From the IMG/VR virus record IMGVR_UViG_3300050821_006032, positions 1-37,237 of that record: a stretch of DNA of 37,237 nucleotides. One strand, written 5' to 3'. How positions within the stretch are numbered: position 1 is the stretch's first letter; each line of letters begins with the position of its first letter. Shown here piece after piece: positions 1-37,237 of this stretch. This DNA is from a virus. The position numbers were made by a program, and so were the translations under genes. The notes under the pieces are model-generated. The model made no database searches. It saw only the letters and a program-made list of their open reading frames with translations, and was not told the DNA's origin.

Positions 1-2
1 CG

Positions 3-188
3 GCCGACAACGTGGCGATCGCGTCGGGGTCGGTGTCGTTCTACGTGGATTCCGGTGACCTGGCGGCCTCGGACGAGTACGTCGAGGTGACGGTCGGCGG
101 GTCCGGGCTTGTCATGGCCATCCTGCATGACCTGCTGGTCCAGAGGGCGCCCGCGAACCTGCGGACCGTCTCCGGCTCGAGCTCGTAA
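3..188 (+). CDS. C-terminal end of a phage structural-module protein (partial)
   Basis: The window opens inside an open frame that ends at the TAA at 186-188, leaving 61 residues. The visible part has a beta-rich segment (SVSFYVDSGDL, YVEVTVGGSGLVMAIL) and a Ser-rich tail. It lies directly upstream of a decoration-type protein and the major capsid gene on the same strand, so a virion role is likely. Nothing in the fragment identifies a family. The true start is outside the window. Confidence 0.6.
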   Translation, partial: ADNVAIASGSVSFYVDSGDLAASDEYVEVTVGGSGLVMAILHDLLVQRAPANLRTVSGSSS

Positions 189-199
189 AGGGGGGCGTC

Positions 200-841
200 A
201 TGGCAGACCTGAAGATCAGCAAGGAAGCGGGCGAGACCGGCGGCACGGCGGAGACGGCGGGCCAGCTGGAGGACTTCCTCCGCAAGGACGGCCTGTACGC
301 TGACCCGCTGTCGGGGTCGCTGCTGGACGGCGGTCCGGCGGCGAACGGCTACCTGGCGTGGACCGGTGACCCGCAGCTGGCGACGACCGCGTTCCAGGGC
401 ACGAGCACCGATGTCTACGTCCGGCGGCTCTTCGCGCCGCGCAGCACGACGACGACGTACGCGGACATGTGGTGCACCACCCTGAACTCGGGCACGGTCA
501 CGCACGCCTACGCGGGCTTGTACGACATGCTGGGGAACCAGCTGGCGGCCAGCTCCGACATCGAGTCGGCGTTCACCGGGACCGGGGTCCAGACGTTCAC
601 CTGGACGACGCCCTACGCGCTAGTAGCCGGGAACTACTACTACGTCGCCTATGCGATCGCCGACACCACGGCGGCGCCGTCGATGCTGGCCACGCCGACC
701 GCGGCGGGCATCAACGCGAACCTGCCGACGCACGTCTACCGGTACGCGACCTACTCGACGTCGACGACGATCCCGTCGTCGATCACGATCGCGTCGATGT
801 CGGCGACGACGACGACCCCGGCGTGGATCGGCCTGCGCTGA
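200..841 (+). CDS. Putative virion decoration/fiber-type protein, 213 aa
   Basis: The ATG at 200 follows an AAAGGGGGG ribosome site. The protein is rich in Thr, Ser, Ala and aromatic residues and looks like an all-beta domain. Strand-like stretches such as VYVRRLF, AYAGLYDMLGNQLA and GNYYYVAYAIAD recall receptor-binding or beta-sandwich domains of actinophage structural proteins. The major capsid gene begins two bases after its stop, so the two are probably co-transcribed. A head-decoration or fiber role is inferred from position and composition. No catalytic motif is visible. Confidence 0.65.
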   Translation: MADLKISKEAGETGGTAETAGQLEDFLRKDGLYADPLSGSLLDGGPAANGYLAWTGDPQLATTAFQGTSTDVYVRRLFAPRSTTTTYADMWCTTLNSGTVTHAYAGLYDMLGNQLAASSDIESAFTGTGVQTFTWTTPYALVAGNYYYVAYAIADTTAAPSMLATPTAAGINANLPTHVYRYATYSTSTTIPSSITIASMSATTTTPAWIGLR

Positions 842-843
842 CC

Positions 844-2016
844 ATGACCGCCGAGCCGATCGAGGGGCAGCTGCTGAGGGCCGGGCCGTTCCCCGTCCCC
901 GGCGGCTGGCGCTCGGCCCTGTACCGGGACGACGCGCCCGGCGCGGTGCTGGACTCGCAGCCGTGGGCCCGGGACTGGCGGTCGTTCATGCGGGCCGTGA
1001 ATGACCCGAATGACGCCACGGCCCGGCGTTTCATCGGCAACGCGATGAGCGAGCGCCTGCCCGGCGAGGGCGGCTTCCTCGTCCCGGAGGGTCTGCGGAG
1101 CGAGGTGTTCGCCTACCTGGCCCCGGCGATCATCCGCCCGCGGTCGGGGGCCGTGTACCCGATGTCGACGCTGCGGCTCGGCGTGCCCGTCCTGGACAAC
1201 CTCTCGCAGGCCAGCGGCAAGCAGGCGCTGGGCGGCCTGACGTTCGCGGTCACGGAAGAGGGCGCGGGCATCACGCCGACGACCCCGGCACTCGGCCGCC
1301 TGGTCCTGGAGGCGCGCAAGATCGCGGCCTACCTGGAGTCGGTGCCTAACGAGTTCACCGATGACGCGGCGGGCGCGTTCAGCGACTTCCTGGCCCGCGT
1401 GATCGGCCTGGGCTACGCGTGGGAGGAAGACGACCTGTTCATCTCGGGGACGGGCATAGGCGAGCCGCAGGGGCTGACGAATGCCCCGTGCGCCGTGTCG
1501 GTGACCCGGGCGAACAGCGGCGACGCTCCGGTCGACGCGGACATCATCGCCATGTTCAAGGCGCTCGCGCCGCCGAGCAAGCAGCACGGCCTGACATCCG
1601 GTGTCACGGATGTGGCGTGGCTGGTGTCGTCGACCGTGATGGACGCGCTGCTGGAGCTGTATTACCTGCCTGCCGGGGCGTCCCCGACGTCGGGGACGCC
1701 GGTGTCGGTGCCGTCGTGGTTCAGCATGGGCGACGGCGACCGGATCGCGCCGAGCTTCATGGGGCTGCCCGCGTTCGTGACCGACCACCAGCCCGCCGCG
1801 GGGACGGCCGGGGATCTGATCCTCGCCGATCTGCGGCATTACGCGATCGGCGACCGGATGGCCCTGACGATCGAGCGCTCCCAGAAGGGCGCCGGGTTCG
1901 TCACCGGTACGAGCAACTGGCGAGTCAAGAGCCGCGTCGACGGGCGGTACCAGGTCCTGAGCTCCTACACCACCGGGGCGAATCAGGTAGTCAGCCCGGT
2001 CGTAGTCCTGCACTGA
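844..2016 (+). CDS. Phage major capsid protein, HK97 fold
   Basis: This 390-aa protein is the head shell subunit. It shows signatures of HK97-type capsid proteins (phage_capsid family): GEGGFLVPEGLRSEVF near residues 73-88, the start of the mature N-arm/E-loop region, then a P-domain-like helix, then GTGIGEPQGLTN near residue 202, then a C-terminal A-domain with RSQKGAGF and WRVKSRVDGRY. The first roughly 60 residues are probably a short scaffold-like delta region. The ATG at 844 is chosen because it follows the upstream stop by two bases and agrees with the family length. A protease is not seen and should lie upstream of the window. Confidence 0.93.
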   Translation: MTAEPIEGQLLRAGPFPVPGGWRSALYRDDAPGAVLDSQPWARDWRSFMRAVNDPNDATARRFIGNAMSERLPGEGGFLVPEGLRSEVFAYLAPAIIRPRSGAVYPMSTLRLGVPVLDNLSQASGKQALGGLTFAVTEEGAGITPTTPALGRLVLEARKIAAYLESVPNEFTDDAAGAFSDFLARVIGLGYAWEEDDLFISGTGIGEPQGLTNAPCAVSVTRANSGDAPVDADIIAMFKALAPPSKQHGLTSGVTDVAWLVSSTVMDALLELYYLPAGASPTSGTPVSVPSWFSMGDGDRIAPSFMGLPAFVTDHQPAAGTAGDLILADLRHYAIGDRMALTIERSQKGAGFVTGTSNWRVKSRVDGRYQVLSSYTTGANQVVSPVVVLH

Positions 2017-2025
2017 GGAGGCGGC

Positions 2026-2367
2026 ATGGCCTTGCGCAGGTGCCTGACCTGCACGGCCTTGTTCGCCGTCGGCCTGTTCCGCTGCCCGCAGTGCGGCGGC
2101 ACTGATCACGAGGAGGACAGCGTGAGGATCACCAAGGCCGGCCCCTCTACCGGTCATCCCCCGGCGGACCGGGCCCGTGGCGGCGAGCCCTCCGCCGTCG
2201 TCCCGGCCGGGGACCTGGCGGCCAGCGAGCCGCCGGACCCTACGGCGGGCCCTGGCCAAGACCAGGGTTCGACGCCGCCGCCGAGCTCGCCCGCGTCTTC
2301 GGCCCCGAAAGCTAAGACGGCGGCCCCGACACTGTCCCGCGCGCCGAAGAAGGCCTCCGATGGGTGA
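2026..2367 (+). CDS. Small zinc-ribbon protein with Pro/Ala-rich tail, 113 aa
   Basis: A strong ribosome site (GAGGAGGCGG) precedes the ATG at 2026. Residues 6-23 hold two cysteine pairs, CLTC and CPQC, a compact zinc-ribbon knuckle. The rest is low-complexity Pro/Ser/Ala/Lys sequence, probably disordered. It overlaps the next gene by 8 bases (ATGGGTGA). Small zinc-ribbon proteins next to the capsid gene are common in actinophages, but their role is unknown; a capsid accessory or host-modulating role is only inferred. Confidence 0.7.
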   Translation: MALRRCLTCTALFAVGLFRCPQCGGTDHEEDSVRITKAGPSTGHPPADRARGGEPSAVVPAGDLAASEPPDPTAGPGQDQGSTPPPSSPASSAPKAKTAAPTLSRAPKKASDG

Positions 2368-2548
2368 GGGCCTGGTGGTGAAGCCGGAGATCACGGCGGT
2401 GGTCGAGCACCGGAAGGCGTCGAGTGACTGCTGCGGCGCGAAGCTGCGGGCGGCGGACGTGCCGCCGGAGGGGTTCGAGTGCACGGGGTGCGGGGAGCCG
2501 TGCCGCCGGGTTCTGGGTGAGCCGCAGGAGGTGACTGCACGTGGCTGA
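2360..2548 (+). CDS. Small Cys-rich (zinc-ribbon) protein, 62 aa
   Basis: The ATG at 2360 lies inside the end of the previous gene, and the stop at 2546-2548 overlaps the next start, so it sits in a translationally coupled chain. Cysteines occur as SDCCG near residue 28 and CTGCGEPC near residue 46, consistent with one zinc site. No family is recognised. Reading-frame continuity and high GC at third positions support it as a real gene. Confidence 0.6.
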   Translation: MGEGLVVKPEITAVVEHRKASSDCCGAKLRAADVPPEGFECTGCGEPCRRVLGEPQEVTARG

Positions 2549-2915
2549 TGGCCTGTCGGTGGCGGTGGCGGATGCGGCGCTGGCCACGATCGTCGGGACG
2601 GACGCGAACAACATCCAGGCGCATACCGGGGCGCCGGGCGCGTCGGGTACCGCGAATGTGTCGAGCGTGACTACGAGGCCTGGGGTGACGTGGGCGTCGC
2701 CGTCGGGCGGGTCGGTGTCGAATAACGGGACTAACCCGGCGTGGACGAACTGGGCGGGCACGAACGGCGAGGTGGTGACGGACATCTCGGCGTGGTCCGG
2801 TGCGTCGGCGGGGACGTTCGGGTTCTCGATGCAGCTGAACTCCAGCGTGACGATGGACACGGGTGACTCGCTGACCGTGGGGCCGATCACGGTCACGCTC
2901 CCGACCGCGTCGTAG
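2541..2915 (+). CDS. Phage tail-fiber-like / decoration protein, 124 aa
   Basis: The GTG at 2541 is preceded by AGGAGGTG and overlaps the previous stop. The sequence runs through an N-terminal helix (LSVAVADAALATIVG), a THTG-type beta region (IQAHTGAPGASGTAN), a WASPSGGSVSN segment and a final beta hairpin ending VGPITVTLPTAS. This layout matches a widespread short actinophage family often labelled tail fiber or decoration protein. Assignment to that family is from memory and moderately sure; the exact virion site is unknown. Confidence 0.65.
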   Translation: MADGLSVAVADAALATIVGTDANNIQAHTGAPGASGTANVSSVTTRPGVTWASPSGGSVSNNGTNPAWTNWAGTNGEVVTDISAWSGASAGTFGFSMQLNSSVTMDTGDSLTVGPITVTLPTAS

Positions 2916-2928
2916 CCGGGGCGGTCCG

Positions 2929-4041
2929 GTGACCACCCTCAGCCTCTTCGGCACCAACGGCAACGGCGCGAACGGCCCCGGCTTCTCCACCGGATTCAGC
3001 GGCAACTACATCGCCGGAACCCTGTTCAAGGTCACCTCGGCCGGTTACCAGCTAACCGGGTACGGCTTCTGGCGGGCCGACAACAGCCAGTCCGCCTCGG
3101 CCAGCTTCGCGCTCTGGAAAGCGACCGGCACCGGCACCGGTACCTTGGTAGCCAGTTCGTCGGCATCGCTGAGCAGCATGACCGCCGGGGCGTGGAATTA
3201 CGTCTCGCTGGGTACGCCCATAGCGCTGACCAGCGGGCAGGTCTACAAGGTTCAGGTCGGGCTGGTTAACAACTTCCCGCTGACCGGCGGCCAGTTCGCG
3301 TCAGGCGGCACCTACGCGGCGGGGATCACCAACGGGGTCCTGACGGCGTTCTCCGACTCCAGCGGATCGGCGCCGGATTCCTTTAGTGACGTCCAATGCA
3401 GTTTCGCGACCAGTACCGCCGACCCGACCGCCGCCTACGCCACCAGCGCGGACGGAGGTTACAACGCCTGGATCGACGTGCAGATCACCCAGGCCGGCGG
3501 CACGAGCCACACCGCTACGGCGGCGCTGACGATCACCCCGGTGTTCTCGGCCGGCCGTACGCGCGGGAAGTTCCGCACGGGCGCGCTCACGGTGACGCCC
3601 TCGTTCAGCGCGGCCCGGGCCCGCGGCAAGTACCGTACCGGGTCGCTGACGGTCACCCCGTCGTTCTCCGCCGCCCGGCTGATCAACCACGGCCGTCACG
3701 CCAGCCTGCTGGTGGTCCCGTCGTTCTCCGCCGCCCGGACCGCCGCGCACGTCCGGACCGCTTCCCTGCTGGTGGTCCCGTCGTTCAGGGCGGTCCCGTC
3801 CGGCGGCGCGACCCCAGCCGTTCAGCAGGGTTCCTGGTGGGGCCTGGTGTCGGTCCTGAGGCAGTCCCGCGAGGAGTTCCAGGCCTACGTCTCCCGTCCG
3901 CCGATGGCGTGCCCGAACGACGGCGAGCCGCTGACCAACGCCCCGGCCGTCCCGTCCGCGTCGGGTATCGAGCTGTTCTGCAAGTACTGCGGGTTCCAGT
4001 ACCCGCGTGACTGGGTGCCGCCGTCGAGGCCGTGGTACTGA
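2929..4041 (+). CDS. Virion protein: DUF4082-like domain, 20-aa repeats, C-terminal zinc ribbon
   Basis: This 370-aa protein starts at the GTG at 2929, 13 bases after the previous stop. Residues 1-190 form a beta-rich domain resembling DUF4082 (FKVTSAGYQLTGYGFW, TSGQVYKVQVGL, GYNAWIDVQIT), a jelly-roll-like domain seen in surface and phage proteins. Residues 199-298 hold five 20-residue repeats (consensus SLTVTPSFSAAR). The last 50 residues form a zinc ribbon, CPNDGEPL followed by FCKYCGFQYPRDW, of a type common at the C terminus of actinophage structural proteins. Probably a head fiber or decoration. Confidence 0.72.
   Translation: MTTLSLFGTNGNGANGPGFSTGFSGNYIAGTLFKVTSAGYQLTGYGFWRADNSQSASASFALWKATGTGTGTLVASSSASLSSMTAGAWNYVSLGTPIALTSGQVYKVQVGLVNNFPLTGGQFASGGTYAAGITNGVLTAFSDSSGSAPDSFSDVQCSFATSTADPTAAYATSADGGYNAWIDVQITQAGGTSHTATAALTITPVFSAGRTRGKFRTGALTVTPSFSAARARGKYRTGSLTVTPSFSAARLINHGRHASLLVVPSFSAARTAAHVRTASLLVVPSFRAVPSGGATPAVQQGSWWGLVSVLRQSREEFQAYVSRPPMACPNDGEPLTNAPAVPSASGIELFCKYCGFQYPRDWVPPSRPWY
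3523..3822 (+). repeat. Five tandem 60-bp in-frame repeats
   Basis: Units begin at 3523, 3583, 3643, 3703 and 3763, each coding 20 residues around a core of the form (S/A)L(T/L)V(T/V)PSFSAAR. Units 3, 4 and 5 share near-identical DNA around CCGTCGTTC. Units 1 and 2 carry basic linkers (RTRGKFRTG, RARGKYRTG), while units 4 and 5 have diverged to SLLVVPSF. The fifth unit decays into the C-terminal linker. Confidence 0.85.
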
Positions 4042-4136
4042 TGGCGCGCCGTTCTTGTATAAATCCTCCAGTTTCTGGCCCTGTGGCATGCTTGATCTTT
4101 GTAGGAATCCACAATTGCGGAGGTGGTGAGCGGCTG
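4042..4136 (+). promoter_or_regulatory. AT-rich intergenic island with a possible promoter
   Basis: This 95-bp gap is clearly lower in GC than its surroundings. It contains TATAAA at 4058-4063 inside TTGTATAAATCC, a good -10 match without a clear -35. It ends in a strong ribosome site (GGAGGTGGTG) serving the GTG at 4137. It could start a separate transcript for the connector and tail genes. The gap can be read through in frame from an ATG at 4041, but its codons are AT-rich at third positions and unlike the genes on either side. Confidence 0.4.
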
Positions 4137-4781
4137 GTGAAGGCGACGAAGTCCGCGGGCCACACCCGCAAGCACACCGCGACGAAGAAGCACCACAACA
4201 CGAAGAAGCACACCGGGACGAGCAAGCACCGGCCCGACGCGCACCAGCTCCACGAGGAGCACCTGCACCACGAGCATGAGGAGCACCTGGCCCACGAGGC
4301 TGTCCATGCGGTGGCTAAGCCCGCGTCGCACGCCAAGCCGCGGTCCCTGGCGCTGGCCGGGACGGGCTGCTGCGCGACGGAGGCCCTGGCGGCTTCCCTG
4401 CGGCTGGCCGGGGCCTCCGTCACCGGCGCCGATGTGCTGGCGCTGCACCGGCTGGCCGGGGCTGATGACGAGACGGGCGCGCCGATCGGGGTGCTGCTGG
4501 CGGCGGCGGCCGAGTACGGGCTAGCGGGATTCCGCCCGGCTTTTGCGCCAGCGCTTCCACAGCGTGGTTACGAAGCCGCCCGCGAAGCTGCCTGCAAGAA
4601 GAGCTCCTATGAGCCACCAGAACTCAGGCCAGGACATGCCCTGATCCTAGGCGTCGAGCTGCCCGGGCCGCACGCGGTCCTGGCCACTCCGGACGGCTGG
4701 TGGTCGTGGGGTGAGCTGTGGTGCCCGTGCGAGTTCCCTGACGCGATGATCGAAGAGGCGTGGGCGGTGGCCTGGTCATGA
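4137..4781 (+). CDS. Cysteine-peptidase-like (papain/C39 type) phage protein with His/Lys-rich N terminus
   Basis: This 214-aa protein starts at a GTG 8 bases after GGAGGTGGTG. Residues 1-68 are extremely rich in His, Lys and Glu (KKHH, HEEHLHHEHEEHLAHE) and could bind metal or nucleic acid. Residues 70-214 look like a small papain/C39-type domain: GTGCCATEALAASL (candidate nucleophile Cys78 or Cys79), then AEYGLAGF, then LILGVELPGPHAVLA (candidate His179), then WWSWGE. I recall similar domains in actinobacterial prophages. The function could be maturation proteolysis or wall hydrolysis; neither is shown. Its stop overlaps the next start (ATGA). Confidence 0.6.
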   Translation: MKATKSAGHTRKHTATKKHHNTKKHTGTSKHRPDAHQLHEEHLHHEHEEHLAHEAVHAVAKPASHAKPRSLALAGTGCCATEALAASLRLAGASVTGADVLALHRLAGADDETGAPIGVLLAAAAEYGLAGFRPAFAPALPQRGYEAAREAACKKSSYEPPELRPGHALILGVELPGPHAVLATPDGWWSWGELWCPCEFPDAMIEEAWAVAWS

Positions 4782-5932
4782 CGATCAGCCGCGTCTGCTA
4801 CAGCAACCGGTCCGAGGCGCAGCGGAGCCTGGACATGTCACCCGGCATCGACGTCAATGCCGCCCTGGACCGGGCGCTGACCACCGCGGCGGACAACATC
4901 GACGGCCAGATGCATCGCGTGTTCTTCCCGTCCGACGACACCCGCTTTTTCGACTGGCCCAACCAGGGCGGCAGCGGAGGCGGCCAGTATGCGCAGCCCT
5001 GGCGTTACTGGCTTGACGACAACGACTGTGTCGTGCTGACGAGCATGGTCTCCGGCGGCGTCACGATCCCGCTGTCCGCCGTCTTCCTCGAGCCGGTGAA
5101 CAACCCGCAGAAAGGCAAGCCGTACTACACCTACATCGAGCTCGACCGCAGCCAGTCGTATGCGTTCGGCAACAATGCGCAGACCCCGCAGCATTCGATC
5201 CAGATGGCGGGGACCTGGGGCTACGGGGCGGATGCGGACCCGGCGGGCCAGCTGGCCGCCAACGTCGGCGACGGCGACACGACGATCACCACGACGGATG
5301 GCAGTAAGGCCGGCCCGGGCGACCTGATCATCCTCGGCTACGGCCGCGGGTCGGCCCCGTTCCCGTCGGCAGCCGGGTACGCGGGCGCGCTGGCGCCGTA
5401 CACCGGCGAGCGGATCCTGATCACCGACGTCGCCGCGGTGGCCACGGGACTGACCCAGTCCGGCTCGGGTGTCACGACAGCTAGTGACGGCGACCAGGCG
5501 CTGAGCACGACGGGCAGCGGGTCGCTGAACGTAGGCGAGGTGGTCGTCCTGGATCAGGAGCAGATGCTCGTCGAGCAGGTCGTGAACGGGATCGCGACGG
5601 TGCGCCGGGCGTTCGGCGGCACCACCCTGGCCGCCCACTCCGATGCCGCGGTGTACGCGTTCCGCCAGTTCAGCGTCAACCGGGCGCAGCTCGGCACGCC
5701 GGCCAGCTCGTACAGCTCGGCCGCGGCGGTGTACCGGCACCGGGTGCCGCCGCTGATCCGGGACCTCGCTATCGCGGAGGAGACGGGCCAGCTGCTGCAG
5801 GAAGGCAGCGGGTACGCGCGGACGGTCGGCACCGGGGAGGCGGCCCGCCCGGCAAGCGGGATCGCGATAGCTGACAAGTGGGACGAGGCCAGGACCCGGC
5901 ACGGCCGGAAGGGCAGGCATCGTGGCGTCTGA
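4778..5932 (+). CDS. Putative head-tail connector protein, 384 aa
   Basis: The ATG at 4778 overlaps the upstream stop (ATGA). The N terminus (MTISRVCYSNRSEAQRSLD) and the helical C terminus (PPLIRDLAIAEETGQLL) resemble gp6/adaptor-type connectors. The middle (residues about 60-330) is a large beta-rich insert with DGDTTITTTDGS and GEVVVLDQEQMLVEQVVNG, a pattern seen in long actinophage connectors. Its place between capsid proteins and an HK97 gp10-like gene supports a head completion role. The exact family is uncertain. Confidence 0.65.
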   Translation: MTISRVCYSNRSEAQRSLDMSPGIDVNAALDRALTTAADNIDGQMHRVFFPSDDTRFFDWPNQGGSGGGQYAQPWRYWLDDNDCVVLTSMVSGGVTIPLSAVFLEPVNNPQKGKPYYTYIELDRSQSYAFGNNAQTPQHSIQMAGTWGYGADADPAGQLAANVGDGDTTITTTDGSKAGPGDLIILGYGRGSAPFPSAAGYAGALAPYTGERILITDVAAVATGLTQSGSGVTTASDGDQALSTTGSGSLNVGEVVVLDQEQMLVEQVVNGIATVRRAFGGTTLAAHSDAAVYAFRQFSVNRAQLGTPASSYSSAAAVYRHRVPPLIRDLAIAEETGQLLQEGSGYARTVGTGEAARPASGIAIADKWDEARTRHGRKGRHRGV

Positions 5933-6101
5933 GGGATGGATCTGCCCGCGCTGCCAGCTGGTGCTCGCGCCGCACGTGAACGAGCACCGGTGTGACCCGC
6001 CCGGGCCGGTTCCGGCTGTTGGCACCGGCGGCACCGGCGGCGGTGGCACCGGCGGGACGTTCGTCGCGGTCACCGAGGGCACCAGCTGGCGGGTGACCTG
6101 A
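5922..6101 (+). CDS. Small zinc-finger protein, 59 aa
   Basis: A GTG start at 5922 lies inside the end of the connector gene, and the stop TGA shares its last base with the next ATG (TGATG). CPRC at residues 8-11 followed by HVNEHRC gives a plausible C2HC or C2H2-type zinc site. A glycine-rich linker (GTGGTGGGGTGGT) precedes a short beta C terminus. It is too small for homology by eye. Tight coupling on both sides argues that it is translated. Confidence 0.6.
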   Translation: MASEGWICPRCQLVLAPHVNEHRCDPPGPVPAVGTGGTGGGGTGGTFVAVTEGTSWRVT

Positions 6102-6508
6102 TGTCGTCGCTGAAGGTCACTGCTGCTGTCGGGGTGTCCGGTCCGATCTCTGACGGGAAGGCCGGGGATGCGCTCGGCCGGTACGAGGCCGACGTCCGGA
6201 AGGCGCTGGCCAGGCGGGCTGATGAGCTGCTGCTCGCGTTCCCGATGAACAAGACCGGCCGGTCGGCGGGCGGTTTCCGGGAGAACCTGCAGACCCTGCA
6301 CCAGGGCGCCACGATCCGCGTCCGGGCCGGCCTGCGGACCGGGGTCACCTGGGGTCCGTGGCTGGAAGGCACCAGCAAGAGGAACTCGGACACGTCGTTC
6401 AAGGGCTATCACCTGTTCCGCCGGACCAGGCAGCAGCTTGACCAGGAAGCTGGCGGCATCGCCGAGCAGGAACTGCAGAAGTACCTGCCCGATATGGGCG
6501 GTGAGTGA
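6101..6508 (+). CDS. HK97 gp10-like head-tail joining / neck protein
   Basis: This 135-aa protein has the layout of HK97-gp10/phage minor capsid neck proteins: a long N-terminal helix (YEADVRKALARRADELLL), a central beta region and WGPWLEGTSKRNSDTSFKGY, a conserved-looking signature, then a C-terminal helix. It acts at the head-tail interface. It follows the connector and precedes the tail terminator, the usual order in siphoviruses. Confidence 0.75.
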   Translation: MSSLKVTAAVGVSGPISDGKAGDALGRYEADVRKALARRADELLLAFPMNKTGRSAGGFRENLQTLHQGATIRVRAGLRTGVTWGPWLEGTSKRNSDTSFKGYHLFRRTRQQLDQEAGGIAEQELQKYLPDMGGE

Positions 6509-6999
6509 TGGCCGGCCTCGACGTCGACGCGGTCGTCGCCCTGTACGACGCGGTGGTTTCCCATGCCATGGCCGTCGGCCTGTTCAGCAACCGGGTCACC
6601 GACCATGAGCCGCTGAACCCGCCGTCGACGGGGCTGTCGTGCGCGGTGCTCCTCGGCCCGCTCGTGCCGCTTCCCCGCGCGTCCGGACTGCGGAAGACAT
6701 CAGGGCGGCTGGAGTTCCATGTCCGCGTCTACTCGCCGGCGCCGCAGCTCCCGGCGGCCGGGATTGACCGGGGGATGCTGAAGGCCGTGGCCACGCTGAT
6801 GGCCGCGTACTCGGCTGACTTCAGCCTGGTCACCGGCAGCGTCGCGGAGGGGCTGGTCAACATGATCGACCTGCTCGGCGCGTACGGGACGCCGCTGTCC
6901 GCGCAGCCCGGGTGGCTGACCCAGGACAGCGTCCCGTTCCGGGTCACCGACATCGTTCTGCCTCTGATCCTCAACGACATGTGGAGTCAGGCGTCATGA
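6508..6999 (+). CDS. Tail terminator / tail completion protein
   Basis: This 163-aa protein lies between the gp10-like gene and the tail tube gene, where a tail terminator (lambda gpU type) is expected. It has an alpha/beta layout with helix VVALYDAVVSHAMAV, strand SGRLEFHVRVYSPAP and a C-terminal strand VTDIVLPLIL. The ATG at 6508 shares one base with the previous stop; a GTG at 6505 is an alternative. Assignment is mainly from gene order. Confidence 0.65.
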   Translation: MAGLDVDAVVALYDAVVSHAMAVGLFSNRVTDHEPLNPPSTGLSCAVLLGPLVPLPRASGLRKTSGRLEFHVRVYSPAPQLPAAGIDRGMLKAVATLMAAYSADFSLVTGSVAEGLVNMIDLLGAYGTPLSAQPGWLTQDSVPFRVTDIVLPLILNDMWSQAS

Positions 7000-7754
7000 C
7001 CAGCACGAAGACTAGCGGCCTCGGCCATCATTTCGCGTTCGGCGGGTACCTGATCGGCGGCGACATCCAGTCGGCCGACATGCACGGCGGTATCGCGCCC
7101 CTGGACGTCACCGACATCACCCAGTCCGCGCACAGCCGGATCGGGGGCCTGCGCGACGGCGAGATCAGCGTGGTCGCGTACATGAACCCGGCCGCGGCCC
7201 AGGAGCACGCGGCGTTCTCCCCGCTGACCCGCGCCGACGTTCTCACCATGTACGTGGCCGGGTCGACGGTCGGCGGCCCGGCGCTGTCGCAGAACAGCCT
7301 GCAGCTGAACTACGACCCGACCAGGGCTCCCGATGGCTCGCTGACGGAAAAGGTCGACTGCCAGGCGGACCGGTACGGGCAGGAGTGGGGTGTCCTGCTG
7401 ACGCCGGGCCCGCGGACCGACACGGCGGCGACGAACGGCGCCAGCTACAACCAGGGCGCCGCCACCGCGTTCGGCGCGCAGGCCTACCTGCAGGCGATCG
7501 CGCTCACCGGCACCGACGTCACGGTCACGATCCAGCACTCGGCGAACAACTCCAGCTGGTCGACGCTGATGGCGTTCACCGAGATCGTCTCGGGCAACAG
7601 CAACCTGCCGCAGTCCGCGCAGCGCATCAGCATCAGCAACAGCTCGACGGTGGATCAGTACCTGCGGGCGATCACCACCACGTCGGGCGGGTTCACCAGC
7701 TTCAAGTTCATCGTCGCGATCAACATCAACCCGATCGCAGGGGTGGTCTTCTGA
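6996..7754 (+). CDS. Major tail (tube) protein
   Basis: This 252-aa protein starts at an ATG overlapping the previous stop. It is beta-rich with motifs usual for actinophage tail tube subunits: an N-terminal GLGHHFAFGGYLIGGDIQ, repeated pairing regions, and a C-terminal block QAYLQAIALTGTDVTVTIQHS with FKFIVAININP. It would polymerise around the tape measure to form the tail tube. Position after the terminator and before the chaperones fits. A second tube-like gene lies at 8219. Confidence 0.8.
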   Translation: MTSTKTSGLGHHFAFGGYLIGGDIQSADMHGGIAPLDVTDITQSAHSRIGGLRDGEISVVAYMNPAAAQEHAAFSPLTRADVLTMYVAGSTVGGPALSQNSLQLNYDPTRAPDGSLTEKVDCQADRYGQEWGVLLTPGPRTDTAATNGASYNQGAATAFGAQAYLQAIALTGTDVTVTIQHSANNSSWSTLMAFTEIVSGNSNLPQSAQRISISNSSTVDQYLRAITTTSGGFTSFKFIVAININPIAGVVF

Positions 7755-8215
7755 TGCCGCCGCGCCTGGTCCTGCCCGCCGCCGAGTACCGGAAGAACGT
7801 GCCGCCGCTGATGCCCGCGAGCGCGTACAAGTCGTTCGCGATCCGCTCGCCGCGGGACACCACCGTCGTGGCCGCCTGCAAGGACGTGGGCTGCCAGAAG
7901 TGGGCGCACGGCTGGGAGACCGTCCTCGACGAGCGGGTACCCGCCCATGCCGAGGCGGCGGCGTGGATCCGGCTCCAGTCGGGCCGTACGTTCACGGAGA
8001 AACGCGACGCCAGCGGCCTGACCGTGCTCCGGTTCGAGGCGTTCCAGCGGTGCTTCGACAACCACCAGACCCGGCCCGAGAAGTACCTGGTCCGCGGCGG
8101 CGACTACCGCGGCAACCCGCGCCGCGAGAGGCGCGTGCACGCCCGCCCGGCCGACTGGGTGGAAGACATGGCCGGTCACCTCGACACCCTCAAGACAGCT
8201 CACGAAAGGGGCTAG
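7754..8215 (+). CDS. Conserved actinophage protein of unknown function, 153 aa
   Basis: It starts at an ATG sharing its first base with the tail tube stop. A block ACKDVGCQKWAHGWETVLDE, followed by RTFTEKRDASGLTVLRF, QRCFDNHQTRPEKYLVRGGD and basic residues, matches a pattern I recall from tail modules of several actinophages. Three Cys with His could bind zinc. No enzymatic motif is recognised. A tail role is inferred from position. Confidence 0.65.
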   Translation: MPPRLVLPAAEYRKNVPPLMPASAYKSFAIRSPRDTTVVAACKDVGCQKWAHGWETVLDERVPAHAEAAAWIRLQSGRTFTEKRDASGLTVLRFEAFQRCFDNHQTRPEKYLVRGGDYRGNPRRERRVHARPADWVEDMAGHLDTLKTAHERG

Positions 8216-8218
8216 CGG

Positions 8219-8629
8219 ATGGCCAAGGAAAACGGCCTCGGATGGACCACATTCACAGTGGCCGACGCATCCAGCGTGGCGCAGGATATCCGCGACGATG
8301 TCACCGAGCTGTCGTTCTCCACGCCCCGCGGCGTGCAGGACGTCACCGGTATCGGCGTCAGCGCGCACGAGCGGCTGCTGCTGCTCGCGGACCTGTCCTA
8401 CGACATCTCCGCCGTGTTCGACCCCGGGTCGGACCTGATGCATGAGGTGTTCTCCACGATCCCGTCGACGAGCGTGAACCGGGCGATCGCCAACGTGGTG
8501 AACGGCAAGACGCTGGGGCCGTGCAACTGCCTGCTGACCGACTATGCGCTCACCCGGTCGGCGACCGGCGAGTTCACGGCCAAGGTCCCCGCGGTCCTGG
8601 CCGACGGCGCAGTACCGACCTGGAGCTGA
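8219..8629 (+). CDS. Tail tube-like / minor tail subunit, 136 aa
   Basis: The ATG at 8219 follows AAAGGGGC. The protein is a compact beta/alpha unit: FTVADASSVAQDIRDDVTELSF, then GVQDVTGIGVSAHERLLLLADLSYDISAVFDP, then a Thr/Ala-rich C-terminal strand ending in PTWS. This profile (short tube domain directly before the tail chaperones) fits a tail tube or tube-like protein. Together with the 6996 gene it suggests two tube-fold proteins. The division of labour is unknown. Confidence 0.6.
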   Translation: MAKENGLGWTTFTVADASSVAQDIRDDVTELSFSTPRGVQDVTGIGVSAHERLLLLADLSYDISAVFDPGSDLMHEVFSTIPSTSVNRAIANVVNGKTLGPCNCLLTDYALTRSATGEFTAKVPAVLADGAVPTWS

Positions 8630-8635
8630 CCGGCC

Positions 8636-9061
8636 ATGGGTTACGTTCCGCGCCGCACGCTGTACAAGCTCGACTTCTCCGAGACGGAGCACGCCGGGCT
8701 CGAGGTGGTCACGAAGTCGGCGAGCATGGCCGCGCTGCTGGACATCCTCAGCCTGGCTGACGTCGTGGAGGCGGCAGGGCTGAAGAACGCCGACCGGACG
8801 CAGATGGACCGGCTGTTCAGCCTGTTCGACGAGGTCCTCGTCTCCTGGAACGTCGAGGCCGAGGACGGCGGCGCGGTCCCGGCGACGAAGGACGGCCTGC
8901 TGTCGCAGGACCCGGAGTTCGTCATGGCCGTCATCAACGCCTGGGCGCAGGCGATGGCGAAGGCGCCGACGGACCTGGGAAAAGGATTGGGCTCTGGCGG
9001 GATCTCGGCGGAGGCGACGGCGGCTCTGACGTCGGCGTCGACGAGCCTGCCGAGCTCGTAA
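8636..9061 (+). CDS. Tail assembly chaperone, unshifted product (gpG-like)
   Basis: This 141-aa, mostly helical, acidic protein sits directly upstream of the tape measure gene, where lambda gpG-type chaperones are encoded. It contains the slippery heptamer GGGAAAA at 8977-8983 (codons CTG GGA AAA), so a fraction of ribosomes should shift to make a longer fusion. In the zero frame it ends with an Ala/Thr/Ser-rich tail at 9061. It is expected to coat the tape measure during tail assembly. Confidence 0.85.
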   Translation: MGYVPRRTLYKLDFSETEHAGLEVVTKSASMAALLDILSLADVVEAAGLKNADRTQMDRLFSLFDEVLVSWNVEAEDGGAVPATKDGLLSQDPEFVMAVINAWAQAMAKAPTDLGKGLGSGGISAEATAALTSASTSLPSS

Positions 9062-9195
9062 GGGCCGAGATCCTGATCGGCCTGGCGGACAGGTGGCACT
9101 GCCCGCCGTCGGTGGTGCTGGAGCAGGACGCCGCGGTGCTGCGGCTGCTGGACGTGTACCGGATCGCTCACCCGCCGGAGGGAGGTGACATCTAG
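8636..9195 (+). CDS. Frameshifted tail assembly chaperone (gpG-T-like fusion)
   Basis: A -1 shift at GGGAAAA keeps the first 116 residues of the chaperone and continues from 8983 in the new frame for about 70 more residues to the TAG at 9193-9195. The extension contains RAEILIGLADRWHCPPSVVL and ends RIAHPPEGGDI, coding-like and in the right place for a gpT domain. The new frame stays open to one base before the tape measure start, which supports real use. The product is about 186 aa. Confidence 0.8.
8977..8983 (+). promoter_or_regulatory. -1 programmed ribosomal frameshift site
   Basis: The heptamer GGGAAAA is read as G GGA AAA in the chaperone frame, which is the X XXY YYZ form required for tandem -1 slippage. 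It lies about 78 bases before the zero-frame stop. The -1 frame is open from well before the site to the TAG at 9193-9195. Conserved -1 shifts between tail chaperone genes are well established in siphoviruses. Confidence 0.85.
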
Positions 9196-11622
9196 TTGGC
9201 CGACAACGTGGTGGAGGTGCTGGTCCAGTCCCGGGATCAGGCCAAGCCGGATATGGACGACCTGAAGGAGCGCCTCGCCGAGCTCGGCAGGCAGGTGGCC
9301 ACCGCCCGGGCTGACGTCGACGACGAGGCCGCGGCCGCGAAGCTCGACGACCTGCAGGCGAAGCTGATCGACCTGGGGAAGCGGGCCGCGAACCCGAAGA
9401 TCACCATGTCGGGCGCGATCAAGGCGGAGGCGCAGATCCACGCGGTCGAGGCGTCGCTGAAGAAGCTGGATGACACCGCGGCGGACGGCGGCCCGGGGAT
9501 GAAGGCCCGGGCCCTGGGGTTCGCGGAGGCGGCCGCGTCGCTCACGGGCCTGGGTGACGCGATGGGTGTCGCCGACCCGGAAGCGTCGATGTTCCAGAAG
9601 GTGATGGCGGGGGCGGGGCTGGCGACGGGTCTGCTGGAACCGGTGGTGGCCGGGGTGACGGTGGCGGTGGGCGGCCTGGCGTCGGGCGTGGCGTCGGCGG
9701 GGATCGGGCTGGGCGTGTTCGCTGAGGTCGCCAAGTCCGCTTACTCGCAGGTGTCCGGCGCGGTGACGGCGTACCAGACAGCGCAGTCGACGACGGGTAA
9801 GGCTGCCGCGACGGCGATGGCGCAGTACAAGGCGGACATGGCGGCGCTGACCCCGGCGCAGCGGGCGTTCGCGGGGGCGATCAACGGGGCGGAGAACGCG
9901 TGGCAGTCGTTCGTGGCGGCGAACACGGCCGGGGTGACGCAGATCCTGGATAAGGGCCTGGGGCTGCTGCCGAAGCTGCTGGCGTCGATCCAGCCGCTGC
10001 TGGCCCCGGTGGAGCATGCCCTGTCGGGGCTGATCGGGCAGCTCGGCAAGGGCCTGGATTCCTCGGGTTTCAAGTCGTTCATGTCGTCGCTGGCGTCGAA
10101 CACGGGCCCGGCGATCACCAAGCTGGGCGACGCCATCGGGCACATCGTCACCGGGATCGGCGGGATCCTGAAGGCGTTCATGCCGGTCAGCCAGGAGATC
10201 CTGGGCGGCGTCGACAAGATCACCGGGGCGTTCGCGAAGTGGGGCACGACGCTGAGCGGCCACAGCGGGTTCGCGTCGCTGATGGAGACGTTCAAGACTG
10301 AGACGCCGCTGGCCATGGGCGTGCTGAAGAACCTCGTCGTGGTGATCAAGAATGTGGCCTCGGCGATGGCGGGGGTCAGCACGGCGAGCAACTCCAAGAC
10401 GCTGCTGCAGGTCCTGCAGCCGCTGTCGGGGATCCTGGCGGCCCTGTCCAAGAACCAGGACCTGGACCGGATCGCCCTGTACCTGCTGGCCGCCGCCGAC
10501 GCAGGCAAGAAGCTGAAGAACACGTTCCAGGGGATCCAGGCGGCGATGGGCGTCTTCAAGACCGGGGCGTCGATGCTGCAGGACTTCAGCGCCGGGTTTT
10601 CGAACAGCGCGGCCGCGGCGTCGGAGGCGACGGGGGTGTGGGGGACGTTCGGCGGGAAGATGGCCAGCGCCGGCTCGTCGGTGGCGTCGTTCGTGTCGAC
10701 CTACGCGGCGAAGATGGGCGAGGCGATGGCCGCGACCGGCGCATGGATCGCCGAGCACGCGGTAGCTGCCGCGTCGTTCATCGCGGAGAACGTGGCGATG
10801 GCGGCGTCGGCGACGGCGGCGTTCATCGCGGAGAACGCCGCCACGCTGGGGCTGGTCACGGTGATCGCGGCGCTGGTCGCCGCGATCGTCTACCTTGCGT
10901 TGCACTGGAAGCAGGTCTGGTCCGACATCGAGACCGTCACGAAGGCGGTTTTCAGCGCGGTCAAGGACGCGGTCACCGATGTGGTCGACTTCATCAAGTC
11001 TCACTGGCAGCTGCTGCTGGCGATCCTGACCGGCCCGATCGGCCTGGCGGCGCTGGCCATCGTGAAGTACTGGAAGGACATCGTCACCGGCGCGCAGGAC
11101 ATGTTCCACGACGTCGTGTCGTTCTTCGAGGAGCTGCCGAAGCGGATCCTGTCCCTGGTCGTGGGCTACAACATGATGCTGTTCAACGCCGGCAAGGCGA
11201 TCATCATGGGCCTGGTCCACGGGATCGAGTCGGCGGTCGGCGACGTCGAGCACGCGGTCTCCAGCGTGGTCGATGACATCAAGTCGTTCCTGCCGTTCTC
11301 CCCGGCGAAGCGGGGCCCGCTGTCCGGGGCCGGGGCGCCGGACCGGTCCGGCGCGTCGATCGCGGCGATGCTCGCCCAGGGCATGGAGTCCGGCCGCGGC
11401 GCGGTGGCCGCGGCGGCGTCGCACCTGGCGGGGGCGGCCGGGGTCGGCCCGGGCGGCTACGCGGGCACCGCGGCCGCGGCCGGGGGCGGCGGCGGGGACA
11501 TCGTGTTCCGGCTCGGCGGCGGATCCGGGCTGGACCAGATGTTCATGACCTGGCTGAAGAACAGCGTCCGCACAGGCGGCGGCGACCCGAACATCTTTAC
11601 GAAGAAGGTGAAGTTCCTGTGA
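9196..11622 (+). CDS. Tape measure protein
   Basis: This 808-aa protein sets tail length; at about 1.5 angstrom per residue it predicts a tail of roughly 120 nm. The TTG start directly follows the chaperone TAG and is preceded by GGAGGGAGGTGAC. It has an N-terminal coiled-coil-like region (DLKERLAELGRQVATARADV), an Ala/Gly-rich hydrophobic segment near residue 140, membrane-like helices near residues 554-572 and 605-625, and the common C-terminal block FLPFSPAKRGPLSG. The Gly/Ala-rich tail and final helices are typical. Confidence 0.92.
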   Translation: MADNVVEVLVQSRDQAKPDMDDLKERLAELGRQVATARADVDDEAAAAKLDDLQAKLIDLGKRAANPKITMSGAIKAEAQIHAVEASLKKLDDTAADGGPGMKARALGFAEAAASLTGLGDAMGVADPEASMFQKVMAGAGLATGLLEPVVAGVTVAVGGLASGVASAGIGLGVFAEVAKSAYSQVSGAVTAYQTAQSTTGKAAATAMAQYKADMAALTPAQRAFAGAINGAENAWQSFVAANTAGVTQILDKGLGLLPKLLASIQPLLAPVEHALSGLIGQLGKGLDSSGFKSFMSSLASNTGPAITKLGDAIGHIVTGIGGILKAFMPVSQEILGGVDKITGAFAKWGTTLSGHSGFASLMETFKTETPLAMGVLKNLVVVIKNVASAMAGVSTASNSKTLLQVLQPLSGILAALSKNQDLDRIALYLLAAADAGKKLKNTFQGIQAAMGVFKTGASMLQDFSAGFSNSAAAASEATGVWGTFGGKMASAGSSVASFVSTYAAKMGEAMAATGAWIAEHAVAAASFIAENVAMAASATAAFIAENAATLGLVTVIAALVAAIVYLALHWKQVWSDIETVTKAVFSAVKDAVTDVVDFIKSHWQLLLAILTGPIGLAALAIVKYWKDIVTGAQDMFHDVVSFFEELPKRILSLVVGYNMMLFNAGKAIIMGLVHGIESAVGDVEHAVSSVVDDIKSFLPFSPAKRGPLSGAGAPDRSGASIAAMLAQGMESGRGAVAAAASHLAGAAGVGPGGYAGTAAAAGGGGGDIVFRLGGGSGLDQMFMTWLKNSVRTGGGDPNIFTKKVKFL

Positions 11623-11741
11623 CGGACGAACCGGAGGTACCGCCGGACGGCGGCCCGCAGGAAGGCCCGCAGGGCGAGCCACCGGTGATCTCGTTCTCCG
11701 GCGTCGTGACGCTGCCCACGGCGGCGGTGCGCAGTGAATAA
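11619..11741 (+). CDS. Small proline-rich ORF with PVISFSG motif, 40 aa
   Basis: A GTG at 11619 overlaps the tape measure stop, and its TAA overlaps the next gene's start region. The product has a Pro/Gly/Gln-rich start and the sequence PPVISFSGVVTLPTAAV. The 24 bases coding PVISFSGV (11682-11705) recur exactly at 13483-13506 in the giant tail gene. It may be a real small peptide, or a remnant of a tail-protein domain left by recombination. Confidence 0.45.
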   Translation: MTDEPEVPPDGGPQEGPQGEPPVISFSGVVTLPTAAVRSE

Positions 11742-12147
11742 CCCGTTGTTCTATGACCTCACCGAGGAAGCGGCGCTCAACGCCCGCACGGCGCTGCTGA
11801 ACAGCGGCTTCCTGGCGATCTACACCGGCAGCCAGCCCGCGCTCGACGGCAGCCTGACCGGCACGCTGCTGGTGACGCTGTCGTTCGGGTCGACGGCGTT
11901 CGCGGCCGCCACCGCGGCGGCGGGGACCGCGACGGCCACGGCCAACGCGGTCGCCTCCGGGACGGCAGGCAACACCGGGACCGCCGGGTACTTCGCGCTG
12001 CTCAAGAGCGACGGCACCACGGTGGTCATGACCGGCACGGTCGGCACCAGCAACGCCGACCTCGTCGGCCCGTCGACCAGCATCACCAGCGGCGCGACGG
12101 TGCAAGTCAGCTCGTTCCAGGTCCTGCAGCCGCAGAGCGGCGGATAG
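11734..12147 (+). CDS. Small tail protein, 137 aa (tail-fiber-like family)
   Basis: The GTG start at 11734 overlaps the end of the 40-aa frame. It opens with NNPLFYDLTEEAALNARTALL, then GFLAIYTGSQPALDG, a run of Ala/Thr-rich beta sequence, then GYFALLKSDGTTVVMTGTVG. This layout (helix, short strand, AIYTG, final beta hairpin) resembles a common short actinophage family also represented at 2541. Its position between tape measure and distal tail genes suggests a baseplate or tail-tip accessory role. Confidence 0.65.
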   Translation: MNNPLFYDLTEEAALNARTALLNSGFLAIYTGSQPALDGSLTGTLLVTLSFGSTAFAAATAAAGTATATANAVASGTAGNTGTAGYFALLKSDGTTVVMTGTVGTSNADLVGPSTSITSGATVQVSSFQVLQPQSGG

Positions 12148-12156
12148 GAGTAAGTC

Positions 12157-12699
12157 ATGCCGGCTACCGACTGGCTAGCCATCGGGAATAACACCGTCTC
12201 CGGCGCTGGCCTCGGCGCCGGGTCCGCCTATGCGAGCTCGGCCGCGCTGACCGATGTCAGCCCGGCCCCGCAGTACATGAGCCAGACGTGGGGGCCGGTG
12301 TGCGTGGGCCAGAAGTGGCGGTGGGTCGCCTACTTCATCGCGTCGAATACGGGTACGCCGACGCTGGCCGTGGGTATCTACTACGGCGGCATCGCAGGGA
12401 CGGCACTCCAGACGAGCGGGTCCATCACCACCACGACGGCCATGTCGAACTGGCTGTGGCGGATGGAGGTCGATTCTGAGGTGATCGCGGTCGGCACGTC
12501 GGGGACGATCCGGTCCTACGGGTGGATCGACATCCCGACGTCGGCGACCGCTGTCACGCGCCAGCAGATGAACGGCACCGCGCAGGACGTCACGGTCAAC
12601 ACGACGACCACCAGCGCCCTGACCGTCGGCGCCCAGTGGGGCACGAGCAACTCGAGCAACACGCTGACCGTCAAGGGCTTCAAGATCGAGCAGGGCTAG
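12157..12699 (+). CDS. Putative tail structural protein, 180 aa
   Basis: The ATG at 12157 follows GATAGGAGTAAGTC. The protein is Thr/Ser/Gly-rich and all-beta in appearance, with WGPVCVGQKWRWVAYFIA, TLAVGIYYGGIAGTAL and a final ALTVGAQWGTSNSSNTLTVK. The pattern resembles carbohydrate-binding or fiber-type beta-sandwich modules. No specific family is recognised. It sits in line with other tail genes, 18 bases before the giant tail gene. Confidence 0.6.
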   Translation: MPATDWLAIGNNTVSGAGLGAGSAYASSAALTDVSPAPQYMSQTWGPVCVGQKWRWVAYFIASNTGTPTLAVGIYYGGIAGTALQTSGSITTTTAMSNWLWRMEVDSEVIAVGTSGTIRSYGWIDIPTSATAVTRQQMNGTAQDVTVNTTTTSALTVGAQWGTSNSSNTLTVKGFKIEQG

Positions 12700-12717
12700 C
12701 CCGCGGGGCGGTAACCG

Positions 12718-15700
12718 GTGACGCTCGCTCCCGTCCAGTACGCCTGGAACTCGGCCACGTCGGCTGGCAGTCTTACTGTCACGCTCGGCGGCGCCGATTC
12801 CGGCGGCACGTCTCCCGGCCCGACGACGGCCGGGAACACCCTGGCCGTCTGCGTCCAGGTGTTCGGCGGCGCCACCGTCAGCAGCGTCCATATCGGCGGC
12901 AGCGCGGATAACTTCGCCAAGGCTGCCGGGGTGGTCGACGACGCTAACTCGGACTGCGAGACCTGGATCGACGAGGGCTGCGCGGGCGCGCAGACGTCGG
13001 TGGTCATCACCTTGTCCGGCACGGCGGACGTGGTCCAGGCCTACGTCCTGGAATGGCCCGGGCTGCTCACCACCGGCCTGGTCGACAAGACGAACCACGG
13101 CACCACCAGCTTCGGTACCTCCTGGTCGTCGGGATCCACCGGCACGCTGAGCCAGGCGAGCGAGGTGGTCATCGGCGCCGTGGCTGCTACCCCGGCCAGC
13201 ACCACCACCCTGACGACGCCCGGGGGGTCGTGGACTGAGCTGCCCCAGCTGTCCGCCGCCGATTCAGGCGAGACCAGCTACCTTGGCGTCGGCTACCAGT
13301 CGGTGAACTCCACGTCGGCGCTGACCTACTCCGGGACCACCGCGGACAGTTCCCTCATCGCCGCGGTGATCGTCACGCTGAAGGCCGCGCCGCCGCCGTC
13401 CGCGCCGGGCAGGGCGCCCGCGCCGCCGTCGCCGTTCACGCCGATGAGCTTGCCGCGATACTGGCAGCCGCCGCCGCCCGGGCCGGTGATCTCGTTCTCC
13501 GGCGTCATATCGGCTGCCGCGGCCGCGGTCGCAGGTGACCAGTCACCGCCCGTCCTGTCCGGCTCGCCGTCGGCCGCCCCGGCCGCGGTCGCAGGTGAGT
13601 TCAGCGTTTTCAATTTCTTCCCGGATTCACCGCTCGGCACGAAGGTCGAGCTGCTGATCAACGGCACCTGGACCGACATAACGTCGCCCTGGGTGCTGTA
13701 CGAGCAGGGCATCAAGATCACCCGCGGCCGCCCGGACGAGACGCAGTCGGTCACCGCGGCGCAGTGCACGCTGCGGGTCCGGAACGACGACGGGCGGTTC
13801 AGCCCGTCGAACACGGCCGGGGCGTACGCGCCGTACCTGGGCCGGAACACGCAGATCCGCGTGTCGGTCGACGCCTGGGTCGATGCGTCCGGCACGCCGG
13901 TCAACTACGACGGCTTCCGGTTCTGGGGCGAGTGCGCCTCGCTCAAGCCTGGCTGGGATCAGTCCGGCAACTTCCGGTATGTCGACATCACGGCGGCCGG
14001 GCCGATCCGCCGGTACAGCCAGGGCAACGCCACCATCGGGTCGGCCTTGCGCAGGTACTACACGCGGCTGACGGGCAGCCTGGTGCCGTACGGCTACTGG
14101 CCGGACGAGGACGTCCAGGGTGCCAGCGAGTTCGCGTCGTACGTCGCCGGGGTGCCCGCGATGGGCTTCACCGGCTCGCCGCAGCTCGCCTCGGATTCCT
14201 CGTTCGGCGGTTCGGACGCGATCCCGGCCGTCAACTCGAGTTCGTGGCACGGGCAGACCGGGGCGGCGTCGGACCCGCCCGGCGCGGGCTCCATCGTCCA
14301 GTTCACGCCCGGTACCTATAACTGGAGGTGCCCGCCGGGCGTCACCGCGGTCACCGGCGTCGACACCATCGGCGGAGGCGGCGGCGGGGGCGCGGCGGGC
14401 CCGCACGCGGGCGGCGGCGGCGGTGGTGGTGCCGGCCAGTCGCTGGCCAGCTCGATCGCGGTCACGGCCGGGACGACATACCAGTACGTGGTCGCTGAGG
14501 GCGGCCAGGCCGGCGCGTCGCTCGGTGCGGGCGGCGGCCCGGGCGGTACGTCGTCCTGGACCGGCGACACGCAGGCGTGCACGGCGGGAGGCGGCCAGGG
14601 CGGTGAGGGCGGCGACACGTCAACGGGCGGCGACGGCGGGACGGGCACGTACGCGGGCGGCGAGGGGGGCACCGGCCAGGAGTCGGTCACCACGTCGGGG
14701 AGCCTGTACTTCACCGCGAACACGGGCGGCACCGGTGGCGCCAGCGGAGGGACGGCCGGGCAGGTCAGCTTCGGGTGGCAGTCCCCGGCCGGGGTGGAGG
14801 AGATCCAGGCGGCCGTCGGCGGTGGCGGCGGCGGCGGCGGGGGCGGCGGCCAGGACTCCAACGGCACCGGCGGGGCGGGCGGCGGCGGCGGGGGCCTCAA
14901 CACTGAGACGGTCCAGGTCACGCCCCTGACCCAGTACAACTTCCTCGCGGGTAACGGGGGGAACGGGGGTAACTCCGCGGCTGACGGGCAGGCCGGCGGT
15001 GACTCGGTGATCACCGGCACCGACAACGGCATGGGCGGCTTCACCTCGATCACCGGCGGCGGCGGGAGCGGCGGCGGGAGTTCTGCCGGTTCAGGCGGGG
15101 CCGGCTCGGTGCCCGGGTCTTCTGGCGGCGGGTCGGTCAAGTCCGAGCCTGGCGAGGGCATGGGCGGCGGCGGTGGCGGTGGCGGCGGCGGTGGTGAGAA
15201 CGGCACCGGCGGGACCGCGGGTGCCACGAATGACCCGCAGCCCCCGGGCGCCGGCGGCGGGAACGGGGCGACTGGCGGGTGGGGCGCGCAGTCCAATGGC
15301 GGGTCCGGCGCGACGAACGGCGCCACGGGGTCTGGCGGCGAGATCCTGGACGCAGGCGGCGGCGGCGGTGGTGGCGGCGGGGCGGTTACTAACACCTCGG
15401 GCAATGTCGGCGGTGGCGGAGGCGCGGGCTGGTGCTACTGGTCCTGGAGCGTGACCGGGCCCACTGGCGGCGGGGGTGGCGGCTCTGGCGGGATGAGCGG
15501 ACCCGGTAACGCGGGCAGTAACGACGGGACCGGCGGCCTGCCTGGCGGTGGCGGCGGCGGAGCTGGCGGTAACCAGGGTGCCCCGAGCGGGATCAACGGG
15601 CCCGGGGCGGGCGGCGGGGGCGGGGGCGGGATCCCGGCCAGCGCGACCACGACGGCGGCGGCCGCGGCTAACGGCGGCGCGGGCGTCGTGTCGTTCGCCT

Positions 15701-16932
15701 GGTCCGGGGGCGCCATCTCGCCCGTCGCCGCGGATATCGTCCGCTTTTTGCTGGAGATAGACTCGGCGGGCGGCACCGACGGGGCGATCCTCGCGCGGAT
15801 CATCACCTACGGCACCGTCGAGCGGATGGACCTGCTCTACCACACCGCCGACGGGGGTTCCCTCGAGCTGATCGGCTACAACTCCGGCGGCACGCAGCTG
15901 TTCGACTCCGGGACGGTGCTGGCCGGCCTGAACGGCACCCCCGTCATGATCGACATCGAGCTGACCGCGAACGGCTCCGGCGGGGCCAGCTGGTCGCTGG
16001 CCGCGATCGAGCCCGCCGCCAGCTCAGCGCTCGGCACCTTCACCGGCACCGTCAGCAGCGTGACCGTCTCCAACGTGTCCGACGTCTACATCAGCCCGGA
16101 CTCCGACATCAGCTTCGCGTCGGCCGGGCACATCGCGGTGCAGACCTACGCCGACCCGCTGACCACCCTGGCGCAGGTGATGGCCGGGTACGCGGGCGAG
16201 CTGGCCGAGACGCGGCTGGCCCGGCTGTGCGCCGAGGAAGGGCTGAACTTCACCCTGGTGGGGCCGTCCGGGGTGACGCCGCAGATGCAGGCGCAGCAGG
16301 ACGACACGTTCCCCAACGTCATCCAGAGCTGCGAGGACGCCGACAGGGGGCTGCTATTCGAGGACCGCAACAGCTTCGGCCTGGTCTACGCGAGCCGGGT
16401 CAGCATGCAGGGGCAGACGCCCGCGCTGACGCTCGACTACTCACTCGGCCAGGTGGCGTTCCCGATGCAACCCGACACTGACGACCAGTACACCCGCAAC
16501 GACATCGCGCTGACGAGGAACAACGGGTCGAGCGCGACCGCCGTCCAGCAGACGGGCCCCATGTCGGTCCAGGCGCCGCCGAACGGCGTGGGCGACTACC
16601 TGTACACCCTCACCTGCTACGTCTACGAGGATTCGCAGCTGGCGAACATGGTGGCGTGGATGCTGATCGTCGGCACCGTCGCCGACGAACGCTTCCCGGT
16701 CATCAGCATCAACATGGCGCGGCCGGAGATCGTGGCGCTGTTCGCCACGGCAGCCGGGATCGACATGAGCGACTACCTGCAGATCGTCAACCCGCCGTCG
16801 TGGCTGACATCGCTGCCCATCCAGCAGCTCGCGTGGGGGACGGACGAGACGATCTCCAACCTCACCTGGCGCCTGGACTTCAACGCGGTCCCGGAGTCGC
16901 CGTACAGCACAGGGAACCCGCCGACATGGTGA
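12718..16932 (+). CDS. Giant minor tail protein with internal glycine-rich insertion, 1404 aa
   Basis: The GTG start at 12718 is the only sensible one. Domains in order: residues 1-225, a beta-sandwich of surface-protein type; 226-298, a Pro/Ala linker with PVISFSGV; 301-528, the conserved minor tail core (LLINGTWTDITSPW, TLRVRNDDGRFSPSN, RRYYTRLTGSLVPYGYWPDE); 529-999, very glycine-rich modules with short Thr/Tyr-containing strands; 1000-1404, the rest of the tail core (LARLCAEEGLNFTLVG, GLLFEDRNSFGLVY, MVAWMLIVGT). It probably forms the tail tip and displays the glycine-rich part for host binding. The two halves of the core are split by the insertion. Confidence 0.8.
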   Translation: MTLAPVQYAWNSATSAGSLTVTLGGADSGGTSPGPTTAGNTLAVCVQVFGGATVSSVHIGGSADNFAKAAGVVDDANSDCETWIDEGCAGAQTSVVITLSGTADVVQAYVLEWPGLLTTGLVDKTNHGTTSFGTSWSSGSTGTLSQASEVVIGAVAATPASTTTLTTPGGSWTELPQLSAADSGETSYLGVGYQSVNSTSALTYSGTTADSSLIAAVIVTLKAAPPPSAPGRAPAPPSPFTPMSLPRYWQPPPPGPVISFSGVISAAAAAVAGDQSPPVLSGSPSAAPAAVAGEFSVFNFFPDSPLGTKVELLINGTWTDITSPWVLYEQGIKITRGRPDETQSVTAAQCTLRVRNDDGRFSPSNTAGAYAPYLGRNTQIRVSVDAWVDASGTPVNYDGFRFWGECASLKPGWDQSGNFRYVDITAAGPIRRYSQGNATIGSALRRYYTRLTGSLVPYGYWPDEDVQGASEFASYVAGVPAMGFTGSPQLASDSSFGGSDAIPAVNSSSWHGQTGAASDPPGAGSIVQFTPGTYNWRCPPGVTAVTGVDTIGGGGGGGAAGPHAGGGGGGGAGQSLASSIAVTAGTTYQYVVAEGGQAGASLGAGGGPGGTSSWTGDTQACTAGGGQGGEGGDTSTGGDGGTGTYAGGEGGTGQESVTTSGSLYFTANTGGTGGASGGTAGQVSFGWQSPAGVEEIQAAVGGGGGGGGGGGQDSNGTGGAGGGGGGLNTETVQVTPLTQYNFLAGNGGNGGNSAADGQAGGDSVITGTDNGMGGFTSITGGGGSGGGSSAGSGGAGSVPGSSGGGSVKSEPGEGMGGGGGGGGGGGENGTGGTAGATNDPQPPGAGGGNGATGGWGAQSNGGSGATNGATGSGGEILDAGGGGGGGGGAVTNTSGNVGGGGGAGWCYWSWSVTGPTGGGGGGSGGMSGPGNAGSNDGTGGLPGGGGGGAGGNQGAPSGINGPGAGGGGGGGIPASATTTAAAAANGGAGVVSFAWSGGAISPVAADIVRFLLEIDSAGGTDGAILARIITYGTVERMDLLYHTADGGSLELIGYNSGGTQLFDSGTVLAGLNGTPVMIDIELTANGSGGASWSLAAIEPAASSALGTFTGTVSSVTVSNVSDVYISPDSDISFASAGHIAVQTYADPLTTLAQVMAGYAGELAETRLARLCAEEGLNFTLVGPSGVTPQMQAQQDDTFPNVIQSCEDADRGLLFEDRNSFGLVYASRVSMQGQTPALTLDYSLGQVAFPMQPDTDDQYTRNDIALTRNNGSSATAVQQTGPMSVQAPPNGVGDYLYTLTCYVYEDSQLANMVAWMLIVGTVADERFPVISINMARPEIVALFATAAGIDMSDYLQIVNPPSWLTSLPIQQLAWGTDETISNLTWRLDFNAVPESPYSTGNPPTW
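14302..15711 (+). repeat. Glycine-rich coding repeats, G-biased on the plus strand
   Basis: About 470 codons are dominated by GGC/GGN, with poly-glycine runs at 14376-14436, 14815-14850, 15165-15196 and 15354-15384. At least two units begin with similar signatures: an entry of the form PGVTAVTGVDTIGGGG or PAGVEEIQAAVGGGG, then T(T/Q)YQYVVAEGG or TQYNFLAGNGG. These resemble phage glycine-rich adhesin domains with polyglycine II helices, as known from Salmonella phage S16 gp38. The plus strand is strongly G-rich and has quadruplex potential. Confidence 0.75.
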
Positions 16933-17255
16933 AACGGATCCTCAAATGGTCGCCAGTCATCGGGCTGGCGCTGCTCATCGCGTTCTGGCGGTTCGGCGTC
17001 CAGCACTGGCTGGCCGTGCACACCGGCAGCGTGAACACGCCCGGGACGCCGCCGAACTACAACTTCTTCTCAGGCTCCGGCTCGGACCTGCAGGAGATCA
17101 CCCTGCTCGGGATCTTCGCCGGGGTGTGGCACCGGGTGAACTGCCACGAGGACGGGTGCTGGCGGATCGGCAGGCACACGGTCGACGGCACGCCGTGGTG
17201 CAACCGCCACCATCAGGCGGCCAGGCAGGACAATCAGGCTAGCCAGGACCGATGA
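16926..17255 (+). CDS. Small membrane protein of the lysis region, 109 aa
   Basis: The ATG at 16926 overlaps the giant tail gene stop by 7 bases. An N-terminal membrane helix (SPVIGLALLIAFWRF) is followed by the motif NYNFFSGSGSDLQEITLLGI, then HRVNCHEDGCWRIGRHTVDG and CNRHH. I recall this FFSG..SD / CWRIGRH signature from many actinophage proteins near endolysins. Function is unknown. The Cys/His cluster could bind zinc. Confidence 0.7.
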   Translation: MVKRILKWSPVIGLALLIAFWRFGVQHWLAVHTGSVNTPGTPPNYNFFSGSGSDLQEITLLGIFAGVWHRVNCHEDGCWRIGRHTVDGTPWCNRHHQAARQDNQASQDR

Positions 17256-17271
17256 GGACGGAAGAGGTGAC

Positions 17272-17649
17272 ATGAGCCCGGAATGGCTGACCGCGCTGAC
17301 CGCGCTCGTCGTCGCTGTCGCCGGGTGCGTGGCCTGGGCGCTGCGGTGGGCGTGGCGGATCCTGCGGCGCATCAGTCACTTCCTCGATGACTATGCGGGC
17401 CAGCCCGCCCGCGACGGCCTGCCTGCCCGGCCGGGGTTCATGGCCAGGCTGGCATCGGTCGAGGAGTCGCTGGCTCACGTGGTCACCGAGACGAGCCCGA
17501 ACCATGGCACGTCGCTGCGGGACATCGTGATACGCACGGCGTCGGATGTCGCCGACATCAAGGCCGAGCAGGCGGCGGTACGTGTCCGGCTGGAAGTGTT
17601 CGACGCCGGGCGCGCGCCGCGCGGGAAGGAAGGACATGAGACGACTTAA
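17272..17649 (+). CDS. Membrane-anchored protein, possibly holin-associated (DUF2746-like), 125 aa
   Basis: The ATG at 17272 follows GGAAGAGGTGAC. An N-terminal membrane helix (ALTALVVAVAGCVAWALRWAW) leads into a helical cytoplasmic region with HFLDDYAGQPARDGLPARPGF, ASVEESLAHV and NHGTSLRDIV. The arrangement resembles DUF2746-type proteins found next to actinophage lysins. A role in lysis (holin or lysis regulator) is inferred from position just before the endolysin. Confidence 0.65.
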   Translation: MSPEWLTALTALVVAVAGCVAWALRWAWRILRRISHFLDDYAGQPARDGLPARPGFMARLASVEESLAHVVTETSPNHGTSLRDIVIRTASDVADIKAEQAAVRVRLEVFDAGRAPRGKEGHETT

Positions 17650-17971
17650 GGTCACGCCGATGCAGGCCATGGGCGGCCTGGTCGCGCTCACGCTGATCGT
17701 GGGTGGCGGCAACCTGTGGTCGAGCTACGATCAGGCCCGGTCGCAGGCCCGTGCCGTGCTGGCCGCCGAGCAGCGTGAGCAGGCCGAGCAGCAGCGGGCG
17801 GCGCAGCTCCTCGAGGAGAAGCTGTGCACGACGCTCGGGCGGCTCGAGGCGAACAAGCCGCCGGCCGGAAATCCGGCGACGAACCCTAGTCGCGAGTACG
17901 ACCAGAACAACCACGCGATACTCGACGAGCTCGGCCCCGATATCGGCTGCAAGCAGAGGAGCACACCGTGA
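17636..17971 (+). CDS. Small membrane/coiled-coil protein of the lysis cassette, 111 aa
   Basis: The ATG at 17636 lies within the end of the previous gene and follows GGAAGGAC. A single membrane helix (AMGGLVALTLIVGGGNLW) is followed by an Ala/Glu/Gln/Arg-rich coiled coil (AEQREQAEQQRAAQLLEE) and a conserved-looking end, LCTTLGRLEANKPPAGNP and DIGC. One membrane anchor plus an external coiled coil just before the endolysin suggests a holin or spanin-like function; neither is proven. Confidence 0.65.
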   Translation: MRRLKVTPMQAMGGLVALTLIVGGGNLWSSYDQARSQARAVLAAEQREQAEQQRAAQLLEEKLCTTLGRLEANKPPAGNPATNPSREYDQNNHAILDELGPDIGCKQRSTP

Positions 17972-18603
17972 CGCAGACCACCGTCGTCCAGGGCCTGGAT
18001 ATCTCAGACTGGCAGGGCGCCTACGACTGGGAGCAGTGGAAAGGCCGGATCGGGTTCGGCGCGGCCAAGGCCGCCGAAGGTGACGCGGTCACCGACCCGG
18101 ACTTCGGCCACAACTGGAACGCCATGTGGGAACTCGACCGGCTGATGCCCCGGTTCGCCTACCTGTACTTCCACGCGGGTCTTGACCCGGTCGTCCAGGC
18201 GGCGCACCTGGTGGCCACCGTCCGCGGCCACGGACTGCTGCCCGGCGACAACTTCCTGTTCGACTTCGAGGAGACCGAGCCGGGATCCGGCCGGAACGAC
18301 GGCATCCCGCCCGCTGTCGCCGCGGCCCGGGCCAGGATCTGCCTGCAGCGGATCAACGACCTGGCCCCAGGTCACCGGGTGCTGGTGTACCTGTCCCCGT
18401 CGTTCGCGGCCGAGGGTAACAGCGACGGCCTGGACCCGTGGCACCTGTGGGCGGCCGACTACGGGGTGGACACGCCCGCGGTGCCTGCGCCGTGGAAGAC
18501 GTGGACGTTCTGGCAGTGGACCGATCAGCCCGTCGACCGGGACCGGTTCAACGGGACCGGAGAGCAGCTGCTCGAGTTCTGCCGGATGCCGGCCAAGCGC
18601 TGA
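17968..18603 (+). CDS. Endolysin, GH25 family lysozyme (muramidase)
   Basis: This 211-aa enzyme is expected to hydrolyse the MurNAc-GlcNAc bond of peptidoglycan at the end of infection. The start is GTG overlapping the previous stop (GTGA). GH25 features: QGLDISDWQG at residues 8-17 with Asp11, LFDFEET with the DxE pair Asp99/Glu101, and WTFWQWTDQP near the C terminus, the usual last strand with a WQWT motif. It consists of the catalytic domain only, with no clear cell-wall-binding module and no signal peptide, so a holin should be needed for access. Confidence 0.9.
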   Translation: MTQTTVVQGLDISDWQGAYDWEQWKGRIGFGAAKAAEGDAVTDPDFGHNWNAMWELDRLMPRFAYLYFHAGLDPVVQAAHLVATVRGHGLLPGDNFLFDFEETEPGSGRNDGIPPAVAAARARICLQRINDLAPGHRVLVYLSPSFAAEGNSDGLDPWHLWAADYGVDTPAVPAPWKTWTFWQWTDQPVDRDRFNGTGEQLLEFCRMPAKR

Positions 18604-18610
18604 GGGCGGA

Positions 18611-18656
18611 GGGCGGGCACACGTCCCTCGGGGGGGAGGAGAGAGGGTGCCCGCCC
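18611..18656 (+). terminator. GC-rich hairpin after the endolysin
   Basis: A perfect 10-bp inverted repeat, GGGCGGGCAC at 18611-18620 and GTGCCCGCCC at 18647-18656, lies 7 bases after the endolysin stop and encloses a 26-base loop with its own short CCCTC/GAGG pairing. There is no T-run. It would end the long late transcript and also lies downstream of the opposing gene at 18705-18935. Confidence 0.55.
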
Positions 18657-18704
18657 GCGCCCCCGCGCGGCTGGCCACCGCGGGGTAAGCGGCCAGCCGC
18701 AGCC

Positions 18705-18935
18705 CTAGACGCCGGAATGATCGTCGTCGGCGCCGAGGGATTCCAGCTTGTCGAGCAGCGCCTCCAGCGTGTACCGGTTGATCTCGGTACTGCCATCAGC
18801 CTCGGGAATGACAGCTTTCCAGTACTTGCCGTGATAGGTGATCACGGTGTCCGGGTGCGCGGCCTCGTACGCCTCGCGCCTCGGCACCTGATCGGCATAC
18901 TCGGGTTCGCCCCTGACCATCGCCGGGTAACCCAT
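18705..18935 (-). CDS. Small hypothetical protein, 76 aa
   Basis: The ATG at 18935 is preceded by a purine-rich GAGGGGGGGATTC ribosome site on the minus strand. The protein begins MGYPAMVRGEPEYADQVPRR, has the middle segment VITYHGKYWKAVIP and ends with a helix (LEALLDKLESLGADD). It is transcribed divergently from the GntR gene and convergently with the late operon. No family is recognised. Codon use is normal for the element. Confidence 0.55.
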   Translation of the reverse strand: MGYPAMVRGEPEYADQVPRREAYEAAHPDTVITYHGKYWKAVIPEADGSTEINRYTLEALLDKLESLGADDDHSGV

Positions 18936-19082
18936 CGCGAGAATCCCCCCCTCGGTAGCCCGGGCCGCCGCGACGGAGCACCGGCGGGCCGGGAATCCCA
19001 CTGTAACCGGGATGGGAAGGTCTGTACCTGCCCGTACCGGGTAGTTCTTACTTACCTCTGCCCGTCTACGCTGTTGAGCATC

Positions 19083-19367
19083 ATGGGTGATGCACGTGAG
19101 GTTATTGATTACGGAGTGGCGGCGCCGGTTTACCGGCAGCTCGCCGCGATCCTCCGTGCCCGCATCCTGGCCCGCCGGATCGACCCGGGCCACGTCGTGC
19201 CGTCGGAGAAGCAGCTAGAGCAAGAGTTCGGCCTCTCCCGGAACACCAGCCGCCGGGCAATCGCGCTGCTGCGCGACGAGGGCCTGGTCGTCACCGTCGC
19301 CGGGCGCGGCTCCTACGTGGTCAGCGAGGCCGAACTCCGCGAGTATCAAAGCTCCCAGCCGGACTAG
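19083..19367 (+). CDS. GntR-family winged-helix regulator, DNA-binding domain only, 94 aa
   Basis: The protein consists of a GntR wHTH and almost nothing else: PVYRQLAAILRARILAR, PGHVVPSEKQLEQEFGLSRNT, SRRAIALLRDEGLV and GRGSYVV, the hallmark blocks. Effector-binding domains are missing. The ATG at 19083 lacks an obvious ribosome site and may be read from a near-leaderless mRNA (TTCTTA and TACGCT, spaced 16, end just upstream). Small GntR proteins such as KorSA control transfer and excision genes in pSAM2-type AICEs; a similar role here is an inference. Confidence 0.8.
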   Translation: MGDAREVIDYGVAAPVYRQLAAILRARILARRIDPGHVVPSEKQLEQEFGLSRNTSRRAIALLRDEGLVVTVAGRGSYVVSEAELREYQSSQPD

Positions 19368-19469
19368 CCGCGGCCCGTTCGCGTGGGTGATCCTGGCGTC
19401 GTGGCCGCGGCGCCCCAGCGCCAGCATCACCTCGGTCACCAGCGCGGCGGCGTCGGACTCACGGACCAT
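19215..19469 (-). pseudogene. Possible 5' remnant of a gene overlapping GntR, 84 aa
   Basis: The minus-strand ATG at 19469 has an excellent ribosome site (GAGAGGAGACCG). The first 34 residues, from MVRESDAAALVTEVMLALGR onwards, look like a genuine N terminus. The remainder is antisense to the GntR gene for about 150 bp and looks like random sequence. It is either a gene truncated when the GntR segment was joined or a real small gene with unusual overlap. Low confidence. Confidence 0.35.
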
Positions 19470-19490
19470 CGGTCTCCTCTCAGGCAAGGG

Positions 19491-19534
19491 ACTGCCCGCC
19501 GGGGGAGTCACCGCAAGACATCCCGGCGGGCAGT
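19491..19534 (-). terminator. Hairpin terminator after the secreted-protein gene
   Basis: A perfect 10-bp inverted repeat, ACTGCCCGCC at 19491-19500 and GGCGGGCAGT at 19525-19534, lies 14 bases beyond the minus-strand stop at 19548. The loop contains additional GGGGG/CCC pairing. It would end the minus-strand operon 22125-19548. No T-run is present. Confidence 0.6.
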
Positions 19535-19547
19535 CGGTCAGTCAGCC

Positions 19548-20390
19548 CTACGGGCTGGTCGAGCCCTCGGACAGGTCGAACTCCGAGCCGGTACTGTCCA
19601 GGCTCGAGTTCGCGGACAGGATCGGCTGGCTGGATGCGTTGACCAGCACGCCCTGCCGCAGGTTCCAGTGCCCCGGGACGTGAATGCTGCCGAACTGCCT
19701 GGACGACGAGTAGTAGTTCGCGGCCGCGCCGGTGAACTGGGTCAGCAGGATGCTCGCCGGGGCGGTCAGGTCCGGCGTGGCCGTCAGCGCGCCGATGCCG
19801 AACTCGTAGAAGTTCTCCGGCGGGGTGCTCACGGTCGGGTTGCGGCAGCCCCACGTCTGGTCCGGGTCGCAGACGGTGAACTCGACGGTGTGATGCCGGG
19901 CCCTCGGGTTGTAGTAGATGGAGAGCTGCACCTGGTCGCCGGTCGCGACGGGCTGCGCGGTGCCCTCCCCGGCGATCGGCGTGCCGGTGCCGCCATTCAG
20001 CAGGCCGCCCTGGATGCAGTCATCCTCGTAGGTGCCGGTCAGCGTGCCGGTGCCGTACTCCACCACGTACACCCCGGCCGACGGCGACTCGATGCCGAGC
20101 TGGAACGCGTGCCCGGTGTTCGGGTCGCACAGTTCCAGGCCGACGGCGCCCTCGGCGCCGGTGCCGTTCAGGTCAACCAGCGACGTGCTGGCCTGCAGCG
20201 TCCCCTGCACATACCGGAACCTGGTGCGGCCGTTGTCGACGGCGTAGTAGCCGGCCTCGCCGCCGCTAGTCGTGGCGGTGATGCTCGTGACCGGTACGGC
20301 CGGGACCGCCGCGGTGGCTGGCAGTGCCGCGAGGGCGACGCCGAGCAGGGCCGCGGCCAGCGCGGCGCCTGCGGCCTTCAAGTACCTCAT
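19548..20390 (-). CDS. Secreted protein of unknown function, possible lysogenic-conversion gene
   Basis: This 280-aa protein has a clear Sec signal peptide: MRYLK, then AAGAALAAALLGVALAAL, and a likely cleavage after PATA. The mature part is beta-rich with several aromatic strands (GYYAVDNGRTRFRYVQGTLQ, QLSIYYNPRARHHTVEFTVC, ENFYEFGIGALT) and four Cys, which suggests an extracellular lectin-like or jelly-roll fold. The ATG at 20390 follows AAGGAGTGATC; a GTG six bases upstream is an alternative. It sits in the lysogeny region on the strand opposite the late genes, a usual place for cargo expressed by the prophage. No enzyme family is recognised. Confidence 0.7.
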   Translation of the reverse strand: MRYLKAAGAALAAALLGVALAALPATAAVPAVPVTSITATTSGGEAGYYAVDNGRTRFRYVQGTLQASTSLVDLNGTGAEGAVGLELCDPNTGHAFQLGIESPSAGVYVVEYGTGTLTGTYEDDCIQGGLLNGGTGTPIAGEGTAQPVATGDQVQLSIYYNPRARHHTVEFTVCDPDQTWGCRNPTVSTPPENFYEFGIGALTATPDLTAPASILLTQFTGAAANYYSSSRQFGSIHVPGHWNLRQGVLVNASSQPILSANSSLDSTGSEFDLSEGSTSP

Positions 20391-20426
20391 GATCACTCCT
20401 TCCGCCGGGGTCGGTCCCCGGACGTC

Positions 20427-20522
20427 TCAGGTGCCCGCCAGCAGCACGACCGCGAGGCACGTCAGGCCCAGCGCGGTGGCGGCCATGACCCCGGCCAGAT
20501 GGGCGAGGAAACGCACGCTCAT
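20427..20522 (-). CDS. Tiny membrane peptide, 31 aa
   Basis: An ATG at 20522 opens a 31-codon frame that is almost wholly a hydrophobic helix (VMAATALGLTCLAVVLLAGT) with a basic start (MSVRFLAHL). It lies 7 bases after the upstream stop at 20530 and just before the secreted-protein gene. Small membrane peptides of this kind are common in mobile elements. A ribosome site is not obvious, so translation may be coupled. Confidence 0.4.
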   Translation of the reverse strand: MSVRFLAHLAGVMAATALGLTCLAVVLLAGT

Positions 20523-20529
20523 TCAGCCA

Positions 20530-20898
20530 TCACCGCCGCACTGGATCGCATGGCCCGGAGCGGTCGTGGCGTACCCGCACGCCGCGCATCTCGCCGCGGG
20601 GGGGGGGCGCCGCGGCTGGTATATCCGCTGGCATATTCCCGGCGGCTGGCTGGTCGTCCAGCGGATCCGGGCCAGGGCCCATGAACGCATCGAGCTGCCG
20701 GCGCCCGATCACGGCGCCCGCGCCCTCGTACACGTAAGGCTGGGCGGCCAGCTCGGCCTCTACCCGCGCGGCGATCTCAGCGCGATCGGGGCGCGGGTAA
20801 GGCGCCCATTCGGCAATCGGCCCGGAAACTGGAGGCTCCTGCCTCGCCGGGTGCCTAGGCACCGGAGGCCTCCGTGGCCGGCGCGGCCGGATAGGCAT
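20530..20898 (-). CDS. Hypothetical Pro/Arg-rich protein, 122 aa
   Basis: The ATG at 20898 lies 43 bases inside the end of the upstream gene. The N terminus is basic and Pro-rich (MPIRPRRPRRPPVPRH). The middle is more structured, with YPRPDRAEIAARVEAELAAQ and VIGRRQLDAFMGPGP, and the end is basic. It may be mostly disordered. No family is recognised; it is supported by frame continuity in a minus-strand operon. Confidence 0.5.
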   Translation of the reverse strand: MPIRPRRPRRPPVPRHPARQEPPVSGPIAEWAPYPRPDRAEIAARVEAELAAQPYVYEGAGAVIGRRQLDAFMGPGPDPLDDQPAAGNMPADIPAAAPPPRGEMRGVRVRHDRSGPCDPVRR

Positions 20899-21370
20899 CG
20901 CCGCCGCCCCCGGTTTCTGCAGGCCGCAGGTTGTACGTCTGGTAGTCGTCGCAGTAGCCCGGGCAGCGGCACCCGCCGCAATTCCAGCAGTGCTGGTGGC
21001 GGCAGCGGTCGTCGCCATCGTCGTAACAGCCCTCGTTTCCGCAATCGTGTTCGCAGTACTCGTCGTCGTAATCGTCTTCGGCGTCGTCAGACGCCGGGGC
21101 TTCCGGCTTCCATCCGGTTCCGGGCTCACCGGCGAGCAGCGTGTACCGCTCGCTGTCGCCAGCGCCCTCGATCTCCTCGACGGTGACATCGGCGCGCTGC
21201 CGGGCGGCGGTAAGGAAGTAGTCCGCGTGCTCGCCCGGGCACATGACGAGCCACGTCTCGCGTTCTTCGGGGCCGCGTCCCTCGAGCCAGTTGGAGATCG
21301 GCGCGGTGGCAGCCCACGCGTCCATCCGGCTACCGGGCGACGCCGTGACCAGGAACCTGCGGACGCTCAC
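20855..21370 (-). CDS. Cys/His/Asp-rich hypothetical protein, 171 aa
   Basis: The GTG at 21370 overlaps the upstream stop (GTGA). The N-terminal 90 residues look globular (MSVRRFLVTASPGSRMDAWA, ETWLVMCPGEHADYFLTAAR). Residues about 100-150 hold an acidic and cysteine-dense segment (YCEHDCGNEGC, RCRHQHCWNCGGCRCPGYC) able to bind several metal ions. The pattern suggests a metal-binding domain rather than an enzyme. It belongs to the same operon as its neighbours. Confidence 0.6.
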   Translation of the reverse strand: MSVRRFLVTASPGSRMDAWAATAPISNWLEGRGPEERETWLVMCPGEHADYFLTAARQRADVTVEEIEGAGDSERYTLLAGEPGTGWKPEAPASDDAEDDYDDEYCEHDCGNEGCYDDGDDRCRHQHCWNCGGCRCPGYCDDYQTYNLRPAETGGGGDAYPAAPATEASGA

Positions 21371-21855
21371 TCGAAGGCCCAGGCTTCCGGGTCGGTGATC
21401 TGCGCGGCGGCCTTGCGGATCGCGGCGGCCAGCTCGCGGATCTGGTCCGGGGCGGCGGCGGCGAGGACCTCGACGGCCCCTGCGAGCTTCTCCGCATCGT
21501 GGGCCTTGAGCCACAGCGCGCCGGCCACGCCCGAGCTGGAGGTCACCGAAACCTGCGGGCCGCCGCTGTTGTCGCCGATCTGGACGCGGCCAGCGGCGAC
21601 ATAGTCCCAGGCCGGAGTGCGGATGAACGTCGCGCCGTCCGAGTGGTGGCTGAACACCAGGCCGGGCCCGCGCTCCTCCTCATGGTCGATGGTGCACCAC
21701 GGCGGGCACGGGTGGCCGTTGCGGTTGGTGGGGGTGGCGGGCGCGCACTGGTGAGGGCTCCTGGCGTGCGGCAGGGCGCTGTAGGTAGCGCCGCATCCGG
21801 TGCACGTGTATTCGGTCCACTCGTCCGGCTTGGCGGTGTCTGCGGTGATGGTCAT
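21367..21855 (-). CDS. Zinc-finger-like hypothetical protein (DUF6907-like), 162 aa
   Basis: An AAAGGGAGTC ribosome site precedes the ATG at 21855. Residues 17-40 contain CTGCGATYSALPHARSPHQC, a zinc knuckle. Then HPCPPWCTIDHEEE and FSHHSDG give a second Cys/His cluster resembling DUF6907 proteins of actinobacteria. The C-terminal half is helical (LAGAVEVLAAAAPDQIRELA). Known members are uncharacterised. Confidence 0.6.
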   Translation of the reverse strand: MTITADTAKPDEWTEYTCTGCGATYSALPHARSPHQCAPATPTNRNGHPCPPWCTIDHEEERGPGLVFSHHSDGATFIRTPAWDYVAAGRVQIGDNSGGPQVSVTSSSGVAGALWLKAHDAEKLAGAVEVLAAAAPDQIRELAAAIRKAAAQITDPEAWAFE

Positions 21856-21879
21856 TGCGGTGACTCCCTTTGATGCTGG

Positions 21880-22125
21880 TCAGGCGGTCTGCCGGACGCC
21901 GCGCGTCTGCCGCTTGATGTAGTCGGCCAGGTCGTCGCTGCGGACGCGTGTCTTCGACTTCCGCGACCCGGGGGCAGCGATGTCGACGGCGCGGAGCGCT
22001 CCGGCTGCGATCAGCCGGTACACGTGCATCCCGGACACGTCACCCAGCAGCTCGGCAGTCTGGGGGATCGTGTAGAGCCTGAGCTCCGGATGTCCTGGAT
22101 CGGGACGCGTAACGGCGTTCTGCAT
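21880..22125 (-). CDS. Excisionase-like / MerR-type helix-turn-helix protein, 81 aa
   Basis: The protein has a winged-helix pattern of the HTH_17/excisionase type: LRLYTIPQTAELLGDVSGMH, VYRLIAAGALRAVDI, a basic wing (RKSKTRVRSDDLADYIKR) and a short tail. It would bind DNA and could act as recombination directionality factor for the integrase at 22638. It is transcribed away from the XRE-integrase operon across a 77-bp control region. The ATG at 22125 is preferred; a GTG at 22131 is possible. Confidence 0.7.
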   Translation of the reverse strand: MQNAVTRPDPGHPELRLYTIPQTAELLGDVSGMHVYRLIAAGALRAVDIAAPGSRKSKTRVRSDDLADYIKRQTRGVRQTA

Positions 22126-22151
22126 GAGCACAGGGAATCACATGATGCCAC

Positions 22152-22198
22152 TGGACGCAACCTGATCTAGGACATAGGATCTCGTCCTGATGGAGGAC
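22152..22198 (+). promoter_or_regulatory. Promoter/operator between xis-like and XRE-integrase genes
   Basis: TGGACG (22152-22157), 17 bases, then TAGGAT (22175-22180) makes a plausible promoter for the XRE-integrase operon. An inverted repeat AGGAC-N10-GTCCT (22169-22188) spans the -10 and suits autoregulation by an HTH protein. A third copy, GGAGGAC (22192-22198), includes the ribosome site of the XRE gene. Confidence 0.5.
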
Positions 22199-22202
22199 GC
22201 TT

Positions 22203-22634
22203 ATGTCACAGGACACCACACAGGCCCACCCGGCCTATCAGGGGCTACCGGCTGACCTGACAGACCAGATCTTCGCCCGGCGTCTGCGGGTCATCCGCCA
22301 GGCCGCCGGGATGACACAGCAGCAGCTCGCCGAGCTGACAGGGATGCACCGCAGCGCGATCGCGAAGATCGAGGCCGGCGGCCGGGTCGTCTCGGTCGGC
22401 GAGGCCGTCCAGCTCGCCGCCGCGCTCGGCACCACCGTGGCCGAGCTAGCGGCCGATCCCGCCGACGGCGCTGACCGGGCCCGCGTCGAGGCGCAGGTGC
22501 GGCTCCGCAGCGCCGAACACGAGGCCGCGCGCCGGCACGAGCTGATGGAAGAGGCGCGGCTCCTTTATATGCACGCGCTCGAGGCGGCCGAGGACGCGCG
22601 GCAGCAGCTGGCCGCGCTAGACGGGGAGGACTGA
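22203..22634 (+). CDS. XRE-family helix-turn-helix regulator, 143 aa
   Basis: The ATG at 22203 has a GGAGGA ribosome site. Residues 24-85 form an XRE domain: FARRLRVIRQAAGMTQQQLA, ELTGMHRSAIAKIEAGGR and VGEAVQLAAALGTTVAEL. The C-terminal 55 residues form a long charged helix, likely for dimerisation. Only three bases separate it from the integrase gene, so it probably controls its own operon and perhaps the divergent xis-like gene. Confidence 0.8.
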   Translation: MSQDTTQAHPAYQGLPADLTDQIFARRLRVIRQAAGMTQQQLAELTGMHRSAIAKIEAGGRVVSVGEAVQLAAALGTTVAELAADPADGADRARVEAQVRLRSAEHEAARRHELMEEARLLYMHALEAAEDARQQLAALDGED

Positions 22635-22637
22635 CCG

Positions 22638-23744
22638 ATGGCCTACATCCGGAAGCTGCCCTCGGGTAAGTGGCAGGCCGAAGTCCGGGGCCCGGACGGC
22701 CGCAAGCACACGTTCAGCGACAAGCTGAAGTCCGTCGCCAAGGCATGGGCGGCCGAGGAGGAGGGGCGGTTCGCCAGCGGCGACAGACGCGACCCGCGCG
22801 CCGGCGAGATCCGGGTCGGTACCTGGTATGCCCGGTACGCGGCCGCGTCTGGCGTCCAGGCCATCACCGCCACCAAGAACCGGTCGCTGTGGACCGTGCA
22901 CTGCGAGCCGAAGTGGGCGCGCTGGCGCATGTCGGCGATCACCCGGATGGAAGCGCAAGGGTGGGTCGGCGAGCTGCGGCAGACCCGGCTCGCCCGGTAC
23001 CGCGGCCGCGACGTCCAGGACGGCGACGACGCGCCGGTGCTCTCGGCCGCCACGATCGCCGACGTCGTGCACATCATGTCGGCGCTGTTCCGCGCCGCGG
23101 TGAAAGAACAGCCGCCGCTCGTGCTGGCCAACCCGTTCGCCGACCTCGCCCTGCCGGTGATCGAGCCGCGTCCCGTCGAGTTCTACGAGCGCGACGAGGC
23201 CGCGGCACTGTACGAAGCCGCCGCGGAATGGCGCACGCTGATCGAGCTCGGCATGGACGTCGGCCTGCGCCCGGGCGAGCTGTACGGGCTGCACGGCCAC
23301 CGCGTCGACTGGCTGCGCGGCCAGCTGGCCGTGGTCGACGTGATGACCCGCCAGGGCCTGCGGCAGTGGCCGAAATCCAAGCGGTCCCACCGGGTCGTGC
23401 CGGTGCCGCCCGCGACGCTCGAGGCCATGTCGGCGCTGATGGCCGGGCGTCCCCGGGATTCCCTGGTGTTCACCGCGCCGGAGGGCGGCCCCGTGACCGA
23501 CGGGCACTTCCGCAACCGGATCTGGTACCCGGCGATCGCCGAGGCCGGCGTCCGCCGGTGGCCGCCGCGGATCATGCGCCACACCGCCGCCTCGTGGCTG
23601 GTGCAGGACGGCGTGCCGCTGTACGACGTCCAGGCACTGCTCGGCCACGAGGACTATGCCACCACCCAGCGGTACGCCCACCTCGCCCCGAACGCCCACA
23701 ATAAGGTGATCGAGTCGTGGACCCGTAGGGCAGCCACATCATGA
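22638..23744 (+). CDS. int: Tyrosine site-specific integrase, 368 aa
   Basis: It catalyses integration between attP and the host attB. Domains: residues 1-50, an arm-binding beta-sheet domain (MAYIRKLPSGKWQAEVRGPD); 55-175, a SAM-like core-binding domain; 180-368, the catalytic domain. Catalytic residues visible: Arg211 (GLRPGE), Lys246/248 region, Arg314, His337 (LLGHEDY) and nucleophile Tyr346 (TTQRYAHL). The HxxR box reads RIMRH, so the usual first His is Arg311. The gene lies about 0.67 kb from the att core at 24410, as expected. It overlaps the next gene by four bases. Confidence 0.92.
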   Translation: MAYIRKLPSGKWQAEVRGPDGRKHTFSDKLKSVAKAWAAEEEGRFASGDRRDPRAGEIRVGTWYARYAAASGVQAITATKNRSLWTVHCEPKWARWRMSAITRMEAQGWVGELRQTRLARYRGRDVQDGDDAPVLSAATIADVVHIMSALFRAAVKEQPPLVLANPFADLALPVIEPRPVEFYERDEAAALYEAAAEWRTLIELGMDVGLRPGELYGLHGHRVDWLRGQLAVVDVMTRQGLRQWPKSKRSHRVVPVPPATLEAMSALMAGRPRDSLVFTAPEGGPVTDGHFRNRIWYPAIAEAGVRRWPPRIMRHTAASWLVQDGVPLYDVQALLGHEDYATTQRYAHLAPNAHNKVIESWTRRAATS

Positions 23745-24316
23745 CGGTACTATCGGCCCGCGAAGCGGAAGACAAGCGGTTCGGCCTCTTCGTCCGCGGG
23801 CTGCGCGAGGGCCGCGGCTGGAGCCAGGATCACGTGGCCGCCGCGATGCAGGATCTCGGGTTCGGCTGGGTGCAGACCACGGTATCCAAGACCGAAGCCG
23901 GGCAGCGTTCCGCGACGCTGATCGAGGCAGGCGCGCTGGCGCGGATCTTCGGCGTCGCCCTCGAATCATTCTTTCCAGAATCAGGAGCAGATGAGATGAG
24001 CGGACCGGACATCCAGTACTTCGACCACGACGGGACCTGGGTAAGGCCCGAGCGGGCCGCCGCGGCGGATGTCCTTGTCGTAGGCGGCGGCGGCGGTGGC
24101 TCGCTCGGCGCTGATGGCCAGCCCGGCGAGGCTACGGTGAAGCGGTTCACTGCACCAGACATCCCGGCCACCGTGGACATCCAGATCGGCAAGGGCGGCC
24201 GGGGAACTGACGGCGGCCAAGATGGCCGGGACGGCTGCGCAGTGGTCGTGACGTACCTGGAGGGCGAAGACAGCACCGCCCCGGACTGGGTTGAGCTTCT
24301 ACGGGCTCGCGGATGA
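23741..24316 (+). CDS. XRE HTH protein fused to a glycine-rich phage domain, 191 aa
   Basis: The ATG at 23741 overlaps the integrase stop (ATGA), implying translational coupling. Residues 10-80 form an XRE-type DNA-binding domain (FGLFVRGLREGRGWSQDHVA, TTVSKTEAGQRS, IEAGALARIFGVALESFF). Residues 105-175 form a glycine-rich segment (DVLVVGGGGGGSLGADGQPG, DIQIGKGGRGTDGGQDGRDG, AVVVTYLEG) of the kind usually found in phage tail adhesins. The combination is unusual. It may be a regulator whose C-terminal domain mediates oligomerisation. It is the last gene before attP. Confidence 0.75.
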   Translation: MTVLSAREAEDKRFGLFVRGLREGRGWSQDHVAAAMQDLGFGWVQTTVSKTEAGQRSATLIEAGALARIFGVALESFFPESGADEMSGPDIQYFDHDGTWVRPERAAAADVLVVGGGGGGSLGADGQPGEATVKRFTAPDIPATVDIQIGKGGRGTDGGQDGRDGCAVVVTYLEGEDSTAPDWVELLRARG

Positions 24317-24333
24317 GCCGATTTTCAGGCTCC

Positions 24334-24353
24334 TGCCGCACGTGTGCCGCACG
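24334..24353 (+). other. Left pair of putative integrase arm-type sites
   Basis: Two exact copies of TGCCGCACG at 24334-24342 and 24345-24353 are spaced 11 bp start to start, one helical turn. The same pair, with the same spacing, recurs at 24552-24571 on the other side of the att core. Paired repeats flanking a core are typical arm sites of tyrosine integrases. Confidence 0.7.
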
Positions 24354-24362
24354 GACGGAAAG

Positions 24363-24397
24363 AAGGCCAGCTCCCCGGACAGGGAAGCTGGCCTTTT
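24363..24397 (+). terminator. Rho-independent terminator after the integrase operon
   Basis: A perfect 10-bp inverted repeat, AAGGCCAGCT (24363-24372) and AGCTGGCCTT (24386-24395), encloses a loop with extra CCC/GGG pairing and runs into TTTT at 24394-24397. It lies about 46 bases after the stop of the XRE/Gly-rich gene. Read from the other strand it could also serve the tRNA-like sequence. Confidence 0.75.
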
Positions 24398-24409
24398 GCC
24401 TGGTCAGAC

Positions 24410-24492
24410 TGGTCGGGGTGGCCGGATTTGAACCGGCGGCCTCTTCGTCCCGAACGAAGGAAGAGGCGCAGGCAGGAACCCGCGCCACCCCG
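24410..24492 (-). tRNA. tRNA-Pro(CGG)-like sequence; its 3' half is the attP core
   Basis: On the minus strand the 3' half is canonical: anticodon stem CTTCG/CGAAG (24455-24459 and 24443-24447) around loop TTCGGGA (anticodon CGG), T arm GCCGG-TTCAAAT-CCGGC (24421-24437), acceptor CACCCCG, discriminator A and CCA (24410-24412). The 5' half is abnormal: CGGGGTG (24486-24492) can pair with the acceptor, but 26 bases instead of about 20 lie between it and the anticodon stem, and a normal U8-A9 and D arm are not seen. This is best read as a captured tRNA 3' end used for integration, perhaps not a working tRNA. Confidence 0.55.
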
Positions 24493-24551
24493 GCGACCTG
24501 CTAATAAACTCCACATGGCATAACATCACGCCCCAGGAAATCACGCGCTCT

Positions 24552-24571
24552 TGCCGCACGTCTGCCGCACG
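24552..24571 (+). other. Right pair of putative integrase arm-type sites
   Basis: TGCCGCACG occurs at 24552-24560 and 24563-24571 with the same 11-bp phase and orientation as the left pair. The pair lies in the gap between the tRNA-like sequence and the 3' end of the gene at 24575-25249, that is, on the side of the transfer-type module. Confidence 0.7.
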
Positions 24572-24574
24572 GGC

Positions 24575-25249
24575 TCACTGGTCGTCCTGCCACTTGCCGG
24601 TGAACGGGTCCTGGCTGATCTCGGCCATCGCGATGTTGTACCCGCCGCTGGCATGGCCGGTGCTGAGCACTTTGCCGTCGATCAGGATCTCCACCGTCAC
24701 GCTCCCGGAGCCCTGCAGCTGAGCCTGGATGTCGTAGTAGGCGGGATCGGCGAGCTTCTTCGTGATCCGCATCGGCACCGACCCGGTCAGGTCGCTGCCG
24801 GAGGGCCCGTAGGTCACATCGGCGCCGGGCGTGCCCTTCACCACGTAGGTGACCGTCTGGGTGGCGGCCGCGGCCGCGGTGTGCCGTGCGGCCGTGCCAG
24901 GCGCGGCCGAGCTGCTGCCCGCCGCTGACGGTGCCGACGTCGCGGCCGCGGGGGCCTGGCCGCGGCCGCCGGACAGCGCCGCCGAGATCGCGATGATAAC
25001 CACCACGAGGCCGAGGACTGAGAACAGCACCGCACGCAGGCCGCGCCGCTTCCGTCTCCGGCCCGGCGGCCCGGGAGGCTGAGGCGGCGCGTACGGCTGC
25101 TGCCACTGCGGCGGAGGCGGCGCCTGGCCGTAGGGCTGCTGCTGGCCGTAGGGCGGCCAGGGCTGCTGCGGCGCGTACTGAGGCTGGCGGCCAGGACCTG
25201 ACGGCTGCTGCCCGTAAGGCGGTCTTGGCGGCTCCTGATCGTGCGACAT
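24575..25249 (-). CDS. Membrane protein with Pro/Gln-rich N terminus and MmpS-like outer domain, 224 aa
   Basis: The ATG at 25249 follows GGGGAGAGGGAAACTT. Residues 1-80 are a cytoplasmic Pro/Gln/Tyr-rich low-complexity region (PPYGQQ repeats) ending in a basic patch (RRRKRRG). One membrane helix follows (AVLFSVLGLVVVIIAISAAL), then an Ala/Ser linker, then about 95 residues of beta-rich external domain (TVTYVVKGTPGADVTYG, VTVEILIDGKVLSTGHASGG) resembling MmpS-type accessory proteins. It is immediately next to attP, a usual place for cargo. Function unknown. Confidence 0.7.
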   Translation of the reverse strand: MSHDQEPPRPPYGQQPSGPGRQPQYAPQQPWPPYGQQQPYGQAPPPPQWQQPYAPPQPPGPPGRRRKRRGLRAVLFSVLGLVVVIIAISAALSGGRGQAPAAATSAPSAAGSSSAAPGTAARHTAAAAATQTVTYVVKGTPGADVTYGPSGSDLTGSVPMRITKKLADPAYYDIQAQLQGSGSVTVEILIDGKVLSTGHASGGYNIAMAEISQDPFTGKWQDDQ

Positions 25250-25324
25250 AAGTTTCCCTCTCCCCTTTCTGGTGCCTATGTGACGCGGTACTGCCATGAA
25301 AGGTTTGCCCGGGTAAGGACAAGG

Positions 25325-25567
25325 TCACCTCACGGCTACAGCGTTCGGGCCGCCGACGCTATCCGGGATTGCACTCAGCACGCATTTGTGACCGTCTGCG
25401 CTGAGGCAGTTGCCGCAGACCATCATCCCGTCCGCGACGTCGCCGACATGCCAGTCGCACAGATCGCGCTCACCGATGTGCTCGTGAACGCAGCCCGCTA
25501 TGACCGTCTTGATGGCTGGCCGCTGGCACTTGTAGCCCGATCTGGCGTCGTAGCCCATGCAGGTCAT
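25325..25567 (-). CDS. Small Cys/His-rich zinc-binding protein, 80 aa
   Basis: It opens MTCMGYDARSGYKCQRPAI and continues GCVHEHIGERDLCDWHVGD and MMVCGNCLSADGHKCVL, giving at least nine Cys/His ligands, enough for two zinc sites. I recall similar CVHEH..C..H proteins as conserved hypotheticals in actinobacterial mobile elements. The ATG at 25567 follows GAGAGGGACGAG. It is the next minus-strand gene upstream of the MmpS-like gene. Confidence 0.6.
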   Translation of the reverse strand: MTCMGYDARSGYKCQRPAIKTVIAGCVHEHIGERDLCDWHVGDVADGMMVCGNCLSADGHKCVLSAIPDSVGGPNAVAVR

Positions 25568-25614
25568 CGCGGCTCGTCCCTCTCGATCGCGGTGCGGATG
25601 ATGGTAGCCCGGCC

Positions 25615-25641
25615 GGGCCGCCCGGAGTCTCCGGGCGGCCC
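25615..25641 (-). terminator. Strong hairpin terminator
   Basis: GGGCCGCCCGGA (25615-25626) and TCCGGGCGGCCC (25630-25641) form a perfect 12-bp stem with a three-base loop, located 24 bases beyond the stop of the minus-strand 43-aa gene. It separates the operon 26910-25665 from the 25567 gene. No T-run is seen. Confidence 0.7.
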
Positions 25642-25664
25642 GTTGCGGGGCTTACTGTAACTGG

Positions 25665-25796
25665 CTACTTGCCTTTGCCGGAGCAGTCAGCGTTGCCTGC
25701 TGGCCCGCTCGTGGAGATGCCCTTGGTGTGGCCGCCGACGATGGGTGCGGCCGGGCACTTCGCGTCCTGGCAGTTTCCGTTGTCGTTGTTGCTCAT
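25665..25796 (-). CDS. Small Asn/Gly-rich peptide, 43 aa
   Basis: The ATG at 25796 overlaps the upstream stop (ATGA) and follows AAAGGAAC. The product starts MSNNDNGNCQDAKCPAAPIV and ends CSGKGK. Three Cys are present. It is polar and probably disordered, with no known family. The translational coupling and the terminator directly behind it support a real gene. Confidence 0.5.
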   Translation of the reverse strand: MSNNDNGNCQDAKCPAAPIVGGHTKGISTSGPAGNADCSGKGK

Positions 25797-26194
25797 TGCG
25801 TGTTCCTTTCGGTGATGGCGTCCCCGGCTGTTCCGGGGATCACGATGCGGGCCGGGCTGTCCGGCGCCGCGTGGTAGTGGCTGTGGTAGTGCAGCTCGAT
25901 CGCGGCCGGGGCCGCCTGTGCGATCTGTCGCGCGGCCGCCGCCGCGAGCCGGGCCGGGCGGGTGGTTTCCAGCTCGGCCGCGTGCTGCAGGGTCTTGCGC
26001 CGCAGCAGCACGGCGCCCACGACGGCACCGACGACCACGGCGGCCAGGAAGGCGGCGATGTACCAGATGAGCTGCAGGACGATCTCCGCCACGACGTAGA
26101 CGACCACCACCAAGGCGACCGGGCCGCCCAGCCCGCGGAGGTCAGGGCCGCTGCTCTGCCAGGTGCCGGAGCCCTGCCACGTGCCGCGCGCCAT
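25793..26194 (-). CDS. Membrane protein of the transfer-type module, 133 aa
   Basis: The ATG at 26194 shares a base with the previous stop and follows GGGAGGCGG. After a short N terminus (MARGTWQGSGTWQSSG) two membrane helices follow (PVALVVVVYVVAEIVLQLIW and AAFLAAVVVGAVVGAVLL), then a basic and Ala-rich helix and ELHYHSHYH. The topology resembles Spd/Tra accessory membrane proteins of actinomycete plasmids, but there is no sequence family match by eye. Confidence 0.6.
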   Translation of the reverse strand: MARGTWQGSGTWQSSGPDLRGLGGPVALVVVVYVVAEIVLQLIWYIAAFLAAVVVGAVVGAVLLRRKTLQHAAELETTRPARLAAAAARQIAQAAPAAIELHYHSHYHAAPDSPARIVIPGTAGDAITERNTQ

Positions 26195-26463
26195 CAGTCC
26201 GCCTCCCGTCGCCGCTCGACGCGCTCGCGGATGGTGTCGGCGGCGAGCACGGCGCCGCGGTGGACGAGCTGCGCGCCGGGCCGGAACTGGCGGCCCGTTC
26301 CCTGGCACCGTCCGCAGGCCGACCGGGCGCGGCCGCGTCGTTTGCGGCTGCCGCTGGCGCTGCACTTGCGGCAGCCCATCTTCGGCACGGCGAGCACGAA
26401 CAGGCCGTAGGCGGTGACCGCGGCCAAGCCGAGCAGGATGTCACGCATGATCGTGATGAGCAC
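26194..26463 (-). CDS. Membrane-anchored zinc-ribbon protein, 89 aa
   Basis: The GTG at 26463 follows AGGAGACTGCC. One membrane helix (ILLGLAAVTAYGLFVLAV) is followed by CRKCSASG and CGRCQGTG, two CxxCxxxG knuckles like those of the DnaJ zinc-binding region, then a basic tail. This TM-plus-CxxCxGxG arrangement is common among small proteins next to actinomycete transfer genes. Its function is unknown. Confidence 0.6.
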   Translation of the reverse strand: MLITIMRDILLGLAAVTAYGLFVLAVPKMGCRKCSASGSRKRRGRARSACGRCQGTGRQFRPGAQLVHRGAVLAADTIRERVERRREAD

Positions 26464-26472
26464 GGCAGTCTC

Positions 26473-26910
26473 CTATCCGCTGCTGTGATTCCGGGGGCAC
26501 GCGGCCACGCCTGCATCGAACCCGGCATCGAACCCGGCCGCTTCCCCCTGGTGCCATCCGGTCCTGTACGCCACGCACTGAGGGCGCTTGCACTGGTCGT
26601 CGCGGCACGACTCGAACGGGTGCTGCTCGGCCTGCCGCTTCTTGCGGGCCTTGGCGCGCTCGGCGGCCTTGGCCTTCTTGGCTGCCCGGGACTTGCTGGC
26701 CTTGAAGTCCGACTTCGGCTTGCAGACGTGCGTGAGCGGGTTGCCGAGCGGCTTGTTGCACGTCTCGCACTTGCCGAACGTGACCTGCGGTTTGAGCGTG
26801 GCGCGGCGCCCCGCCGCCCGGCCGCTGCTGACTACGCAGTCGTGCCTGATGCCCGTCCGCGGCTTGCCGCACCGGCCGCAAGTGACGACCAGTCGCGGCC
26901 TGTTCCGCAA
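26473..26910 (-). CDS. Multi-zinc-ribbon, Lys-rich protein, 145 aa
   Basis: The start is a TTG at 26910 preceded by GAGAGGGAGCGACG. Two ribbons are clear: CGRCGKPRTGIRHDC and CETCNKPLGNPLTHVC. A Lys/Ala-rich helix (KSRAAKKAKAAERAKARKKR) follows, then a third cluster, CRDDQCKRPQCVAY, and FDAGFDAG near the end. The basic helix and zinc sites suggest nucleic acid binding. It heads the small operon 3' of the translocase, beyond the repeat cluster at 27012-27085. Confidence 0.6.
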   Translation of the reverse strand: MRNRPRLVVTCGRCGKPRTGIRHDCVVSSGRAAGRRATLKPQVTFGKCETCNKPLGNPLTHVCKPKSDFKASKSRAAKKAKAAERAKARKKRQAEQHPFESCRDDQCKRPQCVAYRTGWHQGEAAGFDAGFDAGVAACPRNHSSG

Positions 26911-27011
26911 CGTCGCTCCCTCTCATCGCCGGACCCCCGGGGGGTGCTGCGAGCGCCAATCTGGCCGGAACGCCGGGCTGCTGGAACATCGCAGGTCGCA
27001 GGGGTAACGGG

Positions 27012-27085
27012 GTGTTCCGCCGTGTTCCGGCGCAACGGATATGTGCAGGTCAGCGAGTGTTCCGCTAGCGGAACACAGTGTTCCG
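27012..27085 (-). repeat. Cluster of 8-bp CGGAACAC repeats, candidate clt/TRS or operator
   Basis: On the minus strand CGGAACAC occurs directly at 27085-27078, 27064-27057, 27029-27022 and 27019-27012. An inverted copy (GTGTTCCG) at 27076-27069 makes 27057-27076 a perfect 20-bp palindrome centred on CTAG. The cluster starts 7 bases after the translocase stop. Streptomyces TraB proteins recognise clustered 8-bp repeats (clt) beside traB, so this is a candidate recognition site. It could instead be an operator for the gene at 26910. Confidence 0.65.
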
Positions 27086-27091
27086 GCGCGG

Positions 27092-29155
27092 CTAGACATC
27101 CGGATTCCCCAGCAGCGGGATGATGGCGGCCCGCTCGAACCCGGCCAGCGGCGCCCCGCCAGGCTCGCGGACCCGCTTGGGCGCCGCGCCGAGGTTGGCC
27201 AGCTGGCTCCGCACAGCCTCGGGCGTAATGTCCGCGTAGGCACCCGGGATCGACTCGGCGAGCCGCGCGGCGATCGTGGTCAGGTACAGCTTCGGGTCGT
27301 CGCGGAACACGGTCAGCACGTCCTCGGCGATCGACCGCACCTCGACGTCGGCGTCCTCGCCGAGCGCGTACCCGGTCAGCCGCCCGGCGGCCTGCCGCAT
27401 CGTGCGGGCCCGGGCGGCGATCACCTTGGACTGAGGCAGGTCAAACCCGTACCCGCGCATGATGACCGGGCTGAGTCCCTCGCCCGCGAAGTAGAACACG
27501 CCCCTGTCCTCGCGGGCGAACATCGTGGCCCTGATCCCGTTCTTGTACATCGACGTGCCCAGGACCATGTCGTTCTCGACCTGGCCCATCACCTTCAGGC
27601 ACATCCGCAGCACGGCGTTCGCGCTGATGCCCGTGGGTATCGAGTTGGCGTCCGGCCGCTGGGTGGCGAGCATCAGCATGATCCCGAGCGCCGGCCCGCG
27701 CTTGGTGAGGTCGGTCGCGATGGCGATCAGTTCCTTGCCGTACTCCGGGTGCTCGAACGGGATCTGGCACTCGTCCCACGCGATAGCGATCGGGTGCAGG
27801 CCGAGGCGCGGGTCATTGGCCAGCTCGGGCGTGACCTTGTTCTGAGGGCACCGGGTCTCGTCCATGTTGCGGATCACCTTCGTGCGGCGGCGCATCTCGG
27901 TTCGCATGGCGCGCATGTCGGCGACCAGGTACTCGATGTCTTCCGGGTCGTCGCCGGCCCGGTAGCGGTGCGCCACCTGGGCTACCGGCTTGAGGTCGCC
28001 GGTTCCCTTGAAGTCGTAGGCGTGTATCTCTACCCGCAGGTCAAGAGCGCAGATCAGCAGCAGCAGCCGCAGCAGGAACGTCTTGCCCATCCTTGGGATG
28101 CTGCCGATGATGATGCTCGCGAACATGAGCGTGACCGTGACGGCCCGGCCGCGCGGGTCAGTGCCGAACACCACCGGCGCGAACACGTCGGTGGTGCCAC
28201 GCCGCAGCAGCGGCCATGAGGGCTGCTCGGCGGTCGTCATGTCCTCGTCGCCGACGAACAGGGCAAGCGCGCCGGGATGGCGCTTGTGGATCGTCTCGGG
28301 CCACACCGTGCCGAGCTGGCGCCGCAGGCCGCTGGCGAGGTTTTCGCGCCGTTCGGACACCTCCCCGGCCGTCACGCCGTGCGGCAGGTCGAGCCGGGCG
28401 AGCCAGCCGGGCCCGTCGCGCTGGATCGGGTCGATGAGCACGATGGCGTTCGCCCGGTCCTTGGCGAGCGCCTGGTTGATGCCGGCCAGGCGCAGCCCTT
28501 CCAGGGCGCGCACGACCACCTCGAACGTCAGCGTCTCGTACGCCACCGGCACGGTGGCCGAGGTGAGGATCGGCTTGTCATCGGGATGGCCGAACCATGC
28601 CAGCAGCGGCAGCACCACGGCGGCGATAGGCAGCCATCCCAGCGGGGCGTACGCGGTCACGGTGCCGGCCAGCACCAGCAGCGCGGCCAGCTCGGCGGCG
28701 AGCACCCCGCCGCGGAACGCGCGCCGCTTAACCGCGTGCTTGTGCAGCGACTCCCACGTGCGGGGGTCGTTGTTCGCCACCGCCTGCAGCCGCAGGTAGG
28801 TCTGTTCCGTGCACCACCACCAGTTGACCTGCAGCCAGCCGATCTTGAGCACGCCGAGCCCGGCCCACCTGAGCGTGTTCCAGCCGCGGGCAGGCAGCCG
28901 GACGAGGTGGTAGAGGAAGTGATGCCGGCCGCGCTTGAGGTGCCAGCCGTAATGCTTCCTGGCGGCGGCCAGCGTCTGCATGTGCGCGGGCAGGATCGGG
29001 CGCAGCTCGGCGGCCTCGCCGAACTTAGCCTTGCGCGGCGCGGGAAGCTGGGCGGCGCCCGGGAACGGGACGACCGTCCCCTCGATCGCGTCGTCGGGTA
29101 CGGGCGCGGTCTCGTCGCCACCGGCATCTACCGGCCACGGCCTGTCATCGGCCAT
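27092..29155 (-). CDS. FtsK/SpoIIIE-type DNA translocase, AICE transfer-protein-like, 687 aa
   Basis: A hexameric ATP-driven dsDNA pump is expected. Residues 1-140 are a cytoplasmic N terminus with the KRGRHHFLYHLVRLPARGWN region. Residues about 148-190 hold two membrane helices. The FtsK motor has Walker A GSIPRMGKT at 351-359, Walker B IAWDECQ with Asp461/Glu462, and ATQRPDANSIPTGI near 497-510. Residues about 605-675 look like a winged helix (LTTIAARLAESIPGAYADIT, EAVRSQLANLG), the place of the DNA-recognition gamma domain. It matches FtsK proteins of actinomycete integrative elements, where one such protein transfers dsDNA between mycelia. The ATG at 29155 follows GAGGTG; a GTG at 29164 is possible. 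Confidence 0.88.
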   Translation of the reverse strand: MADDRPWPVDAGGDETAPVPDDAIEGTVVPFPGAAQLPAPRKAKFGEAAELRPILPAHMQTLAAARKHYGWHLKRGRHHFLYHLVRLPARGWNTLRWAGLGVLKIGWLQVNWWWCTEQTYLRLQAVANNDPRTWESLHKHAVKRRAFRGGVLAAELAALLVLAGTVTAYAPLGWLPIAAVVLPLLAWFGHPDDKPILTSATVPVAYETLTFEVVVRALEGLRLAGINQALAKDRANAIVLIDPIQRDGPGWLARLDLPHGVTAGEVSERRENLASGLRRQLGTVWPETIHKRHPGALALFVGDEDMTTAEQPSWPLLRRGTTDVFAPVVFGTDPRGRAVTVTLMFASIIIGSIPRMGKTFLLRLLLLICALDLRVEIHAYDFKGTGDLKPVAQVAHRYRAGDDPEDIEYLVADMRAMRTEMRRRTKVIRNMDETRCPQNKVTPELANDPRLGLHPIAIAWDECQIPFEHPEYGKELIAIATDLTKRGPALGIMLMLATQRPDANSIPTGISANAVLRMCLKVMGQVENDMVLGTSMYKNGIRATMFAREDRGVFYFAGEGLSPVIMRGYGFDLPQSKVIAARARTMRQAAGRLTGYALGEDADVEVRSIAEDVLTVFRDDPKLYLTTIAARLAESIPGAYADITPEAVRSQLANLGAAPKRVREPGGAPLAGFERAAIIPLLGNPDV

Positions 29156-29164
29156 GATGGACAC

Positions 29165-29178
29165 CTCACTTCGGTGAG
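29165..29178 (-). promoter_or_regulatory. Hairpin overlapping the translocase ribosome site
   Basis: On the minus strand CTCAC-CGAA-GTGAG forms a 5-bp hairpin whose 3' arm is part of GTGAGGTG, the ribosome site of the translocase gene. Folding would partly hide the site and limit translation. It is short, so this is only a suggestion. Confidence 0.3.
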
Positions 29179-29226
29179 AGCCCGGGCCGGGACGAACTTT
29201 GGTAGGGGAGCCCCGGCCCGGGGGCT
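29179..29226 (-). terminator. GC-rich hairpin between the 41-aa gene and the translocase
   Basis: AGCCCGGGCCGGG (29179-29191) pairs with CCCGGCCCGGGGGCT (29212-29226) with a two-base bulge. It lies just beyond the stop of the minus-strand gene at 29233 and before the translocase start. It may attenuate transcription into the translocase gene. Confidence 0.55.
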
Positions 29227-29232
29227 TATGGG

Positions 29233-29358
29233 TTACTTCTTGCCGCCTGCGCTGGACGGCGTGACTTTCGCTGCCGCCTTCCCAGTCGCTATCCGCTGGT
29301 CACGCTCGGCCTGGCGGCGGTCTGCGCGGTCTTGCGCGGCCTTGTCATCGCTGCTCAT
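29233..29358 (-). CDS. Small charged helical protein, 41 aa
   Basis: The ATG at 29358 follows AAAGGGGGTGACCACG and lies inside the end of the upstream gene. The product is nearly all charged helix (SSDDKAAQDRADRRQAERDQ) with a Lys/Ala/Gly tail. Similar tiny ORFs precede FtsK genes in actinomycete elements. Function is unknown. Confidence 0.5.
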   Translation of the reverse strand: MSSDDKAAQDRADRRQAERDQRIATGKAAAKVTPSSAGGKK

Positions 29359-29560
29359 CGTGGTCACCCCCTTTCGGGTCGGTCTCTTGCGGGCTGTGGC
29401 CGTTGGCTTCGGCGAGCACCAGCTGACGCACTTCGCTCGCGAGCCCCGCATGCCAGTCTCTATGCCGCGTCTTGCCGTCCTCCGGGACCAGCGCCCCGCA
29501 CGTCCAGCACTGCACAACGCTGGCCGCCGTCAGCGTGGCGACCCTGAAATAACTATTCAT
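29345..29560 (-). CDS. Small zinc-finger protein with a duplicated C-terminal tail, 71 aa
   Basis: The ATG at 29560 follows GAAGGAGATCGCG and overlaps the DUF2637 gene end. CWTCG at residues 28-32, with H42 and H46 (TRHRDWH), gives a CCHH zinc finger. The tail EVRQLVLAEANGHSPQE resembles the C terminus of the upstream DUF2637 protein (KVRQLVLGSMNGDAPQA), and 20 bases are identical at the DNA level. Confidence 0.6.
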   Translation of the reverse strand: MNSYFRVATLTAASVVQCWTCGALVPEDGKTRHRDWHAGLASEVRQLVLAEANGHSPQETDPKGGDHDEQR

Positions 29561-30215
29561 CGCGATCTCCTTCCGGCGCCTGCGGCGCATCTCCGTTCAT
29601 GCTCCCGAGCACCAGCTGACGCACTTTGCCCGCGAGTTTCGGGGGCAGCTCAAACCGCATCGCGAGGCCTCGCGCGCTGTGCGGGTTACCCGCCTGCGCG
29701 GTCGCGATCATCGCCCGGATCGCCGCGTCCAGCGCATCATGCGCGACACCCGGAACGTCCGGCGCATCTTGCGTCGCGGGCGCCTGGCGGCGGCGCGACC
29801 GCAGCCACCGCTCCAGCATGAAGCACGCCACGGTGAACGCGACCGCGGGCCATGTTGACACGACCGCCGCCAGCGCGCCGTGCGGCAGGCCGTACTCGAG
29901 GTTCGCGAACAGCGTCGCGGCGACGCCGAGTGCGACGCCGAGCCACCCGAGCGCCGACCCGGCAGCCAGCAGGACCGACCCCGCCACGATGAGCCCGTCG
30001 ATCGGCACCGCGAGCAGGTGCGCGGCGACCTGACCCTGGTAGGTCCGCAGGCCAAGCGCCGTGATGTGGCCGTAGCTGACCACCCCGGCGACCGCGGCGA
30101 CCGTGGCGACCGGCAGCGCGACGACGGCCAGCACGCGGTTCTGCGACGGCAGTGCGATGCGCGGCGCGGGGTGACGCTCCGGCAGCCTGACTGCCAGCCA
30201 GCCGGGCAGCTTCAC
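29553..30215 (-). CDS. DUF2637 membrane protein, 220 aa
   Basis: The GTG at 30215 overlaps the upstream stop (GTGA). The DUF2637 signature is clear: VVSYGHITALGLRTYQGQVA, AVPIDGLIVAGSVLLAAGSA, WLGVALGVAATLFANLEYGL, then STWPAVAFTVACFMLERWL, giving four membrane helices. A C-terminal cytoplasmic helical tail follows. DUF2637 proteins typically sit beside FtsK/TraB genes in actinomycete plasmids and AICEs and may assist DNA spreading (Spd-like), which is inferred. Confidence 0.85.
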   Translation of the reverse strand: MKLPGWLAVRLPERHPAPRIALPSQNRVLAVVALPVATVAAVAGVVSYGHITALGLRTYQGQVAAHLLAVPIDGLIVAGSVLLAAGSALGWLGVALGVAATLFANLEYGLPHGALAAVVSTWPAVAFTVACFMLERWLRSRRRQAPATQDAPDVPGVAHDALDAAIRAMIATAQAGNPHSARGLAMRFELPPKLAGKVRQLVLGSMNGDAPQAPEGDRDE

Positions 30216-30424
30216 AGCTGCACCACCCTCGGCCGCAGCCGCAGCCCGTCGCGCAGCAGCAGCCGGGCCAGCACGAGCACGATGGCGACCAGGCCGAGCA
30301 CCAGGACCAGGGCGACCAGGCCGAGCACAGACGTCGGGCCGAGCACCGGCAGGTTTACGCGGGCGTGCGCCGACACGAGCAGGGCGGCCAGCGTCACGGC
30401 GAGCCACGTCAGTAGGGTTTCCAT
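30212..30424 (-). CDS. Small double-spanning membrane protein, 70 aa
   Basis: GCAGGAGGACCA is a strong ribosome site before the ATG at 30424. Two hydrophobic stretches (LLTWLAVTLAALLVSA and VLGLVALVLVLGLVAIVLVL) are followed by a basic end (LLLRDGLRLRPRV). It is translationally coupled to the DUF2637 gene. It resembles the short Spd-type membrane proteins of Streptomyces conjugative plasmids in size and topology only. Confidence 0.6.
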   Translation of the reverse strand: METLLTWLAVTLAALLVSAHARVNLPVLGPTSVLGLVALVLVLGLVAIVLVLARLLLRDGLRLRPRVVQL

Positions 30425-30454
30425 TGGTCCTCCTGCTAGTCCAGGTGGGCAAGT

Positions 30455-30488
30455 CCCCGGCGCGGTGCTTCGATCACCAGCGCCGGGG
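30455..30488 (-). terminator. Hairpin terminator between the HTH gene and the transfer operon
   Basis: CCCCGGCGCGGTG (30455-30467) pairs with CACC-a-GCGCCGGGG (30475-30488), about 13 bp with one bulged base and a 7-base loop. It directly follows the stop of the HTH gene at 30495 on the minus strand, so it should end or attenuate that transcript before the 70-aa gene. Confidence 0.65.
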
Positions 30489-30494
30489 GCGCTT

Positions 30495-30692
30495 CTATGT
30501 CGTCGCCCGGCTCTCGTCGAGGCCGAGGATCTTGTAGACGGTGGTCCGGCTGACGCTTGTCAGCTCGTTGATGCGGGTGATGCTGACGCCGGCGGCGTGC
30601 GCGGCCCGGATGAGCTTGTCGCGCTCGGCGGCCGCGGCATCGGTGCGTTTCTTCCACTCGGTCAGCGCCTGCTCGGCCTCAGCGTGTCCCAT
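30495..30692 (-). CDS. Small helix-turn-helix DNA-binding protein, 65 aa
   Basis: Residues 1-30 form a charged helix (AEQALTEWKKRTDAAAAERD). Residues 35-60 form an HTH of the resolvase/invertase type: AAHAAGVSITRINELTSVSR, TTVYKILGLD. The ATG at 30692 lies at the predicted transcription start, so the mRNA is probably leaderless. It likely represses its own promoter through the TGTACGTGT repeats and may control the transfer genes behind it. Confidence 0.7.
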   Translation of the reverse strand: MGHAEAEQALTEWKKRTDAAAAERDKLIRAAHAAGVSITRINELTSVSRTTVYKILGLDESRATT

Positions 30693-30729
30693 GTCCAGCA
30701 CTGTACGTGTCCACCGGTGTACGTGTCAA
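30692..30729 (-). promoter_or_regulatory. Consensus promoter with direct-repeat operator
   Basis: On the minus strand TTGACA (30729-30724), 18 bases, then TACAGT (30705-30700) form a near-consensus promoter. Two exact TGTACGTGT repeats on the plus strand (30702-30710 and 30718-30726, 16 bp apart) overlap both boxes, and CACCGGTG lies between them. A looser GGTACGTCC copy follows at 30738-30746. Steric repression by the adjacent HTH protein fits well. Confidence 0.7.
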
Positions 30730-30759
30730 GGCGAGCAGGTACGTCCCTACCCATCCCAC

Positions 30760-30789
30760 TTGACATACCGCGCAACTTTACGCAAGAGT
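30760..30789 (+). promoter_or_regulatory. Possible divergent promoter
   Basis: TTGACA at 30760-30765 is a perfect -35 box on the plus strand. A -10 is not convincing: at the right distance the sequence is CAAGAG or AAGAGT. It would drive the 110-aa membrane protein at 30855. Confidence 0.35.
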
Positions 30790-30854
30790 GACGCTCCTGT
30801 ATCCCGCTGTTGCTGCACGTGCACTTGGGTCGGTTTCTGGGAGGGGAGCATCGG

Positions 30855-31187
30855 GTGCCTGTTCATCCTGTCTTGCTGAAAGCGGCCGCAGTAGGCCTCT
30901 GGGCCGCGGCGATGGGAATGTCATTCACGGCCGCCGACTGGCGCCTGTGGGCCTGCCTCGTCGCCGGCGCCGCGGTCGCGTCCCTGGCGGCGCTCCAGCA
31001 GATCCTGGTCACGAAGTCGACGAGGATCTACGAGGCGCAAACGCGAGCTGTGCTCACACGGCCGTTCCACCGGGGGGACACCGGTCCGCTGCCCGCGATT
31101 ATCCCGCAGCAGCCTGCCCCGGGGAGCGAGCCGCACGCGCGGCTTTCCGTGCTCGGTAGGTCGCACGGGCAGCACGCGAGTCGCTGA
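30855..31187 (+). CDS. Small membrane protein, 110 aa
   Basis: The GTG at 30855 follows GGGAGGGGAGC. Two membrane helices (LLKAAAVGLWAAAMGMSF and LWACLVAGAAVASLAAL) precede a polar, Pro-rich tail. The last 89 bases overlap the convergent XRE gene on the other strand. No family is recognised. It is the only plus-strand gene between attP and the early operon. Confidence 0.55.
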   Translation: MPVHPVLLKAAAVGLWAAAMGMSFTAADWRLWACLVAGAAVASLAALQQILVTKSTRIYEAQTRAVLTRPFHRGDTGPLPAIIPQQPAPGSEPHARLSVLGRSHGQHASR

Positions 31188-31473
31188 TCAGCTGCCGCTT
31201 CATGTAATCCGGGAGGTCGGGGTCGGCAAGCACCTCGGCCTCCCAGTCGTCTTCGGGGACGAGTTCCGCAGCCGCGGGCTCGTCCCCGAGCTTTATGCCC
31301 AGGACCTCTTCCAGTGCCCCGATGCGGTTCCTCGGGACGCGGTGGCCTAGTTCCCAGTTGCCGACGCTGCGCGTGCTGACGCCAACCTTGCCGGCCAGCT
31401 GCTTCTGGGTCCAGTGCTGGCGTTCGCGCGCGCGGCGGATGGCCAGTCCGAGAGCAGGTTCGGGCTGCGTCAT
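31099..31473 (-). CDS. XRE-family regulator, candidate immunity repressor, 124 aa
   Basis: Residues 8-62 form an HTH_3 domain: LGLAIRRARERQHWTQKQLA, KVGVSTRSVGNWELGHRVPR, RIGALEEVLGI. The C-terminal part is acidic, then basic and helical (DPDLPDYMKRQLISDSRAAR). It diverges from the small XRE gene at 31618 across a region with nested inverted repeats, the arrangement of a repressor/Cro switch. Which one is the lysogenic repressor is not certain. Confidence 0.78.
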   Translation of the reverse strand: MTQPEPALGLAIRRARERQHWTQKQLAGKVGVSTRSVGNWELGHRVPRNRIGALEEVLGIKLGDEPAAAELVPEDDWEAEVLADPDLPDYMKRQLISDSRAARATYRARKAARAARSPGQAAAG

Positions 31474-31617
31474 GCCCACAAGTGTCCCAGAAACTTAGCG
31501 CAATTAAAAGAAACTATGCAGCGTATGGACGTGACGCTATCGTTACATTGCTTCACTTTCGTTCTCTTTCGTGTTTCTGGTTGCGTCACGTTCTGCTCCG
31601 TGCGTAGTGTTTCGCCC
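31474..31617. promoter_or_regulatory. AT-rich operator region between divergent XRE genes
   Basis: The region is much lower in GC than its surroundings. CCAGAAAC at 31487-31494 and GTTTCTGG at 31573-31580 are inverted 8-bp repeats, with an AGAAAC copy at 31509-31514. Inside them CGTGACGC (31530-31537) and GCGTCACG (31583-31590) form a second 8-bp inverted pair. The repeats suggest two operator classes or a looped operator. Exact -10/-35 boxes cannot be fixed by eye. Confidence 0.6.
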
Positions 31618-31854
31618 ATGCCAAACGCCGCCGCTGAGACAAGAGCGACCCTGTTTGACCCCGAAGAACTAGTGAGACGCCGGTACCGCAAGCGGCTCAA
31701 GCAGTCAGAACTGGCCGCCGCTGTCGGCATCAGCCCCGGCAACCTCAGCCGCATCGAGAACGGCCGGCACGGCGCCAGCCCCGAGATCTGGGGACGCATC
31801 GCCGACGCCCTCGGCTGCACCGTCGAAGACCTCGAGCGCAAGCCCGCGTCGTGA
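31618..31854 (+). CDS. Small XRE-family regulator (Cro-like), 78 aa
   Basis: The protein is little more than an HTH_3 domain: RYRKRLKQSELAAAVGISPG, NLSRIENGRHGASPEIWGRI, ADALGCTVEDL. The ATG at 31618 has no clear ribosome site. It heads the plus-strand early operon and overlaps the next gene (GTGA), so it is likely made early and acts on the operators just upstream, like Cro. Confidence 0.78.
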   Translation: MPNAAAETRATLFDPEELVRRRYRKRLKQSELAAAVGISPGNLSRIENGRHGASPEIWGRIADALGCTVEDLERKPAS

Positions 31855-32012
31855 GCAAGGGCCTGGACGCGCACTTCGGCGCCGCGCGCCGCCTGGCCGT
31901 CAAGGCGGCGCCCCTGATGCCCGTGATCCCGCACATGAAAAACGCGGCCCCCGCCCGCCAGCAGGGACCGCGCACGCCCGCACGAACCGCACAACTCCCG
32001 GAAGGAGCATGA
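31851..32012 (+). CDS. Small hypothetical protein, 53 aa
   Basis: The GTG at 31851 overlaps the XRE stop. The product begins MSKGLDAHFGAARRLAVKAA and is basic and Pro/Ala-rich with no recognisable domain. Its 3' end carries GGAAGGAGC, the ribosome site for the next gene. It may function partly as a translational link. Confidence 0.45.
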   Translation: MSKGLDAHFGAARRLAVKAAPLMPVIPHMKNAAPARQQGPRTPARTAQLPEGA

Positions 32013-32015
32013 CCA

Positions 32016-32294
32016 GTGCTAACCCGAAACGATAGCAGGCCGGCCGCCGCGGCCCGCGTCGATCTCTACGGGTACAGCTGCAACTTGTACCCCGCGCCCT
32101 CGGCGCTGCCCGTCACCAGCCCCGGCGTGGTCACCCTCATCCTCGGCAACCTGCCGTCCGGGCGGCCACTCGCCGTCACCGTCACCAGCCTCGAATGGCT
32201 CGACGACCTGGAGTCCGCGGTCCGGGCCGCCCGGGCCCGCGCGATCGTCGAGGCCGGCATGACGCCCGGCGCGGCAATGGGGACACGGCCATGA
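32016..32294 (+). CDS. Hypothetical protein, 92 aa
   Basis: The GTG at 32016 follows GGAAGGAGCATGACCA. The protein is alpha/beta: DLYGYSCNLYPAPSALPVTS, VVTLILGNLPSGRPLAVTVT, then the helix LEWLDDLESAVRAARARAIV. No family is recognised. It belongs to the early operon and its stop overlaps the next start. Confidence 0.55.
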   Translation: MLTRNDSRPAAAARVDLYGYSCNLYPAPSALPVTSPGVVTLILGNLPSGRPLAVTVTSLEWLDDLESAVRAARARAIVEAGMTPGAAMGTRP

Positions 32295-32644
32295 ACCCCG
32301 CCGCCGCCATCACCCTGGCCGCCGTGATGATCATCGCGGGCATCCTCGGCTGCTACATCCTCTGGCCGACGCACCCGCGGCACGCCCGGCTGTTCGCGGA
32401 CCCGGCTGACACCACCGACCCGGACGGCGAGCAGTTCCTTCACGAGCTGCACGGGGCGCCCCCGCCGGGCAGCTACGACAACAGCCCCGCCGCGGCCGCC
32501 AGGCTGCTCGCCGCGCTGCGCGGGTGGGCCGTGCGGCGGCCGGACGACACGCAGCCGATCCCCCACGCCGTCGGCACCTGGGGCATGCCCGCCGCCGAGC
32601 TCGCCGACCAGCTGGCCCGCCAGTACCTCGAGGTGACCCGGTGA
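32291..32644 (+). CDS. Membrane-anchored hypothetical protein, 117 aa
   Basis: The ATG at 32291 overlaps the previous stop. A single N-terminal membrane helix (AAITLAAVMIIAGILGCYIL) precedes a soluble domain with FADPADTTDPDGEQFLHELH and a C-terminal helix (MPAAELADQLARQYLEVT). No family is known to me. Confidence 0.55.
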   Translation: MNPAAAITLAAVMIIAGILGCYILWPTHPRHARLFADPADTTDPDGEQFLHELHGAPPPGSYDNSPAAAARLLAALRGWAVRRPDDTQPIPHAVGTWGMPAAELADQLARQYLEVTR

Positions 32645-32796
32645 ACGGGCGCGGGCGCTGGCCCGGGCTGCCAGGGAAATGCGCCTGCACGCGGCTGATC
32701 GTGCGGACGCTCGAGGAGACGCTCTCCTGCCCCGCCGGATGGCGGTACGCGCCCGGCATCGGATGGCTGCACCCGATCCCGGCGAGGTGGTCATGA
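32641..32796 (+). CDS. Small Cys/Trp-containing protein, 51 aa
   Basis: It is coupled on both sides by GTGA and ATGA overlaps. The product reads MNGRGRWPGLPGKCACTRLI and CPAGWRYAPGIGWLHPIP. Three Cys and four Trp suggest a tiny folded unit, possibly zinc-binding. No family is recognised. Confidence 0.5.
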   Translation: MNGRGRWPGLPGKCACTRLIVRTLEETLSCPAGWRYAPGIGWLHPIPARWS

Positions 32797-32978
32797 CCGG
32801 CCCCGAGCACTACCTCGAAGCCGAGCGGCTGATCGCGCTGGCCCAGAACGAAGGCCCGAGAGAGGCGGCCGAGTTCGGTGTGTTGCTGCAGGCCGCCCAG
32901 GTGCACGCCACGCTGGCGCACGCGGCCGCCACAGTCGACCTGGACGACGGCGACATCTGGGTGGAGGTGATCCGGTGA
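32793..32978 (+). CDS. Small helical protein, 61 aa
   Basis: The ATG at 32793 overlaps the previous stop. The sequence MTGPEHYLEAERLIALAQNE then AAQVHATLAHAAATVDLDD resembles a helical hairpin (TPR-like in pattern). I recall similar short proteins in actinophage early operons. Function is unknown. Confidence 0.55.
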   Translation: MTGPEHYLEAERLIALAQNEGPREAAEFGVLLQAAQVHATLAHAAATVDLDDGDIWVEVIR

Positions 32979-33319
32979 GCGTCACCTGGCGTCCCGCGCC
33001 GCAACAGCAGCACGTGTGCGGGCACCCGCGGTGCGCGTGGCTCCGGCGGATCTCCGCCGCCTGCATGATCGCCGCCTACCTGGCCCTCGCCTGGCTGCTG
33101 ATCATGCCGTCCGTCGTGGCGATCGCGACCGGGGGTGTCCTGCTCGCCGCCGGGTTCACCGCCATCTGCTGGCCGTGCCCGCGCCGCGGTGACCTCGAGG
33201 CGCTGATCGACGCGACCCGTGAGCCCCGCGCCGCCACACGGCACGAGCGGGCCGGGCAGCCGTTCGGCGGGCTGCGCGGCCACTTCGAAGCATGGGAGAA
33301 GGAGCTGGACCAGCGATGA
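32975..33319 (+). CDS. Small membrane protein with N-terminal Cys/His motif, 114 aa
   Basis: GTG start overlapping the previous stop. HVCGHPRCAWLRR near residue 13 is a possible metal site. Two membrane helices follow (ACMIAAYLALAWLLIM and VVAIATGGVLLAAGFTAICW), then a polar C-terminal helix ending EAWEKELDQR. It may act at the membrane during early infection. No family is recognised. Confidence 0.55.
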   Translation: MSVTWRPAPQQQHVCGHPRCAWLRRISAACMIAAYLALAWLLIMPSVVAIATGGVLLAAGFTAICWPCPRRGDLEALIDATREPRAATRHERAGQPFGGLRGHFEAWEKELDQR

Positions 33320-33672
33320 GCCCGACCATCAGCGACTCCAACGACATCAACACCGTCCTGCAGTGGGCGATGGGCCGTACGACGGCCTACCCGGGCGGCC
33401 CCGCGCTAACCGACGAGGACGCCACCGCCGCAGGCCGCAGGCTGGCCGAGAGGGCGTATAAGGCGCTGTACGTAGGCCTGCGCCCGGACCAGGTCCGGCT
33501 CACGCGGTCCGTCAGCGAGGCCTCGCTCGCCGGTGACCCGGCCTGCCGGGTGTGCGGGTGCACCGAGAACAAGCCGTGCCTGGGCGGCTGCTGCTGGGTC
33601 GAGGACCCGAAGATGCTCGGCGAGCTGTGCAGCAGCTGCGCCATCTTCCTCAAGCAGGCAGAGCTGCTGTGA
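33316..33672 (+). CDS. Cys-rich zinc-binding phage protein, 118 aa
   Basis: The ATG at 33316 overlaps the previous stop. The N-terminal 75 residues are helical. The C terminus contains CRVCGCTENKPCLGGCCWVE and CSSCAIF, an eight-cysteine cluster. Proteins with this CRVCGCT...GGC.WVE...C..C arrangement are common in phages of several hosts but have no established role. Confidence 0.65.
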   Translation: MSPTISDSNDINTVLQWAMGRTTAYPGGPALTDEDATAAGRRLAERAYKALYVGLRPDQVRLTRSVSEASLAGDPACRVCGCTENKPCLGGCCWVEDPKMLGELCSSCAIFLKQAELL

Positions 33673-33755
33673 CCGCCGCGATCGCCCGCTGGCTCCTGAA
33701 CCTGGACGAGCGCCGCCGGATGAGCCGGTGGCGGAAGGATGCGAGATTCACATGA
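33669..33755 (+). CDS. Tiny basic peptide, 28 aa
   Basis: A GTG at 33669 overlaps the previous stop, and its own stop overlaps the start of the 397-aa gene (ATGA). The product is a basic helix (IARWLLNLDERRRMSRWRKD). It may serve mainly to couple translation. Low confidence as an independent functional protein. Confidence 0.4.
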   Translation: MTAAIARWLLNLDERRRMSRWRKDARFT

Positions 33756-34945
33756 CCGACATAGAGGTTTACCAGGGCGGCGCGCCGCTCGAGCAGTACC
33801 AAGCCCGCATGGCCATGACGCCCGAAGCCGCCAAGGCACTGGACGACCAGGTCCGCGCCTGCACCAAGGCCGTGCTCCGCGAAGGCACCGACTACGGCGT
33901 CATCCCCGGCACGGGCGGCGGGCTGACCCTGTGGCGCCCTGGCGCGCAGAAGCTCCTGCAATGGTTCGGCCTCGGATTCACCTGCGACCGCATGGAGACC
34001 GACACCGACGCCGACGGGCAGAGGCTGGGCGTCACCTACCGCGCCACCATCACCAAGCAGCTAGCCGACGGCCGCATCGTCGCCGTCGCCACCTGCGAAG
34101 GCTACGCCGGGTACGACGAGAGCAAGTTCTACAAGTCCGCCGAGCAGGTCCAGCGCGACGCCGAGACGACCGAACGCAGGTTCGCGGAACAAGACAAGCG
34201 CCCGCCACGCCCCACCAGGTGGCAGGGCCTGCCCGAGTACCGGGCGCCGTGGAACACCGTCATCAAGCGCGCCCAGAAACGCGCCATCGTCGGCGCCACC
34301 ATCGACGCCACCGCCGCCGGAGGCGTGTTCGCCCAGGACCGGGAGGAAGACGACCACGTTCCCGCGCCGCAGAATGACAGTCCCGCATGGTACGGGCAGG
34401 CGATTGAGGCCGCGCTGACCTTCACGACCACCGAGGACGGGCAGCGGATGCTCGTCGAAGCCTCGCACGCCGCCCGCGACGGACTGTGCACGCCCGGCCA
34501 GGCCACCCACGTCAAGAACCGCATCAAGCAGCGCCTGGAGCTACTGAAGACCGCCAAGCCCGTCGACGTCGAAGACCTCGGCCGCCAGGGCGCCCCGGCC
34601 GAGGCCGCGGACGATGGCCGACGCCACGTGCCCGTACCTGAGAGCGAGAAGACCAACGTCGAGGACGAACCCGGCACCGTCAGCAAAGCCCAGCTCACCA
34701 AGCTCCACACCGTGCTCACCGGGCTCGGGTTCGGCGGCGAGGACCGCGAGCAGAAGCTGAAGGTCACTGAGACCATCATCGGCCGCCTGCTCGGCGCCGG
34801 TGACGACCGGTCCAGCAAGAACCTGTCCTGGACCGAGGCGCGCACGCTCATCGACACCCTCGACGGCTTCGCCGATCGTGACGCGCTGATCGCCTACATG
34901 GCCGAGCACGAGGACTACGTGCGGCAGGAGGCCAGCGATGGGTGA
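33752..34945 (+). CDS. Candidate ssDNA-annealing/recombination protein, 397 aa
   Basis: Residues 40-75 contain TDYGVIPGTGGGLTLWRPGA and KLLQWFGLGF, a signature I know from conserved phage and mobile-element proteins. A central domain (YRATITKQLADGRIVAVATC, then WNTVIKRAQKRAIVGATIDA) resembles the core of ERF/Rad52/RecT-like annealing proteins. The C terminus (SKAQLTKLHTVLTGLGF, LSWTEARTLIDTLDGF) is a helical tail also seen behind phage recombination proteins. It is the largest protein of the early operon. The family assignment is inference. Confidence 0.55.
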   Translation: MTDIEVYQGGAPLEQYQARMAMTPEAAKALDDQVRACTKAVLREGTDYGVIPGTGGGLTLWRPGAQKLLQWFGLGFTCDRMETDTDADGQRLGVTYRATITKQLADGRIVAVATCEGYAGYDESKFYKSAEQVQRDAETTERRFAEQDKRPPRPTRWQGLPEYRAPWNTVIKRAQKRAIVGATIDATAAGGVFAQDREEDDHVPAPQNDSPAWYGQAIEAALTFTTTEDGQRMLVEASHAARDGLCTPGQATHVKNRIKQRLELLKTAKPVDVEDLGRQGAPAEAADDGRRHVPVPESEKTNVEDEPGTVSKAQLTKLHTVLTGLGFGGEDREQKLKVTETIIGRLLGAGDDRSSKNLSWTEARTLIDTLDGFADRDALIAYMAEHEDYVRQEASDG

Positions 34946-35099
34946 CATGCTCGCCGCATTCGGCTTCGTCCTGGCCCTCGTCCTCATCCTCGCCGCCATG
35001 GTCGCCTGCGGGCTGGCCAGGGTCACCTTCGGCAGGCTCCGGCGGCGGCCGCCCGCGAAGGCGGCGGCCAGCGTGACCAAAGGCGGCGGCGATGCCTGA
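34938..35099 (+). CDS. Small membrane peptide, 53 aa
   Basis: The ATG at 34938 lies in the end of the previous gene (ATGGGTGA). One membrane helix (AAFGFVLALVLILAAMVACGL) is followed by a basic tail (RLRRRPPAKAAASVTK). It is coupled to the next gene by an 8-base overlap. Role unknown. Confidence 0.5.
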   Translation: MGDMLAAFGFVLALVLILAAMVACGLARVTFGRLRRRPPAKAAASVTKGGGDA

Positions 35100-35340
35100 C
35101 GCCTACGCGACGATCGGCCTGAGCGTCGTCGAGCCATCGGATTCCGGCGCCGTGATGCACGTCCGCTCCTGGGTGATACCGGCCGATCGCGCTGAGGCGT
35201 TCGCGGCGCAGATGACCGCAGTGTTCGGCCAGCCGAACGAGATGGTCAGCCCGTTCGAGGCGATGACCGCAGGCGCCGAAGCCGCAGCGGAAAAAGGCGG
35301 CGCCGTGTTCATGATCGACAGCGAGGTGCGCGGTGGCTGA
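35092..35340 (+). CDS. Hypothetical protein, 82 aa
   Basis: The ATG at 35092 overlaps the upstream stop. The product is alpha/beta: YATIGLSVVEPSDSG, VMHVRSWVIPADRAEAFAAQ, FGQPNEMVSPFEAMTAGAEA. It ends with GAVFMIDSEVRGG. No family is recognised. Confidence 0.5.
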   Translation: MPDAYATIGLSVVEPSDSGAVMHVRSWVIPADRAEAFAAQMTAVFGQPNEMVSPFEAMTAGAEAAAEKGGAVFMIDSEVRGG

Positions 35341-35659
35341 CCTCACCCCCGCCGAATGGTTCGACCAGTTCCCCAGCCTGAAACCCGGCACGGAATGGCC
35401 GGAAGACAGCAAATGGTGCCCGCGGCACTGGGCGCCCTGCCCCGCGCTCAGCGCGAACGGCATCGGCGCCGCCACCGAGCTGATGCAGGTCTGGCTCAAC
35501 GAGCTCGCACCGAAAGGCAGCTACTCGCCCGCCGCGATGAACCGGCAGCTGGCCGCGGCCGGGAACATCTGCTGCACCCTCGGCGACGACCGCATGTACG
35601 AGATCTGGGGCCACTGGCCGCCAGCCGCGCCACCAGCTGACGGCGGTGACCAGCCATGA
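35333..35659 (+). CDS. Hypothetical protein with CPRHWAPC motif, 108 aa
   Basis: The GTG at 35333 overlaps the previous stop. MADLTPAEWFDQFPS, then KWCPRHWAPCPALSANGIGA and a final Cys pair (NICCTLGDD) suggest a small domain with possible metal binding. CPRHWAPCP-type proteins are frequent conserved hypotheticals of actinobacterial mobile elements as far as I recall. Confidence 0.55.
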   Translation: MADLTPAEWFDQFPSLKPGTEWPEDSKWCPRHWAPCPALSANGIGAATELMQVWLNELAPKGSYSPAAMNRQLAAAGNICCTLGDDRMYEIWGHWPPAAPPADGGDQP

Positions 35660-36306
35660 AATACCAGATCCGGCCGCTCAGCCCGTGGCCCGGGCCAGTC
35701 ACAGCCAGCCGCAAGTCCAGCGGCGTGTTCCAGGCCGACTGGGACTCCACCCTGATGCTGCTGCGCGACGAGGTCGGCAAGCTCGACGGCGAGTACCCGG
35801 TCATCATCCAGATCGACGTCGGCGAGCTCGACCTCCGCCAGGACGGCATGCTGAAAACCCGCGCCAATGTCGGCCCGTTCCCCGGCGTCATCGTGTCGTT
35901 CAAGTCACGTTTCGGGCCGCTCCAGTACGCCAGCGACGCCTACGAGCAGCGGTACACGGGCTCGCTGCCAGGCTGGCAGGCCAACATCCGCGCCGTCGCC
36001 CTGGCCCTCGAAGCGCTCCGGGCGGTCGACCGGTACGGCGTGTCCAAACGCGGCGAGCAGTACACCGGCTGGAAGGCGCTCCCGCGCGGCGGTTCCGGTT
36101 TCGGCTCGGCAGATGAGGCCGAGCAGTGGATGCGGAAGTACTACAGCTCAGACCGCGGCGACCCGGACACCGCCGCAGCGCTTCCGCTCGGCGAGCTCCA
36201 CCGCCGCATGCGGCGCATGCTGCACCCCGACGCGGGCGGCGGCGAAGCCGACTGGAACCGCCTCGACAACGCGCGCCAGCTGCTCACCACAGCGGGGCGG
36301 CTATGA
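35656..36306 (+). CDS. Protein with C-terminal J-domain-like motif, 216 aa
   Basis: The ATG at 35656 overlaps the upstream stop. Residues 1-120 form an alpha/beta domain with YPVIIQIDVGELDLRQDGML and GVIVSFKSRF. ALALEALRAVDRYGVSKRGE leads to the C terminus, where HRRMRRMLHPDAGGG (HPD at 190-192) and NRLDNARQLL form a short J-domain pattern. A J domain could recruit host DnaK. Similar proteins occur in actinomycete elements without a known role. Confidence 0.65.
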   Translation: MKYQIRPLSPWPGPVTASRKSSGVFQADWDSTLMLLRDEVGKLDGEYPVIIQIDVGELDLRQDGMLKTRANVGPFPGVIVSFKSRFGPLQYASDAYEQRYTGSLPGWQANIRAVALALEALRAVDRYGVSKRGEQYTGWKALPRGGSGFGSADEAEQWMRKYYSSDRGDPDTAAALPLGELHRRMRRMLHPDAGGGEADWNRLDNARQLLTTAGRL

Positions 36307-36569
36307 GCACGAAGAAACCGCCCCAGTGCCGCGCCGGATGCGGCGCCGCCGTCATATGGGCCCAAGGCCCCGGCGGCATCTCCCTGCTGTTCGACAAGCT
36401 CCCGGACCAGACGGGCACCAGCCGGTACGCCGTCATGCGCGACACCAGCCTGCAGCTGAACGCCCGCGTCCTCGGCGACGGCGACCAGCCCCGGCCCGGG
36501 ATCGAGAAACGGCACCAGCTGCACCGCGACACGTGCACCGCGACACGGCCGGAGGTGGGCAGTGAGTAG
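36303..36569 (+). CDS. Small zinc-binding protein, 88 aa
   Basis: The ATG at 36303 overlaps the previous stop. CRAGCGAAVIWAQGPGGISL near the start and HQLHRDTC near the end provide Cys/His ligands at both ends of a beta-rich fold. The CxxxCG..V.WA pattern is common in small phage proteins I recall from actinobacteria. Function unknown. Confidence 0.6.
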   Translation: MSTKKPPQCRAGCGAAVIWAQGPGGISLLFDKLPDQTGTSRYAVMRDTSLQLNARVLGDGDQPRPGIEKRHQLHRDTCTATRPEVGSE

Positions 36570-36885
36570 GAACCCCTACGTGCGCGAGACCGGCCGCATG
36601 CTCGACTCCGCCGGCTCCCTCATCCGCTTCGGCGTCGACCACGACACGGTCACCATCAAGCACGGGCCACTCAATGTCCTCGGGCCGGCCCAGGCGGAAG
36701 ACTTCGCCCGCCTGTTCGTCGCCGCCTGCTGGGAAGCCGCCCGGCAAGGCCAGATGCTGACCGACGCGCAGCGCGCTGAACTCCGCGCCGCGGCCGAGGA
36801 AATGTGCCTCGCCGACTGCGGTGCCGCCGCGCACGACCAGGCCTGCCGCCAGATCACCGCACCAGAACAGGACGCCAACGCATGA
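36562..36885 (+). CDS. Hypothetical protein, 107 aa
   Basis: The GTG at 36562 overlaps the upstream stop by 8 bases. An N-terminal beta part (VRETGRMLDSAGSLIRFGVD, VTIKHGPLNVL) precedes helices (QAEDFARLFVAACWEAARQG, AAAEEMCLADCGAAAHDQAC). No family is recognised. It ends four bases into the last gene (ATGA). Confidence 0.5.
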   Translation: MSRNPYVRETGRMLDSAGSLIRFGVDHDTVTIKHGPLNVLGPAQAEDFARLFVAACWEAARQGQMLTDAQRAELRAAAEEMCLADCGAAAHDQACRQITAPEQDANA

Positions 36886-37237
36886 ACGTCCCGGCCCGCT
36901 ACGCGGGCACCCTGACCGCCGCCGACCTCGACCTCATCCGCACCGCCCGCGACGAGTGGATGACCACCGCGCTGGCCCTCCACCAGCCCGACCGGGACGC
37001 GGCCGCCGCCGCCGTCCGGCACGTCTACGACGTCCACGGCCTGGCCGCGCCGCTCCTGACGATCTGGATGGACTCACCCCTCGGCTGCATCTACGCCGCC
37101 GCCGTCATCAGCCAGCTCAGGGGCCAGCTCGGGGGCCAGCTCGGGGACCAGCTCAGGGACCAGCTCTGGGGCCAGCTCTGGGGCCAGCTCTGGGGCCAGC
37201 TCGGGGACCAGCTCTGGGGCCAGCTCTGGGGCCAGCT
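36882..37237 (+). CDS. Repeat protein with QLxx tetrapeptides, N-terminal part (partial)
   Basis: The ATG at 36882 overlaps the previous stop, and the frame is still open at the window edge (118 codons). Residues 1-77 are helical: YAGTLTAADLDLIRTARDEW, HQPDRDAAAAAVRHVYDVHG, then PLLTIWMDSPLGCIYAAAVI. From residue 78 it becomes a regular tetrapeptide repeat QL(R/G/W)(G/D). I recall such QLWG/QLRD repeats at the start of actinobacterial DUF6745-type proteins, but the diagnostic part lies beyond the window. Confidence 0.6.
   Translation, partial: MNVPARYAGTLTAADLDLIRTARDEWMTTALALHQPDRDAAAAAVRHVYDVHGLAAPLLTIWMDSPLGCIYAAAVISQLRGQLGGQLGDQLRDQLWGQLWGQLWGQLGDQLWGQLWGQ
37113..37237 (+). repeat. 12-bp tandem repeat, at least ten units
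   Basis: Units of CAGCTC-(A/G/T)GG-G(G/A)C run from 37113 to the window end. The third codon is AGG, GGG or TGG and the fourth GGC or GAC, giving QLRG, QLGG, QLGD, QLRD, QLWG (three times), QLGD and QLWG (twice). The unit is a multiple of three, so copy-number change would keep the frame. The array continues past the edge. Confidence 0.9.

Follow-up and report, generated by a model that had tools for sequence, protein, structure and literature searches.

Anatomy of the locus

The window, which is the entire 37,237-nt stretch of the IMG/VR record analysed here, carries a tRNA-Pro(CGG) 3' half enclosed by two pairs of short direct repeats, 0.6 kb from a gene for a tyrosine recombinase (see table). 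The 9-mer TGCCGCACG is present in exact plus-strand copies at 24334, 24345, 24552 and 24563 with an 11-bp phase within each pair, and the preliminary description had placed all four copies around the core exactly. Each pair lies within a wider 26-nt direct repeat, the two copies of which are identical at 24 of 26 positions (92%) and offset by 218 bp. The full pair pattern TGCCGCACGTNTGCCGCACG was found at only two sites when both strands of the record were scanned, namely at the two arm pairs, and it is absent from the record in reverse orientation. Repeated sites of this kind flank the core on both sides and occur at no other place; the concern that such pairs might be abundant throughout the element has not materialized, with zero further pairs in the window.

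Table. Features of the putative attachment site and its recombination genes.
Feature	Position	Strand	Description
Candidate excisionase / recombination directionality factor	21880..22131	-	83 aa, HTH_17; PF12728 9.3e-9
int, 368-aa tyrosine recombinase	22638..23744	+	Pfam PF00589 2.1e-21; phrog_1 integrase 1.1e-54 (residues 3-363)
Putative arm pair, integrase side (P')	24329..24354	+	sites 24334-24342 and 24345-24353, 11 bp apart; repeat analysis, relatives
Hairpin	24363..24395	-	inverted repeat with 93% pairing between its 14-bp arms; a T-rich stretch comes next in the tRNA sense
Putative attP core	24409..24459	-	tRNA-Pro(CGG) 3' half, anticodon stem to 3' end: CTTCG TTCGGGA CGAAG ... CACCCCGACCAG
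P side adjoining core	24460..24504	-	imperfect inverted repeat of tRNA 3' half; pseudo-acceptor CGGGGTG, CCTCTTC/GAAGAGG
Putative arm pair, far side (P)	24547..24572	+	sites 24552-24560 and 24563-24571, 11 bp apart; repeat analysis

As a control we used 200 dinucleotide shuffles, all near-complete (98% or more of the window length), and a 9-mer with at least two pairs at 10-13 bp spacing appeared just once among all of them. As a single word, TGCCGCACG occurs 8 times exactly, against 1.6 expected and a shuffle maximum of 4, and the remaining four copies are unpaired and on the minus strand (21765, 28378, 29879 and 34918). When one mismatch was allowed, the word was not enriched in the window (36 versus 37.6 expected), and the signal therefore lies in pairing and position, not in the word itself. 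The arms had been called symmetric. This is true for the number of sites but not for their orientation or their distance from the core, since all four sites point in the same direction and the gap between pair and core is 55-58 bp towards the integrase but 92 bp on the opposite side, so that there is no mirror arrangement. Read in the tRNA sense, the far pair starts 111 bp upstream of the core. A search of viral_contigs with the exact arm-pair pattern returned two contigs sharing one sequence, which were judged unrelated because no tRNA half adjoins the pattern there.

On the minus strand the core reads, from 24459 to 24409, CTTCG TTCGGGA CGAAG AGGCC GCCGG TTCAAAT CCGGC CACCCCG ACCAG. ARAGORN detected no tRNA in the window, and the lone DNA match in the phage database covers merely 50 nt, the tRNA part of the site. 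Rfam matches to BcKCsr2 and U6atac within the site scored under the gathering thresholds and were rejected. The hairpin may be a terminator that the element supplies to a rebuilt tRNA gene, and in most relatives one or more hairpins are likewise located between the tRNA 3' end and the arm pair.

The integrase carries the catalytic residues R211, K246, R314, H337 and Y346, invariant in an alignment of 13 members; the box-II His position is occupied by Arg, as in several relatives. Solved structures that match the protein are mostly tyrosine recombinases of the Int/Xer type. Its N-terminal ~60 residues gave no match to a Pfam arm-binding domain and are well conserved among relatives; they are presumed to be arm-binding. 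The HTH_17 protein encoded upstream of int matches two profiles annotated as excisionase (phrog_66, 2.7e-4; phrog_1300, 2.4e-3), and homologues with 49-53% identity are found near related integrases at five loci (L095, L097, L099, L100 and L005). It is likely the excision factor. An ORF of 0.6 kb separates int from the site in the window, whereas the relatives have no such ORF. This ORF (23741-24316) combines an HTH_31 domain with a glycine-rich domain resembling that of the tail protein 12718-16932. Since an internal ATG at 23996, preceded by AGGAG, is in frame, its sequence suggests two former genes that now share one frame.

Together with the core, the flank 24460-24504 folds with an energy below that of all 500 controls in which the flank alone was shuffled. 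No comparable mirror flank was seen in the three relatives tested, and the flank also resembles a tRNA 5' half, with 3 of 2000 shuffles scoring as well. That the flank evolved as a mirror of the tRNA half, such that the attP centre and, after integration, attR could form a long tRNA-like hairpin, appears improbable to us; the flank may be a relic, a chance result or functional. If true, the mirror would be peculiar to this element, and the tRNA-like hairpin might affect recombination, e.g. via folded single strands, or disguise the displaced half. A search for phased repeats on the far side yielded just GCGTGAT twice, 15 bp apart. The window thus lacks a series resembling the GTGTCGG/CCGACAC repeats of relatives, and we therefore claim no excisionase site. 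Five related loci (L128, L129, L126, L118 and L005) contain three to four phased repeats of the CCGACAC or CTGAGAC type, spaced by about 10-11 bp, in the interval between far pair and core, which from their sequence might be excisionase sites.

Host tRNA genes and related integration sites

A 39-base core pattern was found exactly in 19 genome stretches, mainly from Streptosporangiaceae and other actinobacterial MAGs, and ARAGORN predicted an intact tRNA-Pro(CGG) gene in each of them. The core is therewith the 3' half of tRNA-Pro(CGG) on the minus strand, as had been proposed. Identity with the site extends over 48-51 bp in the 18 actinobacterial stretches, as in a lambda-type attP with a core identical to the host attB; the 19th match, a MAG assigned to 'Cloacimonadota', is identical over only 41 bp. 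In all 19 cases the identity ends at 24459, the 5' edge of the anticodon stem, and the block reaches from there to the tRNA 3' end, as expected for the anticodon subsite (class A of Islander). The preliminary description had given the identity block as 24410-24459 and suggested a search for matching host genes; the search found them and the right end stood, but the left end had to be corrected to 24409, giving 51 bp at most. In most genomes checked the tRNA 3' half is single-copy, so that an inserting element must rebuild the gene. Past the tRNA-Pro(CGG) gene of L035, L040 and L045 we noticed a different pair, GTACAGC at 13-bp spacing; since other sequences at this position carry such a pair, the gene looks from sequence like a hot spot for unrelated integrases.

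With the integrase protein as the sole query, viral_contigs and genome_contigs yielded zero relatives. A search by genome family recovered integrase relatives at E <= 1e-30 in 21 of 341 genomes of the host family, and those that share the anatomy have integrases 36-63% identical to that of the window. Among the relatives examined, eight adjoin a recognisable tRNA gene, which is tRNA-Val(CAC), tRNA-Ala(CGC) or tRNA-Ile(GAT). All eight carry a pair of the GTGCG(T/C) type at exact 11-bp spacing, starting 28-60 nt beyond the tRNA end, while 407 kb of other fetched DNA, both strands counted, contains one match to this pair type. In the tRNA sense the pair reads CGTGCGGCACACGTGCGGCA in the window and CGTGCGTCACACGTGCGTCA in the relative L093; the arm word of the window differs by one base from that of most relatives (GTGCGGC versus GTGCGTC).

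Second pairs were located by a genome-wide pattern scan that was blind to position. In three genomes (G183, G181 and G190) the second pair lies 112, 112 and 111 bp, respectively, upstream of the second of two tRNA-Val 3' halves, which is 62-87 kb away from the first. The distance between far pair and core is 111 bp in G165 and PhiNon1 as well as in the window. Two tRNA-Ile elements (G332 and G121) have one pair per junction at distances other than 111-112 bp. In these six cases (G183, G181, G190, G165, G332 and G121) attL and attR each carry one side of attP, and in PhiNon1/G165 the geometry is exact. The integrated copies that the preliminary description had called for were thus found for relatives, with one arm pair per junction; an integrated copy of the window element itself was not found. 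The closest approach is the MAG JOPF054 (L037, G014), in which tRNA-Pro(CGG) is followed by a GC-rich stretch, the pair TGCGTCACTGA TGCGTCAC and an inward-reading integrase C-terminus that is 84% identical to that of the window over 57 residues, where the contig ends; the far junction of this element was not recovered. Similarly, in L065 (G022) the tRNA-Pro half is present once more, and an integrase fragment with 77% identity follows this second copy. Neither is a copy of the window element.

Among named relatives, PhiNon1 of Nonomuraea gerenzanensis (plasmid III, 59,257 bp) is the closest, and it provides a natural set of all four att sites. D'Argenio et al. detected its circular and integrated forms by PCR, described an attB of 50 bp at the tRNA-Val(CAC) 3' end, with the tRNA intact after integration, and reported that the element also replicates as a circle (PMC5431353). 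Its circular record contains two arm pairs 220 bp apart with the tRNA-Val 3' half between them, and the chromosome record of the same strain contains the empty tRNA-Val(CAC) gene, i.e. attB. G165 harbours the integrated element, with 99.7-100% identity over the compared stretches; as PhiNon1 and G165 are one element, they were counted once. The 60-bp flanks swap exactly: attL consists of the attB upstream and the attP downstream flank, and attR of the attP upstream and the attB downstream flank. The identity block of 50 bp has its start in the anticodon stem, at the position where that of the window starts too, and in the empty attB neither of the 60-bp flanks of the core contains an arm pair. 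PhiNon1 and the window share a homologous integrase (about 50%), the pair offset (220 and 218 bp), the 111 bp between far pair and core, the hairpin and a tRNA 3' half as core. PhiNon1 differs in its target tRNA, its arm words (GTGCGTT/GTGCGTG versus GTGCGGC), an integrase that directly adjoins the arms and a far side with three GTGTCGG repeats, which the window lacks. As an aside, the annotation of NZ_LT559120.1 (L005 20001-21281) splits the PhiNon1 integrase into three fragments, while the near-identical copy in G165 is open.

The same arrangement would arise where two prophages sit in tandem in one tRNA gene, and the site could then be their junction instead of part of a free circle. Such a junction is identical to attP, so that sequence alone does not separate the two, and tandem islands in tRNA genes are on record (PMC4383910). 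Nothing in the window requires a second prophage, however, and in PhiNon1 an attP built to this plan occurs on a free circle. We therefore regard a tandem junction as very unlikely.

One element on both sides of the site

The preliminary description had proposed that both flanks belong to one element, which makes the site an attP and not a chromosome junction. Besides the arm pair on each side, the genome context bears this out. A further IMG/VR record, G001, has the first 9.7 kb of the window in common with it (99.97% identity), runs 15.3 kb further to the left and includes a ParB-like gene; in the literature, stable replication outside the chromosome besides the prophage state, the mark of a PhiNon1-like plasmid-phage, is shown only for PhiNon1. 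Record G003 (52,761 bp), both ends of which lie inside one gene and face each other, encodes relatives of the virion genes (capsid 54%) together with relatives of the right-flank FtsK-like gene (60%) and of 26473-26910 (47%). Since right-flank genes accompany virion genes there, the right flank is part of the element and not conserved host chromosome, the outcome that would have spoken for a junction. The integrase of G003 is a different one at another place than in the window, and the integration module is therefore exchangeable. Another combination of this kind is found in pPaSha2, a circular plasmid of Pseudonocardia alni with capsid, portal and terminase genes and a 42% identical FtsK-like gene. 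Tandem capsid-like genes that are 31% identical to each other (G001 13493-15013 and window 469-2016) are neighbours, and the same is seen in L008, L009 and G003.

The gene 27092-29164 is an FtsK/TraB-like gene of the actinomycete plasmid/AICE type inside a tailed-phage genome. Its product matches PF01580 at only 0.0017 and phrog_1358 at 7e-21, is akin to FtsK-like proteins of actinomycete plasmids and has counterparts in 121 of 341 host-family genomes. It is this gene from which the label 'transfer genes' for the right half derives, and a role in conjugal transfer may be suggested by its sequence. An AICE, i.e. a non-viral element mobilised by TraB/FtsK, was considered and rejected, because the window carries capsid, tape-measure and endolysin genes; the likeness to AICEs and plasmids is confined to the FtsK-like gene. 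The record of the window has no end repeats, and its right end shares no 20-mer with the left end of G001, so that a closed genome was not obtained. Tandem 12-bp repeats (GGGGCCAGCTCT and variants) occupy the last stretch of the record (37100-37237); they lie in an open frame and are the likely reason for the assembly break.

A single prophage with host DNA on one side would also place a tRNA half at its attL or attR, and a record without end repeats would fit such a junction. Yet in prophages of this group each junction has one arm pair, not two, the empty attB of PhiNon1 has none near its core, the window holds no intact tRNA, and the right-flank genes have their relatives beside virion genes on G003. 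Hence, there is very little chance that the site is a single-prophage junction. It is common for operators and origins to have direct repeats beside regulator genes, and those described here might be replication origin iterons or operators of the HTH genes 22203-22634 and 23741-24316, with the tRNA half as a passenger. Although replication of PhiNon1 as a circle (PMC5431353) would suit iterons, equivalent pairs occur at similar or fixed core distances beside integrases that target several different tRNAs, and also at loci without a detected homologue of these HTH genes, which makes this explanation highly implausible.

Proposed recombination and relation to known attachment sites

The anatomy, the host match, the attL/attR geometry in relatives and the exact flank exchange in one relative were observed directly. 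We conclude with high confidence that a temperate phage of Streptosporangiaceae has its complete attP at 24329-24572, and that this site recombines with the 3' half of tRNA-Pro(CGG) in the host via the integrase encoded at 22638-23744. The one-base difference in the arm word and the ORF between int and the site weigh against this reading. From the lambda and L5 paradigm we infer arm binding by Int, the exact crossover and what the excision factor and the hairpin do. The N-terminal domain of Int would bind the arm pairs, with two protomers side by side on each pair, one helical turn apart, while the core-binding and catalytic domains would act on the anticodon-stem inverted repeat of the core. 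The core would then recombine with the identical host 3' half, with the crossover at or near the anticodon loop. Upon integration, the 5' half from the host would be continued by the 3' half from the phage and the phage-borne hairpin, so that the tRNA would stay whole. The hairpin could serve as terminator once the tRNA gene is rebuilt, and the host 3' half that was displaced would come to lie next to the far arm pair, at the opposite junction. Excision is predicted to be promoted by the HTH_17 protein 21880-22131.

The anatomy of the site belongs to an already known class, since it matches the plan of CrimD, L5 and Giles and a recognised anticodon subsite; the site of this phage is an additional example. 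The attP of the Cluster K1 mycobacteriophage CrimD has two pairs of 11-bp repeats around the core and a stem-loop terminator between the core and one pair (PMC3203893). The window shares both traits, but in CrimD the core is a tmRNA 3' end, the pairs are mutually inverted and attP lies 5' of int (PMC3203893). Compared by description, the putative arm-type sites of L5 and Giles are paired in direct orientation as in the window, while L5 has several additional arm sites (PMC3203893). An anticodon-centred attP is a recognised tRNA subsite (subsite A of Islander, PMC4383910). Islands at subsite A resemble the window in that the element supplies the 3' half and the block starts in the anticodon stem, and differ only in the particular target.

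Reading the site as attP fixes the likely host family and the likely target gene of a soil phage that has not been cultured. It also supports the view that the virion genes and the FtsK-containing half are one genome. Across the relatives the spacing of the arm module is kept, and largely also its distance from the core, while the core itself is swapped among tRNA-Pro, tRNA-Val, tRNA-Ala and tRNA-Ile. The relatives are therefore a natural series for the study of target change by tyrosine integrases, and their int-attP pairs could be used for vector building in Streptosporangiales.

Follow-up and report, generated by a model that had tools for sequence, protein, structure and literature searches.

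A clt-like repeat cluster as the predicted recognition site of an adjoining FtsK/TraB-type translocase in a phage contig

Introduction

The locus described here raises the question whether a cluster of short repeats, located directly behind the gene for a conjugation-type DNA translocase in a phage genome, is the site at which this translocase recognizes DNA and is loaded onto it. In Streptomyces and its relatives, double-stranded plasmids, chromosomal genes and actinomycete integrative and conjugative elements (AICEs) spread by TraB-type conjugation, and the FtsK/SpoIIIE chromosome pumps are hexameric dsDNA translocases that are guided by octamers (KOPS/SRS) through a C-terminal winged helix. 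AICEs with TraB/FtsK translocases are known in actinomycetes (PMC3218068, PMC9513070), and for TraB of pSVH1 the C-terminal winged helix is reported to be the part that binds octamers, according to work cited in PMC3583192. We analysed IMGVR_UViG_3300050821_006032, a linear IMG/VR contig of 37,237 bp that is possibly incomplete; this whole stretch is called the window below. An earlier reading of its letters (the original prediction) had proposed that the cluster is the loading site for the FtsK-type protein encoded next to it.

The octamers form one cluster behind the translocase gene

The translocase gene and the repeats behind it comprise the following features:

27092..29164, minus strand: FtsK/SpoIIIE-TraB-type DNA translocase, 690 aa
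27012..27085, minus strand: clt-like repeat cluster, five CGGAACAC half-sites, four on the translocase coding strand and one inverted
27057..27076, no strand: perfect 20-bp palindrome GTGTTCCGCTAGCGGAACAC = GTGTTCCG-CTAG-CGGAACAC, exact match
27012..27029, minus strand: direct half-site pair CGGAACAC-GG-CGGAACAC, with the counterpart CGGAACAC-G-CGGAACAC in loci L247 and L449
27045..27053, minus strand: conserved CTGACCTGC element between half-sites
27303..27310, plus strand: lone CGGAACAC inside the translocase gene, a chance copy

The five copies of CGGAACAC in the cluster are located at 27012-27019(-), 27022-27029(-), 27057-27064(-), 27069-27076(+) and 27078-27085(-). In 300 simulated windows, no 74-bp stretch held more than two copies of this octamer as compared to the five observed, and in 60 simulated windows no 8-mer of any kind exceeded three copies per 74 bp. 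Four direct octamers and one inverted octamer within 74 bp, together with the 20-bp palindrome, are therefore borne out as described earlier, both by the counts and by the simulations. The translocase stop codon occupies 27092-27094 and six bases separate it from the first octamer; the distance of 7 bp that had been given is right for the first base of the octamer and not for the spacer.

Across the window CGGAACAC occurs nine times, whereas 100 dinucleotide shuffles averaged 1.6 copies per window and never exceeded 5. The four copies outside the cluster (at 27303, 11503, 13843 and 19239) are close to chance expectation, and the in-gene copy at 27303, which had been listed as a further copy, carries no weight. 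The octamer is thus not at background level: it forms one cluster in the window, unlike in simulated windows. KOPS are dispersed and polar along the chromosome, whereas elements of the window's type have a single cluster that includes inverted copies. A dispersed KOPS-like polarity was considered as well, and was set aside because the copies outside the cluster are at background.

A TraB-homologous motor with a predicted C-terminal winged helix

The translocase matches PHROG 1358 (E 7e-21), and the profile of its family matches the solved FtsK motors 2iuu and 2iut with an E of about 1e-13. Its motor is homologous to that of pSVH1 TraB (29% identity over 346 aa, E 2e-32). Against the NCBIfam plasmid_TraB equivalog it scored 14.5 bits with a cutoff of 800, which places it outside that model, like the protein of locus L012 (24.3). 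Judged by these sequence comparisons, the translocase is of the same superfamily and mode as plasmid_TraB, outside that curated equivalog.

The following parts of the gene are relevant for DNA recognition:

27107..27334, minus strand: C-terminal segment; most of the domain is above pLDDT 90 in the AlphaFold2 model, and the partial Mantel scan has its peak here (see below)
27137..27172, minus strand: wing and flanking strands, residues 665-676, VREPGGAPLAGF
27143-27145 (codon), minus strand: residue 674, which predicts half-site base 6

The end of the protein had been called wHTH-like, and the AlphaFold2 model of the C-terminal 125 residues is indeed a winged helix, with a pLDDT above 90 over most of it (one plasmid-record row was left out of the alignment). 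In this model residue 674 is part of the second strand, at the base of the wing. Family libraries and sequence searches against solved structures gave no name to the C-terminal domain. Foldseek and VIA-align returned generic winged-helix proteins only (best Z 6.8), and FtsK-gamma was not among the matches listed.

Phage context and neighbouring genes

The window encodes a major head protein, a tape measure protein, a large tail protein, an endolysin, an integrase and repressor-like proteins. Head, tail and lysis genes of a tailed phage are thus all present, and the phage setting of the cluster stands. Of the components of an AICE, an integrase and a Tra protein are encoded. No replication initiator of the RepSA, RepAM or Prim-Pol type was recognised in the scanned reading frames of this possibly incomplete contig. 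The genes next to the translocase and the cluster are:

26473..26910, minus strand: small Cys-rich protein downstream of the translocase, start codon uncertain; a 51% identical relative adjoins the L404 translocase
26194..26463, minus strand: small membrane protein with paired CxxC motifs; L247 has a similar one behind its repeats
29553..30452, minus strand: reading frame with weak DUF2637 similarity (E 0.0017, below the Pfam cutoff), upstream of the translocase

In related plasmids, DUF2637 proteins precede FtsK. A small membrane protein with paired CxxC motifs, of the type encoded at 26194-26463, was seen behind the repeats in several elements, and is possibly a conserved partner of the translocase.

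The position of the cluster is conserved while its sequence changes

A homologue of the translocase was not found in the INPHARED phage collection, and the comparison was therefore drawn from genomes, plasmids and IMG/VR. In actinobacteria the translocase is very common. Genome contigs contributed 45 translocase loci, two of which are distant matches outside the family. The translocase was present in 50 of 395 genomes drawn from the actinobacterial class, and in 98 of 249, 76 of 251 and 114 of 251 genomes of three actinobacterial families; the family also occurs in plasmids and in viral contigs. For the analysis of the repeats we used 249 non-redundant actinobacterial genes for which 140 bp or more of DNA past the stop was available.

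A palindrome with a repeated half-site was found between -15 and +150 from the stop in 204 of these 249 loci. As controls, a stretch 400 bp further downstream gave 45 of 246, and the interior of the gene gave 19 of 249. Conservation of the cluster in homologues, which had been named as a check, is thus seen in its position, which is kept while the repeat sequence changes. Across 14 long loci, all 23 occurrences of the palindrome GCTAGRYCTAGC are at the cluster, with none in the other 219 kb. The layout that recurs behind the stop consists of one or two 12-bp palindromes GCTA-NNNN-TAGC, a single half-site, in many cases CTGRYCWG, and a closely spaced direct half-site pair, all within about 120 bp; the 20-bp palindrome of the window has the same geometry with a four-base centre. 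Clustered short direct repeats beside the translocase gene, as in a clt locus, are present in the window and across the family. In a minority (L005 and L006) the repeats are found about 260-340 bp behind the stop, and a small gene apparently intervenes. The motif CTGRYCWG was found in 96 of 192 relatives (6 expected), with several half-site classes and about 73 bp behind the translocase stop, and may be the binding site of another, constant factor.

Wing residues and half-site bases change together

To compare repeats with proteins, we numbered the half-site bases h1 to h8 outward from the palindrome centre in the 192 loci with a clean palindrome. Half-site calls came from a DNA-only rule that was blind to the protein, and a hand-made list of misplaced palindrome cores, drawn up without reference to the protein, was removed. 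This replaced an earlier calling procedure, which took overlaps of neighbouring half-sites as palindromes and gave a weaker coupling.

The X in the wing motif NRXG, residue 674 in window numbering, was found to predict h6: R was paired with C in 126 of 126 loci, I with A in 23 of 23 and M with A in 7 of 7, and among the rarer residues N, S and T were paired with A (5 of 5) and Q with G (2 of 2). With K at this position h6 was mixed (C, A or G), and the residue-base code is therefore not complete. At h1, G was present in 39 of 40 loci with RR wings, and C or T with W-type wings. Bases h3 to h5 vary too rarely, and h7 and h8 too loosely, for contacts to be assigned.

Since relatedness can mimic such residue-base links, changes were counted on a tree built from the motor domain only. 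On this tree h6 changed 24 times and residue 674 changed 27 times, with a joint count of 28, which means that 23 of the 24 h6 changes coincide with a change of the residue. The next best of 596 columns had 13 shared changes, and the top four columns are all in the C-terminal domain. A partial Mantel analysis of repeat distance against protein-segment distance likewise peaked at the winged helix (0.50), with values of at most 0.23 outside the C-terminal region.

Further wing types with quite different palindromes were seen at L189, L190, L191, L248, L249, L252, L254, L255, L273 and L275, namely (T/N)KRGxGG wings with GGTTTCGG, NRRGSGGNRKG with GGTATCGG and VKxxGRxxxKG with TCCGCKAC, and these loci are material to extend the residue-base code.

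Wing and repeats are exchanged as one unit

The motors of L118 and L199 are 98% identical, whereas their wings (RNRRGF vs ASRIGI) and repeats (CTAGC vs CTAGA) differ. Over the motor the DNA of the two is for the most part 83-97% identical. In the final 100 bp of the gene and the 100 bp that follow it, identity is only 69-73%, and past the repeats it is 93% again. Control pairs of the same specificity had no dip in identity at the gene end or the repeats, and L135 and L136 show the same joint replacement at 94% motor identity. These joint swaps indicate that the gene end and the repeats behave as one exchangeable unit. Among relatives, co-variation of the repeat with the C-terminal domain, which the original prediction had proposed to look for, is thus found as residue-by-residue coupling and as cassette exchange, and both point to the translocase and not to a repressor.

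The wing and repeat type of the window

The window wing VREPGGAPLAGF is unlike the common NRRG type, and its repeat is likewise unlike the common one. The nearest relatives with similar wings share the window's repeat, a type that rests on four or five relatives. L404, L247 and L449 have REPGG/RETGK-like wings and GCGGAAC repeats (GTTCCGCY/RGCGGAAC). L404 is another phage-type contig (with a tape-measure/lysis gene), and its translocase is 62% identical to that of the window; it has one palindrome, GTTCCGCTAGCGGAACAC, and not the full cluster. Between L404 and the window, similarity was detected only in the translocase, the repeats and the two small neighbouring genes. L247 and L449, both in genome G687, combine RGCGGAAC palindromes with the direct pair CGGAACACGCGGAACAC, while L450 in the same genome has a diverged wing and CGTAAC repeats. 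L247 and L449, both behind FtsK genes of the window's type, are the only places in G687 with closely spaced CGGAACAC pairs.

When viral contigs and genomes were searched for CGGAACAC pairs, most matches were due to chance, and only L404, L422 (the same place as L247) and L449 were located behind an FtsK gene. One actinobacterial genome has a tandem array of CGGAACAC units (G652:C26:72306-72401) with eleven overlapping pair matches. In the DNA examined around it (L424) no adjacent FtsK gene was seen, and the array is probably an unrelated tandem repeat.

Discussion

Altogether, the conserved position, the co-variation, the cassette swaps and the arrangement in pSVH1 support the predicted clt-like nature of the site: the 74-bp cluster is very probably the recognition and loading site of the adjoining FtsK/TraB-type translocase. 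A binding specificity of this translocase for the cluster is strongly suggested by the sequence comparisons. Position, residue-base co-variation and swaps were computed; that the translocase binds, loads as a hexamer and carries the phage or prophage genome from hypha to hypha is inferred from the precedent of TraB. In such a mechanism the C-terminal winged helix would read half-sites of about 8 bp (here CGGAACAC), and several half-sites, two fused as a palindrome and two as a direct pair, would gather protomers. These would assemble into a hexamer on the element's own DNA, which would then be pumped as double-stranded DNA. As the coding part for the winged helix touches the repeats, specificity and site would be inherited and exchanged as one cassette.

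The closest known arrangement is that of pSVH1. There GACCCGGA, which we take to be the published TraB octamer, is present in four direct copies and one inverted copy that start 16 bases after the traB stop; the DNA behind these copies includes CTGACCTGCG and CTGACCTGCGCAAAC. Both elements therefore have 8-bp octamers in the same number and orientation behind the stop of a homologous FtsK-type motor (at 16 vs six bases), and both have a CTGACCTGC element, within the repeats in the window and behind them in pSVH1. The octamers themselves differ (GACCCGGA vs CGGAACAC), which agrees, on re-examination of the sequences, with the earlier statement that the window's octamer is not of the pSVH1 type. 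In addition, the C-terminal domains have no detectable sequence similarity, a 20-bp palindrome was not found in pSVH1, and pSVH1 is a plasmid whereas the window is a phage.

In pWTY27, clt is made up of 16 bp from traA and the 159 bp next to it; TraA binds this site, and transfer requires it (PMC3583192). As in the window's family, its repeats start at the 3' end of the translocase gene. It differs in its 7-bp TGACACC and CCCGCCC repeats, in being part of a theta plasmid, and in that its requirement for transfer is experimental while the site in the window is predicted. AICEs are similar in that most homologues are in actinobacterial genomes and related plasmids share the translocase and its DUF2637 neighbour; they differ in that the module of the window is part of a contig with capsid, tail and lysis genes.

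We considered whether the cluster could instead be an operator, through which a separate repressor (KorA/KorSA-, GntR- or XRE-like) would control the genes downstream of the translocase. Perfect palindromes are typical of operators, this one is located between the translocase and the next gene, and XRE-type and repressor-like proteins are encoded at 31099-31479 and 22203-22634 of the window; moreover, SpdA2 of pIJ101 binds conserved palindromes on Streptomyces plasmids (PMC4170104). However, the repeats co-vary at single-residue level with the winged helix of the translocase itself and are exchanged together with it, neither repressor gene has an octamer nearby, and the confinement of GCTAGRYCTAGC to the cluster in the 14 long loci means that there is no second operator. 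We therefore regard a repressor operator as very unlikely.

Somewhat less improbable, but still unlikely, is that the translocase binds the cluster mainly for transcription control, as autoregulation of a transfer operon, and not for loading in transfer. The cluster is in an intergenic region before a downstream gene, and all co-variation evidence says only that the translocase binds. Against this stand the site at the same place in pWTY27, which is required in cis for transfer (PMC3583192), the same arrangement in pSVH1, and the location of the cluster behind and not before the translocase gene. Iterons are clustered short repeats too, as with the 8-bp iterons at the repA locus of pWTY27 (PMC3583192), and a replication origin or a partition site could happen to follow the translocase gene. 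Neither would explain co-variation with the DNA-binding domain of the translocase, and related plasmids encode primase and replication genes elsewhere, which makes this explanation extremely improbable.

For about 200 elements the analysis yields a predicted site, and it provides part of a rule by which individual bases can be read from individual residues; the sequence of a translocase can thereby be used to predict which elements share a specificity. It also suggests a reason for the location of the site at the gene end, where specificity and site can be swapped in one recombination event. The analysis also places a TraB-like translocase-and-site module in phage contigs, where it may serve travel between hyphae or may merely be inherited. 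A wider view, which we put forward tentatively and hold to be slightly less probable than its negation, is that some temperate phages of actinobacteria possess a full conjugation module with a single protein (a translocase and its own clt) and, besides forming virions, may pass their genomes between the cells of the mycelium as naked dsDNA. Winged helix and repeats would then be an exchangeable specificity cassette found across actinobacteria, with a readable amino-acid-to-base code, and would determine the element whose DNA a given pump accepts.

Translocase modules of this kind recur on phages. Phage-like elements with the same translocase family are L005, L006, L010, pPaSha2 (L008) and L404; L005 has terminase, portal and head genes near the translocase, pPaSha2 has holin and Bet, and a Pseudonocardia broussonetiae plasmid combines a terminase with a translocase of this family. 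Finally, the 4.7-Mb genome G687 contains four translocases of the family (L138/L451, L247, L449 and L450) with at least three repeat specificities, and is a natural case in which cross-talk between elements could be studied.
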